Program-made: the position numbers and the translations under genes
Notes under the pieces: generated by a model
What the model saw: the letters and a program-made list of their open reading frames with translations, nothing else
Told to the model about the DNA's origin: nothing
Database searches by the model: none
Assembly (NCBI GenBank): GCA_021827865.1
Contig: JAKAUC010000013.1
Location: forward strand, 310,001 to 374,000
Direction of reading: 5' to 3'
Origin: an archaeon
GTDB lineage: Archaea; Thermoproteota; Nitrososphaeria; Nitrososphaerales; Gagatemarchaeaceae
Length of the DNA: 64,000 nt
In this document: positions 1-64,000 of the stretch, in pieces
How the letters are laid out: each line of letters starts with the position of its first letter
Position numbering within the stretch: position 1 is the first letter of the stretch

Positions 1-2
1 AC

Positions 3-674
3 CTCCCTGTTGGGAGCACGGCCGCGACCCAGGCCTACGCCGAGGCAGCGCTGAAGGCGGAGGTCGCGTTCGTGAACGCCATCCCGGTCTTCATCGCCTC
101 GGATAAGAGGTGGGCGGACAGGTTCGCGGCAGCGGGACTCCCCGTCGCCGGGGACGACGTGATGAGCCAGGTGGGGGCGACGGTCCTCCACAAGACCCTG
201 GTCAAGATGGCCGTCGACAGGGGGGTGAAGGTGGACGAGACCTACCAGTTGAACATAGGGGGCGACACCGACTTCCTGAACATGCTTGAGGAGAGCAGGC
301 TGAAGGACAAGAGGGAGAGCAAGACGAGCGCCGTTCGGGCCATGTCCCCCTACGAGGTGCCCACGAGGATCGGGCCCAGCGACTACGTCCCCTTCCTCGA
401 GAACGACAAGGTGTGCTACATCTGGCTGAAGGGGAGGTACTTCGGCGGGAGCGTGGTGAAAGTTGACGTGAAGCTGCACGTGGTCGACGCCTACGACAGC
501 GGAGGGGTCATGGTCGACGCCGTCCGCGGGGCCAAGCTCGCGCTGGACCGCGGGGTCTCGGGGCAGCTGGAGAGTCTGTCGGCCTTCTGCTTCAAGCACC
601 CCCCGATTCAGATGCCCTACCCGGCCGCGAAGGCGGCGTTCGAAGAGTTCACTTCCGGGAAGAGGGAACGCTAG
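3..674 (+). CDS. ino1: Inositol-1-phosphate synthase, C-terminal part (5' end outside window)
   Basis: The frame is open from base 3, so the gene begins before the window; 223 residues are visible. The protein converts glucose-6-phosphate to L-myo-inositol-1-phosphate using NAD, the first step toward archaeal inositol phospholipids. Recognisable stretches are LPVGSTAATQAYAEAAL at the visible N-terminus, then GDDVMSQVGATVLHKTL, the lysine-rich catalytic segment around RLKDKRESKTSAVR, and IGPSDYVPFLENDKVCYI, all in the order of the archaeal family. The stop overlaps the 3' end of the convergent surface-protein gene by 26 bp. Identification rests on remembered family motifs and is fairly secure. 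Confidence 0.87.
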   Translation, partial: LPVGSTAATQAYAEAALKAEVAFVNAIPVFIASDKRWADRFAAAGLPVAGDDVMSQVGATVLHKTLVKMAVDRGVKVDETYQLNIGGDTDFLNMLEESRLKDKRESKTSAVRAMSPYEVPTRIGPSDYVPFLENDKVCYIWLKGRYFGGSVVKVDVKLHVVDAYDSGGVMVDAVRGAKLALDRGVSGQLESLSAFCFKHPPIQMPYPAAKAAFEEFTSGKRER

Positions 675-3375
675 CCGCCATCCTTCTGATGTAGAAGGAT
701 ACGCCCAGCGCGACGACCAGGACGAGCGCCGTCGGGATCTCGTAACGAATCAGTATGTTCGCTGCGATAGTGATAGAGGCGGAGGTCGGCACGACACCGC
801 TGATGGTGTCCCCGGCGTAGACGAATGTCAGCCCGGCCTTGCTCATGGAGAAGGTCTGGCCCGAGCCCGCCACGACGCTGGCGTTGGCCACGGCTGTCCC
901 CCGCGCCCCCAGGCTCGAGAAGAAGACAGTGACTTGCTTGGAGGTGGCCTGCATGTTCTGCAGGTTGGAGAACGAGAGCCCCGGGGGTATGGGGAGGGTG
1001 AAGGTGACGTCGGTGACCGGGACGCCCGACGGGTTGGTCACCTGCACGGAGAGCGTGAAGGTCTTCCCCTCCTCCGGGGTCAGGGGCGCCGAGGTTACGG
1101 TGACGGAGAGGGGCTGATAGATCTGGACCGTGGGGCGCCCGCCTTTGAGGTTGAAGGGGGTCCCGCCGAAGTAGAACGAAGCCGAGACAGGGACGGCGGA
1201 CAGGTTACCGTAGATTTGCGCCATCGACGCTTGGTAGGAGAATGTGGCGTTCCCCCCTCTGCCGATGGAGCCGACGGCCCGGTGCAGCAGGCTGGAGTTT
1301 GCGGAGTCGAAGGCGTCATTGGTGGTGCTCACGGTCGCGTTGTAGACCGGGGTGGGCCCGAGGTTCTCGGCCAGGACCGTGACCGTGGAGGTCATGCCGC
1401 CGAAGAGCTCCTGGGGGGAGTACTGCTTGGACAGGACCAGGCCGGCGGGGACCGGTGTCGATCCCGACGACCCGGATACTGTGGCCCCGGCCGCCTCGCC
1501 GGTGAAGGTGAAGGGCTGGAGTATGTAGTTGGAGCCGCCGGTCAGGTTGTAGCTCATCGAGGTCCTGACCGTGGTCGAAGCGTTGAGGGACTTGTAGGAC
1601 AGGGTGACTGTCCCCGACGAACAGCTGATCCCCAGGCCGTGGACACGGCCGCAGCCCAGTCCGGCGGGCAGGGCGCCCGTCGCGACGAAGTTGGTCACGC
1701 CAAGCGGGGCTATGTCCGAGGCTGCGAAGTTGAGGGTCAGGTTGGTCTCGCTCGTCGAGAGGGCTGCGAACGAGGGCGCCACCCTTAGTACTGGGAAGGC
1801 GACTTCCATGCCGCTCTGGGAGAAGACGTCGGCGATGGTGTTCGTGGTGGCGTTGAGCGCGACCCCCGCTGGGTCCTGGTACGTCACGCTGTAGGACCTC
1901 GTGACGTTGATGGCGGTTATGCTCGGCGCAGACTGCGACACCGTCACGGTCGCCGTCCCCCCGCCGGCCGCCAGGCCGGGCACCGACTTGCCTGCGACGA
2001 CCACCGAAGACGCGGGGAGGGTCCCCACGTTGATCAGCGTGATGTTCAGCCGCTGGGGGCTACCGACAGGCTTGCCGAGGCTCCCGGACGGAGAAGGCAC
2101 GAGGGTAGCGTACACCACGGCGTCGTCGGCCCCGAGCGACAGCCTGATGGGGTTGATCACTGCGGTCGCGTTGAAGGTCGCGCCACCGCTCTGGTAGCGG
2201 TACCTGACGACCGAAGCGGGGATGACGATAGAGCCTGATGTGGTCCCGGTGTACTCGAGCCTGTAGACCGGGGTGAGACTGGCCGAAGGACCCAGTGAGG
2301 CGGACTTCACCGTGTCGTTGCCGCCCAGGAAGGTGAACACGCCGGTGCTCCTCCACCAGGTGTCTGAGAACGACAGGCCGGAGATGCTCTCCGTTGGCGA
2401 AAGGTTGGTGAAGGTGAGCGTGACTGCGAGATCCCCGTTGGTGTGCAGGACGCCCACGTCGACCGCCCTCGTGGCGAGGAGCGGAGCTGGCTGCTCGACG
2501 ATGGTCGCGTTGGTGCTGAATATCTTGTGGCCGGGGGCGAGGCTCAGGGCATAGGAGCCGGTGAAGGTGGCCCCGTTGTTCTTCACCGTGGCGCCGTCAA
2601 CGGAGCTGATCATGCCGCCCAGGGCCTCCACATGGACCTCGGACGACGAGCTGGCGGAGGACGCGGTCAACGAAGTCACTGAGCTGCCGAAGAGGCCGAC
2701 CACGTTCAACCCCCCGGTGGACGAGAGGGCCGACGGGGTGATGGAGCCGACGATCAGGCTGTGGGTGAATCCTGTCCCCGACGTCGCCTTCACCCCTTCG
2801 AGCACCACGAAGGGCGACTCCGACGCCACGAGGGCAGAGCCAGATATCGCCTTGGCGAACCCTCCCTCGGTCCTAGGCAGGAAGTTATTGATGAGGGTTG
2901 CCGGGACGAGACTGGAGAAAGCGACCGGGCTGAAGAACGAATAGACGCCGGTGCTGTTCGTCGCTGAGACGAAGTCTGTGAGGAGGTACGAGTCCAGGGC
3001 GGCCGCAGCCGCGGAGGCGTGGGGGAAGGAGTCGGCGCCCACGGTCAAGAAGATCCCCTGGGGGACTATGGACTGGTACGGTAGGAGGTTGTATCCCTTC
3101 GGGCCGAACACCTGGAAGTCTGGGCTCCAGCCCAGGGTGCTGACCGCGGTGACGTTGTACCAGCTGAGCCCGGGGGTGGACTCCAGCGCGGAGAGGTGGC
3201 TTGACCCGTTCACGCCGTCGAAGGTGAAGTACCACAGGGCGTTCGAGCCTGCTACGTAGACGTTGAGCTTCTCCGAGTAGGAGGATGGGGTCTGGGCGTG
3301 CGCCAGCTGCAGAGGGACCGCTGAGAAGACCATGAGGGCAACGACCGCGAACGCTAGCAACCGGGAGTGCTTCAA
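649..3375 (-). CDS. Secreted, C-terminally membrane-anchored surface protein, 908 aa, unknown function
   Basis: A signal peptide (MKHSRLLAFAVVALMVFSAV, ending near AHA-Q) is followed by about 840 residues rich in Ser, Thr, Gly, Val and Asn with many N-glycosylation sequons. Several repeated beta-sandwich-like segments resemble CARDB/DUF11-type domains (for example around VTNPSGVPVTDVTFTLP). A single transmembrane helix (TALVLVVALGVSFYI) and a short basic tail RRMAASVPSSRK follow. It is therefore probably exposed on the cell surface with its C-terminus in the membrane. The start is TTG, with a TATA-like box about 30 nt upstream. Ligand or partner is unknown; a role in adhesion, S-layer anchoring or export of surface material is only inference. 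Confidence 0.8.
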   Translation of the reverse strand: MKHSRLLAFAVVALMVFSAVPLQLAHAQTPSSYSEKLNVYVAGSNALWYFTFDGVNGSSHLSALESTPGLSWYNVTAVSTLGWSPDFQVFGPKGYNLLPYQSIVPQGIFLTVGADSFPHASAAAAALDSYLLTDFVSATNSTGVYSFFSPVAFSSLVPATLINNFLPRTEGGFAKAISGSALVASESPFVVLEGVKATSGTGFTHSLIVGSITPSALSSTGGLNVVGLFGSSVTSLTASSASSSSEVHVEALGGMISSVDGATVKNNGATFTGSYALSLAPGHKIFSTNATIVEQPAPLLATRAVDVGVLHTNGDLAVTLTFTNLSPTESISGLSFSDTWWRSTGVFTFLGGNDTVKSASLGPSASLTPVYRLEYTGTTSGSIVIPASVVRYRYQSGGATFNATAVINPIRLSLGADDAVVYATLVPSPSGSLGKPVGSPQRLNITLINVGTLPASSVVVAGKSVPGLAAGGGTATVTVSQSAPSITAINVTRSYSVTYQDPAGVALNATTNTIADVFSQSGMEVAFPVLRVAPSFAALSTSETNLTLNFAASDIAPLGVTNFVATGALPAGLGCGRVHGLGISCSSGTVTLSYKSLNASTTVRTSMSYNLTGGSNYILQPFTFTGEAAGATVSGSSGSTPVPAGLVLSKQYSPQELFGGMTSTVTVLAENLGPTPVYNATVSTTNDAFDSANSSLLHRAVGSIGRGGNATFSYQASMAQIYGNLSAVPVSASFYFGGTPFNLKGGRPTVQIYQPLSVTVTSAPLTPEEGKTFTLSVQVTNPSGVPVTDVTFTLPIPPGLSFSNLQNMQATSKQVTVFFSSLGARGTAVANASVVAGSGQTFSMSKAGLTFVYAGDTISGVVPTSASITIAANILIRYEIPTALVLVVALGVSFYIRRMAASVPSSRK

Positions 3376-3402
3376 ACGAGACGTTGGAGGGCGCCCCGTT
3401 CA

Positions 3403-3414
3403 CCATATAAAACC
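3403..3414 (-). promoter_or_regulatory. TATA-like promoter element of the 908-aa surface protein gene
   Basis: On the minus strand ggttttatatgg lies about 30 nt before the TTG start at 3375. This is the spacing expected for an archaeal TATA box of a leaderless or nearly leaderless transcript. Confidence 0.55.
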
Positions 3415-3428
3415 GTTTGAGTGATTGA

Positions 3429-5969
3429 CTATCTCTTTCTGGTCGTTTCTTCCGAAGGGTCGTCAACGCCGCGCTCGCTGAGCATGAATACGGTGTCCCT
3501 CTCCGGATGATACGGGCTGTCCACCATCCTGGCTATGCGGTTCTTCGCCGCCTTCCTGAGATAGATCCTGTAGGTGCTCGTGTGGGCGACCACGTGCCCG
3601 CCCACGGGCCTGGTGGGGTCCCCAAAGAAGGAGTCGGGCGCCGCCTGCACCTGGTTCGTGACCACCACGGCTACGTTGTAGATCTCGGCCGTCCTCAGGA
3701 GCTGGTGCATGAACCGGTTGAGCCTCTGCTGCCTCTCGGCGAGGGTCCCCCTCCCCAGGAACTCGGCTCTGTAGTGGGCGACGGCGCTGTCGAGTATGAC
3801 GAGCTTCACCTTGTTTGGCTCGATGATGCGCCCCAGGTCCTTCACGATGAGCTCCTGGTGCGCGCTGTTGTAGGCCCTGGCGACGGTGATGCGAGAAAGA
3901 ATCTTCTCGGCGTCCAGCCCTCTGGCCTCAGCTATCTCCTGTATCCTCTCGGGCCTGAAGGTCCCTTCGGTGTCGATGTAGACCGATCCTGCGTCCAATC
4001 CTCCCTCTCCCCTTGGCTGCTGCGCCATGACGCAGAGGGTATGGCAAATCTGGCTGTTGTGGAGGATGGTCGGGACGTTCCCGCTGACGAAGGCGTGCCC
4101 ATCGGGGACCTCGAAGTCGTAGACATAATCGCCATATTTTTCCTCTCGAACCTCGGTCACCGTGTCCCAGTTGAACTTCAACGCAGTCTCAAGCGCGGCC
4201 ACGGCCTCTCCGAGCACCCTTATGCGGCGCTCAATCTCTCGGGTCGCAGCCTCCATGAACGCGGCCGTCCTCGTTTTGGGAAGCCCGCGAGCGAAATAGT
4301 TGTTGAAGCCAGCCTTCGACAAGCCGAGAGGCTCTGCCAGGATGTTTGCCGAGAAAGACAGGGAGAAGGCGTATTTCCTGAATCCGGCCGCGGACTCGAG
4401 GTTGGCCCATTGTAGGTCTTTCAGGTTCTGGCCAAGCGCCTCCGAAGCGCCTCTCAGGAATCCCGCTGCCGACACCACCAGGGCGTCGCTCATCCCGGTC
4501 TTCCCGTAGGCCGACCTGGTAAGCGCCTCGTAGAGGGTGCCGCTCTCTCTCAGAGGTCCAGCGCGCATGATATGCCTCGAAGAGACCGCAGACTTGTAGG
4601 TCGCCCTAAGCAGGTCACCGGCTGGGATGCCGTACTTGCTGTTCCTTGTTTTGACTTTTGGCACCCGCTTGCTCTTGAACGGAATCTGGGACATCTTGTC
4701 CCTGTCGAACCCCGAGACGCGCAGCCTGTAGTGCGGCCCGGTGGTGATGTTCCTGACGCTCAAGGTCGAGGCGATGCCTACCCTGGAAAGAAGGTATGAT
4801 ACCCCCTCGATCAGCTCCTTGCTGTTCGAGCTCACTTCGATGACAGCTCCCTCGACGCGCCCGTCCCCTTCGAAGTACCCCGCAAGGAAGGAACGTACTA
4901 CGTCGTCGCTGCCATTGAGGATGCAATCGGGAACGTACTTCGTGTACGAGTTGCACTCGGCCAGCTTCCCCAACAGTCTCTTCACGGGAGTCCTGAGCAG
5001 GATCAGGGCGGAATGGTCCTCCCTCCTGGAGATGGTCGGATTGAATCCGAACGTCTTCGCCAGGTATTCCTTTGTCCATTCTATCAGCTTGCTGTCGGTG
5101 TTCGTGATGGATAGGGGGTTCTTTGTCCCTTCGGCCGCGTAGAACCCGATGAAGAAGGCGTCGTCGTTTGTGATGTCAGAGTTCCCAGGTATGACCAGGG
5201 CCTTCGGAGTCGCAATCTTGTCCCCGACCGACAGTGAGGCCGAGGGGACCCAGGTAATCCCAGCCTCTGACATTGTCATCGCCATGTGGAGCTTCGCCAA
5301 CCTCAGGAGCCGCCCTCGCTCTGTCTTGATGACGAGGATGGACGGAACCCGTTCTCTATAGAGATAAGACGCCGGGGTGAGCCGCGAACTCAGGCCGACG
5401 ACGTTGACTCCTTTCAGGGGGACGACATAGCCCGAGTCGAATGGCGTCTCCCCATACATGCCCCTGTACTTCTCATAGGTCTGGGCAATCGGTTCGAAGT
5501 GGATGTTAGTATCGTTGCTGTAAAAGACCTTAGTGTCTCCGGCCACACACTTTCCACTCCCGAACTCGCCGAAGAACTCGGTCATAGCCCAGGTCTCGAT
5601 GCCTCCGCCGAGGAGGTCGTCGAGGTTCTTGGAGCCCGTGGAGATCCTGTCGATGGCCTTCCTCTTGACCAGGAGGTCAGCGGCGTTGATGAAGTCAGGC
5701 TCGAGGCGGTTCAGCTCGACCAGCTTCTTTCGAGCTTTGTTGTTCAGCTCCACAGCCTTTGACACGTCGATGTCAACGGCGTCGGCGACGTCCATGGGTC
5801 CCGCGGTGGCGAGATCGAGGATGGTCTCGATGCCGGCGTCCTTGAGCTTGGCCTTTGTGGCTGGTCCCACTCCCGGGAGAGTGTCCAATTCGAGCTCCCC
5901 TTCCGAGGACTTCGCTTCCTCAGCCTGCTCAGCGGGTTCTTCCTTCTTCTCGGCCTTCGTGCCAGCCAA
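3429..5969 (-). CDS. radA: DNA repair and recombination recombinase RadA, interrupted by an intein
   Basis: RadA, the archaeal Rad51/RecA homologue, forms ATP-dependent filaments on single-stranded DNA for strand exchange. After an acidic/lysine-rich leader comes a helix-hairpin-helix domain (LDTLPGVGPATKAKLKDAGI), then the linker STGSKNLDDLLGGGIE and Walker A GEFGSGK-SQ, which is split by a 498-aa intein. The C-terminal extein has YIDTEGTF, the Walker B strand KLVILDSAVAHYRAEF, and loop 2 up to TRPVGGHVVAHTSTYRIYL. I chose the TTG at 5969: a longer frame extends into asnS, but the family begins near the HhH domain, and TTG gives 846 residues, or 348 after splicing, the normal RadA size. It lies 38 bp downstream of asnS. 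Confidence 0.93.
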   Translation of the reverse strand: MAGTKAEKKEEPAEQAEEAKSSEGELELDTLPGVGPATKAKLKDAGIETILDLATAGPMDVADAVDIDVSKAVELNNKARKKLVELNRLEPDFINAADLLVKRKAIDRISTGSKNLDDLLGGGIETWAMTEFFGEFGSGKCVAGDTKVFYSNDTNIHFEPIAQTYEKYRGMYGETPFDSGYVVPLKGVNVVGLSSRLTPASYLYRERVPSILVIKTERGRLLRLAKLHMAMTMSEAGITWVPSASLSVGDKIATPKALVIPGNSDITNDDAFFIGFYAAEGTKNPLSITNTDSKLIEWTKEYLAKTFGFNPTISRREDHSALILLRTPVKRLLGKLAECNSYTKYVPDCILNGSDDVVRSFLAGYFEGDGRVEGAVIEVSSNSKELIEGVSYLLSRVGIASTLSVRNITTGPHYRLRVSGFDRDKMSQIPFKSKRVPKVKTRNSKYGIPAGDLLRATYKSAVSSRHIMRAGPLRESGTLYEALTRSAYGKTGMSDALVVSAAGFLRGASEALGQNLKDLQWANLESAAGFRKYAFSLSFSANILAEPLGLSKAGFNNYFARGLPKTRTAAFMEAATREIERRIRVLGEAVAALETALKFNWDTVTEVREEKYGDYVYDFEVPDGHAFVSGNVPTILHNSQICHTLCVMAQQPRGEGGLDAGSVYIDTEGTFRPERIQEIAEARGLDAEKILSRITVARAYNSAHQELIVKDLGRIIEPNKVKLVILDSAVAHYRAEFLGRGTLAERQQRLNRFMHQLLRTAEIYNVAVVVTNQVQAAPDSFFGDPTRPVGGHVVAHTSTYRIYLRKAAKNRIARMVDSPYHPERDTVFMLSERGVDDPSEETTRKR
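4056..5549 (-). other. RadA intein with LAGLIDADG homing endonuclease (498 aa)
   Basis: The in-frame insert begins with Cys (CVAGDTKVFYSN), directly after the Walker A lysine of RadA, and ends with ILHN followed by extein Ser. These are the expected N-terminal nucleophile, C-terminal His-Asn and +1 Ser of a class 1 protein-splicing element. Two dodecapeptide motifs, FFIGFYAAEGTK and FLAGYFEGDGRV, mark a LAGLIDADG endonuclease. The C-terminal splicing block DYVYDFEVPDGHAFVSGN is also present. All blocks are intact, so it is likely active in splicing and possibly in homing. Endpoints were read directly from the codons. Confidence 0.93.
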
Positions 5970-6007
5970 CTTGAAAGCGCGAGAGCTTTCAGGTAGATAA
6001 GCATGCC

Positions 6008-7321
6008 TCAGGGAGAGATCCGTGAAAGTGTTCTGGGGAACAGGCTGGCCGAGCGGATGTGCTTCAGCCCCGCAATCCATCTCGTCGTCCTCTCGACGCC
6101 TATCCCGAAGCCCGAGTGCGGGGGCATGCCGAACTTCCGCAGCTCCAGGTACCACGAGAAAGACTCAGCGGGGAGGTCCTGGCTCGAGATCCTCGCCATG
6201 AGCTCGTGATAGTCGTGTATCCTCTGCCCGCCGGTCGCGAGCTCCCCGACCCCCTCGGGGGCGATGAGGTCCGCTGACTTCGTCACCTTCGGCCTGTCGG
6301 CGTATGTCATGTGGTAGAACGACCTCGCGGTGAGGGGATAGTCGGTGATGAAGAACGGGGACTCCTGTGTCAGGCTCACGGCCCTTTCTGCCTCCGTGGG
6401 GAGGTCATCCCCCCACTCGAAGCCGAAGCCCTTGCTCTCAGCGATGGACCTGGCCTCGTCGTAGGACATCCGGGGGAAGGGGACTTCGGGCTGCCTGAGT
6501 GTCCTGCCGAGCGTCTTCAGGTCCGCTTCCCTGTTCGCCAGCACCCTCTCCACCATCTTGGAGAGGAGCCCCTCCTGGACCTTCATGTTGTCCGGCTGCT
6601 CGGCGAAGGCCTGCTCCGCCTCGATCATCCAGAACTCCGTCAGATGCTTCGCTGTCTTGGACTTCTCCGCCCTGAAGGCGGGCTGGAAGATCCACACCTT
6701 CTGCAGCGCGGGGAGGGCGGCTTCTTCATAGAACTGGGCGCTCTGGCTCAGGCTCACCTTCTTGCCGAAGTAGTCCACAGTGAAGAGCGTCGACCCCCCT
6801 TCGACGGCGGCCTGGACGAAGGTCGGCGCGCTTATGAGCTGGAAGCCGTTCTCCCTGAAGTAGTCGAAGGTGGCCCCGATCACCTCGGCCCTGATCCTCA
6901 TGGCGGCGATGGCCTTGGGCCCGCGGATGCTCAGGTGCCTCTTGTCGAAGAGGAACGAGGGCGACTTCGCGGCCGTCCTCGTGATGGGCCAACTCTCAGC
7001 GGCCGCGACGACCACGAACCCGCTGGCCGCGACCTCCTTCCCCCCCGGAGCGCGCCTGTCGTCCCGGACCTCCCCCCTGACCACCACCGCGGACTCCTTG
7101 CTTGCGCCCTTGGCCGAGTCGTAGGCGGCGTCGGAGGTCCCCTTTCTGGCGGACACCTGCACGTAGCCGGTGCCGTCCCTGACCTGGACGAACACCAGTC
7201 CCCCTATGGTGTGCTTCCTGGCGACCCAGCCTCTGATCTCGACGGCCTTGGGGGACCGTCCGGCGAGGATCTCTGATGCGCTCGATGGCGCGAAGGCGTC
7301 CACGGTGCTGGCTCGGCCCAT
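6008..7321 (-). CDS. asnS: Asparaginyl-tRNA synthetase (class IIb)
   Basis: 437 aa. An N-terminal OB-fold anticodon-binding domain (about residues 20-120, EIRGWVARKHTIGGLVFVQVRDG) is followed by a class II catalytic core: motif 2 FRAEKSKTAKHLTEFWMIE and motif 3 GFGIGVERTTRWI. The FRAEKS..HLTEFW motif and the C-terminal SASLFPRTLSRISP match archaeal AsnRS better than AspRS. This implies direct Asn-tRNA charging, although AspRS is the close alternative. The start is ATG; radA follows on the same strand. Confidence 0.85.
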   Translation of the reverse strand: MGRASTVDAFAPSSASEILAGRSPKAVEIRGWVARKHTIGGLVFVQVRDGTGYVQVSARKGTSDAAYDSAKGASKESAVVVRGEVRDDRRAPGGKEVAASGFVVVAAAESWPITRTAAKSPSFLFDKRHLSIRGPKAIAAMRIRAEVIGATFDYFRENGFQLISAPTFVQAAVEGGSTLFTVDYFGKKVSLSQSAQFYEEAALPALQKVWIFQPAFRAEKSKTAKHLTEFWMIEAEQAFAEQPDNMKVQEGLLSKMVERVLANREADLKTLGRTLRQPEVPFPRMSYDEARSIAESKGFGFEWGDDLPTEAERAVSLTQESPFFITDYPLTARSFYHMTYADRPKVTKSADLIAPEGVGELATGGQRIHDYHELMARISSQDLPAESFSWYLELRKFGMPPHSGFGIGVERTTRWIAGLKHIRSASLFPRTLSRISP

Positions 7322-7361
7322 TCATGCTAAAAGCGTGATGCGAGTGAGTTCAACGTTATAG

Positions 7362-8363
7362 ATGGCCTCCGGCCGACCGGATGTGAACCCCTTGCTCCGT
7401 AGGGCCACGATACTGAGATGGACAGGAAGCGGAAGCCTAGCCGACCTGCAGTCCTCGGTGGAGCACATAATGGGGCTGGAGGGGCTCAAGGGGAAAGCGA
7501 AGAGATCCGGTAACTCCCTCGTGGTCGCGGGGCCCGAGCCCGCCCGTACTTGTTCCGTCTTCAGGCACCTCCCGGGGGTAAGCTGGCTCGCCGCAGGCTA
7601 CGCCGTAGAGGGCTCCTTCGGGCTCGCCGCTGCCGCGGAGGAGTTGGCGAAGAGGTACCTCCGCCGCGGGGGGAGGTTCGGGGTCGAGGCAGAGTCAGCC
7701 GGTGGTCCGGCGGCATCTGACATTGCAGGGGCAGTCACGTCTCATCTGCTTGACGCCGCGAAGGGCGCACGGGCGTCGCCTCAGCCTCCGCGGACGACGT
7801 TCAGGGTCGCCGTGGACGCCTCCGGCGGCGCGGCTGGGGTGGAACTGTCCCGGGGCCCGGGGGGCATCCCGACAGGCAGAGACCGAGCGTCCTGCCTGGT
7901 CTCAGGAGGGAAGCACAGCTCAGTCATGGCATGGCAGGCGGTGCTCATGGGATACAGGGTCCGCCTCGTCCACGCGGTGGAGGACGACGAGGGGCTCCTC
8001 GCCGCCGCCCGGCTCTATTCGGAGCTCTCGTTCCGCTCAGACCCCCGGGGGCTGAGCCTGACGGCGATCGAAGGAGGGCCGGCGGCCCGGCTGCTGCGCG
8101 GGTTCGCGTCCGAGGCGGACGGCCCGGTCTTCTGCGGCCTCACGGCAAAGAAAGCGCTGGCGGACTGGCCCCCGGAGAGCGGGGTGGCTATGCCCCTCTA
8201 CCTCCTCTCGGAGGAGTGGTTCGACTCGGAGTTCAGGGGCCTAGACCTCGAAGCTAGGGAGTCGGCCCTCGGCTGGGGCAAAGGAGGAACCACGAAGGCG
8301 CGGTCGAAGTCGTTCGGCGGGAGGAGGGCAGACGTCAGCGAAGTCCTCGACGGCCTTTCCTAG
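7362..8363 (+). CDS. THUMP / PP-loop protein, divergent ThiI paralogue
   Basis: 333 aa with the layout of ThiI. An N-terminal ferredoxin-like region and THUMP domain (about residues 15-150, including FRVAVDASGG) lead to a PP-loop ATP-pyrophosphatase-like domain from about 180 (CLVSGGKHSSVMAWQAVL). A complete thiI lies at 12747-13964, so this is a paralogue. The PP-loop reads SGGKHSS where ThiI has SGGIDSP, so the usual Asp is replaced by His, and the domain ends early. It may act in another tRNA modification or have lost adenylation activity; function is unknown. The 3' end overlaps the convergent glycosyltransferase gene by 29 bp. Confidence 0.72.
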   Translation: MASGRPDVNPLLRRATILRWTGSGSLADLQSSVEHIMGLEGLKGKAKRSGNSLVVAGPEPARTCSVFRHLPGVSWLAAGYAVEGSFGLAAAAEELAKRYLRRGGRFGVEAESAGGPAASDIAGAVTSHLLDAAKGARASPQPPRTTFRVAVDASGGAAGVELSRGPGGIPTGRDRASCLVSGGKHSSVMAWQAVLMGYRVRLVHAVEDDEGLLAAARLYSELSFRSDPRGLSLTAIEGGPAARLLRGFASEADGPVFCGLTAKKALADWPPESGVAMPLYLLSEEWFDSEFRGLDLEARESALGWGKGGTTKARSKSFGGRRADVSEVLDGLS

Positions 8364-9501
8364 CCGCAGCCTCGAGCGCGTCCACTATGGCAGACCTGGA
8401 GTCGTACCCGCCAGCCAGGTCGCCCAGTTCGGCCGCCCGCGCGCGGTACCCCTCGCCGGCCAGCCTGGAGAGAGACTCCTCGAGGGCGCCGAGGGTTAGG
8501 TCGTCTTGGCTCACGACGAGCGAGACCCCCAGCCTCGCAGCCTTGTCCGCGTTCCCCTCCTGCTCGGGCTGCTTCGGGATCGGGACGAGGAGGGACGGCT
8601 TCTTCGAGAGTATCGCCTGGCCGACGGTCCCGTGCCCAGCCCTCGACACCACTACGTCGCAGTTGCGGAAATAGAAGCCGGCGTTCCCGCACCATTCGTA
8701 GAACCAGCCTCCCGGAGTCCGGACAGCCGCCGCGCTCCCGGTAGGGTCCCCCCCGGAGACCACGAAGACGAACCTTTCTCTCAGCTCCTTCGCGAACTCG
8801 AGGGCCTTGCGGAGGAACGGGAGCCTGGTCATCGGAGGCCCGGAGACCTGCCAGAACACCCTCGTCCGGCCGTCCTGGGCGAATTCCAGCCCGGGCCCGT
8901 CGGGGTTCTCCCCGCCGGTGGGTGAGATGAAGCCAACGTAGCGTGTCTTGGCCACGCTGCTCCCCCACAGGTTCTTCTCGCTGATGGTGTATGGAGGGGG
9001 GAGGTCGGGGAGAAACACGCCGTCGCTGAACTTCCACAGCCTCCCCATGCCGGTGGATGTCCCTACCGAGAGCAGCCTGGATAGGGCCCCCGCCCTCGCG
9101 TGGGAGCTCGTAAGGTTGAGCTGGTTCAGGACGGTGAAGGCTGGGACGCGCAGTATCTTGCCGGCGAGGACCGTCGGCAGCGCGGAGTCGCTGAGGACCA
9201 CGTCCGGCGCGAACCTCCCGATGTTCTTGAGCTCGTCCGCCAGCTGCCCGTAGGACTTCGCCATGATGGAGAATGAGTCGAGCAGCGTCTCCTTTACGAG
9301 GAACTCGCCGTTCTCGGAGTAGCGCACGTCGGCCAGCGGGAGCTTGTTGCACCTGTACCCCCTGGCTTTCAGGAGTGAGGCCACCTCCCCCGAGGACGAG
9401 AACTCTATGGTCGAGCCCCGGGCCGAGAGCTCCCCGGCGACCTCGAGCATCCTGCTGGCGTGGCCGAGGCCTGAGCCGAAGCAGCCTATGTAGACCCTCA
9501 T
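8335..9501 (-). CDS. MurG-like (GT28/GT-B) glycosyltransferase family protein
   Basis: 388 aa. The N-terminus MRVYIGCFGSGLGHASRMLE is the glycine-rich first Rossmann loop of GT-B glycosyltransferases of the MurG/UDP-GlcNAc transferase type. The second Rossmann domain contains CDVVVSRAGHGTVGQAILSK and LLVPIPKQPEQEGNADKA, the family's nucleotide-sugar binding signature. No transmembrane helix is evident; it probably works at the inner membrane face on a lipid or protein acceptor. It is last in a tight same-strand run tyrS, Mut7-C, AMMECR1, GT (2-bp gap to AMMECR1). The actual sugar and acceptor cannot be told. Confidence 0.8.
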   Translation of the reverse strand: MRVYIGCFGSGLGHASRMLEVAGELSARGSTIEFSSSGEVASLLKARGYRCNKLPLADVRYSENGEFLVKETLLDSFSIMAKSYGQLADELKNIGRFAPDVVLSDSALPTVLAGKILRVPAFTVLNQLNLTSSHARAGALSRLLSVGTSTGMGRLWKFSDGVFLPDLPPPYTISEKNLWGSSVAKTRYVGFISPTGGENPDGPGLEFAQDGRTRVFWQVSGPPMTRLPFLRKALEFAKELRERFVFVVSGGDPTGSAAAVRTPGGWFYEWCGNAGFYFRNCDVVVSRAGHGTVGQAILSKKPSLLVPIPKQPEQEGNADKAARLGVSLVVSQDDLTLGALEESLSRLAGEGYRARAAELGDLAGGYDSRSAIVDALEAAARKGRRGLR

Positions 9502-9503
9502 CC

Positions 9504-10121
9504 CTAGGTCGCTGGTTCCAGCCTTCTTACGACCTTACCGCCCGGCGACGTTTCCGCGAATATCTCCGCCTGGAAGACCTGGACCCTGGTCCCTTCCTCC
9601 AGCCAGGCGTCCATGGAGAGGCCAGCCTTGGCGCAGGCCTCCGAGAGGAAGGTCTCCCGGTCCCATCCCTGCTCGGTGGCGACCTGCGGGAGGAGGAGCC
9701 CGCTGGCGTAGCGGTTGGAGATGACCAGGCCATCCACCCCCACCCTGATCTTGGAGGGTAGGTCCCTGCGGACTGGCGCGGAGAGGTCCCTGGGGACCGT
9801 CAGGACGCTGACCTCCACCGCTATGCTCCTCAGCTCATCGGCGGCGACAGGGGACGGGAAGCGTGGGTCCTCCGCCGCATAGACGGTCACGTCCCTTATG
9901 GCCTGGCCCAGCTCCTTGATCGGCTCTGGGTAGCCTATGCAACCCCGCAACGCCTTCGCACCCCCCAGCTCGGTGCTGAGGGTGACGAACACCCCGCGCT
10001 TCTCTCTGAGGACCCCCGAGTCAGGCGGCCCCTCCGAGGCGGTGAGCCCTCTGACGTGCGCCTCCAGGGTCTCCCTCGCCAGGGCGACCGCCCTCCTCCC
10101 TTCAACCAGTGTAAGGGGCAA
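9504..10121 (-). CDS. AMMECR1 domain protein
   Basis: 205 aa, full-length AMMECR1 family. The diagnostic LRGCIGYPEPIKELGQAI lies near residues 55-75, preceded by RGVFVTLSTELGGAKALRG and followed by AAEDPRFPSPVAADELRSIAVEVSVL. The family is conserved in archaea and eukaryotes; its biochemical role is unsettled. The TTG start at 10121 lies inside the end of the upstream Mut7-C gene (20-bp overlap), suggesting co-expression. Confidence 0.88.
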   Translation of the reverse strand: MPLTLVEGRRAVALARETLEAHVRGLTASEGPPDSGVLREKRGVFVTLSTELGGAKALRGCIGYPEPIKELGQAIRDVTVYAAEDPRFPSPVAADELRSIAVEVSVLTVPRDLSAPVRRDLPSKIRVGVDGLVISNRYASGLLLPQVATEQGWDRETFLSEACAKAGLSMDAWLEEGTRVQVFQAEIFAETSPGGKVVRRLEPAT

Positions 10122-10611
10122 GTTGCTTCTGTCCGAGGCGGCCGGCGAGCGACCTTAACTTTTTCCAGTGGCTCCCCCTCCAGTAGACCTTGCCGCAGGC
10201 GGAGCACCTGTAGAAGAGCCTGTGGCTCCGCTGGACGGCCGGAGGGACCTGCCCCGATACCTCGGCCTTCGCCACCCTGTCCAGCTCCCCCCCGCACAGG
10301 GAGCAGAGGGGGTCGCCCCTAGCCAGCGATATCCCCAGCGGTCCCGCAGCTGCCGACACCTCGGACAGCCTCGCGCCGTCGCTGTCCCCTGTGAGGAGCA
10401 TCGCCGGGGTGCCTTTCACCCGGGCCAGGGTCGCAAGCCCGCGGTCGGAGGTCAGGATCACCCTTCCCTCACTGGCCGCAAGGTCCACCAGCTGGGCGTC
10501 TCCCCCGCTCCTGTAGTAGGACGTGTCGAACCCCAGTGCCCTGAGCTTCCTCGCCAGGGACCCGAGCATGGCGTCTGCGACGAAGGCCGTCCTCGCGCGG
10601 CGCGGCGCCAA
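10102..10611 (-). CDS. Mut7-C RNase domain protein (PIN fold plus zinc ribbon)
   Basis: 169 aa. The N-terminal PIN-like domain begins FVADAMLGSLARKLRALGFDT and contains VILTSDRGLA, with acidic residues (D13, D56 region) typical of Mut7-C nucleases. The C-terminal zinc ribbon has two CxxC pairs, CSLCGG and CSACGKVYWRGSH. The family is thought to be RNases. It starts with TTG 12 bp after the tyrS stop, in the same operon-like run. Confidence 0.85.
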   Translation of the reverse strand: MAPRRARTAFVADAMLGSLARKLRALGFDTSYYRSGGDAQLVDLAASEGRVILTSDRGLATLARVKGTPAMLLTGDSDGARLSEVSAAAGPLGISLARGDPLCSLCGGELDRVAKAEVSGQVPPAVQRSHRLFYRCSACGKVYWRGSHWKKLRSLAGRLGQKQLAPYTG

Positions 10612-10623
10612 GGGAAGGCCGGC

Positions 10624-11712
10624 CTACCTGGTGGTCTCCGCGGACCTGACCGACTCGTAGAGCCTCCGGGCCGCGGGGTCCTTCTCGAAGTGGTCTCTGA
10701 TCGGCGCGATGATCGCGTCGAGGGCCTCGGCCACTCCCTTCTTCAGGTCCGCAGGATGCAGCAGGCCTCCGGCGTAGGCGTCCTCCAGCTCCCGGTAGGA
10801 GGCGAACTCCACCGTCCCGCCGTACTTCTCGGGCCTCTCTATCCTGAGGGCTTTCTGCTTCCGGAAGATTATGTACCTGGAGTAGTCCATCAGGGCGTTC
10901 CCTGCCACCACCTTCGGCGGGCAGTAGGCCGAGTTCACCTTGCTGCGTATCAGCTCAGTTCCGTCGTGGACGAAGATCGAGCTTTCGGGCTTGCTCTTGC
11001 TCATCTTGCTGGCGATCTCAGAGTCCAGAGCCCCGTTTTCGTCGAACCCTTCAGGCTCCTTCTTCCCCTGGAGCCCGATGAGCATGTGGTGGTGGACCGC
11101 GACCGGCTTCTTCCACTTCAGCTTCTCCGCTATCTCCCTGGCCAATATGTTGGCGCGCCGCTGGTCGAGACCCAGCTGGCAGATGTCGACGTCGAGCCAG
11201 AAGATGTCGGCCACCTGCATCATGGGGTAGAGGAGCTGGGCCGCCTGCACCGCCTCCTTGGACGTCCTCCCTGCGATGGTGAGGGCCCTCTGGGCCCGGG
11301 CGAGAGTGAAGTTCTGTGCCACGGTGACCACCTTCTTCCAGTACTCCTCGTTCCTGGCCGCGTCGCTGGTCCAGAGGACGTCGACCTTGTCCATGTCGAC
11401 CCCCGCCGCCTTCCAGACCTCCACGAAGTACCTGCCGACGTCCTGGATGCGCTCCAGGTCGCCGCCCATCTTGTTGTTGACCCAGGCGAACCAGTCCGCG
11501 ATCCAGAGCTTCATGCGGACCCCTGCCTTCAGCATGTCTTCGACGAGTATCGGCCTGAGGACACCGAACGGCAGGTGTGCCAGGCCGCTGGGCTCGAAGC
11601 CGTCGTATGCCGTCGGGTGGTCGTTCGCCTGGAGGAGCGCCCTCAGCTCCCCCTCGGTGATGACCTCCTCCCCGACCCCCTTGATCAAAGCGAGCCTCTC
11701 TTCCAGGTCCAT
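10624..11712 (-). CDS. tyrS: Tyrosyl-tRNA synthetase
   Basis: 362 aa class I synthetase. The HIGH-like region is GFEPSGLAHLPFG, the tyrosine pocket segment YPMMQVADIFWLDVD, and the class I KMSKS loop is intact (SKMSKSKPESSIFVHD). This is the compact archaeal/eukaryotic TyrRS type. A longer in-frame extension to 11871 was rejected: the ATG at 11712 gives a normal N-terminus (MDLEERLALIKGVGEEV) and has a TATA-like ggttttaat about 30 nt upstream. It heads a run with Mut7-C, AMMECR1 and a glycosyltransferase. Confidence 0.93.
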   Translation of the reverse strand: MDLEERLALIKGVGEEVITEGELRALLQANDHPTAYDGFEPSGLAHLPFGVLRPILVEDMLKAGVRMKLWIADWFAWVNNKMGGDLERIQDVGRYFVEVWKAAGVDMDKVDVLWTSDAARNEEYWKKVVTVAQNFTLARAQRALTIAGRTSKEAVQAAQLLYPMMQVADIFWLDVDICQLGLDQRRANILAREIAEKLKWKKPVAVHHHMLIGLQGKKEPEGFDENGALDSEIASKMSKSKPESSIFVHDGTELIRSKVNSAYCPPKVVAGNALMDYSRYIIFRKQKALRIERPEKYGGTVEFASYRELEDAYAGGLLHPADLKKGVAEALDAIIAPIRDHFEKDPAARRLYESVRSAETTR

Positions 11713-11827
11713 CTGCCCCCGGCCCCCTCCGCGCCAATTAAAACCGTTGACGGGGGGCCGGTGTTGGAGGGCCAATCCCTCCCAGAAAGTCTTAACTACG
11801 CTCGGAGGGCGCGGCGTCCGAGTTCTT

Positions 11828-12295
11828 TTGCCCAATGCGAGGCACTGGGTGTACGCGGCAGCCATCGCCACCTACATCCTCAGCGTCTGGGGGGCCTATG
11901 TCACGGTGGGTGACTTCGGCGCAGGTTGCGGGACCGGGCTCGGGGCCAGCTGGCCCCTCTGCAACGGCACGCTCATCCCGTCCTTCACCCACTACGCGAC
12001 CCTGATCGAGTACATGCACAGGATGCTGAGCGTGGTCATAGGGGTGGTCATCCTCTACGCCACGGTCAAGGTCTGGAGGGTGAAGCCGAGGCCGTCCCTC
12101 CCGTCCAAGCTGATGCTCCTCGCGATAGTGATGATACCGATCCAGGTCGTGATCGGCGGCGGGGTCATCGCTTCAGGCCTCGCCCCGCTCGTCGCCACCA
12201 CGCACCTCGCCTTCGCCCTGGCGATCTTCGGGGTCATCGTCTTCGCCGCGGCCCTGATGTTCGTCGAGGCCAGGGTCAAGAGCTCGGCCCCCTGA
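11828..12295 (+). CDS. ctaA: Compact heme A synthase (CtaA/Cox15 family, half-length)
   Basis: About 155 aa with four predicted membrane helices. Key features are the N-terminal WGAYVTVGDFGAGCGTGLGASWPLCNG, whose Cys pair and acidic loop are typical of CtaA, then IEYMHRMLSVVIG and TTHLAFALAIFG with conserved histidines for heme binding. Bacterial CtaA has eight helices; a half-size archaeal form is known from Aeropyrum. It oxidises heme O to heme A for a terminal oxidase. A long upstream in-frame extension is the shadow of tyrS; the TTG at 11828 fits the protein and has a possible TATA-like gtcttaac near 11788. The partner ctaB lies at 14018-14971. Confidence 0.83.
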   Translation: MPNARHWVYAAAIATYILSVWGAYVTVGDFGAGCGTGLGASWPLCNGTLIPSFTHYATLIEYMHRMLSVVIGVVILYATVKVWRVKPRPSLPSKLMLLAIVMIPIQVVIGGGVIASGLAPLVATTHLAFALAIFGVIVFAAALMFVEARVKSSAP

Positions 12296-12384
12296 GCCTG
12301 GTACCGCGGTCGACGCGGCGCCCAGCGTGGGAGAGGATGCAGACGCCCAGGTCCGTCTAGTCAGCCGCGGAGAGAAGTTGCGCC

Positions 12385-12750
12385 CTAGGCGTGGTTGACG
12401 AGCGTCTCGATCTTCGACTTTATCACGTTAGAGGGGACCGCGCCGACGACCATGTCCTCCACCTTGCCCTTCGAGAAGAACATGACGGTGGGGATGCTCA
12501 TTATCCCGAACTGCGAGGCGAGCTCCTGGTTGGCGTCGGTGTCCACCTTCACGAACTTGACCCTCCCTTCGTACTCCTTGGAGAGCTCGTGGATTACCGG
12601 CTCTATCATCTTGCAGGGGCCGCACCAGTCGGCGTAGAAGTCTACGACGACGGGCTGGGACGAATTCACGACCTCGTCCTGAAACCCGTTCGGCCGGAGT
12701 GGGATCACGTTGTCGGTCATGCGGTGACCCGGCCCGGGCTCCCTGTTCAT
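12385..12750 (-). CDS. trxA: Thioredoxin
   Basis: 121 aa with the thioredoxin fold and active site ADWCGPCKMIEP, the cis-proline loop GIMSIPTVMFF and the terminal VPSNVIKSKIETL. It is a cytoplasmic disulfide reductant. The first ATG (12750) overlaps the thiI stop as ATGA, suggesting coupling. An internal ATG at 12720 (MTDNVIPLRPNGF) would give a more typical length of 111 aa, so the exact start is open. Confidence 0.93.
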   Translation of the reverse strand: MNREPGPGHRMTDNVIPLRPNGFQDEVVNSSQPVVVDFYADWCGPCKMIEPVIHELSKEYEGRVKFVKVDTDANQELASQFGIMSIPTVMFFSKGKVEDMVVGAVPSNVIKSKIETLVNHA

Positions 12751-13964
12751 AAATCTGCCTTGGCCGCCTGGGCCCTGGGAATGGAGTCAGCCAGAGGCGA
12801 GCTCCTGAGCACGTCCCCCACCGGGTTGTAGGACACCAGGGTTGCCCCGTCGAGGACCTTCAGCACGAGGTCCCGAAGCCCCAGCCTGCTGACGTATTCG
12901 TCTACGAGGCCGGACTTCACCCGCGTCCTCGGGTGGCGGGTTATGATCGCGCAGCAGTCCTTGTACTCCTCGAGGGAGAGGTCGTAGGTGGAGATGCGAC
13001 GGGCCATCCCGATGATCTCGTCCTTGTCGTAGGCCAGGAGCGGCCTGAGTATCGGAAGCGAGGAGCCGTTGTCGAAGGAGGCGATGTTCCACAGGGTCTG
13101 GGAGGCCGCCTGAGAGAGGGAGTCTCCCGTGGAGACCGCGACCGCCCCGAATGCGGGGGCCAGCGCCTCCGCGGTCATCCGCATGAACCTCCTGAAGAGG
13201 GACGGCTCCAGGTCCCCCGGCCCTCCGGCCGTGGCCAGCTGGTACTCGGCGAACGGGACGAGTACAAGGGTGCTCTTCCCTCCGTAGGAGGAAAGGACCT
13301 TGACCTGCTTCGTGACCTTGCTCTCCAGGGCGGTGCCGGGGGTCGGCGCGAGGTAGAAGTGCAGGTAGACCGGCGTGCAACCCCTCTTCATCAGCAGCCA
13401 CGCCGCCACGGGCGAGTCGATGCCTCCGGAGAAGAGGTGCATCACCCGCCCAGCAGTCCCCACAGGGAGGCCTCCTGGCCCGGGGGTCTTGTTGGAGTAG
13501 ACAAGGGCGTTGGACCTCGTCACGTCGACCCTGAGCACTACGTCCGGGCGGGTCAGGTCGACCTTCATCCCTGTCTCCTCCTGGACGGCGGCGCCGAGCC
13601 TGACCGCCAGCTCTCGCGAGGTCAGCGCATAGGCCTTGTCGGAGCGCCTCGGCTCGACCTTGAACGCCTTCCCCCGGGACCTCCTGGCAGCGTCGAGCAC
13701 CGCCTCCCTGATCTCCCCGAAGTCGAGCCCCACCGGGGCTACCTCCGAAAACCAGGCGACCCCGAATGTCTTGCGGAGCCTGTCAGCGACCTCTTCGGCT
13801 GTCCCATCGGCGGTGACCATGAACCTCCCCTCCCTGAGCTCGACCGTCGGAGCCAGGCCGCTCAACGACCTCGCTATGTTCCTGCGGAGGGCGCGGACGA
13901 ACTCCGGCCTGTTCTTCCCCTTCAGCGCGACCTCGGAGTAGTGCACCACGTAGGCGGGGGCCAT
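12747..13964 (-). CDS. thiI: tRNA 4-thiouridine synthase ThiI (no rhodanese domain)
   Basis: 405 aa. N-terminal ferredoxin-like domain (YSEVALKGKNRPEFVRAL), THUMP domain (about 60-165), and PP-loop adenylation domain with MHLFSGGIDSPVAAWLLMKR near residue 180. ThiI adenylates U8 of tRNA for thiolation. The C-terminal rhodanese domain of E. coli ThiI is missing, as in most archaea. A CC pair (YKDCCAIITRHP) is a candidate for sulfur relay. The stop overlaps the thioredoxin start (ATGA), a link that may reflect the redox need of thiolation. Confidence 0.92.
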   Translation of the reverse strand: MAPAYVVHYSEVALKGKNRPEFVRALRRNIARSLSGLAPTVELREGRFMVTADGTAEEVADRLRKTFGVAWFSEVAPVGLDFGEIREAVLDAARRSRGKAFKVEPRRSDKAYALTSRELAVRLGAAVQEETGMKVDLTRPDVVLRVDVTRSNALVYSNKTPGPGGLPVGTAGRVMHLFSGGIDSPVAAWLLMKRGCTPVYLHFYLAPTPGTALESKVTKQVKVLSSYGGKSTLVLVPFAEYQLATAGGPGDLEPSLFRRFMRMTAEALAPAFGAVAVSTGDSLSQAASQTLWNIASFDNGSSLPILRPLLAYDKDEIIGMARRISTYDLSLEEYKDCCAIITRHPRTRVKSGLVDEYVSRLGLRDLVLKVLDGATLVSYNPVGDVLRSSPLADSIPRAQAAKADL

Positions 13965-14017
13965 GGTCAGATTCAGCCTCCCGCCAGGCGACGATTAAGC
14001 CGTTCGGCCCGGGCGGA

Positions 14018-14971
14018 TCAGCGAAGGACCGCGGCCACCATGGCGACCAGGAAGATGACCGCGAGGTACGGGCTCGAGAACTTGAAGGCGAGCCAGGCGT
14101 TGTCCTTGGTTGGTGCCCTGAAGAGCTTGATGTTGGTCGCCAGGAGGAGGGCGTCGAAGACCAGCGAAACCCCCAGGTAGACGTAGAAGCCGGGCCCCAG
14201 GAAGTAGAACACGTAGGCCAGGCTCACGGGGATGAGGAGGAGGGTGTTGAAGACGATGTACCTCGAGGCGGCGGCGGGCCCCACCACCGACGGGAGCATC
14301 GGCACGTTGACCGCCGAGTAGTCCTCCTCGGTGATGACCGCCAGGGACCAGAAGTGGCTAGGGGTCCATACGAAGACAAGCGCCCCCAGGAGCCATCCCA
14401 CGGCGGGGTCGCCGTAGGTGACTGCGTACCATCCGGCCAGGGCGGCGCAGCTGCCCGCGAACCCTCCGAGGACGATGTTCCAGCTGGTCCGAGGCTTCAG
14501 GAAGAGCGTGTAGACAGGGACATAGACGAAGGCCCCCAGGGCGATGAAGAGGGTGGCGAGGACGTCCAGGGTTAAGGCCGCCACGGCTATCCCGGCGGCG
14601 AGAAGCCCGAGGCCCATGACCAGGGCCCGCGAGGACTGCACTATCCTCCCGGCGGGGAGCGGCCTGCCCATCGTGCGCTTCATCTTCGCGTCCATCCCCA
14701 TCTCCAGGTAGCTGTTCAGCGCAAGGGCGCCGCTGGAGGCCAGCGCTCCCCCCACCAGCACCCCGGCCAGGGTGATGGGGGGCGGCAGTCCCCTGGCGGC
14801 CACGACCGCCGAACCCAGCGCCGCCATGAGCAGGAGCGGGGTGATCTTCGGCTTCGTGAGGGCGAGATAGTCTGAGAGGCTCAATCCGTGGACTCCGTCA
14901 ACGGCTGGGCGCCTTTGCTGTGTATTTTGGTCTTGCTCGAGGGCCTCCGGGGCGCCATCGACGGGGCTCAT
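14018..14971 (-). CDS. ctaB: Protoheme IX farnesyltransferase (heme O synthase)
   Basis: 317 aa UbiA-family prenyltransferase with about nine membrane helices. After LSLSDYLALTKPKITPLLL comes the first Asp-rich motif region ALNSYLEMGMDAKMKRTMGRPLPAG (N-x3-E-x2-x-D-x2-M-x-R-T), and near residue 215 FVWTPSHFWSLAVITEEDYSAVNVPMLP, the CtaB-specific signature. It converts heme B to heme O for CtaA. The ATG at 14971 was chosen; the frame runs on to 15169, but that part overlaps the tRNA gene and is unlike the family. Confidence 0.92.
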   Translation of the reverse strand: MSPVDGAPEALEQDQNTQQRRPAVDGVHGLSLSDYLALTKPKITPLLLMAALGSAVVAARGLPPPITLAGVLVGGALASSGALALNSYLEMGMDAKMKRTMGRPLPAGRIVQSSRALVMGLGLLAAGIAVAALTLDVLATLFIALGAFVYVPVYTLFLKPRTSWNIVLGGFAGSCAALAGWYAVTYGDPAVGWLLGALVFVWTPSHFWSLAVITEEDYSAVNVPMLPSVVGPAAASRYIVFNTLLLIPVSLAYVFYFLGPGFYVYLGVSLVFDALLLATNIKLFRAPTKDNAWLAFKFSSPYLAVIFLVAMVAAVLR

Positions 14972-15009
14972 TGAAACCCTTAAGAAATCTACGAGTTCCG
15001 GGCGACCGT

Positions 15010-15166
15010 CCCGCGGTAGCTCAGCCTGGTAGTCCCGGAAGGGGCCAATAGCTTCCGGCTGTAGAGGTCGGCCATCGGCTGACCCGTCCAGCCTACTCAG
15101 GCCACAGTGACCGGAGTGTCGCAGGCTCAAAAGGTGCCTTGGCACCTGACAATCCTGCCCGCGGGA
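15010..15166 (+). tRNA. tRNA-Tyr (GTA) apparently split by three introns
   Basis: Exons fold into a perfect 74-nt cloverleaf. Acceptor 15010-15016 (cccgcgg) pairs with 15159-15165; T8-A9 follow. The D-stem gctc at 15019-15022 pairs with gagc made of 15032 plus 15050-15052. The anticodon stem 15054-15058 pairs with 15111-15115, with anticodon GTA at 15061-15063. The T-stem 15121-15125 pairs with 15154-15158, and the discriminator A is at 15166. Inferred introns are 15033-15049 (D-arm, 17 nt), 15065-15109 (canonical 37/38 position, 45 nt) and 15131-15151 (T-loop, 21 nt, with hairpin aggtgcc-tt-ggcacct); boundaries may shift by a base. C1-G72 with A73 is the archaeal Tyr identity pattern. CCA is not encoded. 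Flanking gt/ac extends the acceptor pairing. Confidence 0.88.
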
Positions 15167-15225
15167 CACAATACCGTTCGCCCCCTCTCCACTCGCAGTC
15201 GGGGTCAGGCCCGGGACGCGAGGAA

Positions 15226-15236
15226 CCGTTTTATCC
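15226..15236 (+). promoter_or_regulatory. TATA-like box for eL13
   Basis: accgttttatc lies about 30 nt before the TTG start at 15262, consistent with leaderless transcription and supporting that start. Confidence 0.5.
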
Positions 15237-15261
15237 CCCGCCTTCGCGGGCTGAAAAAGCG

Positions 15262-15813
15262 TTGAGTTCAGCTTCTCAGAAGAGCAGGAAGGCCAAGAAG
15301 GTAGGGGTCAAGGAGGAAGTCGTGGAGGAGGTGGAGAAGGCTGAGAAGGCGGTCAAGAAGGAAGTGAAGAGGGTGGAAAAGGCGGCGCCGGAAGGGCCGA
15401 GGAGGCCGAAGGTGAAGGCTCCGGGACCGGCAGGGAAGGCCCCCGCCGCTTCGGTCTTGTCAAGGAACGGGATTGAGATGATCACGAGGGAGGGGAAGGG
15501 CTTCTCGATCGGCGAGCTGTCCGGCGCAGGGCTCACCCCCAGGGGGGCTGCGGAGTGGGGGGCGAGGGTCGACTACAGGAGAAGGAGCGTACTCGAATCG
15601 AACGTGAGCGCCCTCAAGGAGTGGGCGGCCCGGCCAGCGCCCGCGGCCAAGGCGAGGGCAGAGCCTGAGAAGGCGGCAGGAGCCCTGGAGAGCATCGGAG
15701 AGGAAGTGGTCGTGGAGGCCGAGAAGGTCGTGAAGAAGGAAGCCAAGAAGATTGTGAAGAAGGAAGCTAAGAAGTCGGGGAAGAAGCCTCCGGCGAAGAA
15801 ACCAAAGTCTTAG
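15262..15813 (+). CDS. rpl13e: Ribosomal protein eL13 with long Lys-rich tails
   Basis: 183 aa. The core of about 60 residues (near positions 65-125) matches eL13: ITREGKGFSIGELSGAGLTP, then ARVDYRRRSVLESNVSALKEW. It is flanked by an N-terminal extension rich in Lys, Glu and Val (VEEVEKAEKAVKKEVKRVEK) and a similar C-terminal tail (VVKKEAKKIVKKEAKKSGKK), both low-complexity helices likely contacting rRNA. The TTG at 15262 is preferred to the longer frame from 15139, which begins in the tRNA. eL13 is patchy in archaea and supports a TACK-type lineage. The stop is 1 bp from the convergent ogg gene. Confidence 0.85.
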   Translation: MSSASQKSRKAKKVGVKEEVVEEVEKAEKAVKKEVKRVEKAAPEGPRRPKVKAPGPAGKAPAASVLSRNGIEMITREGKGFSIGELSGAGLTPRGAAEWGARVDYRRRSVLESNVSALKEWAARPAPAAKARAEPEKAAGALESIGEEVVVEAEKVVKKEAKKIVKKEAKKSGKKPPAKKPKS

Positions 15814-15814
15814 C

Positions 15815-16726
15815 TCACGCCTCCGAGCGTATCGCCATGAACAGGTACTGCTGGGCGTAGCCTGCGTACTCGCCGAAGTACCCCCTGACGGAGGCAGACA
15901 GCTTCGCGTAGTCCCCGGCCGCCAGCCTTACCTTCCCGTCGCGCTTCAGTCGCGCCATGAGAGACGAGCCAATGAGCCAGGGGTACGACCGCGCCAGCGC
16001 CCTTGCTATCCACACGTCTATGGGGAAGGACTCGTCCTTCCCGCAGGAGTACAGGAGGACGCAGTCTGCCACCTTGGGTCCGACCCCCAGGAGCACCTTC
16101 TCCCCGAACAGCTCCCTGAGGAGCAGCCTCCGCGACTCCTCGTAGGGGAGGGAGGCGACGGCGCCGAAGTCGACGTCCCCCTTCGCGACCGAAGCAGCGA
16201 CTTTCTTGAGGAAGGGCGCCCTGTATCCCAGGCCGCAGCCCCTGAGAGCGGACACCCTCGAGTCGGCCAGCGCCTGGGGCCTGGGGAAGCGGTGGTACAC
16301 CTCCCCCTCGAATTCGAAGGCCTCGCCGTACTTCGCGCAGACGGCTTCCACCATCTTCGCTATGCGGGGGATGTTGGCGTTGGTCGCGAGGACGAAGGAG
16401 GCCAGGCACTCCCACCTGTCCTGCCTGATCAGCCTGAGGCCGTAGAACCGCTCCACGGCCCGGGTGATGGCCTCGTCCCTGGAGATGGAGGCGAGGACGT
16501 GCTCCAGGTCCTCGTCCAGCCTGAAGTAGTCAGACACCCATGAAGCTCCGACGGCGTCCGAGCTGGACACGCACTTCAGGATGTCCCCCTCCTGCCTCAC
16601 CTTGAGCACCTCGCCCCCGACGACCCCGCACCACCAGTCCCCCCTCATGCTCCACCTGAACGTCTGCCCGCTGGCGAGGGTGTGCTCCAGGCTGAACGGC
16701 GAGCTGAGAGGTACAGCGAACTCCAT
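15815..16726 (-). CDS. ogg: 8-oxoguanine DNA glycosylase/AP lyase, OGG1 type
   Basis: 303 aa. OGG1 landmarks in order: LASGQTFRW near the N-terminus, SDYFRLDEDLEHVLASI, RLIRQDRWECLASFVLATNANI, the helix-hairpin-helix LLGVGPKVADCVLLY carrying the catalytic Lys, and FPIDVWIARAL with the catalytic Asp. It removes oxidised guanine from DNA. The ATG at 16726 is chosen: it has a TATA-like ggatatatcg about 35 nt upstream, and the longer frame to 16816 would overlap the divergent aminotransferase start. Confidence 0.92.
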   Translation of the reverse strand: MEFAVPLSSPFSLEHTLASGQTFRWSMRGDWWCGVVGGEVLKVRQEGDILKCVSSSDAVGASWVSDYFRLDEDLEHVLASISRDEAITRAVERFYGLRLIRQDRWECLASFVLATNANIPRIAKMVEAVCAKYGEAFEFEGEVYHRFPRPQALADSRVSALRGCGLGYRAPFLKKVAASVAKGDVDFGAVASLPYEESRRLLLRELFGEKVLLGVGPKVADCVLLYSCGKDESFPIDVWIARALARSYPWLIGSSLMARLKRDGKVRLAAGDYAKLSASVRGYFGEYAGYAQQYLFMAIRSEA

Positions 16727-16814
16727 TCCCGGGTGTCTGTTCGGCGCTTCTGCGTCGATATATCCTTGAAGGCGGAATGCAGTTGAAATACACGCCCGGG
16801 GACCGGGGACGCCC

Positions 16815-18119
16815 ATGTCCAGCTCCTATCTCGAAGGCACCCGGCGCTCGGGGAAGCTCTTCGAGCGCGCGAAGAAGGTGTTCGCGGGGGGGGTCAACCA
16901 CAACGCCCGGTTCTACCAGCCCTACCCTCTCTTCGTGAGCAGGGCCGAGGCCCAGCACATCTGGGACGCCGATGGGACCAAGTACACTGACTACTGGATG
17001 GGACACATGGCCCTGATCCTCGGCCACTCGCCAAAGCCGGTCGTGGACGCCCTGCGCGGGCAGATCGGCCATGGGACCCACTATGGGATGGGGAGCGGCC
17101 TCTCCGTCGAGCTAGCGGAGGAGATTCAGCTAGCCGTCCCCTGCGCGGAGATGATGCGCTTCTGCAACACGGGCGCCGAGGCGACCATGTACCTCGTCAG
17201 GCTCGCCAGAGGCTACACCGGCAAGAGGACGGTAATCAAGATGGCAGGAGGATGGCATGGCTACAACACCGAGCTGAACAAGGGGGTCCACAGGCCCTTC
17301 GACAGGTCGGAGAGCGCTGGCATCCTCGAAGAAGAGCAGGCCTTCGTCAAGAACGTGAGGTTCAACGACCTGGGGGCGGCCGAGCGCGCGGTCAAGGAGG
17401 CCGAGGGGGACGCGGCGCTTATCTTCCTTGAGCCGGTACTCGGAGCCGGGGGGTGCGTCCCGGCGGAGCCGGACTACCTGAAGGGGCTGAGGGAGCTGGC
17501 GGACAGGCACGGAGCGCTCCTGGCCTTCGACGAGATCATAACGGGGTTCCGAGTATCGCTCGGCGGGGCGCAGGGCTTCTACGGGGTGACACCCGACCTC
17601 GCGTCATTCGGGAAGATCGCCGGCGGGGGGCTCCCGCTCGGCCTGGTGGCCGGGAGGAAGGAGGTCCTATCTCTGGCGGACCCGACGAGGAAGGAGAGCT
17701 TCGTGTCGATTGGCGGAGGGACGTTCTCTGAGAACCCCCTGAGCATGGCAGCAGGGCTCGCGACGGTGAGGCACCTGAGGAAGCACGCTGGGAGCATCTA
17801 TCCGAAGCTCGACAAGGCGGGGAGGGATACGAGGAAGGCGGTGGACAAGGCCTTCGCAGCAGAAGGCGTCGACGCGCACACCACGGGCCTGGGCTCGCTC
17901 TTCCTGACCCACTTCGGCGTGGCGCCAAAGGACGCCCAGGAGTCAGCGAGGGGGGACAAAGATGCGAGGCTGGGCTATTGCCTTGAGCTGATGGCCAGGG
18001 GGATTTTCATCCTGCCGGGGCACCCCGGAGGGATATCGACGTGTCACACGCCCCAGGACCTGAAGAAGCTTGCCGTGGAGAGCGGCAAGTTCGCCGCCAG
18101 TCTGCCCAGGGCGAAGTAG
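16815..18119 (+). CDS. hemL: Glutamate-1-semialdehyde 2,1-aminomutase-like class III aminotransferase
   Basis: 434 aa PLP enzyme. Near the N-terminus FAGGVNHNARFYQPYPLFVSRA is the GSAM-family opening, followed by DYWMGHMALILGHSPKPV and RFCNTGAEATMYLVRLARGYTG. The Asp motif LLAFDEIITGFR and the PLP lysine in ASFGKIAGGGLPLG are intact. GSAM makes 5-aminolevulinate for tetrapyrroles. No other hem biosynthetic genes adjoin it, and the family includes related aminotransferases, so the exact substrate is inferred. Confidence 0.78.
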   Translation: MSSSYLEGTRRSGKLFERAKKVFAGGVNHNARFYQPYPLFVSRAEAQHIWDADGTKYTDYWMGHMALILGHSPKPVVDALRGQIGHGTHYGMGSGLSVELAEEIQLAVPCAEMMRFCNTGAEATMYLVRLARGYTGKRTVIKMAGGWHGYNTELNKGVHRPFDRSESAGILEEEQAFVKNVRFNDLGAAERAVKEAEGDAALIFLEPVLGAGGCVPAEPDYLKGLRELADRHGALLAFDEIITGFRVSLGGAQGFYGVTPDLASFGKIAGGGLPLGLVAGRKEVLSLADPTRKESFVSIGGGTFSENPLSMAAGLATVRHLRKHAGSIYPKLDKAGRDTRKAVDKAFAAEGVDAHTTGLGSLFLTHFGVAPKDAQESARGDKDARLGYCLELMARGIFILPGHPGGISTCHTPQDLKKLAVESGKFAASLPRAK

Positions 18120-18248
18120 AGAGATAACGGCTCGCATTAGTCCGTTGGTCCTGCACAGCCCTGGCGTTTATCGGAGAAACTTCCAGGTTTGCTTTCTTGA
18201 GGACGCCCTAGGTCAACGCGGCTCGCAAAAAGGCTGAAGGGAAAGTAC

Positions 18249-18854
18249 TCACTTCGAGACTTTCCCAAATCTTGCGTCAGCTTCTGACCAGTTTGCTACG
18301 TTCCACCAGGCATCGACGTACTTCGCCTTGTCGTTGAGATACTGAGCGTAGAACGAATGCTCCCAAAGGTCTGAGCACACGATGACGTGCGCTTGGGCGA
18401 TGTGGTTCAGATTGTGCTTCTCTATCTGTGAGATGATGAGCTGTTCGCTGACGGGCTCGTAGATCAGCATCGCCCAGCCGCTCCCTTCTACGGTCTTGGA
18501 AGCGTCTGAGAACTGCGCCTTGAACTTGTCGAACCCGCCGAAGTCTTTGTTGATCTGGTCCGCGAGCTTCCCTCCTGGCGCGCCGCCCCCCTTGCCCGCG
18601 GGGGCCATGTTCGGCCAGAAGAGGGAGTGTAGTATGTGGCCGTCTGCGTTGAAGCCGAAGTCGCGGATGACCCCCTTGATGTCGATCTGGATCTCGCCCT
18701 TCCTGGCTTTCTCCAGCTTCTCCATCGCGGCGTTGGCCCCGCTGACGTAGCCCTGGTGGTGCTTGTCGTGGTGCAGCGTCATGATCTGCTTCGAGATGTG
18801 CGGCTCGAGTGCCTCGTATGCGTAAGGCAGTGGTGGAAGTGTGTATGTCTTCAT
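18249..18854 (-). CDS. sod: Superoxide dismutase (Fe/Mn family)
   Basis: 201 aa. N-terminal LPPLPYAYEALEPHISKQIM with the first His ligand in LHHDKHHQGYV, then the second in ADGHILHSLFW. The remaining Asp and His ligands lie in CSDLWEHSFYAQY (the family usually reads DVWEHAYY). It detoxifies superoxide, consistent with an aerobic or oxygen-exposed cell. TATA-like atttttacg lies about 30 nt upstream of the ATG. Metal choice (Fe, Mn or cambialistic) cannot be told from sequence. Confidence 0.93.
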   Translation of the reverse strand: MKTYTLPPLPYAYEALEPHISKQIMTLHHDKHHQGYVSGANAAMEKLEKARKGEIQIDIKGVIRDFGFNADGHILHSLFWPNMAPAGKGGGAPGGKLADQINKDFGGFDKFKAQFSDASKTVEGSGWAMLIYEPVSEQLIISQIEKHNLNHIAQAHVIVCSDLWEHSFYAQYLNDKAKYVDAWWNVANWSEADARFGKVSK

Positions 18855-18959
18855 CGGGGGAAGCCGAAGGTCATAACGTAAAAATGTTGCCTTCAGGCGC
18901 GCCCCGGCGGTTCATCCGCCCCGCCGGCTTTGCCCTCGCCCCGTCCGTTGCGACGGGTT

Positions 18960-19625
18960 CTAGCCGTCGGTCGACCGCTTCGACTTCTTTGCCTTGTCCC
19001 AGTCGTCGAGGAAGCGCTTCAGCCCAGAGTCCGTGAGGGGGTGCTGCATCATCTTCTCCATGACCTCCGGGGGCATCGTGGCTATGTCCGCCCCCGCCTT
19101 GGCCGCTTCGAGGACGTGCTGCGGGTGCCTTATGCTCCCCACGAGGACCTCGGCCTTCAGCCCGTAGTTGTCTCTGATCTTGACCAGGTCCTCCACCAGC
19201 TCCATCCCCCGCTGCCCTATGTCATCCAGCCTGCCTATGAACGGGCTGATGAATGACGCCCCCGCCTTGGCAGCCAGGAGCCCCTGGTTCGCCGAGAACA
19301 CGAGGGTCATGTTGACCCTCATCCCCATGCCGCTGACGGCCTTCGTGGCCCTGAGGCCCTCCGGGATTATCGGTATCTTCACCACCACGTTGGGGGCTAT
19401 GGTGGAGATCCTCTTCGCCTCGGCCACCATCCCTTCGAAGTCCGTGGCCACCACCTCGGCGCTCACGTCCCCCCTGACCTCCTTGCAGATTGACGCTATG
19501 ATCCCCTCGAAGTCGCCCGGCTCCTTGGCCACCAGGGTGGGGTTCGTGGTGATCCCGTCGACGATTCCCATCTGGTTGAGCTTCCTTATCTGCGCCAGGT
19601 TGGCCGTGTCGAGGAAGAGCTTCAT
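18960..19625 (-). CDS. tal: Transaldolase (short TalC/Fsa-type)
   Basis: 221 aa class I aldolase of the short transaldolase family. MKLFLDTANLAQIRKL opens the barrel, GITTNPTLVAKE forms the second strand loop, and the Schiff-base lysine lies in VVVKIPIIPEGLRA. ISPFIGRLDDIG and GSIRHPQHVLEAAKAGADIATMP complete the pattern. It is the last gene of the pentose phosphate operon, 33 bp after the transketolase C-subunit. Fructose-6-phosphate aldolase is a close relative, so the exact reaction is inferred from context. Confidence 0.9.
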   Translation of the reverse strand: MKLFLDTANLAQIRKLNQMGIVDGITTNPTLVAKEPGDFEGIIASICKEVRGDVSAEVVATDFEGMVAEAKRISTIAPNVVVKIPIIPEGLRATKAVSGMGMRVNMTLVFSANQGLLAAKAGASFISPFIGRLDDIGQRGMELVEDLVKIRDNYGLKAEVLVGSIRHPQHVLEAAKAGADIATMPPEVMEKMMQHPLTDSGLKRFLDDWDKAKKSKRSTDG

Positions 19626-19658
19626 CGTGGCAGCGTTTTCGGGTTTTGTTAATTAAGC

Positions 19659-20600
19659 CTACTGCCCTTTCAGCCCGAGGGCGGCCTGCTCTATGTTCGC
19701 CGCCGTCAGCCCGTACTTGCGGAGCAGCTCCCCCGCCTCGCCGCTCTCCCCGAAGGTGTCCATCACGCCGACGCGGCGCATGGGCACCGGACACTGCTCA
19801 CCCAGGATCTCTGCCACCGCCGAGCCCATCCCGCCCATCACGTTGTGCTCCTCGGCCGTCACCACCCGCCCGCACCTCCGGGCGAACTTGACCAGGGTCT
19901 CAGAGTCTATGGGCTTGATGGTGTGCAGGTCCACCACCGACGCTGCGACCCCCTTCGTCTTCAGGGACTCTGCAGCCTTGAGCGCCTCGGGGACCATTAT
20001 CCCGCAGGCGACTATGGCCAGGTCTCCTCCCTCTCTCAGGACGTTGGCCCTTCCGAGCTCGTACTGGAAGCCGGCGTCATAGACGACTGGGGTGGACGAC
20101 CTCGTGAGCCGGACGTAGAAGGGTCCTGGGATAGTGGCTATCGCCTTGATGGAGGCCCTGGTGGAGACGGCGTCTGCCGGGACGATGACCTTCATCTTCG
20201 GCACCGCCCGCATTATCGCTATGTCTTCGACCTGCTGGTGGGACGCACCGTCTGGCCCCACGGAGATCCCCCCGTGCGAGCAGACGATCTTCACGTTCAG
20301 GTTCGGGTATGCGATGTTGTTCCGTATCTGGTCCACCGACTTGCCCGGGACGAAGATGGCGTAGGTCCCGGCGTAGGCGATCTTCCCGGCCAAGGCCATG
20401 CCCGCGGCGATGGAGACGAGGTTCTGCTCGGCGATGCCCACGTTGAAGAAGCGCTCGGGGAACTTCGTGGCGAAGACGCCTGACTTTAGCGAGCTCGTGG
20501 TGTCGGCTCCCACGACCACGACGTCCTTGTTTTCGGCGCCGAGCTCAAGCAGCGCGTCCCCGTAGGCGTCCCTCATGGCGGCCACCCTTGAGAGCGTCAC
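19659..20600 (-). CDS. tktB: Transketolase, C-terminal subunit
   Basis: 313 aa, the pyrimidine-binding and C-terminal halves of a split transketolase. Landmarks are FFNVGIAEQNLVSIAAGMAL (Glu for TPP activation), CSHGGISVGPDGASHQQVEDIAI, VPADAVSTRASIKAIA and PFYVRLTRSSTPVVY. The GTG at 20600 overlaps the rpe stop (GTGA), which supports it; an ATG at 20576 is the alternative. The longer frame to 20906 is a shadow of rpe. It works with the N-subunit at 21293-22111. Confidence 0.9.
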   Translation of the reverse strand: MTLSRVAAMRDAYGDALLELGAENKDVVVVGADTTSSLKSGVFATKFPERFFNVGIAEQNLVSIAAGMALAGKIAYAGTYAIFVPGKSVDQIRNNIAYPNLNVKIVCSHGGISVGPDGASHQQVEDIAIMRAVPKMKVIVPADAVSTRASIKAIATIPGPFYVRLTRSSTPVVYDAGFQYELGRANVLREGGDLAIVACGIMVPEALKAAESLKTKGVAASVVDLHTIKPIDSETLVKFARRCGRVVTAEEHNVMGGMGSAVAEILGEQCPVPMRRVGVMDTFGESGEAGELLRKYGLTAANIEQAALGLKGQ

Positions 20601-21292
20601 TTCCGCCTCCTCGCGCTCTCGGCCCTCTCTCTGAGGACGGCTACGGCCCCCACCGGGTCCTTCTTCCCGTAGACGCCGGCCCCGGCGACCAGGACGTTGC
20701 CCCCCCTCCTGACGACCTCCTGGACGTTCTCGGGTTCCACCCCTCCGTCCACCTCGAGGTCCGTCCCGAGGCCATTCTCCTCGATGTACTCCCTCGCCTT
20801 CTGGAGCTTCGGGAGGACGGCAGGGTCCAGCTTCTGCCCGCTGAAACCGGGGTTCACTGTCATGACGACCAGGGCCGAGACCTTGTCGAGGCGCTCCAGC
20901 GCCCACTTCGGGACCTCCGTCTCCGGTTTGACGGCAAGGCCCACCTCGCGCCCTCTCGCCCGGACGGTCCGCTGAAGGTCGTCGAAGACGCTCCCGTTCA
21001 TGACCTCGGTGTGGAAGGTGATGATGTCCGACCCGGCGTCAAGGAACTTGTCCACGTAGGCCTGGGGGTTTTCTATCATGAGGTGGGTGTCGAACTTCAG
21101 GTCAGTCCTGGACCTCAGCGCCTTCACGGTGCCGGGCCCGAACGTGATGTTGGGGGCGAAGTGGCCGTCTATGACGTCCAAGTGCACCTGGTCCGCGCGC
21201 CCCTGGACCGAGATCTCCACGGCCCTCTCTAGGTCCCCGAGGTCCCAGGCGAGTATCGAAGGGGCGATCCGTATCCCGTTCATCTCATCCAT
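20597..21292 (-). CDS. rpe: Ribulose-phosphate 3-epimerase
   Basis: 231 aa TIM barrel. IAPSILAWDLGDL, QVHLDVIDGHFAPNITFGP with catalytic Asp, FDTHLMIENPQAYVDKF, VMTVNPGFSGQKLDPAVLPK and LEVDGGVEPENVQEVVRRG with the second catalytic Asp are all in place. It interconverts ribulose- and xylulose-5-phosphate, placed between the two transketolase subunits with overlapping or adjacent ends. Confidence 0.94.
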   Translation of the reverse strand: MDEMNGIRIAPSILAWDLGDLERAVEISVQGRADQVHLDVIDGHFAPNITFGPGTVKALRSRTDLKFDTHLMIENPQAYVDKFLDAGSDIITFHTEVMNGSVFDDLQRTVRARGREVGLAVKPETEVPKWALERLDKVSALVVMTVNPGFSGQKLDPAVLPKLQKAREYIEENGLGTDLEVDGGVEPENVQEVVRRGGNVLVAGAGVYGKKDPVGAVAVLRERAESARRRK

Positions 21293-22111
21293 TCACCCTA
21301 GCTCGCTCAGGACGTCGCGGAGCTTGTCCTTGGCCGGCGGGGTTCCGTGGTAGTGCGGCGACCACTCCATGAACGAGATCCCCTTCCCCTTCACCGTATG
21401 GGCGATGATCACCGTCGGCCTGTTCCTGGTGCTGGTCGCCAGGTCGAAGCCGTCCATCAGCTGTGGGAGGTCGTAGCCGTCCACCTCTATCACGTTCCAG
21501 TTGAACGCACGCCACTTCGCCGCCAGGGGCTCCAGCGGCATCACCTGCTCCGTCAGCCCGTCCTGCTGGATGCCGTTCCTGTCTATTATCGCGGTGAGGT
21601 TGTCGAGGCGGAACTTCGACGCCGCCATGGCGGCCTCCCACACCTGCCCCTCCTGCTGCTCGCCGTCCCCCATGAGGACGTAGGTCCGGTATGACCTCCC
21701 GTCGAGCTTGGCCACCAGGGAGGTGCCCACGGCGAGCGAGAGACCGATCCCCTCGGACCCTGCAGGCGCCTCGATTCCGGGGATGCCCATCGAAGGGTGC
21801 CCCTGAAGCATCGACCCCATCTTCCTGAGGGTCATCAGCTCCTCGACTGGGAAGTAGCCGGCCTGGGCCAGGATCGAGTAGAGGAGCGGGGCGGCGTGTC
21901 CCTTGCTCAGGAAGAACCTGTCCCTGTCGGGCCACTTCGGGTTCTTGGGGTCGTGGTGCATCACCCGGAAGTAGAGCGTGACCAGCAGCTCGACAGCGGA
22001 CAGGGAGCCCCCCGGGTGCCCGGAGCCGGCCTCCGCCAGCGCCTCGAGTATCAGCTTGCGGGTATTCCTTGCGGTCTCCTTGAGCCTGATGACCTCCTGG
22101 GCTGTCTCCAC
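21293..22111 (-). CDS. tktA: Transketolase, N-terminal subunit
   Basis: 272 aa TPP-binding half. SGHPGGSLSAVELLVTLYF and DRFFLSKGHAAPLLYSIL are family signatures. The TPP/Mg motif is MGDGEQQEGQVWEAAM through to IIDRNGIQQDG. The GTG start shares a base with the upstream kinase stop and the stop abuts rpe. Together with the C-subunit it forms the transketolase of the non-oxidative pentose phosphate pathway. Confidence 0.92.
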   Translation of the reverse strand: METAQEVIRLKETARNTRKLILEALAEAGSGHPGGSLSAVELLVTLYFRVMHHDPKNPKWPDRDRFFLSKGHAAPLLYSILAQAGYFPVEELMTLRKMGSMLQGHPSMGIPGIEAPAGSEGIGLSLAVGTSLVAKLDGRSYRTYVLMGDGEQQEGQVWEAAMAASKFRLDNLTAIIDRNGIQQDGLTEQVMPLEPLAAKWRAFNWNVIEVDGYDLPQLMDGFDLATSTRNRPTVIIAHTVKGKGISFMEWSPHYHGTPPAKDKLRDVLSELG

Positions 22112-23151
22112 TATCTCCTCACCGGCACCTGCACTATCCTGCTCACGAAGTCCCCCGCGCCGAGTGCCTTCTCTTCGAGGTTGTGCAGCGATAGGGACGC
22201 GATCCTTGGGAGCTCGCTCTTCGCCTGCCCCGCTATGTTGCTCAGGACGGCGGCCTGGAAGGGGTTCCCTCCCGATACCACGGCCAGGCTGAAGACCCCG
22301 GTCATGGCGTCTCTGACCCCGACCTTGCTGAACAGGTTCTTCTTCCCCCCGATGGGCGGGAACAGCGTGACGTTCTCTTTGTCGAAGAGGGTGACCCCCT
22401 GCTCTCCGCGGGTGACCAGTATCGCCTTCGACTCCAGCCGGCTGAGGAGGTTGACCCCCATATTCCTGAGGCTCGTCTCGTTGACCATGGCCATCCCCGT
22501 GGCGTGCGCCGCCTCTTCGAGGTTGGATTTCACGTAGGTGACGCCTGAGAAGTCGAGGTAGTGCCGCATCTTCGGCTGCCCCACGACTATCTTCCCGAGC
22601 GAGTGCGCCGCTGCCACTATCCCCCCTATCAGGTAGCTGGTCACCGCGCCCCTGTCGTAGTCTGAGATTATCACGCAGTCGACGTCCTTCACCTGGGGCT
22701 CGGCCTCGGCGAGGAGCTTCTTCGACAGGACCGCGGGGGCGTCCCTCCTGTCCTCCTTGTCCACCCTTAGGGCGTGGAAGTTGTTGACCAGATACCAGGT
22801 CCGTAGCGAGGTCGGCCTGGTGGCGTCGGTCACCACCCCGCCGAAGGAAAGACCGTACTTCGTGAACTCGGACTTTAGCCAGGTCCCGTACTCGTCGGAC
22901 CCTACGAGTCCCACCAGCCTGACGGACGCGCCCAGGGACGCCAGCTCCCTGGAGAGGTTGGCCGCGCCTCCGGGTAGGACGGTCTGCCCCACGAAGTCCC
23001 CCGCGGGGACAGGGGCCTCCCTCGCGAGCTTGCGGGCTGCTATCTCGACGAAGCGGCTGACGAGCAGGTCGCCTATCACCAGGACCTTGCGGCCCTGGAA
23101 CTGGCGGAGGACAGAGGTCAGCTTCTCTCCGTCGACCGAGTCCAGCGGCAA
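22111..23151 (-). CDS. PfkB-family sugar kinase, RfaE/HldE-like
   Basis: 346 aa. N-terminal VLVIGDLLVSRFVEI and the substrate-binding LPGGAANLSRELASLGASVRL are typical of PfkB kinases closest to the heptose-7-phosphate kinase (RfaE/HldE) branch. The C-terminal ATP/anion-hole motif, usually GAGD, reads VGVRDAMTGVF; the catalytic Asp is kept but the two glycines are altered. It heads the pentose phosphate operon, so its substrate may be a pentose, heptulose or related sugar phosphate; that is inference. TTG start. Confidence 0.78.
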   Translation of the reverse strand: MPLDSVDGEKLTSVLRQFQGRKVLVIGDLLVSRFVEIAARKLAREAPVPAGDFVGQTVLPGGAANLSRELASLGASVRLVGLVGSDEYGTWLKSEFTKYGLSFGGVVTDATRPTSLRTWYLVNNFHALRVDKEDRRDAPAVLSKKLLAEAEPQVKDVDCVIISDYDRGAVTSYLIGGIVAAAHSLGKIVVGQPKMRHYLDFSGVTYVKSNLEEAAHATGMAMVNETSLRNMGVNLLSRLESKAILVTRGEQGVTLFDKENVTLFPPIGGKKNLFSKVGVRDAMTGVFSLAVVSGGNPFQAAVLSNIAGQAKSELPRIASLSLHNLEEKALGAGDFVSRIVQVPVRR

Positions 23152-23186
23152 CCTTTTTTCGAAAAATGACTTGCCTCCGCCCCTAG

Positions 23187-23699
23187 TTAAAGCTTGGGCG
23201 GTTTGCTTTCATCCGTCGTCCCCTGTTCTTTCCACTTCTCCGCCAGGAGCTCGCCGATGACCTCGACCGCCCTCCTCAACTCCCTGTCCATGGCCAGGGG
23301 GTCGTAGCCCTTGGGGGGCGGGTAGTCAAGGAACCGCTGGTTGGGGTCGGCTCCGAGGAAGTCCTTGCTGGCCTCGTAGATCGTCATCAGGGTGGGCCCG
23401 TCTAGCCTCCGGAGCTCCGACTTCCAGGAGTGATGGAACCCTTTGTCGGAGAGGAAGGTCAGCTTCACGTCTCCCTCCGCCTCTTTCTTCACGTCCTCCC
23501 AGAAGACCCTGTCGAACTCGTTGGACGACGCCCTCCCAGACTTCAGCTTGGCCTCATAGGAGCTGATGAGCCCTGAGACCCTGTCTGGGCCGATCTCGAA
23601 GTGGGCCGCGATCTGGTCCGGGGTGAGGCCGAGCCCCTTCAGGTGGTAGGCCCCCTCTTCCAGGACCTCTTCGCTGATCTCGCCGTCCGACACAGTCAA
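23187..23699 (-). CDS. Unknown protein with helix-turn-helix-like N-terminus
   Basis: 170 aa, not recognised. Residues about 10-50 look like a sigma/ParB-type helix-turn-helix (LGLTPDQIAAHFEIGPDRV), followed by charged segments KKEAEGDVKLTFLSDKGF and a helical C-terminus (RRAVEVIGELLAEKWKEQ). No membrane segment. I prefer the TTG at 23699, with a TATA-like tcttaaag about 28 nt upstream; the frame is open to 23768. It sits just upstream of the pentose phosphate operon on the same strand, so a regulatory role is possible but unproven. Confidence 0.55.
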   Translation of the reverse strand: MTVSDGEISEEVLEEGAYHLKGLGLTPDQIAAHFEIGPDRVSGLISSYEAKLKSGRASSNEFDRVFWEDVKKEAEGDVKLTFLSDKGFHHSWKSELRRLDGPTLMTIYEASKDFLGADPNQRFLDYPPPKGYDPLAMDRELRRAVEVIGELLAEKWKEQGTTDESKPPKL

Positions 23700-23962
23700 C
23701 GGGTCGGCCAGGCCCTGCCCCGCTTTAAGATGCGCGCGGCGAGCAGCCGCGCGTCCAACCTGCCCCACTCAGGCACTCCTCGCGCCCGCTGCCCGCCCGA
23801 CTAGGCGGGGATCAGGAGCCGGTCCGAATGATGGTTGAGGGCCGTTTGAACCTCGTCCGTGAGGCTTCTCTCAGTAGAAGGCATGGTCTACGGGCCCCAG
23901 GAGCTACGGTGGCGCCGGTTGATTCGAAAGACCTGGAATCTTATCCCCGGCCTGGGGCGGGA

Positions 23963-25675
23963 TCAGCCGAGGGTGGGTCTGGAGTCTTTCTCGCTGACTT
24001 GCTCGCCCTGGGGAGCCATCGGAAGGTGCACCTCGACCTTTACGCCCGTCGCCTTGCCAGCATCTACCTCGTGGATATACTTCTGGCCGCGGAGGACGGA
24101 CGAGACGGCAGCAGCGAGGGAGAGGGCGACGCCTATGTAGAAGGAGAGCGCCAGGGCGTTCATGAACGCGGGGGCAATCGCGTTCGGGAAGAACGTCTGG
24201 CCTTCGAGGTTATTGATCACGCTCTGCGGAAGCTGTTGCACGACTGAAGCGAGCTGGGGGGCGGCAAGGATTGCACCCATCGGGTTGTATCCCAGGAAGG
24301 CCGCGAAAAGAGCCCCCGTGGGCGATATGTTGGCAAATGCAGGGGCGAGGTTAGAGGCGCCCGCGGTCTGGAGCGCACTCGCAAGCGCGCCTGGGAGATT
24401 GTTCGCGAGGCCTCCGATCACTATCGTGAAGAAGAGTGCGAGGCTCAGCGTCTGCCCGGTGTTCTGCAGGGTCGCCCTCATTCCCGACGCGACCCCCCTG
24501 TGCTCTTGAGGGACGGAGTTCATGATCGACGCGGTGTTGGGGGCGGCGAACATCCCGCTCCCTAATCCCATCACGAAGAGGATCCCTCCGAAGACCGGGT
24601 ACGAGAAATTGTAAGGCAGTTGGGCCAACGCAAGGAAGGAGCCCGCCGAGATGACCATCCCGAGGGTGGAGAAGCCCCTGGCGCCATATCTGTCGGAGAG
24701 ATAGCCGCTCAGCGGTCCCATGACTACGAATCCGGCCATCATCGGAATCATGAATATCCCAGACCAGAAGGGGGTGGACGAGTAAGAGTACCCGTGGAGG
24801 GGGAGCCAGATCCCTTGCAGGAGTATAATCAGCAAGATCATGACGCCGCCGCGCCCTATGGAGCCAAGCATCCCCGCGAAGTTGGCGGCGGCAAACATCC
24901 TGTTCTTGAAGAACCCCAGCCGGAACATCGGGTCTTGCACTCTAGCTTCGACGAAGGGGAAGGCGACGAGCAAGGCTGCGCCCGCAACCAGTCCTGCTAT
25001 CACCCAAGGATTGCTCCAGCCCATGAGCTGGTTCCCATAGGGGATGAGGCCGTAGGTCACGGCGATTAACAGCACGGTCAGGCCCACGCCGAAGGTCGCG
25101 TTCCCCAAGATGTCCAGCCTCTGGTTCTTCCTTATGGTGGCGAGCTCCTTGAGCTTCAGATACGACCAGGCCGTCCCGAACACGCCCACCGGCACGCTGA
25201 CGAGGAAGACGAAGCGCCAGTCAATCGCCGCGAGTATCCCCCCAAGCACGAGTCCTAGCAGCGACCCTGCCAGGGCTGCCACCTGGTTGATGCCCAGAGC
25301 CTTGCCCCTTTCGCGGTATGGGAAGGCGTCCGTCAGGATGGCGGCGCTGTTCGCGAAGAGGAAGGCCCCCCCTACCCCCTGCAGTATCCTGAAGAAAATC
25401 AGCTCGAGGGCGCCGGCGTCGTGGATGTTCGGCGTGAGGAAGAGGAGGACCGAACCTACTGTGAAGATTGCGAAGCCCAAGTTGTAGAGCCTCACCCTCC
25501 CGTACATGTCGGAGAGGCGTCCGAACGTGACCAGCATTGTCGCCGTGACCACGCTGTACCCGAAGAGGATCCAGAGGAGGTACTGGAAAGAGGTCAGCGG
25601 GTCAATCTGTATCCCCCTGAAAATGGCTGGGAGGGAAATGAGGGTTATGGTGCCGTTGATGGAGGCCATGAGCAC
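23963..25675 (-). CDS. MFS multidrug exporter of the 14-helix DHA2 (EmrB/QacA) type
   Basis: 570 aa, about 14 hydrophobic helices. MFS motif [14 protein letters not shown] follows helix 2, and a second copy-like [12 protein letters not shown] follows in the second half; the antiporter motif region [20 protein letters not shown] is present. It likely exports drugs or metabolites with proton exchange. The only available starts (GTG 25675, ATG 25669) fall within helix 1. Upstream in-frame codons would encode a sensible N-terminus ([14 protein letters not shown]) but contain no ATG, GTG or TTG. Located 67 bp after a dienelactone hydrolase gene on the same strand, near a MarR regulator. Confidence 0.85.
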
Positions 25676-25742
25676 ACCGACCGTTGTGTTGGAGAGTGCG
25701 ACCCACTTGTACTCGACCGTTCGGCGTTCACCTGCCCTCTTT

Positions 25743-26573
25743 CTACGGGGCCGAACTGTCGCCCGACCGCCGTCCCCCCTGCAGCGCCTGACGGAAGAAG
25801 CGGAGGGTCAGCTCCCAGGCGTCCTTGGCCGCTGCCTCTCTGTATGTTGCCTTGTTGCTGTCGTTGAAGAACGCGTGCGGCGCGCCCGGATACATCTTCA
25901 TTTCAAAGTCCTTCCTGTATTGCACCATTGCGGTGACCAGCCTGTCGAGGTTCGAGTTGATCCTCATGTCCTCCCCTCCGTAGAGGCCGAGGACCGGGGA
26001 CTCGATTCTGCCTACCAAGTCCAGGGGGGACGGGTTTTCCCCATAGAAGACGACGCAGGCCGCGGTCTTCGTGTGGCACGCCACGTTTAGCGACACCCCT
26101 CCACCGAAGCAGAAGCCTACGGTCCCCACCTTCTCCCTCCTGACGTACCCCTGCGAATTCAGGTATTCGACCGCCTTCACCGCCTCATCCGTCGCGGCGT
26201 CCTTGGGGAGTCCTCCGAACAGCTTCCCCATCACCTTCTGCGCTACCTCCCTGGTCGCGGCGGGCTGCTTCGATAGCTCCTGCTGGACGTAGGCCATGTC
26301 GGCCCTTCTCTCCGGATTCAGGGTCTGCATGAAGCCCATGGTGATGCCTATGTTAGATGGCGTGAGCAAGGCGGCCATCTGGGGGTCGGAGGAGTATAGG
26401 TCCGGGGCCAGCGCCACATAGCCTTCTCTGGCAAATCGGTCCGCTACGTCCTTGATGTGGTCGGTGAGCCCCCATGCTTCGTGTATCACCAGGATTGCAG
26501 GCCTCGGTTCCTTCGTTTCACCCCTGGAGAGGTAGGCCTTGACCCTGCCGTGCGCACCATCGAAAGCCGTCAT
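25743..26573 (-). CDS. Dienelactone hydrolase family alpha/beta hydrolase
   Basis: 276 aa. [21 protein letters not shown], the nucleophile elbow [14 protein letters not shown] with catalytic Cys, the Asp in LYGGEDMRI and the His in [10 protein letters not shown] make the DLH Cys-Asp-His triad. The physiological substrate is unknown. ATG at 26573 ([14 protein letters not shown]) is preferred; the frame extends to 26633 into the promoter region. Divergent from a MarR regulator and upstream of an MFS exporter, suggesting a stress- or compound-responsive unit. Confidence 0.88.
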
Positions 26574-26615
26574 TTCAGAAGTTGTAGCGCGGTTGTTCGG
26601 CAAGGTGATTCGGTA

Positions 26616-26652
26616 GCAAAATACTCTAAACATTAACTATTTATATTTTAAC
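26616..26652. promoter_or_regulatory. AT-rich divergent promoter/operator between DLH and MarR genes
   Basis: A sharply AT-rich stretch (ctaaacattaactattta plus the following tattttaac) in a GC-rich genome lies between the divergent genes. tttatatttta is 20-30 nt before the marR GTG, a TATA candidate; gagtatttt on the other strand lies 40-50 nt before the DLH ATG. MarR proteins usually bind such spacers, so autoregulation is plausible. Confidence 0.5.
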
Positions 26653-26668
26653 CAACTCCCTGCGCCGC

Positions 26669-27121
26669 GTGTCCGCCCAAGAAGAGACTGGTTCCAGTCA
26701 AAACGAGACATACGGCGCGGTTACAGGGGCCTACAAGGTGATGGCGCGCAGGATTGCAGGGATGTTCTCGGAGGAAGGACTGACCCAGCCACAGTTCCAG
26801 GCGTTAAGGATAGTCGCGAAGAAAGGCGCCGTCTGCATGAGGGAGATCAGCGACGCGATGTTCGTCACGCCCGCGAACATCACCGGAATAATCGACAGGC
26901 TCGAAGCTAGGGGGTTGCTGACGAGGGCGGGGCGCAAGGGGGACAGGAGGACCACCGACATCATGCTTACAACGAAGGGGAAAGCGTTGCAGGGGCGAGT
27001 GGCCGAGAAGTACAGCCGGTTCATCCAGGACGCGCTGGGCGTGTTCACGCAAGAAGAGCAGAAGACGCTGCGCGACCTCCTCCTCAAGCTCCAGGAAGGG
27101 ATGTCCCGATCTGAAGTGTAG
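26669..27121 (+). CDS. MarR-family transcriptional regulator
   Basis: 150 aa winged-helix regulator. The recognition-helix region MREISDAMFVTPANITGIID and the wing LEARGLLTRAGRKGDRRTTDIMLT (DRR motif) are classic MarR. N- and C-terminal helices form the dimer interface. GTG start with a TATA-like box 20-30 nt upstream. Divergent to the dienelactone hydrolase and MFS genes, its probable targets. Confidence 0.92.
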   Translation: MSAQEETGSSQNETYGAVTGAYKVMARRIAGMFSEEGLTQPQFQALRIVAKKGAVCMREISDAMFVTPANITGIIDRLEARGLLTRAGRKGDRRTTDIMLTTKGKALQGRVAEKYSRFIQDALGVFTQEEQKTLRDLLLKLQEGMSRSEV

Positions 27122-27380
27122 AAAGCCGTGGCCCGCGCGCGACGACCCCCCTGGTCCGATCCTCGAACCTCGTAGGTAGCGCCGGTCCGACAGAGCGGGA
27201 GTTCCTGCCCGTAACCTTGGTCCTGCTCGCGCCAGCGGGCGGCCTTCTGACCCTAGGCGACCCTGAGGTCAGAGTATACGACGTGCATGCCGGCGCAGAG
27301 AGGATGGCCGATGCCCTCGTCAAGGAAGCGCTGAGGTACGACCGGACATGGCGGCGTGAAGATCCGAGCCACCGCCGCGC

Positions 27381-27692
27381 TCAGCGCTTCTTCACGTAGA
27401 GGAAGCCGTCCTCCTCCTTCACGTCATAGAGCGGCTCGTCAGGGAGCGGCTCGTCGAAGATCCCCTTCCCCGTCCTCAGGTCCCAGACCGTGCCGTGGCC
27501 GGCGCAGGTCACCTCGGTGTCGACCCGGGTCCCTTCCGAGAGGTCCCACTCCTCGTGGGTGCAGAGGGCGCCCATCCCATAGTACCTTCCGTCCACGTTG
27601 GCTATGAGCACGGACTGCCCCCCGACTTCGACGGTGAGCATGGAGTCAGGCGGGATCTTGGAGGCCTCGACGCACTTCACGAACTCGGCCAT
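27381..27692 (-). CDS. Rieske-type [2Fe-2S] ferredoxin
   Basis: 103 aa soluble Rieske domain. The cluster ligands are CTHEEWDL (CxH) and CAGHGTVWDLRTGKG (CxxH). The second box lacks the Pro/Trp form usual in dioxygenase ferredoxins but keeps both ligands. It probably serves as an electron carrier for an oxygenase or reductase not in the window. The 259 bp upstream to the marR stop contain no convincing gene. Confidence 0.9.
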   Translation of the reverse strand: MAEFVKCVEASKIPPDSMLTVEVGGQSVLIANVDGRYYGMGALCTHEEWDLSEGTRVDTEVTCAGHGTVWDLRTGKGIFDEPLPDEPLYDVKEEDGFLYVKKR

Positions 27693-27728
27693 GGCGCGGC
27701 CGGCAGGCCGGTGCGCTAAAATCTTTCT

Positions 27729-28424
27729 TCAGGCGTCGGCTTTCAGGGCGGACTCGAGCTCGACGAGGTCCTTGATGGAGTCGATGAAGCTCCACTCGCC
27801 GTAGTAGGGGTACGAGAGGAGCTCGCCGTAGGTGACGAGCTTGGGGAATGTCTCCCTCTCGATGTCCCCGTTGTCGGGGAGGTTCTTGGTTATCTTCGGC
27901 CCGTTGAGGAGGTAGACCCCGCCGTTGATCCAGACGTCGGGGAACGCGGGCTTCTCGTCGAACCCCCTGATCATCTTGAGCTTGTCGATCTTCACCACGC
28001 CGAACCTGGAGCGGTATGGGACGACGAGCATCGAGGCTGAGACCCCCCCGGCTCCGCTGAAGTCTTCGACCATCCGCTTGAGGGGGAGGTCGGTGACGAT
28101 GTCTCCGTTCGCGACCACGAAGGTCTCCTCGGACGGGTGCTTCGCGATGGCCTTCTTGATCCCCCCGCCGGTCCCCAGGGGTTCCTCCTCCACGGAGTAG
28201 TCCACCGAGACCCCGGCGAAGCTCGTCCCGAAGTGCTCCTTCAGCCTCTCCCACTTGTAGCCGCAGGCGAAGGTGACAGCGTCGACGCCCCCCTCCCTGA
28301 CGAGCCAATCGATCTGGTACTCCGAGATAGGCCTGCCGTTGACAGGGACCAGTGCCTTCGGTTTGTCATCGGTGAGGGGTCGTAGTCGCATCCCGAGGCC
28401 CCCGCTGAGAATGATAGCCCTCAT
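27729..28424 (-). CDS. Sugar-phosphate nucleotidyltransferase (NDP-sugar pyrophosphorylase)
   Basis: 231 aa. N-terminal signature IILSGGLGMRLRPLTDDKPK with the Lys of PKALVPVNGRPI, then EEEPLGTGGGIKKAI and VVANGDIVTDLPL (metal-binding Asp), FDEKPAFPDVWINGGVYLL. It lacks a left-handed beta-helix domain, so it is only a nucleotidyltransferase, probably of mannose-1-phosphate or glucose-1-phosphate. It likely feeds glycosyltransferases of the adjoining surface region. Confidence 0.9.
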   Translation of the reverse strand: MRAIILSGGLGMRLRPLTDDKPKALVPVNGRPISEYQIDWLVREGGVDAVTFACGYKWERLKEHFGTSFAGVSVDYSVEEEPLGTGGGIKKAIAKHPSEETFVVANGDIVTDLPLKRMVEDFSGAGGVSASMLVVPYRSRFGVVKIDKLKMIRGFDEKPAFPDVWINGGVYLLNGPKITKNLPDNGDIERETFPKLVTYGELLSYPYYGEWSFIDSIKDLVELESALKADA

Positions 28425-28479
28425 AGAAGCCGGCAGCCTTCGCCGCTACCACTCGATAAATGCTTTCCGGAGAGGACGC

Positions 28480-28881
28480 CTAGAGTGTGACCGTATGCGA
28501 GGAGACCACGGAGACGGGGACGCCGGTGTCCGTGGTGGCGAAGGCCATCGCAGTGTAAGTGCCGGAGGGCACCGCGGGTGATATGCTGACGAAGCATTGG
28601 ACCTCCTGGGCCGCCGAAAAGGAGCAGGAGGCGACGTTCCAGTAGACGACCTGGCCGGCGTGGTTCACAAGGGTGAGGTATACGAACGAGTCGAAGGATG
28701 TAGAGTAGCTGCTGGTGTAGTTCACGACGACCCCCTGGTAGGTGTCGATGGTGGCCAGCTTCATCCCGGACTGGGAGACGCCGTTCGTCAGATGCGTAGG
28801 CGCGGCGGCGCTGCCGAGGGGGGCGGCAGAAAGGAGCATCATGCCCACAGCCAGCAGGAGCGCGGCGCGCAGGTACTTCAA
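28480..28881 (-). CDS. Small secreted protein sharing the SlaA-like C-terminal domain
   Basis: 133 aa with a signal peptide (KYLRAALLLAVGMMLLSAAP, cleavage near SAAA-P). The mature part is one beta-rich domain. It aligns by eye with the last about 95 residues of the large S-layer-like protein at 29827-32709: both have a TI..(Y/F).GV start, then N.AGQ, SGTY and PVSV. The TTG at 28881 is chosen, with TATA-like attatatag about 30 nt upstream. Likely an extracellular surface component; function unknown. Confidence 0.65.
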   Translation of the reverse strand: MKYLRAALLLAVGMMLLSAAPLGSAAAPTHLTNGVSQSGMKLATIDTYQGVVVNYTSSYSTSFDSFVYLTLVNHAGQVVYWNVASCSFSAAQEVQCFVSISPAVPSGTYTAMAFATTDTGVPVSVVSSHTVTL

Positions 28882-28905
28882 GTCGGAGGCTTGAGCTGCC
28901 GCTTC

Positions 28906-28915
28906 ACTATATAAT
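28906..28915 (-). promoter_or_regulatory. TATA-like box of the small secreted protein gene
   Basis: attatatagt on the minus strand, 25-35 nt before the TTG start, in a GC-rich context. Confidence 0.55.
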
Positions 28916-29080
28916 GGTAACAATTTGAATTCGAAACGCGTTGGGGCCGCAATCAGGACAGGCTGCGCCCCGCAGAAAGAATCACAGGGCGGGCGCACCA
29001 GGTTCAGGCGCGACCGGAGCCGAATGGAACCAGTGAAGTGAGAACGGCTGAAGCCAGATAGAGCTTACGCTAGGAGTACC

Positions 29081-29092
29081 AAAATAAAGAAA
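29081..29092 (-). terminator. T-rich terminator after the S-layer gene pair
   Basis: The minus-strand sequence ttctttatttt lies 17-28 nt beyond the stop of the SlaB-like gene. Archaeal transcription commonly ends in such U-rich runs. Confidence 0.5.
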
Positions 29093-29108
29093 GGGTCAGG
29101 AGAGTCTC

Positions 29109-29822
29109 TTACGAGATCTTCCTGACTAATATTGCTAGCTCTAGGACTAAGGTTATCGCTGCGAGTACGGCGACTACCAAGACGTAGGTCTGAGTAGCCG
29201 AGATGGCGCTGCCCGAGGGCAGTGAGGTCTGGATGCTGGTGACTGTGGTCTGGATGTTGCCCACCGTGCTGGTGAGGCTGTTGATCCCGCTGAGGATTGT
29301 CCCAACGTTGGTGCTGATTGTGCCCAACGTAGAGGAGATTGTGCTAAGGTCGTGCATTATCGTCTGCTGATTCGCCAGCACCTGGTTCAGGGTGGCGTTG
29401 ATCTGCAGAAGCGCCCTAGTCTCGTTGAAGGTCGCTGTGGTCGGTGCGGTGTATGTGAAGCTGGTGGTTCCCGTTGCGCCGTATGAATCGAGGGCCGAAA
29501 TTGTGTAAGTCCCGGTGACCCACGCTGACGTTCCGCCGACGGCCGTCGAGTAGGTGAACGAGCCGCTTGAGACGGACACGCTAGCTAGGTCGACGGTCTG
29601 GCCTGATGGGTTCTTGACGGTGATACCCACCTGGTCAGCCTGGGTTGGTGCGGGGCTTATGGTGCCGGAGATCGTGTAGGTCTGCGAGCCGCTGTATGAA
29701 GCGCCTGCCGTTGGGCTGGTGAACGTTATGCTACCAGCTGCGGTGGCGATCATAGGCGTCAGCGCTAGGACCAGCGCGATCGAGACTGCGGCGATTGCTG
29801 GGAGTGTCTTCAAAGTGGCCAC
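29109..29822 (-). CDS. SlaB-like S-layer stalk protein (Ig-like domain, coiled coil, membrane anchor)
   Basis: 237 aa. A signal peptide (LPAIAAVSIALVLALTPMIA) leads to one Ig-like beta-sandwich (about 30-130, ITFTSPTAGASYSGSQTYTI). A heptad-rich stretch follows (about 135-205, with repeats of TIS, TLG, TVG and NIQTTVTSIQTSL), then a C-terminal membrane helix (YVLVVAVLAAITLVLELAIL) and tail VRKIS. This is the architecture of the Sulfolobales stalk protein SlaB. It follows the SlaA-like gene with only 4 bp between, so they are probably cotranscribed. The assignment is by architecture, not clear sequence identity. Confidence 0.75.
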   Translation of the reverse strand: MATLKTLPAIAAVSIALVLALTPMIATAAGSITFTSPTAGASYSGSQTYTISGTISPAPTQADQVGITVKNPSGQTVDLASVSVSSGSFTYSTAVGGTSAWVTGTYTISALDSYGATGTTSFTYTAPTTATFNETRALLQINATLNQVLANQQTIMHDLSTISSTLGTISTNVGTILSGINSLTSTVGNIQTTVTSIQTSLPSGSAISATQTYVLVVAVLAAITLVLELAILVRKIS

Positions 29823-29826
29823 CCGA

Positions 29827-32709
29827 TTAGACGGTGACGGAGATTGATGTGGATACTGATACGGGCAGGTTACCCGTGGTGAAGACGAAGATGCTCACGG
29901 AGTAGGTGCCGCTCGCGAGACCGACTGGGTCCGCGATGAACACCGACTGCGTCGAACCAGCGCCCACTGTGAGGCTGCCTGTCCCGATGCCCATGGTCTG
30001 GCCGGCGCTGTTCTTGAAGACAGCGAAGACCACGACGCTCTGAGAGGTCGGGTTCAGGTTGGTGTATGACGCGTTGACTCCTGTGAACGAGCCTATCGTC
30101 GCTGAGTGTGGGGTGCCTGAGATGACAAAGGACTGGGCGAACGGCACGGTCACGTGCACCGTGATGGTGCTCGAGTTGCTATTGCCCGCCAGGTCGGTGG
30201 CGCTGAGTGCGACGCTCCAGTTGCCGGTCGTGAGACCGGAGATGGAGACGACGTACGTAACGCTGTGGCCTGGGCTGTTGGTCCCGGTCACTGAGGCTGT
30301 GAGTGTCTTGGTCGCTGAGGTCTGGATGTTAGTCGCTACGACACCGACGCTGCTGGCATTCAGGTCGCCCTGGCTGTCAACAATGTTCGCCGCAACAGAC
30401 GAGCCTGATGTCAGGTTCGCGTTGTTGACGGTGACGAAGTTGACGTTGGGCGCCGTGGTGTCAACAAGCACGGTGTACTTCGGACTCACAACCGTGTTCG
30501 AGTTGGCGTCAGTGGCGTTGAACTGTACGGTGTGGATTCCTGCAGTCAGGAAGACCGACACCGCCCAGGTGATCTTGTTGTTCGCAGTGATGGTCGCTGT
30601 CTGCCAGGCATTGCCATCGATCTTGTAGCCGACCGAGGTGATGAAGGTGGACGTTGGATATCCCAGCGAGACGTTGGCCTGGCCCGTGAAGGTCACGGCC
30701 GTGGTCCCGGAGTATATCACACCGTTCAATGGGGTTGGTGAGGTTACTGCAAGAGTTGGCGAAGCGCTTACCAGCGTGACCGTGTGCGTCACGGTTGGGA
30801 ATGAGCTGGTGGCGATCAGAGCCTGAGGGCCGAAGGCGTTGGGCGCGGTCCATAGGATCGGGCCAAAGCTTGCGGCTGTGTCTTTCGACGCACTCTTGAT
30901 GTAGACATTGGTGGCGCTGAACTTCCCAGGTCCGGACAGCTGAATCTGGATCTGGTAGTTGAATGTGTCGGTGGTCGGGTTGCCGTACCTGTCGGCGAGT
31001 GAAACGTCGACATAGAGGGTTGACCCGTTGATCGCCTTGGTGGTTGGTTGAGTGAGAGCCGAGTCGAAGTATGTCGTCACCACGAGGGCGGCCGCTGCAC
31101 CTGGGACAGTAGTGATAGCTACGCTGTCAGTGCTGTTCCCTAGGTTGCCGGACGTTTGTGCGACATCTCCCACCAGTGCCTGATAGTACAGCGTTGCACT
31201 TGCACCGGTGTCCAGGTTGAAGTGTGCCATGGCAGTTCCGTTGGCTCCCGTGGTCGTCGCCGCCGAGAGAGTCCCGTCACCGTTCACCTGGATACTGGTT
31301 GTAGTGTCCAGGTAGAAGGTCACTGGGACGCCCCTCTGCGCCGTCGTCAGGGAGTCATGGAGAAGGACCGTCGATCCAGCTGCGCACGACGTTGTTGCAC
31401 CGCAGTCTGCCGCCGACAGGGTCGGCGCCACTGAGGTGGTGTCGAAGGTTGACGTCACGAAGGCACCGCTAGACCCGCTGACCGTGAAGGCCGGCGCAGT
31501 CCCAGTGATGGTCCCCGTGAGGACGTCAGTGCTCTTGTAGGTTCCGAGCTGATAGTATGGGATGGTAATCGTCCCTACTGAGCCGGAGATGGTGACATCG
31601 GTTGGAGTGGTGATTGTCGTAAAGTTACCAGCGCTGTAGAACACACCCTGGGCTGAAGTCGTGCTGATGCTGATTGTGTCACCGGTGAGGGTGATCGGGT
31701 TGCTGAACTTGTCCGTCGCCGAGATGGCGATGGTGTTCGCAGCCAGCGTGGCGTCATTCGGGCCCACTCCGCCGATGGTGGATGAGGCCGCGTTGTTCGC
31801 CCCGCCGATGTAGTGTGTCGCGCTTGGTGCGAAAGTGGTGCCAGAGACGTAGAAGGTTGCCTTTACCGGCGTCGTGGCAGTGGTGGTTACCGATTGGGCT
31901 CCAGAGTAGGTGCTCGTCCCCAGAGTCGCCGTGACAGTCGTTGCGCCGTTCGCTACGACGTTGGACGGCTGGAACGTGGCGCTCATGGTACCCGCGCTCC
32001 CGGTGAACCCTGAAGCAGGGGTCACAGAGCCGTAGGTGCTGGTAGACCACGCTACTGGGACTCCGACGTAACCCAGGCTGTCGCCTGTGGTCAGAGTCGC
32101 GAGGGGCTTGCACGCGCTTGAGCCGGCGGTGTAGGTGTTGCCGGTGCACGAGTCACCGGTCGGGAAGGTTATGGCTACCGTCGGGCTGGTTCCAGTCTCG
32201 TAGACCTTCTGGGTAGGCCCGGGGTAGTACGCCGCCGAGGAAGCATCCTGCACGGTTGTCGTGAAGGTGCCTGTCGGGGCGGTGGTGGTGGCTGGAGGAT
32301 TGGTTGCCGACAAGATGGAGAATGCGGAGGTCGTGGCACTGGTGCCGGGTGGTAGTGACAACGTGCAGCTGATTGAAGAGTGCGTGGATCCGGACGCCGG
32401 AGTGGCACTGCAGCCGTAAGTCTGAGAGCTGGCAGAGCCGCTGGCGAAAGACCAGCCTGATGGTGCGGTCATCGTGAGGGCGGTGAGGGCGTAGGAGTTG
32501 CTGCTCGGGTTCGAAATCGAGAGAGCTTCACTTAGGGTCGTGCCTGAAGCGACTACGTTGGATGATAGAGTGACTGTAGGAAGACTTGCGTTCGACGCAC
32601 TGGCAGGCGATACAAAGGGCACCAGTATGAGGAGCCCCGAGAAGGCCAGGAGTGCGAGGAGAAGTCCTGAGCTAAATTTTCTTTGATACGCATTCGTAGG
32701 CGTATACAT
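29827..32709 (-). CDS. Large secreted S-layer-like protein (SlaA-like), 960 aa
   Basis: 960 aa, about one third Ser, Thr, Ala and Gly, with many N-glycosylation sequons. Signal peptide SGLLLALLAFSGLLILVPFV ends near SPASA. The rest is a chain of Ig-like/beta-sandwich domains; several Cys pairs (CSATPASG...SCTL, CTGNTY...ACKPL, CGATTSCAAG) could form disulfides. No C-terminal membrane helix is present, so it needs an anchor, plausibly the SlaB-like protein encoded next. The last about 95 residues match the small secreted protein at 28480-28881. TATA-like ttatataag lies about 30 nt before the ATG; an aaggagg sequence also precedes it. Confidence 0.78.
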   Translation of the reverse strand: MYTPTNAYQRKFSSGLLLALLAFSGLLILVPFVSPASASNASLPTVTLSSNVVASGTTLSEALSISNPSSNSYALTALTMTAPSGWSFASGSASSQTYGCSATPASGSTHSSISCTLSLPPGTSATTSAFSILSATNPPATTTAPTGTFTTTVQDASSAAYYPGPTQKVYETGTSPTVAITFPTGDSCTGNTYTAGSSACKPLATLTTGDSLGYVGVPVAWSTSTYGSVTPASGFTGSAGTMSATFQPSNVVANGATTVTATLGTSTYSGAQSVTTTATTPVKATFYVSGTTFAPSATHYIGGANNAASSTIGGVGPNDATLAANTIAISATDKFSNPITLTGDTISISTTSAQGVFYSAGNFTTITTPTDVTISGSVGTITIPYYQLGTYKSTDVLTGTITGTAPAFTVSGSSGAFVTSTFDTTSVAPTLSAADCGATTSCAAGSTVLLHDSLTTAQRGVPVTFYLDTTTSIQVNGDGTLSAATTTGANGTAMAHFNLDTGASATLYYQALVGDVAQTSGNLGNSTDSVAITTVPGAAAALVVTTYFDSALTQPTTKAINGSTLYVDVSLADRYGNPTTDTFNYQIQIQLSGPGKFSATNVYIKSASKDTAASFGPILWTAPNAFGPQALIATSSFPTVTHTVTLVSASPTLAVTSPTPLNGVIYSGTTAVTFTGQANVSLGYPTSTFITSVGYKIDGNAWQTATITANNKITWAVSVFLTAGIHTVQFNATDANSNTVVSPKYTVLVDTTAPNVNFVTVNNANLTSGSSVAANIVDSQGDLNASSVGVVATNIQTSATKTLTASVTGTNSPGHSVTYVVSISGLTTGNWSVALSATDLAGNSNSSTITVHVTVPFAQSFVISGTPHSATIGSFTGVNASYTNLNPTSQSVVVFAVFKNSAGQTMGIGTGSLTVGAGSTQSVFIADPVGLASGTYSVSIFVFTTGNLPVSVSTSISVTV

Positions 32710-32735
32710 ATTTTCAAACCCCTCCTTCGGCCGCG

Positions 32736-32745
32736 CTTATATAAC
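32736..32745 (-). promoter_or_regulatory. TATA box of the S-layer operon
   Basis: gttatataag on the minus strand lies 27-36 nt before the ATG at 32709. An aaggagg Shine-Dalgarno-like site at 32721-32727, 11 nt from the ATG, would be in the message only if transcription starts close to the TATA box. Confidence 0.6.
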
Positions 32746-33166
32746 TATGATGGACAAATCGTCCACTTCCATCGTGTCGAAGGCAATCAGGGCACAGATG
32801 ACGCTCTTTTCTCGTCATATTTGATGAAGGCATATGAGAATATGGATTCGGGCAGTGGATTTCTTTATTTAGTGGAAGAACGGCTTGATTTGGACGCTGA
32901 CATGCTCCTGCCCCTCATTTCGAACCCCTCAGGCTTCTTGTGGTCTGAGAGTCTCTGATTGGGCCAGGTTCCCGCGAGCTTCTCCCAAAGTGCGCCTTGA
33001 CCGCCGTCTTGCCATCGCGTTGACGAGGCGAAAGAAGCCGGCCGGGTGCCCCGGATGAGCAGGGGGTGGACCCTCTCTCCGATACAGATTTAGCGCATCG
33101 CATCTGGAACGGGCACCTGCAACTTGCCAGGCATCAAGGCCGCGCGCCCAGGGGGAACAGAACTCG
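32746..33166. other. 421-bp intergenic stretch without a convincing gene
   Basis: Contains an AT-rich part (about 32745-32930) unlike the surrounding GC-rich DNA. Short open frames exist (for example 32683-32958 plus strand, and a 25-codon frame from 32747), but none has a recognisable product. It may hold long regulatory sequence for the S-layer operon or decayed DNA. Confidence 0.4.
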
Positions 33167-34990
33167 GTGCCTGACGCGTTCCTTCCGGGCTATGCCGTCT
33201 ACCTCGCAGCTGTGCTTCTTCCGGGCTATGGCCTGGGTGAGCTTTCGGGGAAGTGGAAGGGCGGAGATGGAGTATCGCGGCGCCTCGGATATTCCCTTGG
33301 CTACGGCCTGGCGGTAGATACAGCGGTCCTCGGCATTAGGACCTTGGGCCCTAGCATTGGGGGGGTGACGCTTCGCGGCATCGGCCCGGGCACGCTGGTG
33401 TTCCTCATTCTCCTGGGTCCGGTGTTCGTTGGAGCCTCTTACTACCGGGCAAGGAGGCTGACGCCGCTGCCGAGGCCGGAGAAGTCAGACTTGTGGATAC
33501 TCGGGTGTGCCGCTTTCGTGGGCGCCATAGTCGCTCTTTACTTTGCCAAGTATCCGCTCTTTCCCATCTATTACAATCCGGACTTCGTGGCCAACGTGGG
33601 ACGCCCAGCCCAGCTCGCCGCGGGGTCATCTTCAGTGTTCGGCCAGATATTGTACGGCTCGGCGTACTATCAGGTAGCCATGGGCTTTAGGGCCGTCGGC
33701 ACGGCGAACATCCTCACAGCGGAGCTCGTCATGTCAATCCTCGTAGCGCTGTCTCCGATGCTCTTTTACGCAGTGGCAGCCGACCTCTTCGGAGCCTCAA
33801 GGCCAGCAGCGGTGGCCACGGGGATTTACGCCCTTTCGGGCACCGTCTGGGCGCAAATGATATACTCTGACGGACTCTATCCGAACTTTGTCGGGGTGCT
33901 GATCGAGCTTCTGCTGCTCGCAGTCTTCCTAGACTTCGCAAAAGACTGGCGTTCTCATCCCCTCCAACTGACAATGGGCTTCGTAGTGGTGGCAGGCTAT
34001 CTGTCGCACTTCACGATGCTGGCGCTTCTGGGCGCGCTCCTCGTAGCAACTGTGATCGTGGGGGCGACGAGGAGACCGGGCTTTCGCGGCTATATCGTCG
34101 CGGCCGCAGCCACCCTGGCTCCGGGGGCGCTTGGGATGCTCGTGCTCCAGAAGGTGGCTTCACGGATCATACTGATTTCCTATCTGAACGGCCCACCGCA
34201 ACCCCTCTCAACCCCCCTGTCGGGGGCGCTTTCGTTCCTTCCATCTCTGGCGTACTTGGCGTCCGACATGCGGAATGACCTCGGTTTCGTGGCGATGCTT
34301 GCCCTGCTCCTCGCAGCCTTATACAAAGGGGCGATGGGACGAGAGACTGCGATCGTGGTCCCGGCGATGTGGTTCTTTGCCCTGCTGGTGGCAGCCCCGC
34401 AAGACGCCGCGGCCTGGAGGTTTTCGCTGCAAGCTGTGGTTCCCCTCACGCTGCTGGCGGGCTATGGGTTGCACGCCATAATGCCACGACAAAGGTCAAC
34501 AAAGCAGAAGAGGTTGAGGGCGGGCGACCCTTACAAGTTCGGGGTAGCAGTCCTCCTCGCGCTGTTCATCATCCCAATTGCGGCTCCGGGCTGGGCCTCG
34601 ACGTTTGCTCTGAACATGTCCCAGGGGACGGCCGCCGAGGCTCAGGTCCAGAGCCAGGTGGGTGCGGCCTTGTCCTGGGCGAGCAGTAACACACCCTCCT
34701 CCGCCTACCTGCTATCGGTCACAGACCCGACGTTCCTGTATTCTGGCGTGCAAATCGGGAGGAACTGCACCTATGAGTTCTTCGGGAATCAGTCTCAGGC
34801 TATCGCCTACGCCAAACATGTCGGAGCAGACTACATAGTGGTGACCAGGTACAACGTCTTCTACAACCCTCTCTCAGCACCGTCGAACGACTCCACCCCA
34901 AGCCTGCCTTGGTTCACTTACAAACCAACATCCAACTTTACCCTGGCGTTCAGTAATCCCGACGTCAAAGTTTTCAAGCTCGGCGGATAG
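33167..34990 (+). CDS. Polytopic membrane protein, possible GT-C glycosyltransferase
   Basis: 607 aa with about 12-13 hydrophobic helices up to residue 480 and a soluble, probably extracellular C-terminal domain of about 120 residues (from AAEAQVQSQVGAALSWASSN). Loops FYNPDFVANVGR and YSDGLYPNFVGVLIE are reminiscent of GT-C enzymes or DUF6541-like proteins. The tail contains GADYIVVTRYNVFYNPL, a motif seen in membrane glycosyltransferase soluble domains. Position next to S-layer and glycan genes suggests surface glycosylation. GTG start. Family identification is tentative. Confidence 0.6.
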   Translation: MPDAFLPGYAVYLAAVLLPGYGLGELSGKWKGGDGVSRRLGYSLGYGLAVDTAVLGIRTLGPSIGGVTLRGIGPGTLVFLILLGPVFVGASYYRARRLTPLPRPEKSDLWILGCAAFVGAIVALYFAKYPLFPIYYNPDFVANVGRPAQLAAGSSSVFGQILYGSAYYQVAMGFRAVGTANILTAELVMSILVALSPMLFYAVAADLFGASRPAAVATGIYALSGTVWAQMIYSDGLYPNFVGVLIELLLLAVFLDFAKDWRSHPLQLTMGFVVVAGYLSHFTMLALLGALLVATVIVGATRRPGFRGYIVAAAATLAPGALGMLVLQKVASRIILISYLNGPPQPLSTPLSGALSFLPSLAYLASDMRNDLGFVAMLALLLAALYKGAMGRETAIVVPAMWFFALLVAAPQDAAAWRFSLQAVVPLTLLAGYGLHAIMPRQRSTKQKRLRAGDPYKFGVAVLLALFIIPIAAPGWASTFALNMSQGTAAEAQVQSQVGAALSWASSNTPSSAYLLSVTDPTFLYSGVQIGRNCTYEFFGNQSQAIAYAKHVGADYIVVTRYNVFYNPLSAPSNDSTPSLPWFTYKPTSNFTLAFSNPDVKVFKLGG

Positions 34991-35328
34991 GGCGCGGTGG
35001 GGTGCGACCCTCGCAGGATGCCAGGGCCGAGGTCAGCGGTGCCTGCGAGTCTCTTTGCAGCGGAGTGAGCCTAAGCGGGCGAAGGGACGTGCGCCGGCAC
35101 CTGCTCCGGGCTCGGCCCCTGCATTGACGTGTGTTCTCAGCACGGGGAGATGGATGATGGCCGTCAAAGCCTGCCTCCCTGCGGTGTCGCTCCGTTTCCA
35201 TGACGACACCCTTCTTGCGGCTCTTCGTGTGGGGAAAGCCCCTCGATTGTGGGACGTCATAGCATCAAGCGATATTGTCAAGTCTCCCAACATCATTGTT
35301 AAGTATGTGATGCTTCGGTCGGCCAAAG
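34991..35328. other. 338-bp intergenic stretch without a convincing gene
   Basis: Only shadow-like frames are seen. The right end holds a TATA-like gttaagtatgt (about 35299-35309) roughly 27 nt before the GTG of the ABC substrate-binding gene, a likely promoter for the ABC operon. Confidence 0.4.
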
Positions 35329-36381
35329 GTGGACCTCAGTCCGAAGGCGGGAGTCACCACCACTTCTATTGCGATAGTTGTCGCCGCAGTTGTTGTCATA
35401 GGAGGCGTCGCCATATACTTCGCGCAGGCCTCGCCTGCTACCAACAAGGTGACGTTGATGCTCAACTTCGCCGCTGAGCCGTATCACGCGTTCGCCTACT
35501 ACGGGCTGTCCCAGGGGATATACAAGAACAGCGGATTTGACCTCTCGATTCAGCCGGGTCAGAACGACGGTGCGGCGATAGCCGCGGTGTCGGCAGGCCA
35601 GGTTCAGTTCGGACTCACCGACACTTCAAACCTCATCGACGCTGAGGCGACTGCCAATATCACAAATGTTAGGATAGTTGCGATGATCTTGCGCTCCAAC
35701 ATATTCGCGGTCATCTACAACTCGGCAGAGATTCACTCTGTCGCCGACCTCGCCGGCAAGACAGCCGGAGCTTCATCGCCGACGAATGGGGGCATATCCA
35801 CGGCCCTGTTCAGCATAATGGCAGAGGAGAACAACGTCAGCCTCAGTTCGATCCACTTCGTCTACGCGAGCGCTCCGGTACACAACTCGCTCCTTGTGAC
35901 CGGCAAGGTGCAGTTCGTCGTGGCCGCCGTCCACAACCTCCCTGCCCTCCAGGCCGCTGCCGCATCAAACGGCATACACCTCGGAGAGTTCGACTTCGCT
36001 AACTACGGCGTCAACACCTATGGGGTGGCGCTGATCACCAGCACTCAGATGATTCAGCAGCACAGCGGCGAGGTGAGGAACTTCGTGCTCGCCACCATGC
36101 AGAGTCTCCAAGACACGCTACAGAGCCCTTCGGCCGCGATCGCAGCACTGGTCGCGTCCCAACCCCAGCTGAACTACAACCAGACTCTGGCCGGCTTTAG
36201 GTTAGACCAGGGTTGCTGTTTCGTCAAGGTCGGAGGCGTGAGCAACCCGCTTCAACTTGGGTGGGTCAACGCGTCGAGGATGCAGCAGACCATGGACCTG
36301 GTAACCACAGGATTGAACATCACCAGCCCCATCAACATGGCAGACATCTACACGGATGCCTACGTCCAGGCTCCAAGTTGA
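35329..36381 (+). CDS. ABC transporter substrate-binding protein, NMT1/SsuA-ThiY type
   Basis: 350 aa. An N-terminal signal anchor (SIAIVVAAVVVIGGVAIYFA) is followed by a periplasmic-binding fold: VTLMLNFAAEPYHAFAYYGLSQGIYKNSGFD is the NMT1/SsuA opening, with QVQFGLTDTSNLIDA and VADLAGKTAGASS. Homologues bind sulfonates, nitrate or thiamine pyrimidine precursors. The ligand here cannot be told; a CC pair at RLDQGCCFVKVGG is close to the CCCFC-like motif of ThiY/THI5-type proteins, which hints at a pyrimidine precursor. First gene of a three-gene import operon. Confidence 0.85.
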   Translation: MDLSPKAGVTTTSIAIVVAAVVVIGGVAIYFAQASPATNKVTLMLNFAAEPYHAFAYYGLSQGIYKNSGFDLSIQPGQNDGAAIAAVSAGQVQFGLTDTSNLIDAEATANITNVRIVAMILRSNIFAVIYNSAEIHSVADLAGKTAGASSPTNGGISTALFSIMAEENNVSLSSIHFVYASAPVHNSLLVTGKVQFVVAAVHNLPALQAAAASNGIHLGEFDFANYGVNTYGVALITSTQMIQQHSGEVRNFVLATMQSLQDTLQSPSAAIAALVASQPQLNYNQTLAGFRLDQGCCFVKVGGVSNPLQLGWVNASRMQQTMDLVTTGLNITSPINMADIYTDAYVQAPS

Positions 36382-36419
36382 CACCCAAAGGCAATTCTTC
36401 GTCTCGCGCGTGAGGTAGC

Positions 36420-37178
36420 ATGTTGAAAGCTGGAAGCAGGCTTCTTGGACTCCTCCCTTCTATCGTCGCCCTGCTCGCAGTCCTCGCTTTCATAGAAGTC
36501 CTCGGAAGTGCGCTCAACATCCCAGAGTTCGTCCTGCCACGCCCCAGCGCCGTGATTGAGCTGCTCCTCACATCGAAGATCCCCTGGGCTCCAAACTTCA
36601 TGGTAACGTTGTATGAAGCGGTGGCCGGCTTCCTCCTGGCAGCCGTCCTGGGCATGGGGCTGGCGATTGCGATGTCGCTGTCGGGTCCGCTAAGGCGGGT
36701 GCTTGAACCGCTGCTCGTGGCTGCCCAGGTGGTGCCCAAGGTCGCTTTCGTCCCGATGCTCTTCCTTTGGCTGGGGCTCAGTCCCCTTCCCCGGATAGTC
36801 ACCGTGCTCCTGGTCTGCTTCTTCCCGATAGTGATAGACACTTCGGCAGGCCTCGACGCAGCGGAAGCCGAGTTCCTGGACTTCGTGAGGTCCTACAATG
36901 CGGGGCGTCTTGCCGTCCTGACGAAGGTCAGGCTGCCCGCGGCTGCGCCGAACATCTTCGCCGGTCTGAAGGTCTCCGTAACGCTGGCAATAGTTGGAGC
37001 GGTGGTGGCTGAGTTCGTGCAGTCAAGCAACGGGCTGGGGTACATCATCCTCTCCGCCCAGTCGCAGCTGAACACGTTGGTGGCTTTCGCAGCCGCGACG
37101 TTGTTGGTGCTGATGGGCTTCGGGCTCTATGCCGCCATCTTGGTACTCGAGCACCTTCTGGTGAGCTGGGAACATTGA
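36420..37178 (+). CDS. ABC transporter permease, SsuC/ThiX type
   Basis: 252 aa, about six membrane helices. The BPD permease EAA loop is DAAEAEFLDFVRSYNAGRLAVLTKVRLPAAAPNIF, the contact site for the ATPase. FVLPRPSAVIELL near the start is typical of nitrate/sulfonate/taurine-type permeases. Its stop overlaps the ATPase TTG start (TTGA). Confidence 0.9.
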   Translation: MLKAGSRLLGLLPSIVALLAVLAFIEVLGSALNIPEFVLPRPSAVIELLLTSKIPWAPNFMVTLYEAVAGFLLAAVLGMGLAIAMSLSGPLRRVLEPLLVAAQVVPKVAFVPMLFLWLGLSPLPRIVTVLLVCFFPIVIDTSAGLDAAEAEFLDFVRSYNAGRLAVLTKVRLPAAAPNIFAGLKVSVTLAIVGAVVAEFVQSSNGLGYIILSAQSQLNTLVAFAAATLLVLMGFGLYAAILVLEHLLVSWEH

Positions 37179-37978
37179 CAGGGGCACGCACGTCGGAACC
37201 CCTGATCTCGCTGGAAGGCGTCTCAAAGAGCTATGGGACCTCGGATGGAAGGGCGGTGGAGGCCGTCGCGGAGGTGTCGCTTCGTGTGCGTCGAGGCGAG
37301 TTCGTGTCGATTGTCGGTCGATCGGGCTGCGGCAAGACGACGCTCCTCAGGATGATCGCCGGCCTGCTGCCCCCGACGAAGGGTTCCGTGGCGATCGGCG
37401 GGCGGACGGTGACATCGCCCACAAACGAGGCGAGATTGGTGTACCAGAAGCCGCTTCTCATGCCCTGGCGGAATTCTCTGGAGAACATACTCCTCCCGCT
37501 GGAGTTGAAAGGGAGAGATACGAAGCCCTACGAAAAGAGAGCGGCGGAACTGATGGCCGAGATGAAGCTCGCAGGCTTCGAGAGGATGTACCCGAAGGAA
37601 CTCTCCGGAGGGATGCAGCAGAGAGTTTCCCTGGCGCGTGCCCTCATAGACGACCCCCAGATACTCCTGATGGACGAGCCATTCGGTTCGTTGGACGAAC
37701 TCACGCGGGAAGAGCTCGAGTTTGACTTGGTCCAGTGGATTGAAGTGGTCGGGAAGACTGCGGTGTTCGTGACACACAGTGTTCCCGAAGCTGTCTTGCT
37801 CAGTGACAGGGTAGTGGTCCTTTCGCCAAGGCCTTCAACCGTCGAATTGGACCTCGAGATAGACATACCGAGGCCCAGGCATCCATCTGTCTGGTCGGAC
37901 AAAAGATTCGTCGACGCATGCCAAGCCGTAAGGACTTCGCTTGGAATGAAGCTCCACGAGGAACCTCGAGACAGCTGA
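37175..37978 (+). CDS. ABC transporter ATPase, SsuB/TauB/ThiZ type
   Basis: 267 aa. Walker A VGRSGCGKTTLLRMIAG, Q-loop LVYQKPLLMPWRNSLENI, signature LSGGMQQRVSLARALIDDP, Walker B ILLMDEPFGSLDEL and switch His in VFVTHSVPEAVLL are all intact. It energises the adjoining permease. The TTG start overlaps the permease stop by 4 bp, supporting translational coupling. Confidence 0.92.
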   Translation: MTGARTSEPLISLEGVSKSYGTSDGRAVEAVAEVSLRVRRGEFVSIVGRSGCGKTTLLRMIAGLLPPTKGSVAIGGRTVTSPTNEARLVYQKPLLMPWRNSLENILLPLELKGRDTKPYEKRAAELMAEMKLAGFERMYPKELSGGMQQRVSLARALIDDPQILLMDEPFGSLDELTREELEFDLVQWIEVVGKTAVFVTHSVPEAVLLSDRVVVLSPRPSTVELDLEIDIPRPRHPSVWSDKRFVDACQAVRTSLGMKLHEEPRDS

Positions 37979-38101
37979 ACGACCTTTGCTTCGGTCTAAG
38001 CGCTGTTTGAACGCTGCCGTGCTGGTACGAACGCATATCCCTCGGCAGACCGAGGGTAAGCGGCAACTACTTATCATTCAGCGGCGGCAGGGTACAGTCT
38101 C

Positions 38102-39430
38102 ATGCTTCTGAGGAAAGTGGCATACTACCTCGAAGCCATGCGGAGCTGGAGCCTCTCGCGTCCGGAGTTGAGGAAGCATCAAGACAGGGAGCTCCGCATC
38201 TTTCTCAGGGAGGCATATGAACACGTCCCGTTCTACCGGGCGCGGTTCACACAGTCTGGCCTCCTGCCAGAACACATTCGCGGCGTCGACGACCTCCAAA
38301 AAATCCCGGCCCTAACCAAGGCGGAAGTCAACGCGAACTTTCCAGCAGGGATAACAAGGAGAGACATCAGGACCAGGATCTGGCGCGACAGTACCGGGAG
38401 CGGCACAAGCAAGGTTCCAACCAGGGTGTTATGGTCAGAAGAGCAGTCCGATACGAGGGATGCCCTCCTCGCCAGGAGGCTCACGAAGATGGGGGTGAGG
38501 CCGTGGGATAGGCTAGCGAGCGTCTGGCCGCCCCAAAAATACTGGAGGAAGAGGATGGTCGAGTCTGGAGAAGCGCGACCCACGACGCTAGTGGATGAAA
38601 TTCAGATCGCGTCGTTCATGGGAGGCGGCCTGCCCTTCATCAGCGCCCTCGAAGTCGACCCGGATGACCTGACAAGGACCGCGAGACGCTATGACGCGCT
38701 CCACCCAGACGTCGTCATAGGGAGGGCGTCGGTCCTGAGGAGGCTGGGGCTGACCCTCGGAGAACTCAAACTCGACTCTTCAGCCAAGAGCCTGGTATGC
38801 GGGAACGAGTTCTTCACCGCCTCGGTAGAGAGAGACTTGCGCAAGCTGTTCCATGCTGAAGTGTTCCGCGCCTACGGCGGAGCGGAGTTTGGAGTGATCG
38901 GAGGGGAATGTGTCGGGCACAAAGGCATTCATCTCTATGAGGACTTCATGATAGTCGAAGTCCTGAAGGAGGAAGCCCGAGCGTTGCCCGGAGAAGTTGG
39001 AGAGATCGTGCTCACCTCGCTTCATAACAGACTGATGCCTTTCGTCAGGTATCGCACAGGAGACTTCGCAAGAGTGGCAGACGCAGGGGTCTGTCCGTGT
39101 GGCTCCAGTCTCATGAGGGTGGGGCCGATCCTCGGAAGGGAGAGAGACGCTTTCGTTGCGAAGGACGGAAGGAAGGTCCTGCCTTTGGAAGTGGCTGAAA
39201 GCATCGAGTCGGCGGTTGGCCTCAGGGACTACCAGGTAATCCAGAGAAAGGCAGACGATGTCGTGCTGAGGCTGCCTAGGGCCAGTGTCGGGGACAGGAA
39301 GCTAGTCCAGGAAGTGGCAAGCATTATCGAAGGCATCGCCGGAACTCGGCTGAACTTCACTGTCGAAGAGCGGCCGGCCGAGGAGATTTGGGAAAAGAGT
39401 CGCCCGGTGGTCCATCTAATTGCGCACTAG
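38102..39430 (+). CDS. CapK/PaaK-like adenylate-forming enzyme
   Basis: 442 aa of the phenylacetate-CoA ligase/CapK branch. The N-terminus has FLREAYEHVPFYRARFTQSGL, the ATP loop is DSTGSGTSKVPTRV, then RAYGGAEFGVIGGECVGH and the hinge VRYRTGDFARV. CGSSLMRVGPILGRERD leads to the C-terminal AMP-binding domain. CapK-like members often sit in polysaccharide clusters; here it precedes a GT4 glycosyltransferase, so a role in surface glycan acylation is plausible. TATA-like cttatcatt lies about 25-30 nt before the ATG. Confidence 0.8.
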   Translation: MLLRKVAYYLEAMRSWSLSRPELRKHQDRELRIFLREAYEHVPFYRARFTQSGLLPEHIRGVDDLQKIPALTKAEVNANFPAGITRRDIRTRIWRDSTGSGTSKVPTRVLWSEEQSDTRDALLARRLTKMGVRPWDRLASVWPPQKYWRKRMVESGEARPTTLVDEIQIASFMGGGLPFISALEVDPDDLTRTARRYDALHPDVVIGRASVLRRLGLTLGELKLDSSAKSLVCGNEFFTASVERDLRKLFHAEVFRAYGGAEFGVIGGECVGHKGIHLYEDFMIVEVLKEEARALPGEVGEIVLTSLHNRLMPFVRYRTGDFARVADAGVCPCGSSLMRVGPILGRERDAFVAKDGRKVLPLEVAESIESAVGLRDYQVIQRKADDVVLRLPRASVGDRKLVQEVASIIEGIAGTRLNFTVEERPAEEIWEKSRPVVHLIAH

Positions 39431-39568
39431 TCGGGCACAAATCCCGAGGACAAAGTCAATCCGATGCGTTGTCACCGCTGAGGACTGGCGCGTCCGTCGG
39501 TGAAGGGGCAGGTTCCTGCGAATGGATAAGAATCAAGAGGCCGGCTCTTAGGTTCGGCATTTGAGACC

Positions 39569-40732
39569 TTGAAGGTACTCTACATCACAGAGATCTTCCC
39601 GGATCCCCGGACGGGCCTCGGCTACTGGGGTGGGGGAGAGCGTCAGTTCTATGAAGTCGCCACCAGGGTCGCGAAGATGGGTCATGAAGTGACAGTGCTG
39701 ACATGCAAATTCCCCGGCCAGCGCGACCACGACATCTACGATGGGGTCGAGGTGAAGAGGGCCGGCGCGTCCCGCGACCCAAGGACCGGAGAAGCTCTGA
39801 AGTCTCCCGTGAGAGTCGCGGAGTATCTTGCCAGAACGGTGAAGAATGGGTTGGACACCGAATGTGACGTCATCCACTGCAATGCGTACTTTCCTGTGGT
39901 CGCAGGCTGGGTGGTTTCGGCGATCAAAGGGGCACCGATGATCTCTACGTTCCATGACCTGCCGGGCATGGAGACCTGGACGGAATACTCGGGGTCCCGT
40001 ACATGGGGGCTCCTGGGTTATCTGTCGACCGTGTCCTCCGCGCTTCTCGCAAGAGGGCCAGTTATCTCTGTCTCGGAAGTGACCAAGAGAAAGCTGGCTC
40101 CGTATGTAAGGGGCGCACTCGACGTCATCCCCAACGGCGTGGACCTTGCGCTTCTTGACCCTGCCCGCTCGCGGAGGAGACCCGCACAGGTGCTGTACGT
40201 AGGTAGACTAGTCCGCTACAAACGAGTGGATGTGCTACTCTCCGCATTTGGGGAAGTATTATCGAAGATGCCAGAAGCAACCTTGGTGATTGTAGGCGGG
40301 GGCAAAGAGAGGCCCTTGCTTGAAAAGTTAGCCGCGTCTCTGCCGCGGGAGAGCGTGACCTTCATGGGCAGCCTGGCTTCAAATGAGGAGGTGGCAAAGA
40401 TGTACAGAGAGAGCACGCTATTCGTGCTTCCGAGTGTGGTCGAAGGCGAAGGAATCGTCCTCAAGGAAGCGATGGCTGCCGGACTCCCGGTCATAGCGAC
40501 GAGGTCGCCGGGGTCAGGAGTCCTTGGTCTGGTAAAGGAAGGCTGGAACGGCGCGCTTGTGAGACCCGACGACCCCGGTCCGCTAGCAACCACAATCCTG
40601 CAGTTTCTTTCAGACAAGGGACGGAGGGAAGAGACAGGGATGAATGGCAGGAAGATGGCAGAGACATGGGACTGGGACGAGACGGCAAAGGGTGTCCTCA
40701 GGATATATCGGCGAGCTCTCGCCAAGCGATAG
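39569..40732 (+). CDS. GT4-family glycosyltransferase
   Basis: 387 aa GT-B fold. N-terminal domain starts KVLYITEIFPDPRTGLGYWG with GGGERQFYEVATRVAKMGHE, and PVISVSEVTKRKLAPY leads into the linker. The C-terminal domain holds VLYVGRLVRYKRVDVLLSA, TLVIVGGGKERPLLEKLA and the nucleotide-sugar motif LPSVVEGEGIVLKEAMAAGL (E-x7-E). Probably cytoplasmic, building surface glycans. TTG start. Confidence 0.9.
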   Translation: MKVLYITEIFPDPRTGLGYWGGGERQFYEVATRVAKMGHEVTVLTCKFPGQRDHDIYDGVEVKRAGASRDPRTGEALKSPVRVAEYLARTVKNGLDTECDVIHCNAYFPVVAGWVVSAIKGAPMISTFHDLPGMETWTEYSGSRTWGLLGYLSTVSSALLARGPVISVSEVTKRKLAPYVRGALDVIPNGVDLALLDPARSRRRPAQVLYVGRLVRYKRVDVLLSAFGEVLSKMPEATLVIVGGGKERPLLEKLAASLPRESVTFMGSLASNEEVAKMYRESTLFVLPSVVEGEGIVLKEAMAAGLPVIATRSPGSGVLGLVKEGWNGALVRPDDPGPLATTILQFLSDKGRREETGMNGRKMAETWDWDETAKGVLRIYRRALAKR

Positions 40733-40826
40733 CACCCATATTGCTCTCCGAGCCGAGGTGTCGAACAGAAAGCCGTCCCTGGGGGCCGCGTCGCGGGAAG
40801 GGCCGCACCAGACGGCGAGGCTGTTA

Positions 40827-41771
40827 CTACTTCGGCCTTCCGCCGTTCCTCGCAGACCAATCGTTCCTATATTGGGGGTCGCGAATGAGGGTTATCATTA
40901 TCCAGAGTATCAGGGCGGTGATGCAGAGGATTAGGCCGACCAGGATGGAGCCCATGGCGACGAGGGTGCTCCCAACGATTACCTTGTGTACCTCCTGATA
41001 CACGCGGAGGGCGCTTGTCCCGAGGTATATCCCGTACGCCAGGAGCGCGAAGCCAGGAATCCCATACACGACGAGCGGGTGGAGTATCGAGACGTGCTTT
41101 ATCGTCGAGAAGATCACTTCGATGCCGTGGTAGACCGGGTTGCGGCTGGCGCCGTCCTCGTGATAGGATACCTCGATCGGGACTTCGACTAGCTTGAGGC
41201 CTGCCCTGCTTGCCTTCAGCAGGATTTCAGTGCTGGCGCCCATGCCCATGTCGGACGGGGTAACCGCCTCAAGGGCCCTCCTGCTGTAGGCTCGGAACCC
41301 CGACTGGGCGTCGGTGAGGTCGGTGTCATTCAGGCGGTTGGATACGCCTGTGATCGCCCTGATCCCCAGCCTCCTGTATCCGGGTACTTTGTTCTCCTTG
41401 CCAAGAAACCGAGAACCAATCGCCATGTCAGCCTCTCCCTTCGTGATCACGTCGGCCAGAATCGGGACCCCGGATGCGTCGTGCTGGCCATCGCCGTCGA
41501 TGGTGACGAAGACATCCGCGTTCAATTCAAGCGCCCTCTGGAAGAGAGACGAGAGGCTGGCCCCATAGCCCATGTTTCGGCCGTGGCGGATCACCTGTGC
41601 GCCGAGTCTCTCCGCGATCTTCCCCGTCATGTCTGTCGACCCGTCGTCGCATACGATCACATAGTCTGAGCGCTCGAGAGACTCCGTTACAACCCTCGCT
41701 ATGTAATGTTCTTCGTTGTAGGCAGGGATGAGCACCGCGATCCCCAAAGCGTGCCTCTCCTCCTTCGCCAC
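40827..41771 (-). CDS. GT2 glycosyltransferase, dolichol-phosphate sugar synthase-like, with two C-terminal helices
   Basis: 314 aa. GT-A domain with IAVLIPAYNEEHYIARVV, VCDDGSTDMTGKIAERLGA and the metal-binding TIDGDGQHDASGVPIL. The acceptor region MAIGSRFLG...AQSGFRAYSRRAL is typical of DPM1/DPG synthase proteins. Two C-terminal membrane helices (about 225-285) anchor it. It likely makes a polyprenyl-phosphate sugar for glycosylation of surface proteins. GTG start. Confidence 0.88.
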   Translation of the reverse strand: MAKEERHALGIAVLIPAYNEEHYIARVVTESLERSDYVIVCDDGSTDMTGKIAERLGAQVIRHGRNMGYGASLSSLFQRALELNADVFVTIDGDGQHDASGVPILADVITKGEADMAIGSRFLGKENKVPGYRRLGIRAITGVSNRLNDTDLTDAQSGFRAYSRRALEAVTPSDMGMGASTEILLKASRAGLKLVEVPIEVSYHEDGASRNPVYHGIEVIFSTIKHVSILHPLVVYGIPGFALLAYGIYLGTSALRVYQEVHKVIVGSTLVAMGSILVGLILCITALILWIMITLIRDPQYRNDWSARNGGRPK

Positions 41772-41853
41772 TATTTCTCCATTGGGAGCCAGCCTCGGCG
41801 GCGCCGGAAGGCGGACGATGGCGGGGGTTGCGACAGCAGGGCGGCGGCTGAAA

Positions 41854-42438
41854 CTAGATCACAGTCACTTGCCCGGACAGGTTCGTGTTCAGGAGGCTGA
41901 ATTGGTATGTCCCAGGGACTGAGAACACCTTCGAGTAGGTCTGGCCGGGAGCGATGCCCACGTTTCCGGCCCCGCTGATGACAACGACCACGTACTGGCT
42001 TCCTGTGTTCGCCCATACGACGGGGGTCACTCCGTGGAGGGCCCCGACTGCCGACTGATTGAACCCTGCCTGGGAAATCCCTACGACTTCCTTCGTCGGG
42101 TTATAGATGCCCACCGCGTAGGCTGTCTTTCCCCCCTCGAGGGTGAAGGCGTGCGGCGGAGGCGTCACGTACCAGTTGACCGCGGAGAAGACGACGGTGT
42201 AAGACCCTGCCGGCAACGTTGCGCTGTATGGGGTCTCAATGGTCCGCCCGTTCAGAGTGGCAGCGACGCTGAGGACGACCGGCCCGGAGCCCACGTTCCC
42301 CGTGGCTCTCACTATGATCGTCCCATTCTGAACCCCGAAGGTGGTGAGCGCGGCAAATGCTGCCAGCACGCCTATCACGACCACCGGCACTGCGAAGAAG
42401 AAGATTCCGAGGCGCCTTCGCCTCTTTGGGCTCTTCAA
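41854..42438 (-). CDS. Membrane-anchored extracellular protein with cupredoxin-like C-terminus lacking copper ligands
   Basis: 194 aa. Basic N-terminus KSPKRRRR, one membrane helix (GIFFFAVPVVVIGVLAAFAA), then an Ig/PEGA-like domain (about 40-110, PAGSYTVVFSAVNWYVTPP). The C-terminal domain (about 130-194: VVWANTGSQY, NVGIAPGQTYSKVFSVPGTY, LSGQVTVI) follows the layout of plastocyanin-type cupredoxins. The expected His, Cys and second His are absent, so copper binding is unlikely. TTG start, downstream of nothing obvious on its strand. Function unknown. Confidence 0.65.
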   Translation of the reverse strand: MKSPKRRRRLGIFFFAVPVVVIGVLAAFAALTTFGVQNGTIIVRATGNVGSGPVVLSVAATLNGRTIETPYSATLPAGSYTVVFSAVNWYVTPPPHAFTLEGGKTAYAVGIYNPTKEVVGISQAGFNQSAVGALHGVTPVVWANTGSQYVVVVISGAGNVGIAPGQTYSKVFSVPGTYQFSLLNTNLSGQVTVI

Positions 42439-43168
42439 TCGGACTGCGTCCTTATCGAGACCTCAGGATGTCCCAAGTCGATTCTTCCTCGTAAGCCCCA
42501 TTGAAACGTCTTCAAAAACCCTGTCCAGGAGGAGACCCTGAGGTCGTCCAGGGCCACATCCGGGTCAGGTTCCTTTGGGGCGTTCTCGTCGACTTCGCTG
42601 AGGAATGCGAGGAAATACTGGTGACGCTGGCTCCTGTGGAGCTCCGTGACGACGGGCCCCGTCGAGAATGTCCGGCGCGACGAAGGGGCCTGCCGTCCCC
42701 TCGCGCGCATGCTCACTTGACATCTCCGTGGGCAAGCCGGGACGGAGCGGAAGAATCACCGCCTGGTTCCTGGCGAGGGCCTGGGCGCCCGGCTTCTCGC
42801 CCGTGCAAAGGCATAGCCTAGCGTGACGCACCTTCCTGCCGATGTACTTCGCGGTCCTCCCCTGTAGAACCTCTCGTGAAGTAGTTGTTGACGGTTCTCC
42901 GAACCAGGCGTATGCTGTGACGACCCATTCTGTACCGCGGAGAGAACCTCCTTCGGCATTCCAGGGGGGCGCATCACTGCACGCCGAACTGTGCCACTCC
43001 CCCCAGGCGCCCCCGCGTCCACAGAAAGGGGACCGACTCTTTTCCCCCTGACAGCATGACGACCGCGCTAGAGGCGCAGTTATGGCCTATCCGCAAACGG
43101 TCCTCACATTTCAGCTATCCCGATTAGGATATCAGCAATAAAGAAGAAACAGCGCCCAGATAGAAGCT
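42439..43168. other. 730-bp stretch without a convincing gene
   Basis: Several unrelated short frames are open on both strands (for example minus 42435-42716, 93 codons). None has a recognisable motif, clean start context or neighbour linkage. It may be decayed coding DNA between two surface-glycan genes. No tRNA or repeat array was seen. Confidence 0.4.
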
Positions 43169-44122
43169 TCACCCCTCAGCCATGCGCTTGCCCCCGTCAC
43201 GGCTCTCACTGCCGCCCAGGATATCACCAATCCCCCGCTCCAGCGGCACCGAGGGTTCGAAGCCCAGCACCCTGCGGGCCCTGGATATGTCCGCGCAGCT
43301 TTGCCTCACCTCGTGCAGCCGTGCAGGGCCGTGGATCACCCTCAGCTCCCTCGCCGCCGCGGCCCTGATGATTTCGGCCAGCCTGTTGATCGTCGTCGGG
43401 ACGGACGTCGCCACGTTGAATGCCCGTTCCCCCTTCAGCGCCGCGTCCTTAGACAAGATGACCGCCTTCACGACGTCGTTGACGTGGACGAAGTCTCTCG
43501 TCTGTTCACCATCGCCGGATATCGTCAGGGGCTCGCCGGTGGCCATGGCGCGAAGGAATAGCGCGACCACCCCCGAGCCCCGGGCTGCCCGGGGCCCATA
43601 CGCGTTGAATATCCTGAGGCTGACTGTCTCGAGCTGTCCTGTAGCCGCGTAGGAGTCGCACAGGGCCTCGGCGGCGACCTTGCTTGAGGCATAGGGAGAG
43701 AGCGGGTCTGGGGATACGTCTTCGCTGAGAGGGGGGGCCCTTGCCCCATACACAGCTGCCGACGAAGCCAAGATGAACCGCCTGACGCCGGCCTTGGCAC
43801 TGGCCGCGAGGAGGACCGACGTGCCTTCGACGTTGACCTCCTTCGTCGTCTTCGGGTCTTCGACCGATTTCTGAACGTCCACCGCCGCTGCGAGGTGAAC
43901 GACGACGGAAACGCCCTCCAGGGCGCTCTTGACGTCTTCGCGGACCCTCACGTCGCCTGTCAGGATCTTGAGAAGTGGCGGGTCAGAGAAGTCCTCGGCC
44001 CCTGCGAGGCTGTTGCTGGACCGGTTGTCCAGGACCGTGACGCGATCCCCACGAGAAATCAGCTCTTCGACCAGGCACCCTCCTATGAAACCGAGCCCAC
44101 CGGTGACTAGGATTCTGCTCAC
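43169..44122 (-). CDS. NAD-dependent sugar epimerase/dehydratase (GalE-like SDR)
   Basis: 317 aa extended SDR. NAD-binding ILVTGGLGFIGGCLVEELIS, HLAAAVDVQKSVEDP, the catalytic SSAAVYG with PYASSKVAAEAL (YxxxK), and SLRIFNAYGPRAARGSG. DGEQTRDFVHVNDVVKAV is the UDP-sugar epimerase signature. Probably interconverts UDP-glucose/UDP-galactose or a similar sugar for surface glycans. The GTG at 44122 places the start just before the NAD motif; a longer frame to 44272 looks non-coding. Confidence 0.9.
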   Translation of the reverse strand: MSRILVTGGLGFIGGCLVEELISRGDRVTVLDNRSSNSLAGAEDFSDPPLLKILTGDVRVREDVKSALEGVSVVVHLAAAVDVQKSVEDPKTTKEVNVEGTSVLLAASAKAGVRRFILASSAAVYGARAPPLSEDVSPDPLSPYASSKVAAEALCDSYAATGQLETVSLRIFNAYGPRAARGSGVVALFLRAMATGEPLTISGDGEQTRDFVHVNDVVKAVILSKDAALKGERAFNVATSVPTTINRLAEIIRAAAARELRVIHGPARLHEVRQSCADISRARRVLGFEPSVPLERGIGDILGGSESRDGGKRMAEG

Positions 44123-44377
44123 TCGTGGGCGAGAGCCATGGCCATTGAAATGCGTTCCGCGCGTTTGGCAGAACCTGCCAAGAAGCGGCGCCTTCGCCGA
44201 CCCGCATGGCTGGGAAGCAGGGGATACAAATCGCGGACTCGTAGGAACGCAGCTATCGAACGGCGCATGCATTCAAGAACACATGCTCGCCGCCACGAAC
44301 GCGAAAAGCCAGTCGACAACTGAGAAATCGCGAGCGTCACTCTGAGCAGTGGAAGAGCTGACCGCCAACTAGCGAAA

Positions 44378-44959
44378 TCACCCCAGCCTCGTATTGGTCC
44401 TCGTGAGGCGCTGGGAGCTTGCCTCCCTTGTTTCTGATACCGCCTTCTTCATTTCGGCACCCTTAGCCTCCGTAAGGAGACCGGCCAGATTCACTACCCC
44501 GCGTCCTTTCGCCATCGGCCGGGAACGATTCGCCCTATTCCTCGCAATCCCTTCCAAGAACTCTCTCGGTTTCACTATCCTGATTCCCCTGAATTTCTCC
44601 AATTCCAAAAGATGTCTGTCACCGCTTACAACAGTTCTTGCCCTCGACGAGAGTGCACACTCGAGAGCTCGGTTATCGGGCGGGTCCTTCTCAATCTCGC
44701 GAACGACGTGCCTCGGCCTGACAAGCGTCGTTGACCTCACGACAGCCGCCAGGGCTGCCTCCTCACTGACCTCGGCGTCCCGAAACACGTCTTGGAGTTT
44801 CGGATATCTCAGGATCCTGGCGAGCTCATGTAGAAGTTGGTGAGAGACGTACACCGTAATCCCACCGCTTTCGATTGTTGGCACAAACTCCTGGGAGAGG
44901 GCCTTCTTTAGGAGGATAGACACCCAGACATTCGTATCGAATACTACTTTCTCGCCCAT
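44378..44959 (-). CDS. PIN-domain toxin (COG1569-like) with extra C-terminal tail
   Basis: 193 aa. The PIN domain covers about 1-140: VVFDTNVWVSILLKKALS, VSHQLLHELARIL, DPPDNRALECALSSRARTVVSGDRHLLEL, with the expected acidic residues of a PIN ribonuclease. About 50 residues follow (from RANRSRPMAKG) that are basic and helical and not part of the usual domain. Its start lies 16 bp inside the AbrB-type antitoxin gene, forming a VapBC-like module. Confidence 0.85.
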   Translation of the reverse strand: MGEKVVFDTNVWVSILLKKALSQEFVPTIESGGITVYVSHQLLHELARILRYPKLQDVFRDAEVSEEAALAAVVRSTTLVRPRHVVREIEKDPPDNRALECALSSRARTVVSGDRHLLELEKFRGIRIVKPREFLEGIARNRANRSRPMAKGRGVVNLAGLLTEAKGAEMKKAVSETREASSQRLTRTNTRLG

Positions 44960-45195
44960 CGGATAGCCTCGTCGACAAGGGCATCGATGTCGACCTTCTT
45001 TCTTTCTGCATGCCTGGACAGCCTCTTGCTCAGCTCTCCGAGCGAGAGTTCTTCGACCTTCCTCAGTAGGATTTCGTCATTATCGACGGCCACGAGCAGC
45101 TTTCCGCCCGGCACTATTCCGAATGTGTTTCTAACATCTCGGGGGATTACAATCTGACCCTTGGTCGAGACCTTCACGATGCCCTCCGCTTCCAT
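44944..45195 (-). CDS. AbrB/SpoVT-type antitoxin
   Basis: 83 aa. The swapped-hairpin DNA-binding domain is VKVSTKGQIVIPRDVRNTFG with VPGGKLLVAVDNDEILLRKV; the C-terminal part (about 50-83) should wrap the toxin. ATG at 45195 (MEAEGIVKVS) is preferred to 45216, as members usually start just before this strand. It overlaps and precedes the PIN toxin and is expected to repress the pair. Confidence 0.87.
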   Translation of the reverse strand: MEAEGIVKVSTKGQIVIPRDVRNTFGIVPGGKLLVAVDNDEILLRKVEELSLGELSKRLSRHAERKKVDIDALVDEAIRWARK

Positions 45196-45216
45196 GTCTG
45201 TAATTGTAAGATGCAA

Positions 45217-45787
45217 ACAATCAAAGTTTTACATTTCTTACTTTGGCCAGAAAGTCAATGCATGTACCTTGTGCATGCATGTCTGCATACACTCTCTGTT
45301 GACTGTCGTCGACCTGCCGAAGAGCCCCCACAGGGATTGACGATGAAGGTGGCGTCGGCGAAACCCATCAGTCTCAGCCTCGTGCACTCGCCGGCAACCG
45401 GTTCAGGCCTGGCATTGGTGTGCTGGCGCGCATCAATCTTCGGCTAATTGGTGAGTCCCGACAAAGAGGGTGAGGACGAGGAAGAGGTCAAACACGTAAC
45501 GGCAGGGGGCCGAGGAACAGCCCCGACCTCGCGGAGGAGACAGGCCACGAGGCCTCGTCCCAAGCTGTCTCTCCTCACTTTCGGCAGGCTCCGCCGGTGG
45601 AGTGACTCTCGTGCGTCATGGTATGGAGAGGTCCGTCGTTGACAATGACAACGTATACCCGCCTACCCAACGGCACAATAGCAAGAGAAGCGCCGTATGC
45701 TCATACGACCACGGGGCGGTTTTCACTGTTGAGAAACGGCTCCCTGCCTTATTAGCAGACTAGAAGCGGGAACAATCGCGAGTTCGA
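45217..45787. other. 571-bp intergenic stretch without a convincing gene
   Basis: Only short, compositionally odd frames are open (for example plus 45448-45642). A cluster of gcatg repeats (tgcatgtaccttgtgcatgc, 45258-45277, and following) lies near the left end and may be an operator or a chance repeat. The right end precedes the DsrE-like gene. Confidence 0.35.
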
Positions 45788-46288
45788 ATGTCCCAGGCAA
45801 CAGCTCTGAGGACGGAAGAGAAGGACGTACAGACGGAGAGGATGCTCATCATCCTCTCGAAGGGCTCGATGGACATGGTGTACCCGGCCCTGATGATAGC
45901 GACGACCGCCGCGACCATGGGTAAGGAGGTTCACATGTTCTTCACGTTCTGGGGGCTGCAGGCCGTGAGCAAGAAGAGTGTGGGCTCGCTCAAAGTGTCC
46001 CCCGTGGGCAACCCAGGCATGCCGATGCCGAACATCCTCGGGATGATCCCCGGCATGACCGCCATGGCCACCAAGATGATGGGCGGGAAGATCAGAAAGG
46101 CGAAGTTGCCGAGCATCCCGGACATGTTCAAGATGGCTAAGGACCTAGGGGTGAAGCTGCACGCCTGCTCGACCACCATGGAGGTGATGGGGACGCCGAG
46201 GGATTCTCTCATCGACGAGATAGACGACGTGGTCGGCGCCGCGACCATGGTGTCGCTGGGCGAAGGCGGGCAGACGATCTTCATCTAG
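45788..46288 (+). CDS. DsrE/DsrF-family (DsrE2-like) sulfur-relay protein
   Basis: 166 aa. MLIILSKGSMDMVYPALMIA, then MGKEVHMFFTFWGLQAVSK, and the terminal DDVVGAATMVSLGEGGQTIFI are typical of the peroxiredoxin-like DsrE2 group (COG2210), which contains a hydrophobic insert (here Met-rich NPGMPMPNILGMIPGMTAMA). A cysteine in KLHACSTTMEVMG is a candidate sulfane-sulfur carrier. It is followed immediately by TusA- and SQR-like genes, arguing for a role in sulfur transfer. Confidence 0.85.
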   Translation: MSQATALRTEEKDVQTERMLIILSKGSMDMVYPALMIATTAATMGKEVHMFFTFWGLQAVSKKSVGSLKVSPVGNPGMPMPNILGMIPGMTAMATKMMGGKIRKAKLPSIPDMFKMAKDLGVKLHACSTTMEVMGTPRDSLIDEIDDVVGAATMVSLGEGGQTIFI

Positions 46289-46543
46289 GTGATTGGCATG
46301 TCGACAACAGAGCAGCGAAGGGTGATCGATTCGAGGGGGAGCTTCTGCCCAGGACCCATAACGGACCTCTTCAAGGCCTACAGGAGCTCCCAGCTCGGGG
46401 ACGTCATCGAGCTCCTGGCGACCGACCCCGCGGCCAAGGCTGACGTCACGGCGTGGACGCAGAAGAGCGGGAACGAGCTCGTGAGCGTCGTCGACGAGCA
46501 AGGCTACACCCGCATCACCGTGAAGATAACGAAGAAGAGGTGA
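46289..46543 (+). CDS. tusA: TusA/SirA-family sulfur carrier protein
   Basis: 84 aa. DSRGSFCPGPITDLFKAYR carries the family Cys-Pro-x-Pro motif; the rest (GDVIELLATDPAAKADVTAW) is the two-layer TusA fold. It carries a persulfide to partners. The GTG at 46289 directly follows the DsrE stop; an ATG at 46298 is an equally good start. It lies between DsrE2 and an SQR-like flavoprotein. Confidence 0.9.
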   Translation: MIGMSTTEQRRVIDSRGSFCPGPITDLFKAYRSSQLGDVIELLATDPAAKADVTAWTQKSGNELVSVVDEQGYTRITVKITKKR

Positions 46544-46550
46544 AGGAAGA

Positions 46551-47810
46551 TTGCAACGGGTGGTCGTCGTCGGGTCAGGGGATGGGGGCACCTTCACGGC
46601 CAATGTCCTGGCATCCGAGCTGCACGATGAGATCAAGGGCGGACTCGCCTCGGTGCAGCTCATCGGCGAGCACCTGCACCATCCGTTTCAACCCGGGAAC
46701 TTGGACATCGCCTTCAAGGGGGCGGTCCCGGACAAGTACGTGAAAGAAGAGACCGAGCTCATCAGGAAGGAGATAGAATTCGTCCAGGATCCAGCAGTCA
46801 AGATCGACTTCAAGGCGAAGTCCGTGACGACAAAGAGCGGGAGGGTCCTCAGCTATGACTACCTCGTCATCGCCACCGGGGCCGTGGCCGACCCGTCTAG
46901 GATTCAGGGACTCGCCCAAGGATCGCTGAACTTCCACACGGGGGGCGTGAACTCGCGGCGCATCTGGGACGCCCTGCAGGAGTTCGAGGGCGGAACAGTC
47001 GTCGTTGCCATTGCCGGCACACCACACAAGTGTCCTCCATCGCCGAACGAGGCGGCGTTCATGCTGGACGAGTTCTTCCAGAAGAAGGGCATCAGAGACA
47101 AGGTGAAGATCAAATTCCTCACCCCCTATCCCCGGCCGTACCCTGCCGAGAGGATTTCCCACGTGGTTGAGCCGATGTTCCAGGAGAAGGGGATCGAAGT
47201 CACCACTTTCTTCAACGTCGACTCGGTGGACCCGGCACAGCGCAAGATCTACTCTCTGGAAGGGGAGGCTGTGGACTACGACCTGCTCATCGCCATACCC
47301 CCACACCATGGGGCAGACGTCGTCGTCAACTCCGGGATCGGGGACCAGGAGGGGTACGTGCCGACCGACAAGGGGACAATGAAGGTCGTCGGCCAGGAAG
47401 GGGTCTACTGTATCGGGGACGCCACGAACATCTCTGTGTCGAAGTCCGGGGTGGTGGCGCACCTCCAGTCTGTCGTCGTGGCGCGCAACATCGTCGCCGA
47501 GATGAAGAGGTCGAAAGAGCTCCTTGAGTATAACGGCAGAATCAACTGCCCCATGGAGGTGGGCCACCACAAGGCCATCTTCGTGTCAGCCACCTACGCC
47601 TCTCCTCCGGTGGACCAGACCCCTTCGAGGGTCAAGTACTACATGAAGAGGTCCTTCGCCATGATCTATTGGCGCGCGCTGAACGGAAGCCTCGAGAGGA
47701 TATTCGATGTCTTCTTCGGACAGACGAGGTTCCCGGTGACCGAGGAGGGCCCCGAGAAGGTAGCCGCCGCGCCGGACGCTTCAGGGCAAGGAGGAAGGCG
47801 AGATGCGTGA
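46551..47810 (+). CDS. FAD-dependent sulfide:quinone oxidoreductase-like protein
   Basis: 419 aa two-dinucleotide-binding flavoprotein. FAD motif RVVVVGSGDGGTFTANVL, YDYLVIATGAVADPS, cysteine in GTPHKCPPSPNEAA, second FAD motif VYCIGDATNISVSKSGVVA, and INCPMEVG. The KCPPSP and INCP cysteines fit SQR/FccB-type enzymes that oxidise sulfide or relay sulfur. The C-terminus includes a hydrophobic patch (MKRSFAMIYWRALNG) that could touch the membrane. TTG start; forms a unit with DsrE2 and TusA. NADH dehydrogenase-II type enzymes are the main alternative. Confidence 0.8.
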   Translation: MQRVVVVGSGDGGTFTANVLASELHDEIKGGLASVQLIGEHLHHPFQPGNLDIAFKGAVPDKYVKEETELIRKEIEFVQDPAVKIDFKAKSVTTKSGRVLSYDYLVIATGAVADPSRIQGLAQGSLNFHTGGVNSRRIWDALQEFEGGTVVVAIAGTPHKCPPSPNEAAFMLDEFFQKKGIRDKVKIKFLTPYPRPYPAERISHVVEPMFQEKGIEVTTFFNVDSVDPAQRKIYSLEGEAVDYDLLIAIPPHHGADVVVNSGIGDQEGYVPTDKGTMKVVGQEGVYCIGDATNISVSKSGVVAHLQSVVVARNIVAEMKRSKELLEYNGRINCPMEVGHHKAIFVSATYASPPVDQTPSRVKYYMKRSFAMIYWRALNGSLERIFDVFFGQTRFPVTEEGPEKVAAAPDASGQGGRRDA

Positions 47811-48140
47811 CATAGGCGGCGAGCAGGCAGAGAAGGAATTCAACAGGCGGCAGGCGTAATTCTGCAAAGACGTGACTCACCTGGCAGGGTGTGCACTCTC
47901 AGGGCGCTGAGAAGCGACGACAAGGCCCTAGGCGAACTCAGGAAGCTGACAGGACCGCCTAGGCCAACGTCTCACGCCCCCCGGCGCCTTGGGAAAGTTC
48001 GGGCTCCTGTCCGCGCGGGGAGGGGCCGAGCATCGGTACGCCTGCGGCCGCGGGTCGTTGAAGCGTGACTTCCCTCGGATCGAGTCAGACGCCGAGACCG
48101 GGCTTCGCTTAAAAACCCCCCGCGGTAGCGTCCGCCATCC
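47811..48140. other. 330-bp spacer; possible 18-codon micro-ORF at its start
   Basis: A short frame begins with ATG overlapping the SQR stop (47803-47859, 18 codons, RDIGGEQAEKEFNRRQA) and could be a remnant or a coupled peptide. No other gene is visible. Near 48105-48118 a TATA-like gcttaaaaac lies about 30 nt before the aIF2-gamma TTG start. Confidence 0.35.
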
Positions 48141-49409
48141 TTGCTGTCCGAACAGAAGCTCGCCGACCCCAGCCCGTCGAGGCCCCTCCTCCCGAAGCAG
48201 CCTGAGGTCAACATCGGGACTTCTGGCCACGTCGACCACGGCAAGACCAGCCTCACCCAGGCCCTCACGGGGGTGTGGGCCAGCGCCCACAGCGAGGAGC
48301 TCAAGAGGGGGATCACCATCAAGGTCGGATACGCCGACGCGGCGTTCTACAGGTGCACCCAGGACCACGGGATGGCATCCTACTCGACGAGCCCCGCCTG
48401 CCCGGTGTGCGGCAAGAAGACGTCGTTCCTCAGAGCGGTCAGCATCGTCGACTGCCCGGGGCACGAGAGCCTCATGACCAACATGCTTGCCGGCGCGTTC
48501 CTGATGGACGGGGCCCTCCTTGTGGTGGCAGCCAACGAGCCCGTACCGAAGCCTCAGACCCGCGAACACCTCCAGGCCCTCCAGATGCTCGGCATGAAGA
48601 GGATAGTGATAGCCCAGAACAAGGTCGACCTCGTTACCGACGCCGAGGCCGAGAAGAACTACGCCCAGATACAGAAGTTCACGAAGGGGACCGTGGCTGA
48701 GGGCGCGCCCATAGTCCCCATTTCCGCGCAGCAACGGCTGAACATCGACGCCCTGATCGAGTCGCTCGAGGGTGTGATCCCCACGCCGAAGCGGGACGTA
48801 AGCGCCAGCCCTCTCATGTACATACTCAGGAGCTTCGACGTGAACAAGCCAGGCGCGGCCGTGCAGGGGCTCGCCGGGGGGGTGCTTGGAGGGAGCCTGA
48901 CCAAGGGGGAGCTCAGATTGGGGGACGAGATGGAGCTCAGGCCCGGGATGCTGGATGAGAGGAGCGGGAAGTTCGTGCCGGTGATAACCAGGGTTTCGAC
49001 CCTCCAGACAAGCGCCGGCCCCGCCGAACGGGTGGGGCCTGGAGGGCTGGTGGCGGTTGGGACCCACCTCGACCCGACGTTCGTAAAGGGGGACCAGATG
49101 GTGGGGAGCGTGATAGGCAAGCCGGGGACCCTCCCCGAGACCCTCGAGCACGTCACCCTCGACGTGGCTCTGCTCGAGACAGCGGTCGGCGCCGCGGAGC
49201 AGGTGAAGGTCGAGAAGCTCAAGCTCTCGGAGACGGTCAGGCTCAACCTCGGCACCGCCTCCACCCTGGCGGTCGCGACCTCGGTGAGAGGGGAGGTAGT
49301 CGAGCTGGACCTGAAGAAGGCGGTGGCCATCGAAAGCGGCATGAGGGCGGCCATAAGCAGGAGGATCGCCGACCGCTGGCGCCTCATAGGCTCGGGCGTC
49401 CTGAAGTAG
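48141..49409 (+). CDS. eif2g: Translation initiation factor aIF2 subunit gamma
   Basis: 422 aa. GTPase motifs G1 TSGHVDHGKTSLTQAL, switch region KRGITIKVGYADA, G3 IVDCPGHESLMTNML and G4 AQNKVDLV are intact. A zinc-knuckle-like CPVCGKK follows the switch. Domains II and III include the long aIF2-gamma insert region ELRPGMLDERSGKFVPVITR. It delivers Met-tRNAi to the ribosome. The TTG start fits the leaderless TATA spacing. It begins the conserved information-processing cluster. Confidence 0.95.
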   Translation: MLSEQKLADPSPSRPLLPKQPEVNIGTSGHVDHGKTSLTQALTGVWASAHSEELKRGITIKVGYADAAFYRCTQDHGMASYSTSPACPVCGKKTSFLRAVSIVDCPGHESLMTNMLAGAFLMDGALLVVAANEPVPKPQTREHLQALQMLGMKRIVIAQNKVDLVTDAEAEKNYAQIQKFTKGTVAEGAPIVPISAQQRLNIDALIESLEGVIPTPKRDVSASPLMYILRSFDVNKPGAAVQGLAGGVLGGSLTKGELRLGDEMELRPGMLDERSGKFVPVITRVSTLQTSAGPAERVGPGGLVAVGTHLDPTFVKGDQMVGSVIGKPGTLPETLEHVTLDVALLETAVGAAEQVKVEKLKLSETVRLNLGTASTLAVATSVRGEVVELDLKKAVAIESGMRAAISRRIADRWRLIGSGVLK

Positions 49410-49450
49410 GGCCTGCCCCCCGTTCGACGGGCGGAGGCTGTTGGCGCTGT

Positions 49451-49843
49451 CTAGACCTGAAGGTATCTTACATCCACGTCGGGTTCTTTCGCCAACTCCC
49501 CGTCTGTAGTTAGGATTGTCCCCCCCTGTCCTCTTGCGAGCGCAAGGACAAACGAGCCGGCGAGCGAAAGCCTGTTGTTCCGGCACTTCTCCATCCCCGC
49601 CGCCCTGGACTGACCTATGCTCGTCTCCATCACGGTCAGGCGTTCGGAGAGCTGCCGAGACCTAAGGAGCGCGACGTCCTTGCCTGACGACCGGCACGTC
49701 CTGTAATAGAACTCGGCCAATATGACCGATGGGACGAGCCCTTCGGCTTCCCCTGACGCGATTTCTTCCACGACGGCGTGGAGCCGTTCATCTTTGGCGT
49801 AGATGAGGGGCAGCGCGCCGGCGTCAAAGACAAAGGACGTCAT
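49451..49843 (-). CDS. VapC-type PIN toxin
   Basis: 130 aa. SFVFDAGALPLIYAKDERLH, VPSVILAEFYYRTCRSSGKD, RNNRLSLAGSFVLALA and TILTTDGELAKEPDVDVRYL give the acidic residues of a VapC ribonuclease. The ATG at 49843 overlaps the antitoxin stop (ATGA). The longer frame to 50104 is the antitoxin's shadow. It is inserted opposite in strand between eif2g and the Fcf1-like gene. Confidence 0.88.
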   Translation of the reverse strand: MTSFVFDAGALPLIYAKDERLHAVVEEIASGEAEGLVPSVILAEFYYRTCRSSGKDVALLRSRQLSERLTVMETSIGQSRAAGMEKCRNNRLSLAGSFVLALARGQGGTILTTDGELAKEPDVDVRYLQV

Positions 49844-50085
49844 TCCAGGGCTTCCCTGCGATGCTCCGCTTCCAATTCGCGAATCGCCTGGATTATCTTG
49901 TCCCGCTCGTGCACCCCACTGCCGTAGATCTCTGTCAAGGGAGGTATGCGGACGATGGCGAGCCCGTGGTCCGTCTCGACGAAGGCGAGCTTGTCGCCCT
50001 CGCGGATGCCATACTCCTTCCGGATGGAAGCCGGTATGTTGACCATGCTCTTGCTCGTCACCGCCGAAGCCTCGGTCATTACCAT
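49840..50085 (-). CDS. VapB antitoxin, AbrB/MazE type
   Basis: 81 aa. The AbrB swapped hairpin is SKSMVNIPASIRKEYGIREGDKLAFVETD; the C-terminus (VHERDKIIQAIRELEAEHRR) is a helix that should cover the toxin active site. ATG at 50085, with TATA-like aaatatatgg about 20 nt upstream. It pairs with the overlapping VapC. Confidence 0.88.
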   Translation of the reverse strand: MVMTEASAVTSKSMVNIPASIRKEYGIREGDKLAFVETDHGLAIVRIPPLTEIYGSGVHERDKIIQAIRELEAEHRREALE

Positions 50086-50148
50086 ACAAAACCGCCGCCG
50101 CCATATATTTGAGCCTCCATATGGTAAGCGCCAGGAGCAGATGAGACC

Positions 50149-50517
50149 TTGCAGAAGATAATCTTCGACAGCAGCTTCCTCATGGCCGTGGTGGAGAGGC
50201 CGACCACATGGTTCGAGGACATGGTCGGAGCCCTCGGGGCCTTCCAGCCCGTCCTGCTCGACTGCGTGAGGGCCGAGCTTCAGAAGCTCGCGTCGAGCGG
50301 CGGAGTGAGGTCCAGGACGGCCAGGGTGGCCCTCGACCTGGCGTCAAGATTCGCCTCCGGACCCTGCGGGAGCGCCAGGGTGGACGACGAGCTAGTCTCG
50401 GCTGCCAAGACGTCAGGGGCCTTGGTAGCAACGGTGGACTCGGGGCTCTTGGCCGCCCTGAAGGCGGCCCGCGTCAGGGCGGTCACGCTCAGCTCCGGGC
50501 GGGTGCGGTTCGTCTGA
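50149..50517 (+). CDS. Fcf1/Utp24-like PIN domain protein
   Basis: 122 aa single PIN domain. IIFDSSFLMAVVERPTTWFED, LLDCVRAELQKLASSGG and ALVATVDSGLLAALKAARV retain the acidic residues. The family includes Fcf1/Utp24, the nuclease that cleaves at the 18S A1 site; archaeal members sit by eif2g and rpo7, as here. It is therefore more likely an rRNA-processing factor than a toxin, and has no antitoxin of its own. TTG start. Confidence 0.8.
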   Translation: MQKIIFDSSFLMAVVERPTTWFEDMVGALGAFQPVLLDCVRAELQKLASSGGVRSRTARVALDLASRFASGPCGSARVDDELVSAAKTSGALVATVDSGLLAALKAARVRAVTLSSGRVRFV

Positions 50518-50573
50518 CGCAGGCCCGTGCCCTGCGGAAAGCGGTTAAAGCCCCGGCCCGGGGCGCAGAACCA

Positions 50574-51353
50574 ATGGCCCCCAAAGGGCTGGGTATTGAC
50601 GCGGCTCGGGAGACGGAACGGATCGTCAAATTCATCCAAGCCACGGTCGCCGGGGCCGGGGCGGAAGGGGCCGTGGTGTCCCTTAGCGGAGGGATAGACA
50701 GCGCCGTGGTCGGGGCGCTCTGCGTCAGGGCGCTGGGGAAGAAGAAGGTCCTTGGGCTCCTTCTCCCGTCTGAGCACACCCCTCCTCAGGACGCCGAGGA
50801 CGCCAGGGGGCTGGCGAGCGCATGGGGGATAAGGGCCGAAACCGTACCGATCGCCGGCACCGTCAAGGCGCTCGTGGAATCGTCGAAGCTCGAAGGGACA
50901 AGGGTAGCCAGGGCGAACGTCCAGGCGAGGGTCAGGATGACAATAGCCTACTTCTTCGCCAACTCCCACCAGCTCCTGGTGGCCGGGACCGGAGACAAGA
51001 GCGAGGAGATCCTGGGTTTCTTCACCAAGGGCGGGGACGGGCTGGCCGACTTCCTCCCCATAGCCCACCTCTACAAGACGCAGGTCCGCCTCCTGGGGGC
51101 CCACCTGGGGGTGCCCGGCCGGGTGGTCGAGAAGCCAGCGTCCCCCCAGCTCTGGCCCGGCCACAAGGCTACCGACGAGCTTCCGGCGGACTACGACAAG
51201 CTGGACATAGCCCTCCACCATCTGTTCGACCTGAAGACCGGGGTCGACGAGGCCGCCGCTGGGGCGGGGCTCCCGGTCAGCGCGGTCGAGAAGGCCCTTG
51301 AAATGCACAGGAGGACCGCCCACAAGAGGGCCCTCCCCCCGTCGCTGGAATGA
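50574..51353 (+). CDS. nadE: NH3-dependent NAD+ synthetase
   Basis: 259 aa, the short form without a glutaminase domain. PP-loop VVSLSGGIDSAVVGALCV, LGLLLPSEHTPPQDAEDA, RVRMTIAYFFANSHQLLVAG, then TGDKSEEILGFFTKGGDGLADFLPIAHLYKTQV and HKATDELPADYDKLD. It makes NAD from nicotinate adenine dinucleotide. The ATG at 50574 is used; a TATA-like cggttaaag is about 30 nt upstream. The longer frame from 50208 is a shadow. Confidence 0.95.
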   Translation: MAPKGLGIDAARETERIVKFIQATVAGAGAEGAVVSLSGGIDSAVVGALCVRALGKKKVLGLLLPSEHTPPQDAEDARGLASAWGIRAETVPIAGTVKALVESSKLEGTRVARANVQARVRMTIAYFFANSHQLLVAGTGDKSEEILGFFTKGGDGLADFLPIAHLYKTQVRLLGAHLGVPGRVVEKPASPQLWPGHKATDELPADYDKLDIALHHLFDLKTGVDEAAAGAGLPVSAVEKALEMHRRTAHKRALPPSLE

Positions 51354-51432
51354 GCGCGCTCCCTCCGCGCTTCATCCCTAACAAAGATTAAAATCGCTGA
51401 CCCGAAGGGGTGCCCAGGCTTCTGAATAATTC

Positions 51433-52017
51433 ATGTTTGAGCTCGTGAACCTCGAAGATGTGGTGCGCGTTCCACCCGACCGGTTCGGCTCCCCTCTCGA
51501 GAAGGTAGCCATGGACCTGTTGAAGCTGAAGTACGAGAGCACCATCAACCCCGACCACGGCTACCTGGTCCTGGTCACGAAGGTGGACGTGGACAAGGTC
51601 GGGAAGATCATAGCCGGGGACGGCGCCACCTACCACAGGGTGAAGTTCGAAGTCCTCTCGTTCTACCCCATGAAGCAGGAGATAGTCGAAGGCGAGATAG
51701 TCGAGGTCACGGACTTCGGCGCCTTCGTGAGGGTAGGCCCGGCCGACGCGCTCCTCCACCTCAGCCAGATAATGGACGACTACCTGACAAGCGACGTGAA
51801 GTCGGGCATCATCACCGCCTCTCAGAGCAAGAGGACGCTTCGGGTCGGGAGCAAGGTGAGGGTCAGGATCACCGCCGTGAGCCTCGGGCATGGCATCTCC
51901 ATGGGTAAGATAGGGGTGACCAGCAGGCAGCCGTTCCTGGGGGCGGTAGAGTGGATCGACGAAGAGGTGGCGAAGGCGGCCAAGGCCCGCAAGACAGAGG
52001 AACGGGCAGGGAAGTAG
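51433..52017 (+). CDS. rpoE: DNA-directed RNA polymerase subunit Rpo7 (RpoE1)
   Basis: 194 aa. N-terminal RNP-like domain (VVRVPPDRFGSPLEKVAMDLL, YESTINPDHGYLVLVTKVD) and C-terminal S1/OB domain (GEIVEVTDFGAFVRVGPADALLHLSQIMDD). It forms the polymerase stalk with Rpo4. Start of the conserved run rpo7, spt4, DUF359, eS24, eS31. A TATA-like attaaaat is about 40 nt upstream. Confidence 0.95.
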   Translation: MFELVNLEDVVRVPPDRFGSPLEKVAMDLLKLKYESTINPDHGYLVLVTKVDVDKVGKIIAGDGATYHRVKFEVLSFYPMKQEIVEGEIVEVTDFGAFVRVGPADALLHLSQIMDDYLTSDVKSGIITASQSKRTLRVGSKVRVRITAVSLGHGISMGKIGVTSRQPFLGAVEWIDEEVAKAAKARKTEERAGK

Positions 52018-52022
52018 TCGCG

Positions 52023-52208
52023 ATGAAAGAACTGGCCTGCCGCAAGTGCAGGATGCTGACGTCCGAGAAGGCTTGCCCCAACGACGGTTCGACGGAGCTG
52101 AGCAATGAATGGTCCGGGCTCATCATAATAATCAACGCCGCGAAGTCCCAGGTCGCCAAGACCCTGGGCATCACCAAGCCCGGCCGCTACGCCCTCAAGG
52201 TAAGCTAG
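52023..52208 (+). CDS. spt4: Transcription elongation factor Spt4 (RpoE2)
   Basis: 61 aa. Zinc-binding CRKCRMLTSEKACPNDG near the N-terminus (CxxC, then a single Cys) and the fold SNEWSGLIIIINAAKSQVAK followed by KPGRYALKV. It partners Spt5 in elongation. The last zinc ligand is not an obvious CxxC, as in several archaeal members. Five bp after rpo7. Confidence 0.92.
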   Translation: MKELACRKCRMLTSEKACPNDGSTELSNEWSGLIIIINAAKSQVAKTLGITKPGRYALKVS

Positions 52209-52212
52209 CCCC

Positions 52213-52731
52213 TTGGCCGGGCCGTTCAGGCTCCCTGAATCTCTGAGGTCTAAGCTGGCGGAGCCCCTCGGGCGGGTCTTCGGCCCCGAAGAGGCGAGAG
52301 GGAAGGAATTGGCGAAGCTGGCCCGGGAGGCGTCGATGGTTGTCACGGTCGGGGACAGGGTGACAGAGACGCTGCACGCCCTGGACGCGACCCCGGCGGT
52401 GCACGTGGTCGACGGGGTGGAGCGGAGGTCCAGGAGGGAGCCCCCCGACGTCCCCTACGCGAGGCTTGTGAAGGTGAGCAACCCAGCAGGGACCCTGACC
52501 CAGGGCGCCATAGATGGGATGAGGGAGGCCTTCGCCGGGAGCAAGCCGGTCCGGGTACTGGTCGACGGGGAGGAGGACCTAATGGCCCTGCTCGCCGTGG
52601 CCATGGCCCCCATCTCTGCGATAGTCTTCTACGGCCAGCCCGGCGTAGGCATCGTCGCGGTCGTGGTCAACGGGGTGTCCAAGGCTAGAAACAGGGCCCT
52701 GCTGGCTGAGATGGGCATCGAGAGGCTCTAG
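52213..52731 (+). CDS. GTP-dependent dephospho-CoA kinase (DUF359 family)
   Basis: 172 aa DUF359. Family features: MVVTVGDRVTETLHALDATP, VDGVERR, VKVSNPAGTLTQGAIDG, and VLVDGEEDLMALLAVAMAP with acidic metal-binding residues. A Thermococcus member phosphorylates dephospho-CoA using GTP, the last step of CoA synthesis. TTG start 4 bp after spt4. Conserved neighbour of spt4 and eS24 in archaea. Confidence 0.9.
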   Translation: MAGPFRLPESLRSKLAEPLGRVFGPEEARGKELAKLAREASMVVTVGDRVTETLHALDATPAVHVVDGVERRSRREPPDVPYARLVKVSNPAGTLTQGAIDGMREAFAGSKPVRVLVDGEEDLMALLAVAMAPISAIVFYGQPGVGIVAVVVNGVSKARNRALLAEMGIERL

Positions 52732-52773
52732 AGGCCTCAACTTAATATCCTCGCCAAATTCGGGTGCCCCTGC

Positions 52774-53115
52774 TTGCAGGTAGAGAAGAAGTCCCAGTCC
52801 AAGGTCCTGGATAGATCCTACGTGGAGCTGTCCCTGGAGGACAGGGCCGGGAAGATAACGAGGAAGGACGCAATCGCTGCCGTGGCCCAGGAGATGGGGG
52901 TCCCAGCAGAGAGCGTCGGGATTATCAGGATGGACGGCCAGTCGGGGACGACAAAGGTGCTGGGCAAGTTCTACGTCTACGGCTCCCCAGAGTCCAAGAA
53001 GCGGATACACCTCCGCTATCTGGGCGAGAGGACGCTTTCGAAGGAGGAACGCGAGAAGCTGAAGCAGGAGAGGAAGAAGGCCGCCGCTCCAGCGGCTGCC
53101 GGGGCGAAGAAGTAG
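52774..53115 (+). CDS. rps24e: Ribosomal protein eS24
   Basis: 113 aa. VEKKSQSKVLDRSYVELSL, GKITRKDAIAAVAQEMGVP and KVLGKFYVYGSPESKKRIHL match eS24. A Lys/Ala-rich tail follows. TTG start with a TATA-like cttaatatc about 30 nt upstream. Followed after 2 bp by eS31. Confidence 0.94.
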   Translation: MQVEKKSQSKVLDRSYVELSLEDRAGKITRKDAIAAVAQEMGVPAESVGIIRMDGQSGTTKVLGKFYVYGSPESKKRIHLRYLGERTLSKEEREKLKQERKKAAAPAAAGAKK

Positions 53116-53117
53116 GC

Positions 53118-53381
53118 ATGTCCAAGCAGCCGGCCCCCGCTCCAGCGCCCGCGCCAGCCCCCGCCGAAGCAGCGGCGCCCGTGGAGGAGAAGAAGCCAGA
53201 GAAGAAGGCGAAGCCGAAGGCCCCGAAGAGGAGGATACAGGTCCACAAGCTCTACAAGGTCGACGAGAGCTCGCTGACCAGGCTGAGGAAGGAGTGCTCG
53301 AGGTGCGGCAGAGGGTACTTCATGGCCCAGCATGGCAACAGGCTCACCTGCGGCCACTGCGGCTACACCACATACGCCTAG
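53118..53381 (+). CDS. rps27ae: Ribosomal protein eS31 (S27ae) with Ala/Pro-rich N-terminal extension
   Basis: 87 aa. The C-terminal zinc ribbon ECSRCGRGYFMAQHGNRLTC followed by GHCGYTTYA has two CxxC pairs. An unusual N-terminal extension of about 35 residues rich in Ala, Pro and Lys (APAPAPAPAEAAAPVEEKKP) precedes the YKVDESSLTRLRKE core. Last gene of the rpo7 run. Confidence 0.93.
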   Translation: MSKQPAPAPAPAPAPAEAAAPVEEKKPEKKAKPKAPKRRIQVHKLYKVDESSLTRLRKECSRCGRGYFMAQHGNRLTCGHCGYTTYA

Positions 53382-53386
53382 GAGAG

Positions 53387-55012
53387 CTAGGCGTAGGCGG
53401 ACAACAGTTCCCTGAGCATCTTTGCCATCCCCGGGGTGAGGAAGGGCCTGAACGGCCCGAAGTACTTTGACCCCTTTGCCTTCCCGACGCTCGACCTGTC
53501 CCCCTCTCGGACGTATGAGTCTAGGAACGAGGCGGCCACCCTCTTCATGGCATCCTCCCTGTTGGACAGCTTCGCGGTGTAGTATAGGAACTCGGCCACG
53601 TCCCAAGCCTGGTCCCCGCCCTGGCAGGCCTGCTCCAGGTCGGTCAAGTAGAGGCCGTCCCCTGAGACTACGACGTTGCTCGGCTTGGCGTCCCCCAGCG
53701 CCATCCCCCAGCCGTGGACCCTGGCCATCAGGGCCCCGTAGGACCCTACCTGGGGGAGAGGGGCGCCCTCATCCTTGAGGAAGGCGTTGATCTGCGAAGA
53801 GAGGGTCGGGCCAGTGACGAATTCCTTCACCAGGACCCGTTCGGCCGGCGCGACGGCGAGGACCAGGGGGACGAGGACCCCCTTCGCTCTCAGGGCGAGG
53901 GTCGCCCCATACTCTCGGTCCATCCTGATGAGCGGCCCGGCGCTGAACTTGTTCGCAGCCGAGGCCCATACCCCCAGGAGGGCCCACTTCAGGGACCTCA
54001 CGTCAGTGTAGTTCTTCACCACCACCGACCTCTCCGTCGGGCCGCTCCTGAAGGTGAGGACCCTGGTGGTGGAGTAGGGCTCCCCGATGTCCTTCTCTGT
54101 CGTGGAATAGGTGTCGAACCCAAGCAGCCGGGCCAGCTCCTTCACGAGGAAGGAAGCGTCAGGGATCACGGCGCCCTCGTCCAGCTTCAGCAGCGAGCGG
54201 GGGACCTCCAGCGGGGCGAACTTCGGCGGCGCATCTCTCATCCGCCTAAGCTTCGACAGCGCCTCCCTGCTGAACACCGAAGGCCCGACCCTCCCCGCGT
54301 AGCCGTGGACCGCATACTGCGCCAGCCCCCTCGCGGTGACGGAGAAGAGCGATTGCACCCTCGTGAACGCGTCGCCTTTCAGCTTCTCGGGGACGATCCT
54401 CACGCCTTCCGGCTCGGCGACGAGGAACCCCCTCGGCTGGAGAGACTCGGCGGCAGAGCGGAACCCCTCCACCGAGGCGGCCCGGTTCTCGTCCCCCAGC
54501 CTCGACGTGTAGGTGTGGACGTAGCTGTAGAGCGCCGGCGGGTAGATGGCGGCGCGGCTGTGGAGCTTCTCGAAGAGGAAGTAGTCGTATGGGACGACCA
54601 GGCGGCTGCCGAACTCCCCGTAGTCGGAGGACAGGTCGAGGAGGGCTTCGACTATCACCCTCTTCTTGTACTCGCGCTCCACGGCCCTGAAGAGCTCCGG
54701 GTTGGACAGGGGCTCGTAGACGTTGAGCAGCCTCCCTACGACGAACTCTCCGAGGTAGGACGACCGGGCGTCCTGGACCAGCATGTCTTCGTCGACGATC
54801 AGGGCCGAGGCCGCGACCGGGTCGTCCACGTACCTGTATCGCACCCCCTCCCTGAAACGCTTCGCTACGATGATTACGTCGTAGTCGGAGTCGGGCCTGG
54901 CGTACCCCGCTACCTTCGAGCCGTAGGCCGCCACGCCTGAAGTCCTCGAAGGCTCCACGAGCGCGGCGGAGAGTCGCTCCACCGTGGAGCGCTCCTCCTC
55001 TGTCAGCCTCAA
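53387..55012 (-). CDS. Nucleotidyltransferase-kinase fusion (Pol-beta-like domain plus Bud32/RIO-like kinase)
   Basis: 541 aa. The N-terminus has a Pol-beta/MNT nucleotidyltransferase core VAAYGSKVAGYARPDSDYDV (GS followed by DxD). A helical middle region follows to about residue 300. The C-terminal half is a small protein-kinase-like domain: ERSVVVKNYTD (ATP Lys), VLVKEFVTGPTLSSQINA, HGWGMALGDAKPSNVVV (catalytic D-x-x-x-x-N) and YLTDLEQA (metal Asp). The kinase resembles Bud32 but lacks Kae1 context. TTG start overlaps the upstream zincin stop (TTGA). Substrates unknown. Confidence 0.72.
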   Translation of the reverse strand: MRLTEEERSTVERLSAALVEPSRTSGVAAYGSKVAGYARPDSDYDVIIVAKRFREGVRYRYVDDPVAASALIVDEDMLVQDARSSYLGEFVVGRLLNVYEPLSNPELFRAVEREYKKRVIVEALLDLSSDYGEFGSRLVVPYDYFLFEKLHSRAAIYPPALYSYVHTYTSRLGDENRAASVEGFRSAAESLQPRGFLVAEPEGVRIVPEKLKGDAFTRVQSLFSVTARGLAQYAVHGYAGRVGPSVFSREALSKLRRMRDAPPKFAPLEVPRSLLKLDEGAVIPDASFLVKELARLLGFDTYSTTEKDIGEPYSTTRVLTFRSGPTERSVVVKNYTDVRSLKWALLGVWASAANKFSAGPLIRMDREYGATLALRAKGVLVPLVLAVAPAERVLVKEFVTGPTLSSQINAFLKDEGAPLPQVGSYGALMARVHGWGMALGDAKPSNVVVSGDGLYLTDLEQACQGGDQAWDVAEFLYYTAKLSNREDAMKRVAASFLDSYVREGDRSSVGKAKGSKYFGPFRPFLTPGMAKMLRELLSAYA

Positions 55013-55722
55013 GGGCGGGCCTTCTCTCTGAGCTGGGCCACCCTCGTCAGGACAGCCGGGTCGAACTTCGTGGCCGCCACCGCGTCCATGGACAGGCTGA
55101 TCCTGTTCTCTTCTGGCCCCACCAGGCGTATGGGGAGGTTCTTCGCAATCCATCCCGCCCCCACCCTCTTGTTGAGGGCTTCGTCGGCGAGCTCGTTCTT
55201 GAACTTCCTGCTGATGAGGGAGACCAGGGGCTTGTCGGAGAAGATCAGCCTGGGAGGGGTCACGCGCTCAGCGTCGGCGAAGGCCGCCTCATAGAGCGTG
55301 GTGGCAGCCTCATCGCTGGTGACGTTGGTGGTGCTGAGCTTCCGGACGAGGTCGACGTAGTGCGTGAACTCGTGGGCAGCGACCGCGTCCATGGTCCCCT
55401 TGGTCCCGAAGGCGACCAGGGCGGCGGTGAACTGGACGAGGATGAGGACGCTCCCGTTGACCGCCGTGGGGATCACCCTGGCGAACAGCACCCCCATCTG
55501 GCCGTATTCGCTCCCAGACTTCGAGACTGGGAGGATCGGCTCGACGTAGTAGGGTGGGTAGCGGAGGCCGCTGGCCTTCTCGACCCGCTCCACCGCGGCC
55601 TGGAGGTACTTCATCCTCAGCCGCACCTTCTTGGCCAGGGCCCTCGGCACCTTCTCCTGGGCCACCGCCTGGTCGAGGAGTATGAGCGGATCCAACTGGG
55701 TAGTGACCTCGGCTCGGTGCAT
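55009..55722 (-). CDS. Small zinc metallopeptidase-like protein (HEFTH motif)
   Basis: 237 aa, no signal peptide. VAAHEFTHYVDLVRKL near residue 120 is an HExxH zinc motif. A third ligand may be one of the acidic residues at DEAATTLYEAAFADAERV. Around it are helices only; no family is recognised beyond the zincin motif. Overlaps the start of the nucleotidyltransferase-kinase fusion, so the two are probably coupled and may work together. ATG start. Confidence 0.6.
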   Translation of the reverse strand: MHRAEVTTQLDPLILLDQAVAQEKVPRALAKKVRLRMKYLQAAVERVEKASGLRYPPYYVEPILPVSKSGSEYGQMGVLFARVIPTAVNGSVLILVQFTAALVAFGTKGTMDAVAAHEFTHYVDLVRKLSTTNVTSDEAATTLYEAAFADAERVTPPRLIFSDKPLVSLISRKFKNELADEALNKRVGAGWIAKNLPIRLVGPEENRISLSMDAVAATKFDPAVLTRVAQLREKARP

Positions 55723-55736
55723 ATGAACCTTGGCGG

Positions 55737-56195
55737 TTACTCGATTAGTCTGAAGCTCACCGGAGGGTCGCGCCTGGAGACCTCCATGAAGACCTCGGTG
55801 TGCATGACCCCGGGGATCTTCCCTATCACGTCGTAGACGGCCCGGTGCAGCTCGTCCAGGGACTGCCCCCTGAGGTTGACCATTATGTCGAAGCGGCCGG
55901 TCACCTCTCTGATGAGCCTGACCCCCTCGGTCTTCTCGACCTCCTTCAGGATGGACTCCCTGAGCTTGGGGTCGATGTTGAGCCCCGCCAGCGCCCCGGC
56001 ACGCAGGCCGAGCCTGTCCTCGTTGACCTGCACAGTGAACCGCTCTATCACCCCCCGCTTCTGCAGGCGCTTTATCCTGCTGTACATCACGGAGAGGTTG
56101 ACCCCGAGCTCCTTGCTGAGCGTCGGGACCGACACCGACGCGTCTGTGTGGAGCGAGGAGAGTATCTTCATATCCAAATCGTCCAGTCTGGCCAA
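55737..56195 (-). CDS. Lrp/AsnC-family transcriptional regulator
   Basis: 152 aa. Winged helix DDLDMKILSSLHTDASVSVP with TLSKELGVNLSVMYSRIKRL, then RGVIERFTVQVN, and the RAM effector domain (GALAGLNIDPKL, GRFDIMVNLRGQSLDELHRAV, PGVMHTEVFMEV). TTG start with TATA-like gaaatatctc about 35 nt upstream. It lies 14 bp before the zincin gene on the same strand and might regulate it. Confidence 0.92.
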   Translation of the reverse strand: MARLDDLDMKILSSLHTDASVSVPTLSKELGVNLSVMYSRIKRLQKRGVIERFTVQVNEDRLGLRAGALAGLNIDPKLRESILKEVEKTEGVRLIREVTGRFDIMVNLRGQSLDELHRAVYDVIGKIPGVMHTEVFMEVSRRDPPVSFRLIE

Positions 56196-56292
56196 TTCGA
56201 TTCGCCTGGTTCCTCGCGGGCCGCGAGATATTTCTACTTTTCAGCCTAGGAGTTGGCGACTCTTGGCTGAAAATCGTTCTGACTTTGAGAAT

Positions 56293-56652
56293 CTAGTTGG
56301 GCTTGGACGCCTCGTCGAGGCGCTTGGCGTTCACCTGGAACGTCTCCTCGGTGATGGTGCCCCCCCTCACGAGCTTGCGCTTCTTGACCCCGTCCTCCTT
56401 CGTCCTATACCCCACCCCGCGGGTGAGGAGGACGTAGTTCTTCCCGCCCCCCTGGGTGTCGGCGCGCATGGGGAACCCCGCCTTGTCGCTCCCCCCGGTG
56501 ATCATTATCCTCCCAGCGAGCCCGATGGTGGCCCCGTCCAGGACGTCCCCGATCTTCCTCCCCATCAGGAGCTGCGCGCTGGCGTCCTTCACCTCGTGGG
56601 CCTCCGATTTCCCGGTCTTGGGGTCCGAGAGCACCAGCTTGAAGTTGACCAT
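56293..56652 (-). CDS. rps6e: Ribosomal protein eS6
   Basis: 119 aa. VNFKLVLSDPKTGKSEAHEV, LMGRKIGDVLDGATIGLAG, ITGGSDKAGFPMRADTQGGG and RKLVRGGTITEETFQVNAK match archaeal eS6. A TATA-like gatttattta lies about 25-35 nt upstream, at the end of infB. Last in the eL24-ndk-infB-eS6 order common in archaea. Confidence 0.95.
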   Translation of the reverse strand: MVNFKLVLSDPKTGKSEAHEVKDASAQLLMGRKIGDVLDGATIGLAGRIMITGGSDKAGFPMRADTQGGGKNYVLLTRGVGYRTKEDGVKKRKLVRGGTITEETFQVNAKRLDEASKPN

Positions 56653-56683
56653 CGAAGTCGGCTCCGACTTCAGGTAAATAAAT

Positions 56684-59600
56684 CTAAAACCCGTACATCG
56701 GGTCAGACGGGGACTTTATCGCGACTATCTCGTCCAGCACCTGCTTCTCTGCCTCTGTGAGCGAGCCGAGGAGCTTGGTCCGGAGCAGCTTCGCCTCATG
56801 GCTGCGGGGCATGGTGTAGAGGGTGTCGTGCTCCTTCACCTGCCTGCCGAGGGTGGGGCCCTGCACGGAGATCGCGACCTCTTCCCCCTCCTTCGCCTCG
56901 CCGACAGCCTTGCCGTTGTCCTGCACCTGCTCGACCGTCCCCAGCTCGACACTCCCCGTCGACATCAACCTCACCTTGGGCCGGAGGCGACCGGCGACCA
57001 CCCTGACCCCGAACACCGCAGGGTCGTTGCGCCTGAAGAAGGCCCCGGGGAGTACCTTCAGCTTGCACGGCCTCGTAAGGTTCGAGAGCGCAGCCTTCTC
57101 ATCCGCATCCCTCTTCGCCGCAGCCCAGTTGGTGTAGTTGTCTATGACCTCGTAGATTATCGAGGAGACAAAGATCGGGCTCGAGCCCGCGTGCTCCCTG
57201 GCCTCTGGAAGGACCTTGGAGTCGAAGCCGAGGATCGCGCCGAGGTAGGGGTCGTGGTCCCCCACGACCTGGGCGCTGACGATATCGTTCTTCGAGATGT
57301 CCCCGATGTCCGTCTCCCTCACCGGGACGCCCCTCTCCTCCAGCATCCTCACGAGGGCCTCCAGGCCTCCGATGCTCCCCGCCTTCACTATGACCCCCAT
57401 GTTGTCGGTCTTGACCACTATGTTGGAGAGCTCCTTCTCCATCTCCACCTTCAGGCTCTGGAACTGCCTCTCGGTGGAGAAGGACGCCACCGAGGTACCA
57501 GCCACCACCCCTCCGAGGTCAGGGGAGACGAGCTTCACCCCGGCCGCTGCGTAGACTGCGTCCACCGGGGTGAACTTGTCCCTGGGGTCGCGCATCTCGT
57601 CCAGCGGCTTCGGCATGAACAGGGCCTTCACCTTTGATTTGAACGCGCCGTCCCTGCGGACCAGGGAGATGGAGTCCCCGACGCGGAGGTTCCCCTCGGT
57701 GAGGATGACGTTCGCAGTCTGGCCGATGCCCACCTCCTCCTGGAGCTCGAGGATTATCCCGCGGCCCGTGGCGGTGTCAACCATGCTGAGCTTCCCCTTC
57801 AGAAACTGCTGCGCGAGGCCGATCAGCATGGACAGCATCTCGGGCATCCCCACCGGCGCCCTGGCCGACACCGGGACGATGGACACCTGCTGGCGGAAGT
57901 CCTTGACCCTGTGATAGGCGTCCGACTGGAAGCCGAGGCGGCCCAGCCCGCCGACGACGTTGTACAGGCGCTCCTCCAGCTCGTCCCCCCAGGACGGGAC
58001 CTGGTCCTTCATGACCTGAAGGAGTGGGCCCTTGCTCCCCTTCCTCCATCCGTTGATCATGTCAATCTTGTTGAGGGCGACGAGGAAGGGGACCCGCCTC
58101 TGCTTCAAGATGTCGATGCTCTCCAGCGTCTGGTTCTCCAGCCCCTTCAGCACGTCGACAACCAGGATCGCGATGTCAGCCGCCGACCCTCCCCTGAGCC
58201 TGAGGTTCGAGAAGACGGCGTGCCCGGGGGTGTCGATCATGAGGAGGCCGGGGATCTGCAGCTCCCCCCCAGCCCTGTCCAGAAGGGGCCCGCATATCGC
58301 CTTCAGCGTCTCCATGGGGAAGAAGCTCGCGCCTATCTCCTGGGTTATCCCGCCCACTTCCCGGGCCTGGACCCCGGTCCCCCTGAGGACATCCGCCAGG
58401 CTGGTGTTATGGACCACCAAGCAGTTCGCCAGGAAGTTATGATCTTCGTCGACGGTGAAGTCGAACACGTCGAAGTCCCCTTCCAAGGATTCGACCTTAC
58501 AGACGGTAACGGTCCTGAACGACGTCAGGTTCTTGAGCAGCTCGACCTCCTGGCGGTGCTCCGGGATTGAGAGGACCGCCTCCAAAGCGCGGCCAGTGAG
58601 ATTATTCCCCTGGTGGTAGTTCGGCTGGAGGCCTCCGTCCCCGACGGCTCGGTACCTGGGCCTGAAGTCGTTCGACGGTCCTGCCGCAGGGGCAGTGCCG
58701 AAGACCCGGTCAGGCTGGGCTTTCGCCTTGGCGGTCTCGAGCAGACGTGCTTTTTCCGGCGCCCGGAAGCCTATGCTGGCGCTAAAGGCCGCCAGGTTCG
58801 TAGCCCCGCCTATCACCAGCCCATCCTTGCTCGCTTCCTTGGCGTAATATGCCAGGATCCCGAACCTCTGCAGCAACATCGGCAGCCGCCTCATCAAGTC
58901 TGGACTCTCCATGGAGATCCCCAGGCTCTTTCCCTTCTCGACCCAACCTTCGGCGTCAAAAAGGCCGGTCAGAAACGCGGCGGAGAAGGCGTCGGGCGCG
59001 GAAGTCACGACGTCGGGCAGAGTGGCGATTCGCGTCCTGCCGGCGCGCGGACAGCCGAACGCCGACACCAGAAACTCAGAAAAGGTCCTACTCCCCCTGT
59101 GCGCCACGACGTAAGAGGTCCTCCTCCAGACCGCGCTCGCGGGGACCCCGAAGGCTCTCCGCAGGCTTGCCCTGCATTCGCGGACGAGGGAGAGCGAAGC
59201 GTTGGACAGGCAGGCCCTCCCCCCGACGCCATCTCCAAAGAGCAATCCCACAAGATAGTAGGCTGAGAGCAGCTCCCGCTCGGACTTTGGGACCTTGAGC
59301 CAGAAGGAACTTCGTCCCCCAACCCTTGGGCTGGCGAACTTCACCCTCTTGATGTGGTCGTAGGCGACGGAGTTGGAGACGCCGCACAGGCTTGCCAGGG
59401 CCCGGTAGGCGTCAGCCCTGAAGTGGCCCTCTCGGAGGTGCTCCCCGAGGTCCTTGTCTCCGACCTTTTCTGCGACCCCCTCGATGCCCCTCTCCCGGCA
59501 GAGCTTCTCTATCCGTGCCAGGAGATGTGCGTCGGGCCGGATCAGGAAGGCGCGAGGGAGCCGAGAAAGAAGCTCGGCTTTGACCCCTTGGGTAGTCCAA

Positions 59601-60034
59601 GCCACAACTGGACAGGACGGTGGCACGGCAAGGCGGTCCCCAACCCGAAGCCTTTCAGCCTCGACGTACTCGACTCTTCCGTCAGGCTGGAACACCAGGA
59701 ATCTGTGCTCCGGGGTGGTTTCAAGCCCGTTGCCTGCGCGGGTCGTCACCCTGACGAGGCGGTCTGACTTCAGCTTCCAGACATAGGACGCGCTCCTCTT
59801 GACGATGGCCCCTCCAGACGACACGGAAAGGAGGTCCAGCCCGGCCGCGGGGTAGGCCACGCCATCGGGGGTCTGATGCGGGCTCCCTGACTTGTGCTTC
59901 TCGAAGAGTTCCTTTGCGCGCGAAATCCGCCCGTCCGCCAGCTGGAGCAGGGTCTCCCCGCTCACGCACTTGCCGCTATCTACGTGCCCTAGGATGACGA
60001 CTACAGGCTGCCGCATGCGGCCTTGCTCTGACAT
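56684..60034 (-). CDS. infB: Translation initiation factor aIF5B (IF2) interrupted by an intein
   Basis: 1116 aa precursor, 595 aa after intein removal, a normal archaeal aIF5B length. G1 ILGHVDSGK-TSLADVLR is split by the intein; then REVGGITQEIGASFFP (switch 1), G3 MIDTPGHAVFSNLRLRGG, G4 VALNKIDMINGW. Domains II-IV follow to the C-terminal KSPSDPMYGF. It promotes subunit joining. ATG start, 26 bp after ndk; rps6e follows. Confidence 0.95.
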   Translation of the reverse strand: MSEQGRMRQPVVVILGHVDSGKCVSGETLLQLADGRISRAKELFEKHKSGSPHQTPDGVAYPAAGLDLLSVSSGGAIVKRSASYVWKLKSDRLVRVTTRAGNGLETTPEHRFLVFQPDGRVEYVEAERLRVGDRLAVPPSCPVVAWTTQGVKAELLSRLPRAFLIRPDAHLLARIEKLCRERGIEGVAEKVGDKDLGEHLREGHFRADAYRALASLCGVSNSVAYDHIKRVKFASPRVGGRSSFWLKVPKSERELLSAYYLVGLLFGDGVGGRACLSNASLSLVRECRASLRRAFGVPASAVWRRTSYVVAHRGSRTFSEFLVSAFGCPRAGRTRIATLPDVVTSAPDAFSAAFLTGLFDAEGWVEKGKSLGISMESPDLMRRLPMLLQRFGILAYYAKEASKDGLVIGGATNLAAFSASIGFRAPEKARLLETAKAKAQPDRVFGTAPAAGPSNDFRPRYRAVGDGGLQPNYHQGNNLTGRALEAVLSIPEHRQEVELLKNLTSFRTVTVCKVESLEGDFDVFDFTVDEDHNFLANCLVVHNTSLADVLRGTGVQAREVGGITQEIGASFFPMETLKAICGPLLDRAGGELQIPGLLMIDTPGHAVFSNLRLRGGSAADIAILVVDVLKGLENQTLESIDILKQRRVPFLVALNKIDMINGWRKGSKGPLLQVMKDQVPSWGDELEERLYNVVGGLGRLGFQSDAYHRVKDFRQQVSIVPVSARAPVGMPEMLSMLIGLAQQFLKGKLSMVDTATGRGIILELQEEVGIGQTANVILTEGNLRVGDSISLVRRDGAFKSKVKALFMPKPLDEMRDPRDKFTPVDAVYAAAGVKLVSPDLGGVVAGTSVASFSTERQFQSLKVEMEKELSNIVVKTDNMGVIVKAGSIGGLEALVRMLEERGVPVRETDIGDISKNDIVSAQVVGDHDPYLGAILGFDSKVLPEAREHAGSSPIFVSSIIYEVIDNYTNWAAAKRDADEKAALSNLTRPCKLKVLPGAFFRRNDPAVFGVRVVAGRLRPKVRLMSTGSVELGTVEQVQDNGKAVGEAKEGEEVAISVQGPTLGRQVKEHDTLYTMPRSHEAKLLRTKLLGSLTEAEKQVLDEIVAIKSPSDPMYGF
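58406..59968 (-). other. aIF5B intein with LAGLIDADG endonuclease (521 aa)
   Basis: It starts with Cys (CVSGETLLQLADGRIS) right after the P-loop Lys and ends VVHN before extein Thr. The B block ETTPEHRFLV and the C-terminal F block FDVFDFTVDEDHNFLA are intact. Endonuclease motifs are YYLVGLLFGDGVG and AFLTGLFDAEGWV. The P-loop of IF2/aIF5B is a known intein site in other archaea. All blocks look functional. Confidence 0.93.
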
Positions 60035-60060
60035 TTTCCATCCAGCTCCTTATGATGCCC

Positions 60061-60480
60061 TCACCCTCGCGTCTGGCCGAAGAAAGCAGCGCTCTCCTTT
60101 GTAAAGCTCTCTGCAGAGTCCGAGGCATGGATGCAGTTGTCCGTGAGCCCCAGCCCGAAGTCCCCCCTGATGGTCCCCGCCGCTGCTTCCCAGCTCTTGG
60201 TCGCCCCGACCATGCGCCTGACGGTGGCTATCGCGTCCCTCCCTGAGAGGACCGCCCCGACGACAGGACCAGACGAGATGAAGGAGACGAGCTCCCCGAA
60301 GAATGGCTTTTCCTTGTGGACGCTGTAGAACTCCTCCGCCTGGGGCCTGGACATCGTGAGCATCTGGAGCCTCTTGACGGCGAATCCCTTCTTCTCGAAC
60401 CTGCCGATTATCTCTCCGACGATGCCACGCCTCACCCCGTCGGGCTTCACGACGACAAGGGTGTCTTCGGCGGCGCTCAC
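60061..60480 (-). CDS. ndk: Nucleoside diphosphate kinase
   Basis: 139 aa. VVVKPDGVRRGIVGEIIGRF, FFGELVSFISSGPVVGAVL and the active-site His in GLTDNCIHASDSAESF are complete. It equilibrates NTP pools. The GTG at 60480 overlaps the eL24 stop (GTGA), preferred over the longer frame to 60555. Confidence 0.95.
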   Translation of the reverse strand: MSAAEDTLVVVKPDGVRRGIVGEIIGRFEKKGFAVKRLQMLTMSRPQAEEFYSVHKEKPFFGELVSFISSGPVVGAVLSGRDAIATVRRMVGATKSWEAAAGTIRGDFGLGLTDNCIHASDSAESFTKESAAFFGQTRG

Positions 60481-60662
60481 TTCTTGGCTGGCCTCCGCCT
60501 TGCCCACTTCAGCTTGCGCGGGTCGCGGCCAAGCTTCAGGTCGTTGATCTTGCACTTCGAAGAGCAGTAGGACTTGGTGGAGCCGTCGCCCTTCACGTAG
60601 AGGATGCCCGCGCCGAGCCTAACCTCTTTACCACAGAAGACGCATTTCTTTGGGACGTACAT
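60477..60662 (-). CDS. rpl24e: Ribosomal protein eL24
   Basis: 61 aa. Zinc finger with KKCVFCGKEV and YCSSKCKIN (four Cys), then LKLGRDPRKLKWA. First gene of eL24-ndk-infB-eS6. A TATA-like ctttatatcc lies about 50 nt upstream. The 209 bp before it to 60871 contain no gene. Confidence 0.95.
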   Translation of the reverse strand: MYVPKKCVFCGKEVRLGAGILYVKGDGSTKSYCSSKCKINDLKLGRDPRKLKWARRRPAKK

Positions 60663-60871
60663 TTCAGGCTACCGCACCTCGACCTTTCGGTGCCCTTCGA
60701 AACTCTGGATATAAAGACGGCGCCGGCCGAACCGAGCCGGCAATCCGAACACAAGACCCCGCGGCACTGGAGCCGGTGTGCGGTCGCACCCAGGGGGGTC
60801 CCCGCGACGAAGCGGAAAGAGCGAACCGATTCGACGTGGTCCAGTCGGGCGGATGACCATAGGACTCGTTG

Positions 60872-61816
60872 TCAGGTCGGGACAGTCCCGCCGAGGAGCC
60901 TCATCCAGTGCTGCGCCTCGACGATGAGCCTCTGACCAAAGTCCTTGGGGTGCGGGACGAACCCCTCTACGGCCTTCGCCACGGTCTCCGGTCCCAGGTT
61001 CGCCAGGTCCTCTAGGTTGACGGCCGGCGAGCCTGTGGCGTGGCGCAGCCTCACCCCGATCTCCAGCTCGTTCGCCTGTATCGCCTCGAGCTCCTTCCTG
61101 TCTGCGAAGGCGCTGGACAGCAGAGGGACGTCCCCTGATAGTATGATCTCCCTGACTGACCTCCCCTTCGCCGCCATGGCGGCGTAGAGATGGCTGGGTG
61201 GGGCCACCTCCTCCAGGGAGAGCGCCCCGAACAGGGTCCTGGCCGTCGGCATCTTCCTGATCCCCCGCCTCTCCGAGACCATCTTCTTCAGGTCGACTGA
61301 GGCGATGAACGGGAAGACGTAGTCGACGGTCTTCGGCACCTGCTTCGCAAGGTTCTGCCTGAACCAGAGCCTGAGCGCGTCCTGGGAGTCGAGGCCCGGA
61401 GGGGTCCTAGTCGGAGGGAGGATCCAGACGCCAGGCTGGATCGGCTTGAACCCCTTCTCGATCAGCCTGTCCTTGAATATCACCGAGTCCTTCTTCTTCT
61501 TCGTCTTTTCGTAGGACTTGAAGATGAGGAGGGACTTCGCTTCGTATGGATAGGACCTGAGGAGCTCTTCGGGGGTCAACCCTGAGTTCTTGAGCTGCCA
61601 GTCGAGGCGCAGCATCAGCCGCCTGTAGACCGCGTCCCGGTCCTCGAAGGTGGCGGGGACCGTGGCGTCCTCGCCGTCGACCTCGATGCGCTGGATGACC
61701 GCGAGTATCAGCTCCTCGTCCTTGGTGGAGTCCGACCCAGAGATCTTGCTCAGGGGGGCCTTGACCCTGTCGAAGAAGCCGGTGATCCGCTTTACGGCTG
61801 ACATGGTTCCTGCCAC
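60872..61816 (-). CDS. Unknown protein, third gene of the tubulin-like operon
   Basis: 314 aa, not recognised. The N-terminus (MSAVKRITGFFDRVKAPLSK) could form an amphipathic helix that touches membranes. A charged helical region (about 40-120, with KSYEKTKKKKDSVIFKDRL) and a globular part (FKPIQPGVWILPP, VDYVFPFIASVDLKKMVSERR) follow; the C-terminus is helical and ends HWMRLLGGTVPT. No membrane span. It follows the coiled-coil gene by about 40 bp on the same strand and is likely cotranscribed with the tubulin-like GTPase. The start could be ATG 61816 or 61804. Confidence 0.7.
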   Translation of the reverse strand: MAGTMSAVKRITGFFDRVKAPLSKISGSDSTKDEELILAVIQRIEVDGEDATVPATFEDRDAVYRRLMLRLDWQLKNSGLTPEELLRSYPYEAKSLLIFKSYEKTKKKKDSVIFKDRLIEKGFKPIQPGVWILPPTRTPPGLDSQDALRLWFRQNLAKQVPKTVDYVFPFIASVDLKKMVSERRGIRKMPTARTLFGALSLEEVAPPSHLYAAMAAKGRSVREIILSGDVPLLSSAFADRKELEAIQANELEIGVRLRHATGSPAVNLEDLANLGPETVAKAVEGFVPHPKDFGQRLIVEAQHWMRLLGGTVPT

Positions 61817-61858
61817 CCGCGGGCCCTGGATTCTTGGAGAGGCATTCTCGGCCTTCGT

Positions 61859-62395
61859 CTAGGAGAGCTTCCGCGCCACTGCCTTCCTCAGGTCCTCGAA
61901 GGCCTCCACCACCTTCTTCTTGGAGAAGTACTCGTCGGACTCTTCCACGACGACCTTGTCGTCGAAGATGCTCACGTCCCCCATCCTGAGTGGTGCCCTG
62001 ATGCCCAGCATCGATGAGATGCCCTCGACCGACTTTGGGAAGGTCGCGCCTGACCTGAACTTGAAGGTGAAAGCGCCCCCTCCTGAGGCGGGGGTGGGGT
62101 CCAGGGGGACGATGAGCCGTCCGGACCTGAGCCCCTGCAGCATCTGGCCCTTGACTTCTCCGATCGCCTTCAGGACGTCATCCCGCTCCCTCTTGAGGGC
62201 TGCGGCCCTGTCCTGGTGTCCGGGGTCGGACCAGTCGAGGCCGATCAGGGCGTAGAAAGCCTGGTCCTTCTCGTTCCTCTTCGGGTCCTGTTTGATCTCC
62301 TGCGACAGCGTCTCCAGCTCGCTGTCGATGGTCCGGAGCCTCTTCTGCTCCTCCAACAGCCTTCCGGCTGCTACCTCCAGTTCTGTGAGGTTCAT
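61859..62395 (-). CDS. Coiled-coil protein, second gene of the tubulin-like operon
   Basis: 178 aa, not recognised. Residues 1-45 (LTELEVAAGRLLEEQKRLRT, LETLSQEIKQD) and about 65-90 are heptad-rich and probably coiled coil. A Gly/Ser linker (DPTPASGGGAFTFKF) leads to a small C-terminal domain (about 110-178) with acidic stretch VVVEESDEYFSKKKVVEAFE. Five bp from the tubulin-like stop, so probably coupled. It may be a filament cofactor or adaptor; that is inferred from position only. Confidence 0.7.
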   Translation of the reverse strand: MNLTELEVAAGRLLEEQKRLRTIDSELETLSQEIKQDPKRNEKDQAFYALIGLDWSDPGHQDRAAALKRERDDVLKAIGEVKGQMLQGLRSGRLIVPLDPTPASGGGAFTFKFRSGATFPKSVEGISSMLGIRAPLRMGDVSIFDDKVVVEESDEYFSKKKVVEAFEDLRKAVARKLS

Positions 62396-62400
62396 TTCCT

Positions 62401-63765
62401 CTACCCCAAGTGGCTTGAGACTTCGATTACCGCCTTCTTGAACTCCTCGTGCGTCAGGTTCTTGTTCTGATACTCGTCCTTGTAAGAGTCCCAGGCATCC
62501 TCTGCCTCCGTGACTATGGGGAGGAGCTTCTTCCCGACCCCCTTGACGTTGAGCAGGACGAGGGCCGAGGCGGGCTCCGCGGGCATGGTGGGGATCTTGA
62601 TGAATATCACGCGCTTGTCTTGGATGCCGTACTTCTCGTTGAGTATCTTCTTGAAGAACTCCCTCTCCTCGGCCCCCACGCTCCCGGCGGCCTTGATCAG
62701 GACGCAGGCGGAGTCAGTCTTCCCCTTCTCAACCTCCCCCTCCTGTTCGAGGTCGAAGAGGACCCCGTCGTTCCCCTCGTCCATGGCGGCCTCGATGGAC
62801 TTTACGTCAGAGCCCCCCTTGGGGGCCAGGGGTATGAGCCATGGGACCACGAACTTCGGCTTGCTCGCCGCCAGCCAGGTCCTGTAGTTGGACATGTCCC
62901 ACTCCGTCTCCCGGATGAACGAGTCCATGAACTCGGCGATCACGTGAGCGGCCAGCAGGTTCTTGTTCCTGTAGTCGTGCCAGCCGACGCGTATCTGCTT
63001 CGGGAGTTCGTCCACGATTGAAGACCTCGCGTCGAGCATGCCCTTCAGCCTGTCGGCCTGGAAACGCAGCTCCTTGTTGTCCATCAGCACTGGAGCGTCT
63101 GAATACTTGATCTGGTAGGCGAGGTTGAGAACTATGCTGATGTGAGCCGGGCCGTAGATTACCGGGTCCCACCCGAACTCTGGGAGAACGCCGAATGTAG
63201 CTATCGTCGCCTGGCCGAGGGTGTTGCTCCCCTTCACGTAGGCCATGAACTCCGAAGAGAAGGAGCCGCCTGTCCCTCCGCCCATGCTGAACGGGACTAT
63301 GAACCCCCTCACCGGCTCGGGGGAGATCGCCTGTATCCTCGACGCGATGTCCTGCTTCCCTACGATCTCGTTCCTGAACCTGCTCCTCCCTTCGGCCCAG
63401 TTCCTCGCCGCCCCGCCCAGGCCGTAGACGGCGTGCTTGTCCTTCATGGCGAAGAGCTGCGGATAGGATTGCAGGATTAGGTTGGCCGAGCGCGGGTCGA
63501 GGTCCACGAGCAGCGCCCTCGGCACCAGGGGGGTCTCCCCCCTGCGGAGGGAGGCGCCGAACCTGAGTATCGTACTCCCGTACCGCCGCAGGACCTCCAG
63601 CTGCTGCTTCTCCCCCTTCAAGGTCGGGGCGGTGGGGTCAGCGCCCACGTCGATCAGAACCCAGCGGTATGCTTCAGCGCCGATTCCAACCCCGGCGTGG
63701 CCCATGCAGGCCATGATCACCGGATTGGGAGCGAGCGGCGCTTGATTCGCGATCCTGAACGCCAA
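62401..63765 (-). CDS. Tubulin/FtsZ-superfamily GTPase with tubulin-like signatures
   Basis: 454 aa from TTG 63765. Near residues 22-37, GHAGVGIGAEAYRWVL aligns with the tubulin opening GQCGNQIGAKFWEVI, rather than FtsZ. ALLVDLDPRSANLIL (about 85-99) matches tubulin FVDLEPTVID; PQLFAMKDKHAVYGLGGAAR and NWAEGR match QLFHPEQLI...NNYARG. The glycine signature is GGGTGGS (about 162-168; tubulin GGGTGSG). VLMDNKELR matches FMVDNEAIY. The T7-loop candidate TEWDMSNYRTW keeps Asp but not the catalytic acidic residue. TTG is favoured over ATG 63780, as it has a TATA-like cgtataaaaaag about 26 nt upstream and ggagg 7 nt before it. Confidence 0.8.
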   Translation of the reverse strand: MAFRIANQAPLAPNPVIMACMGHAGVGIGAEAYRWVLIDVGADPTAPTLKGEKQQLEVLRRYGSTILRFGASLRRGETPLVPRALLVDLDPRSANLILQSYPQLFAMKDKHAVYGLGGAARNWAEGRSRFRNEIVGKQDIASRIQAISPEPVRGFIVPFSMGGGTGGSFSSEFMAYVKGSNTLGQATIATFGVLPEFGWDPVIYGPAHISIVLNLAYQIKYSDAPVLMDNKELRFQADRLKGMLDARSSIVDELPKQIRVGWHDYRNKNLLAAHVIAEFMDSFIRETEWDMSNYRTWLAASKPKFVVPWLIPLAPKGGSDVKSIEAAMDEGNDGVLFDLEQEGEVEKGKTDSACVLIKAAGSVGAEEREFFKKILNEKYGIQDKRVIFIKIPTMPAEPASALVLLNVKGVGKKLLPIVTEAEDAWDSYKDEYQNKNLTHEEFKKAVIEVSSHLG

Positions 63766-63785
63766 CGATTCACCTCCCATCCCAT

Positions 63786-63797
63786 CTTTTTTATACG
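63786..63797. promoter_or_regulatory. Shared divergent TATA element of the tubulin-like operon and the vWA gene
   Basis: cttttttatacg on the plus strand (cgtataaaaaag on minus) lies about 26-33 nt from both the minus TTG at 63765 and the plus TTG at 63824. One AT-rich block in a 58-bp spacer could serve both leaderless transcripts. Confidence 0.55.
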
Positions 63798-63823
63798 TTT
63801 GTCAGGTTCGTGGAGAGACGAGA

Positions 63824-64000
63824 TTGAGCTACGACGAGTCCAACGCGACCGACCTGCTCTTCATCATAGACGGCTCGAGGAGCATGGGAGGGAAGATGCA
63901 CTCCTCAGGGATGAGCAAGATGAAGATGGTCAAGACAGGGCTGTTCGACTACGTCGCGGAGCACTGGCCGGTCTCCTATTTCCCCTGGCCAACGAGGATG
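63824..64000 (+). CDS. von Willebrand factor A domain protein, N-terminal part (continues beyond window)
   Basis: 59 residues are visible. LLFIIDGSRSMGGKM is the first beta strand and MIDAS metal site (D-x-S-x-S) of a vWA domain. KMKMVKTGLFDYVAEHWPVS fits the following helix. No signal peptide precedes it, so the domain is probably cytoplasmic. TTG start; divergent from the tubulin-like operon. The full length and further domains are outside the window. Confidence 0.82.
   Translation, partial: MSYDESNATDLLFIIDGSRSMGGKMHSSGMSKMKMVKTGLFDYVAEHWPVSYFPWPTRM

Follow-up and report, generated by a model that had tools for sequence, protein, structure and literature searches.

The locus lies at the end of the window, by which we mean the whole 64 000-nucleotide stretch of DNA that was analysed, from an uncultivated thaumarchaeon (Nitrososphaeria), and comprises four genes placed as the preliminary description had them. 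The tubulin-superfamily GTPase (454 residues) is encoded at 62401..63765 on the minus strand, with a TTG start at 63765 and an alternative in-frame ATG at 63780. The coiled-coil gene P2 (61859..62395, minus strand; 178 residues) begins 5 bp past the GTPase stop, again as described, and is followed by the third gene, P3 (60872..61816, minus strand), a 314-residue orphan whose reported unfamiliarity was borne out: Pfam gives nothing for it above the cut-off, and NCBIfam nothing at E ≤ 1. The vWA-domain gene is divergent and only its start (63824..64000, plus strand) lies in the window; the whole gene (L003:7825-8400, 191 residues) extends beyond the window end. The group is bordered on the right by the gene for ribosomal protein L24e (60477..60662, minus strand; PF01246) and on the left by that for L7Ae (L003:8885-9271; PF01248). 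A TATA-like box at 63787..63795 (minus strand) stands ∼30 nt 5′ of the TTG start of the GTPase gene. This ACAAACGTATAAAAAAGAT-like block is present in the five relatives compared and varied in L057 and L081; an ATG equivalent to that at 63780 is absent from the five relatives that keep the block. Across 15 loci (L049–L063) the identities are 88–94% for the GTPase, 62–89% for P2 and 65–86% for P3, and the three reading frames are thus not due to chance. Neither Rfam families nor tRNA genes were found in the window.

The GTPase matches PF00091 (Tubulin) with 40.9 bits, above the cut-off of 33, and no second Pfam family at E ≤ 1, hence neither Tubulin_2 nor FtsZ_C. The best 60 of 166 phmmer matches in the PDB are all tubulins, headed by Asgard and eukaryotic tubulins, and the best 60 of 172 matches from a profile search are likewise tubulins, OdinTubulin included; among the profile matches listed, AtubB is the top PDB sequence match for the artubulin GTPase domain. 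The AF2 model of the GTPase (mean pLDDT 65.5) gave 997 PDB matches in Foldseek at E ≤ 0.001, with E values of about 1e-15 to tubulins, and the 50 of the 997 that were listed are all tubulins, tubulin complexes or OdinTubulin entries. The Pfam and fold matches confirm a tubulin-superfamily GTPase, and the PDB matches listed, all tubulins, uphold its being nearer to tubulins than to FtsZ, both of which had been proposed earlier. Over its full length the protein is 54% identical to its L070/L071 homologue. The neighbours of L070 (Snf7, dCMP deaminase, DNA polymerase, TPI and an AsnC-type regulator, all except Snf7 read by eye) agree with the legend of the published Nitrosarchaeum figure, and from this synteny we take L070/L071 to be the published Nitrosarchaeum artubulin locus. 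The product of 62401..63765 is an artubulin, a member of a thaumarchaeal family known since 2012 and including the Nitrosarchaeum protein (Yutin & Koonin, 2012; PMC3349469).

The motifs GHxGxGxGAE and GGGTG are retained in 25 of 25 aligned artubulins. Residues 285–298, whose placement relies on the secondary structure predicted for a part of the model with low confidence, read RETEWDMSN[YF]RTWL in all 25 and do not match NxDxxE/D, the textbook catalytic loop; owing to this deviation GTP hydrolysis may differ. Such an invariant but non-canonical segment could belong to a GTPase turned non-polymerising regulator or scaffold, and the low model confidence in this segment and the very long branch of the artubulins in published trees, where their placement was never fully resolved (PMC13394414), would fit this too. 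The two intact motifs argue against it, as does the slower evolution of artubulin than of its partner proteins among aligned relatives, and we regard it as unlikely.

P2 is the near-constant downstream partner of artubulin. In a class sample of 250 genomes it lies directly 3′ of artubulin at 53 of 54 loci, the remaining one having P2 on another contig, and it stands beside artubulin on all 38 distinct artubulin contigs examined; the Nitrosarchaeum-type loci L070/L071 have the same order as here. The artubulin and P2 trees (29/39 loci used) share the same group-level splits. The P2 tree does not keep f2 as a single group, f5 being placed, weakly, inside it; L065–L067, presumably from hot springs to judge by their isolate names, are labelled f9 there by guess from their likeness to the P2 of G236.

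The AF2 model of P2 (pLDDT 92.9) shows a helical hairpin followed by a small α–β domain at the C-terminus, for which Foldseek found no fold match in the PDB at E ≤ 0.001. For the P2 query neither Pfam, above its cut-off, nor NCBIfam, at E ≤ 1, gave a match, and a P2 profile finds mostly designed or other coiled coils in the PDB (best E 5e-4). Assignment to Snf7 or another named family was rejected, as the 28 aligned members gave only scattered weak Pfam or NCBIfam matches, with at most three members per family and a best E value of 4e-4.

In three genomes the two genes have decayed jointly, in favour of the pairing: G152 has a Nitrosarchaeum-type locus without artubulin in which a P2 remnant alone is left, and G132 and G236 have P2 remnants and no artubulin match. 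Against it, in G255 and G164 an artubulin without its GTPase domain adjoins an intact P2. Also against a strict pair, P2-like genes without artubulin occur in 20 of the 250 genomes (five full length in f3, 12 as the C-terminal part only in f4 and three remnants), so that P2 must serve, or once have served, a further purpose. At 17 loci with artubulin-free P2 the main reading frames were searched with the artubulin profile for a divergent tubulin, with nothing below E 0.98, and the genomes of these loci had no artubulin match in the class-sample search either. The artubulin-free genes adjoin radical-SAM or EMG1/Rpp21 genes in the f3 and f4 loci read and, together with the intact P2 of G255 and G164, they would suit a P2 that is an independent conserved gene, its adjacency to artubulin being an inherited neighbourhood and not a sign of function. 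This is doubtful, as the artubulin–P2 pair stays joined while the surrounding genes change and P2 is absent or a remnant in the f1 and f2 genomes without artubulin.

In the host family, vWA and P3 join artubulin and P2 as a four-gene cassette. Artubulin and P2 have identical genome sets (23 of 46 host-family genomes), P3 is found in 22 of the 23 artubulin genomes against none of the 23 others, and a strong vWA homologue lies beside artubulin in 21 of the 23, although the p-values for this co-occurrence overstate it, congeneric genomes not being independent of one another. The count for P3 includes three genomes in which it is on another contig. The shared genome sets and the adjacency of P2 bear out the earlier proposal that the GTPase has real genetic partners. 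That its homologues keep strictly to such company held for P2, without which artubulin never occurs in the class sample, and failed for vWA and P3, which are not near artubulin in the 15 f2/f5 loci or the three loci L065–L067 examined. The same four genes form a cassette that occupies two distinct places on the chromosome, and in L116, L117 and L119 the L7Ae and L24e genes are 234–349 bp apart without it. Carriage on mobile elements was rejected, as tblastn against plasmids and phages yielded nothing at E ≤ 0.01.

An N-terminal amphipathic helix (VKRITGFFDRVKAPLSKI) is present in 11 of 11 aligned P3 members; among 178 background genes, 11% attain the discriminant value of this helix alone and none attains both values. 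The adjacency of P2, the shared genome sets, the two-site cassette and the P3 helix are new relative to the passages of the published artubulin descriptions available to us. The divergent gene reported as vWA matches PF00092 (E 1.6e-6). Its MIDAS site, previously called intact, has DxSxS and the Asp in 11 of 11 aligned proteins; at the position where Thr is usual there is Ser in ten of the 11 and Ala in one, so that 'intact' was slightly generous. The preliminary description saw here an archaeal version of the FtsZl1-type vWA/FtsZ-like membrane-remodelling operons (Makarova & Koonin, 2010; PMC2875224), in which a vWA gene with DxSxS likewise adjoins a tubulin-superfamily gene. The GTPase family differs, however: lacking a Tubulin_2 match, the GTPase is not FtsZl1, and its full-length kinship is with artubulins. 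FtsZl1 membership was dropped for lack of the Tubulin_2 match. The vWA gene, divergent here, was found beside artubulin only in the host family, and that none was found beside the artubulins of the other families examined tells further against such an operon, which we consider most improbable.

In the passages available, published accounts of artubulin name Snf7 as its sole proposed functional partner. An ESCRT-III partnership was suggested in 2012 (PMC3349469), and Snf7 is directly upstream of artubulin in the two Nitrosarchaeum-type genomes, as it would be if artubulin worked chiefly with ESCRT-III (Snf7/CdvB) in division and P2, P3 and vWA were side genes. Yet Snf7 adjoins artubulin in only two of the 16 artubulin-bearing genomes searched (five further artubulin-bearing g10 genomes being left out), which weakens its case as a general partner, the artubulin gene of 'Candidatus N. 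uzonensis' likewise has no Snf7 in its vicinity (PMC3835317), and in G152 apparently the same Snf7, judged by eye, persists after artubulin loss. The Snf7 matches of the present host genome (G000) are on other contigs, C13 and C7, with none beside artubulin. The P2 pairing and the cassette also argue against Snf7 as the general artubulin partner, and a chiefly ESCRT-III role seems improbable to us.

We favour, as the probable working of the module, a GTP-dependent filament with P2 as its binding partner and P3 and vWA as a lineage-specific membrane adaptor, in an accessory system beside FtsZ-like and Snf7-like proteins. By analogy with other tubulin-superfamily proteins, artubulin would bind GTP and build protofilaments. 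P2, with its hairpin and small globular head, may bind the filament or its subunits and regulate or link the filament; Zap proteins have a comparable role. In the host family P3 could tether the complex to the membrane through its predicted amphipathic helix, and the vWA protein might be a metal-dependent adaptor. The host genome also encodes an FtsZ-like gene besides its Snf7 matches, and the artubulin system would act beside these proteins, not instead of them; since close relatives lack the module, it would be accessory (for cell shape, envelope or positioning) and not essential for division. More tentatively, it is possible that the Nitrososphaeria own an ancient tubulin cytoskeleton separate from FtsZ, CetZ and the Asgard tubulins, in which artubulin and a dedicated P2 without a known fold relative are inherited vertically across several families and which in the host family has become a membrane-tethered four-component apparatus that moves between sites as a unit.

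Since 2012 the artubulins have been mentioned as potential kin of the ancestor of eukaryotic tubulin. A little-studied archaeal tubulin here gains a testable set of helpers, namely an unnamed small coiled-coil partner and two lineage-specific genes. The near-constant partner gene, the cassette with its likely membrane helix and the natural loss sites offer concrete bait for biochemical work, in cultivated relatives that oxidise ammonia as well. The artubulins of Nitrosarchaeum (PMC3349469) and 'Candidatus Nitrosotenuis uzonensis' (PMC3835317) belong to the same family as that of the present host over their full length, and their hosts are likewise thaumarchaeal, with FtsZ-like and Snf7-like proteins; the present locus differs in its host family, in having no Snf7 neighbour, in the extra vWA and P3 genes and in its insertion among ribosomal protein genes. 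In Prosthecobacter, the operon of BtubA/B and BtubC (PMC9871819) also joins tubulin genes to a non-tubulin partner of their own, and P2 may play a role comparable to that of BtubC, although BtubC is the 'bacterial kinesin light chain', a TPR protein, and P2 a helical hairpin of no named family. OdinTubulin is among the best fold matches listed, as AtubB is for sequence (PMC13394414, PMC9871819), but the sequence match of artubulin to the Asgard tubulins stops at the end of the GTPase domain, and whereas AtubA/B form a pair of tubulin genes, the present locus joins one tubulin to a non-tubulin partner.

The GTPase gene (454 aa; 62401–63765, minus strand) is followed 5 bp later by P2 (178 aa; 61859–62395, minus strand) and then by P3, which encodes a 314-aa protein of unknown family (60872–61816, minus strand); a gene for a 191-aa vWA-domain protein diverges on the plus strand from 63824 and runs beyond the end of the window (L003:7825–8400 on the fetched locus). 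All four genes, here called the cassette, were located as the preliminary description had placed them, and the block is bordered by the ribosomal protein genes L7Ae and L24e. It sits on a 527-kb contig of a 1.94 Mb genome (20 contigs, 99.24% complete, 7.47% contaminated). The most likely start codon of the GTPase gene is the TTG at 63765, because a TATA-like block ∼30 nt upstream, immediately preceded by GGAGGTGA in the window, recurs in all five relatives compared: L049, L051, L057 and L061, which likewise start with TTG, and L081. Nearby, the aIF5B/IF2 gene (56684–60034, minus strand) contains an intein with a LAGLIDADG domain; the Ndk–IF2 spacing suggests that the intein varies, being present in, for example, L049 and L057 and absent from, for example, L051 and L060.

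The preliminary description had proposed comparing the GTPase with tubulin and FtsZ profiles and with known structures. Tubulin (PF00091) was matched with 40.9 bits and was the sole Pfam family reached at E ≤ 1. The best 60 of 166 PDB sequence matches are all tubulins, the top one being Asgard AtubB (2.1e-16). A profile of 25 homologues found AtubB (3.9e-22), gamma-tubulin (2.7e-14) and OdinTubulin (5.4e-13; an entry titled tubulin-like protein), with no FtsZ among the best 60 of its 172 PDB matches. The PDB sequence matches stop near residue 240, roughly where the GTPase domain ends. AF2 gave a model of moderate quality (pLDDT 65.5, pTM 0.64); according to Foldseek (997 PDB matches at E ≤ 0.001, of which the best 50 are described), it aligns nearly full length to tubulins and OdinTubulin with TM scores of 0.58–0.68 and E ∼1e-15, so the predicted fold agrees with the tubulin-like assignment.

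Homologues occur in 23 of the 46 genomes of the host family (f1), in 53/250 genomes of the class sample and, at E ≤ 1e-10, in 23/398 of the phylum sample, where all belong to the same order. The 19 named comparison loci come from MAGs labelled Thaumarchaeota, Nitrososphaerota, Nitrososphaeria, Nitrososphaerales or 'archaeon'; isolates YP1.bin46 and FK4.bin31 are among the closest of them, and PMC10640624 places genome YP1-bin3 in Group I.1c Gagatemarchaeaceae, which makes this a plausible name for f1. In family f2, which contains the Nitrosarchaeum-like locus and looks like Nitrosopumilaceae, locus L070 (genome G056) is flanked, as judged by eye, by genes for dCMP deaminase, a DNA polymerase, a small hypothetical protein, TPI and an AsnC-type regulator. 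A figure legend of PMC3349469 numbers these genes in sequence at the Nitrosarchaeum locus of artubulin, the thaumarchaeal tubulin-like family described in 2012. The window GTPase shares 54% full-length identity with the L070 protein; given this identity and the shared synteny of L070, it is therefore an artubulin, found here in a different host family. A Snf7 gene adjoins artubulin in G056 and in G067, both of genus g10 (38.9 and 37.7 bits; cut-off 27.3). The segment RETEWDMSN[YF]RTWL (residues 285–298) is invariant in 25/25 aligned artubulins. From predicted secondary structure, we take it to lie at about the position of the T7 catalytic loop of tubulins and FtsZ; so odd a segment at that place suggests that catalysis may be altered.

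P2 is the near-constant companion of artubulin. It is the next gene downstream, in the same orientation, in 19/19 named and 20/20 unnamed loci (19 of the latter initially, with L078 added by a profile search); these 39 loci represent 38 distinct contigs, L064 and L083 duplicating one. The gap is 2–18 bp in 37/39 loci where computed, using script-chosen start codons. In the class sample P2 is directly downstream in 53/54 artubulin loci (53 genomes), the exception being G259, where it is on a different contig. Within f1, artubulin and P2 occupy an identical set of 23/46 genomes. Trees of both proteins (29/39 loci, excluding near-copies and short GTPases) alike separate f1, L065–L067, and f2 with family f5, which is consistent with joint inheritance; in the P2 tree L065–L067 are weakly supported (74/57) and f5 is nested within f2. 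P2 diverges faster, with 22–28% identity between the window and f2/f5 versus 52–56% for artubulin. One f5 genome, G156, has two artubulin–P2 pairs (L079 and L080, on contigs C7 and C69).

The P2 model (AF2, pLDDT 92.9) comprises a helical hairpin (residues 3–50 and 60–90) and a small alpha–beta domain (103–177). It matched no PDB fold at E ≤ 0.001, and the PDB matches of the P2 profile are mostly coiled coils. In the part of PMC9871819 available, the unknown genes near archaeal tubulin-like proteins mostly contain coiled coils, its figure may show P2, and BtubC is described as a filament stabiliser. P2, P3 and vWA are not named as artubulin neighbours in the available portions of PMC3835317, PMC9871819, PMC13394414, PMC7613921, PMC3349469, PMC7617429, PMC12993045, PMC10640624 and PMC2875224, and no title on artubulin partner genes was found among the papers listed on thaumarchaeal tubulins and on FtsZ-like proteins with vWA.

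The other two genes accompany artubulin only in the host family, within the loci examined. P3 is found in 22/23 f1 genomes with artubulin and 0/23 without; in the exception, G013, artubulin is at a contig edge. The Fisher value for this co-occurrence (5.8e-12) is overstated because the genomes are related. In G011, G014 and G015 P3 and artubulin are on separate contigs, so their co-occurrence is more than adjacency. Strong vWA matches (>250 bits) are present in 21/23 f1 artubulin genomes and absent from G013 and G014, in both of which artubulin is cut by a contig edge; weaker matches occur in the artubulin-free f1 genomes G003 (159 bits), G030 (83 bits, contig edge), G024 (37 bits) and G037 (34 bits). 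In the class sample P3 occurs in 8/250 genomes, all f1 (0/236 non-f1), and neither P3 nor vWA is in the stretches fetched around 15 f2/f5 artubulin loci or L065–L067. Of the four-gene neighbourhood proposed at the outset, the artubulin–P2 pair holds in nearly all artubulin loci of the class sample, and the vWA and P3 association was found in the host family only. The cassette lies between L7Ae and L24e in 15/19 named loci; in G002 and G029 it lies instead between lysyl-tRNA synthetase and Cdc48, and their L7Ae–L24e sites (1.2–1.6 kb) are without cassette genes. The same four genes at two chromosomal sites therefore travel as a unit. In four cassette-free loci (L115, L116, L117 and L119) the L7Ae–L24e distance is 234–1229 bp; artubulin-free L118 (G032) has no L7Ae match beside L24e in the 4 kb to the contig end (L118:5312–9290).

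Residues 1–27 of P3 contain a predicted amphipathic, positively charged helix in 11/11 aligned sequences (net charge +3 to +6, hydrophobic moment 0.51–0.68). The discriminant and moment of the window P3 were together reached by 1/5000 shuffles and 0/178 other genes; singly, the discriminant was reached by 11% of the 178 genes and the moment by 12/5000 shuffles. Amphipathic helices of this type anchor FtsZ partners to membranes, and the segment is a candidate membrane-binding helix. In the mechanism that we propose, artubulin most likely forms GTP-dependent protofilaments, P2 would attach to these and control or link them, and P3 with vWA would be a family-specific, metal-dependent membrane adaptor. 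The cassette is probably an accessory system, because the host also has its own FtsZ-like gene (L001, 361 aa; PF00091, 68.8 bits) and two Snf7 matches, one above and one below the family cut-off, and because it is missing from relatives whose completeness reaches 100% (G019). The FtsZ-like protein (L001:958–2043) carries GGATGSG where the motif GGGTG is usual.

P2-like genes are present in 73/250 class genomes, 20 above the artubulin count. The artubulin-free copies are full length in five genomes of family f3 (L098–L102), consist of the C-terminal part only in 12 of family f4 (f4 relatives at L103–L110 and L114) and are remnants in three (G236, G132 and G152). In the loci read, the f3 copies neighbour a radical-SAM gene and a small gene that matches no Pfam family, and the f4 copies adjoin EMG1 and Rpp21 genes; no tubulin-like gene adjoins either in the fetched loci. 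Accordingly, P2 serves, or once served, a second role. Artubulin can also be truncated beside P2: in two genomes of genus g13, G255 and G164, the GTPase domain is gone and artubulin is reduced to residues 228–461 and 294–461 (f2-relative numbering; L086:7421–8206 and L087:3810–4325), with P2 intact. These stubs represent either decay at a late stage or a C-terminal part that has been kept. At the Nitrosarchaeum-type locus of G152 (L113:5957–7163), artubulin is gone and P2 is a remnant, with the Snf7-like gene and the flanks, as judged by eye, in place; here the artubulin–P2 pair was lost while Snf7 remained.
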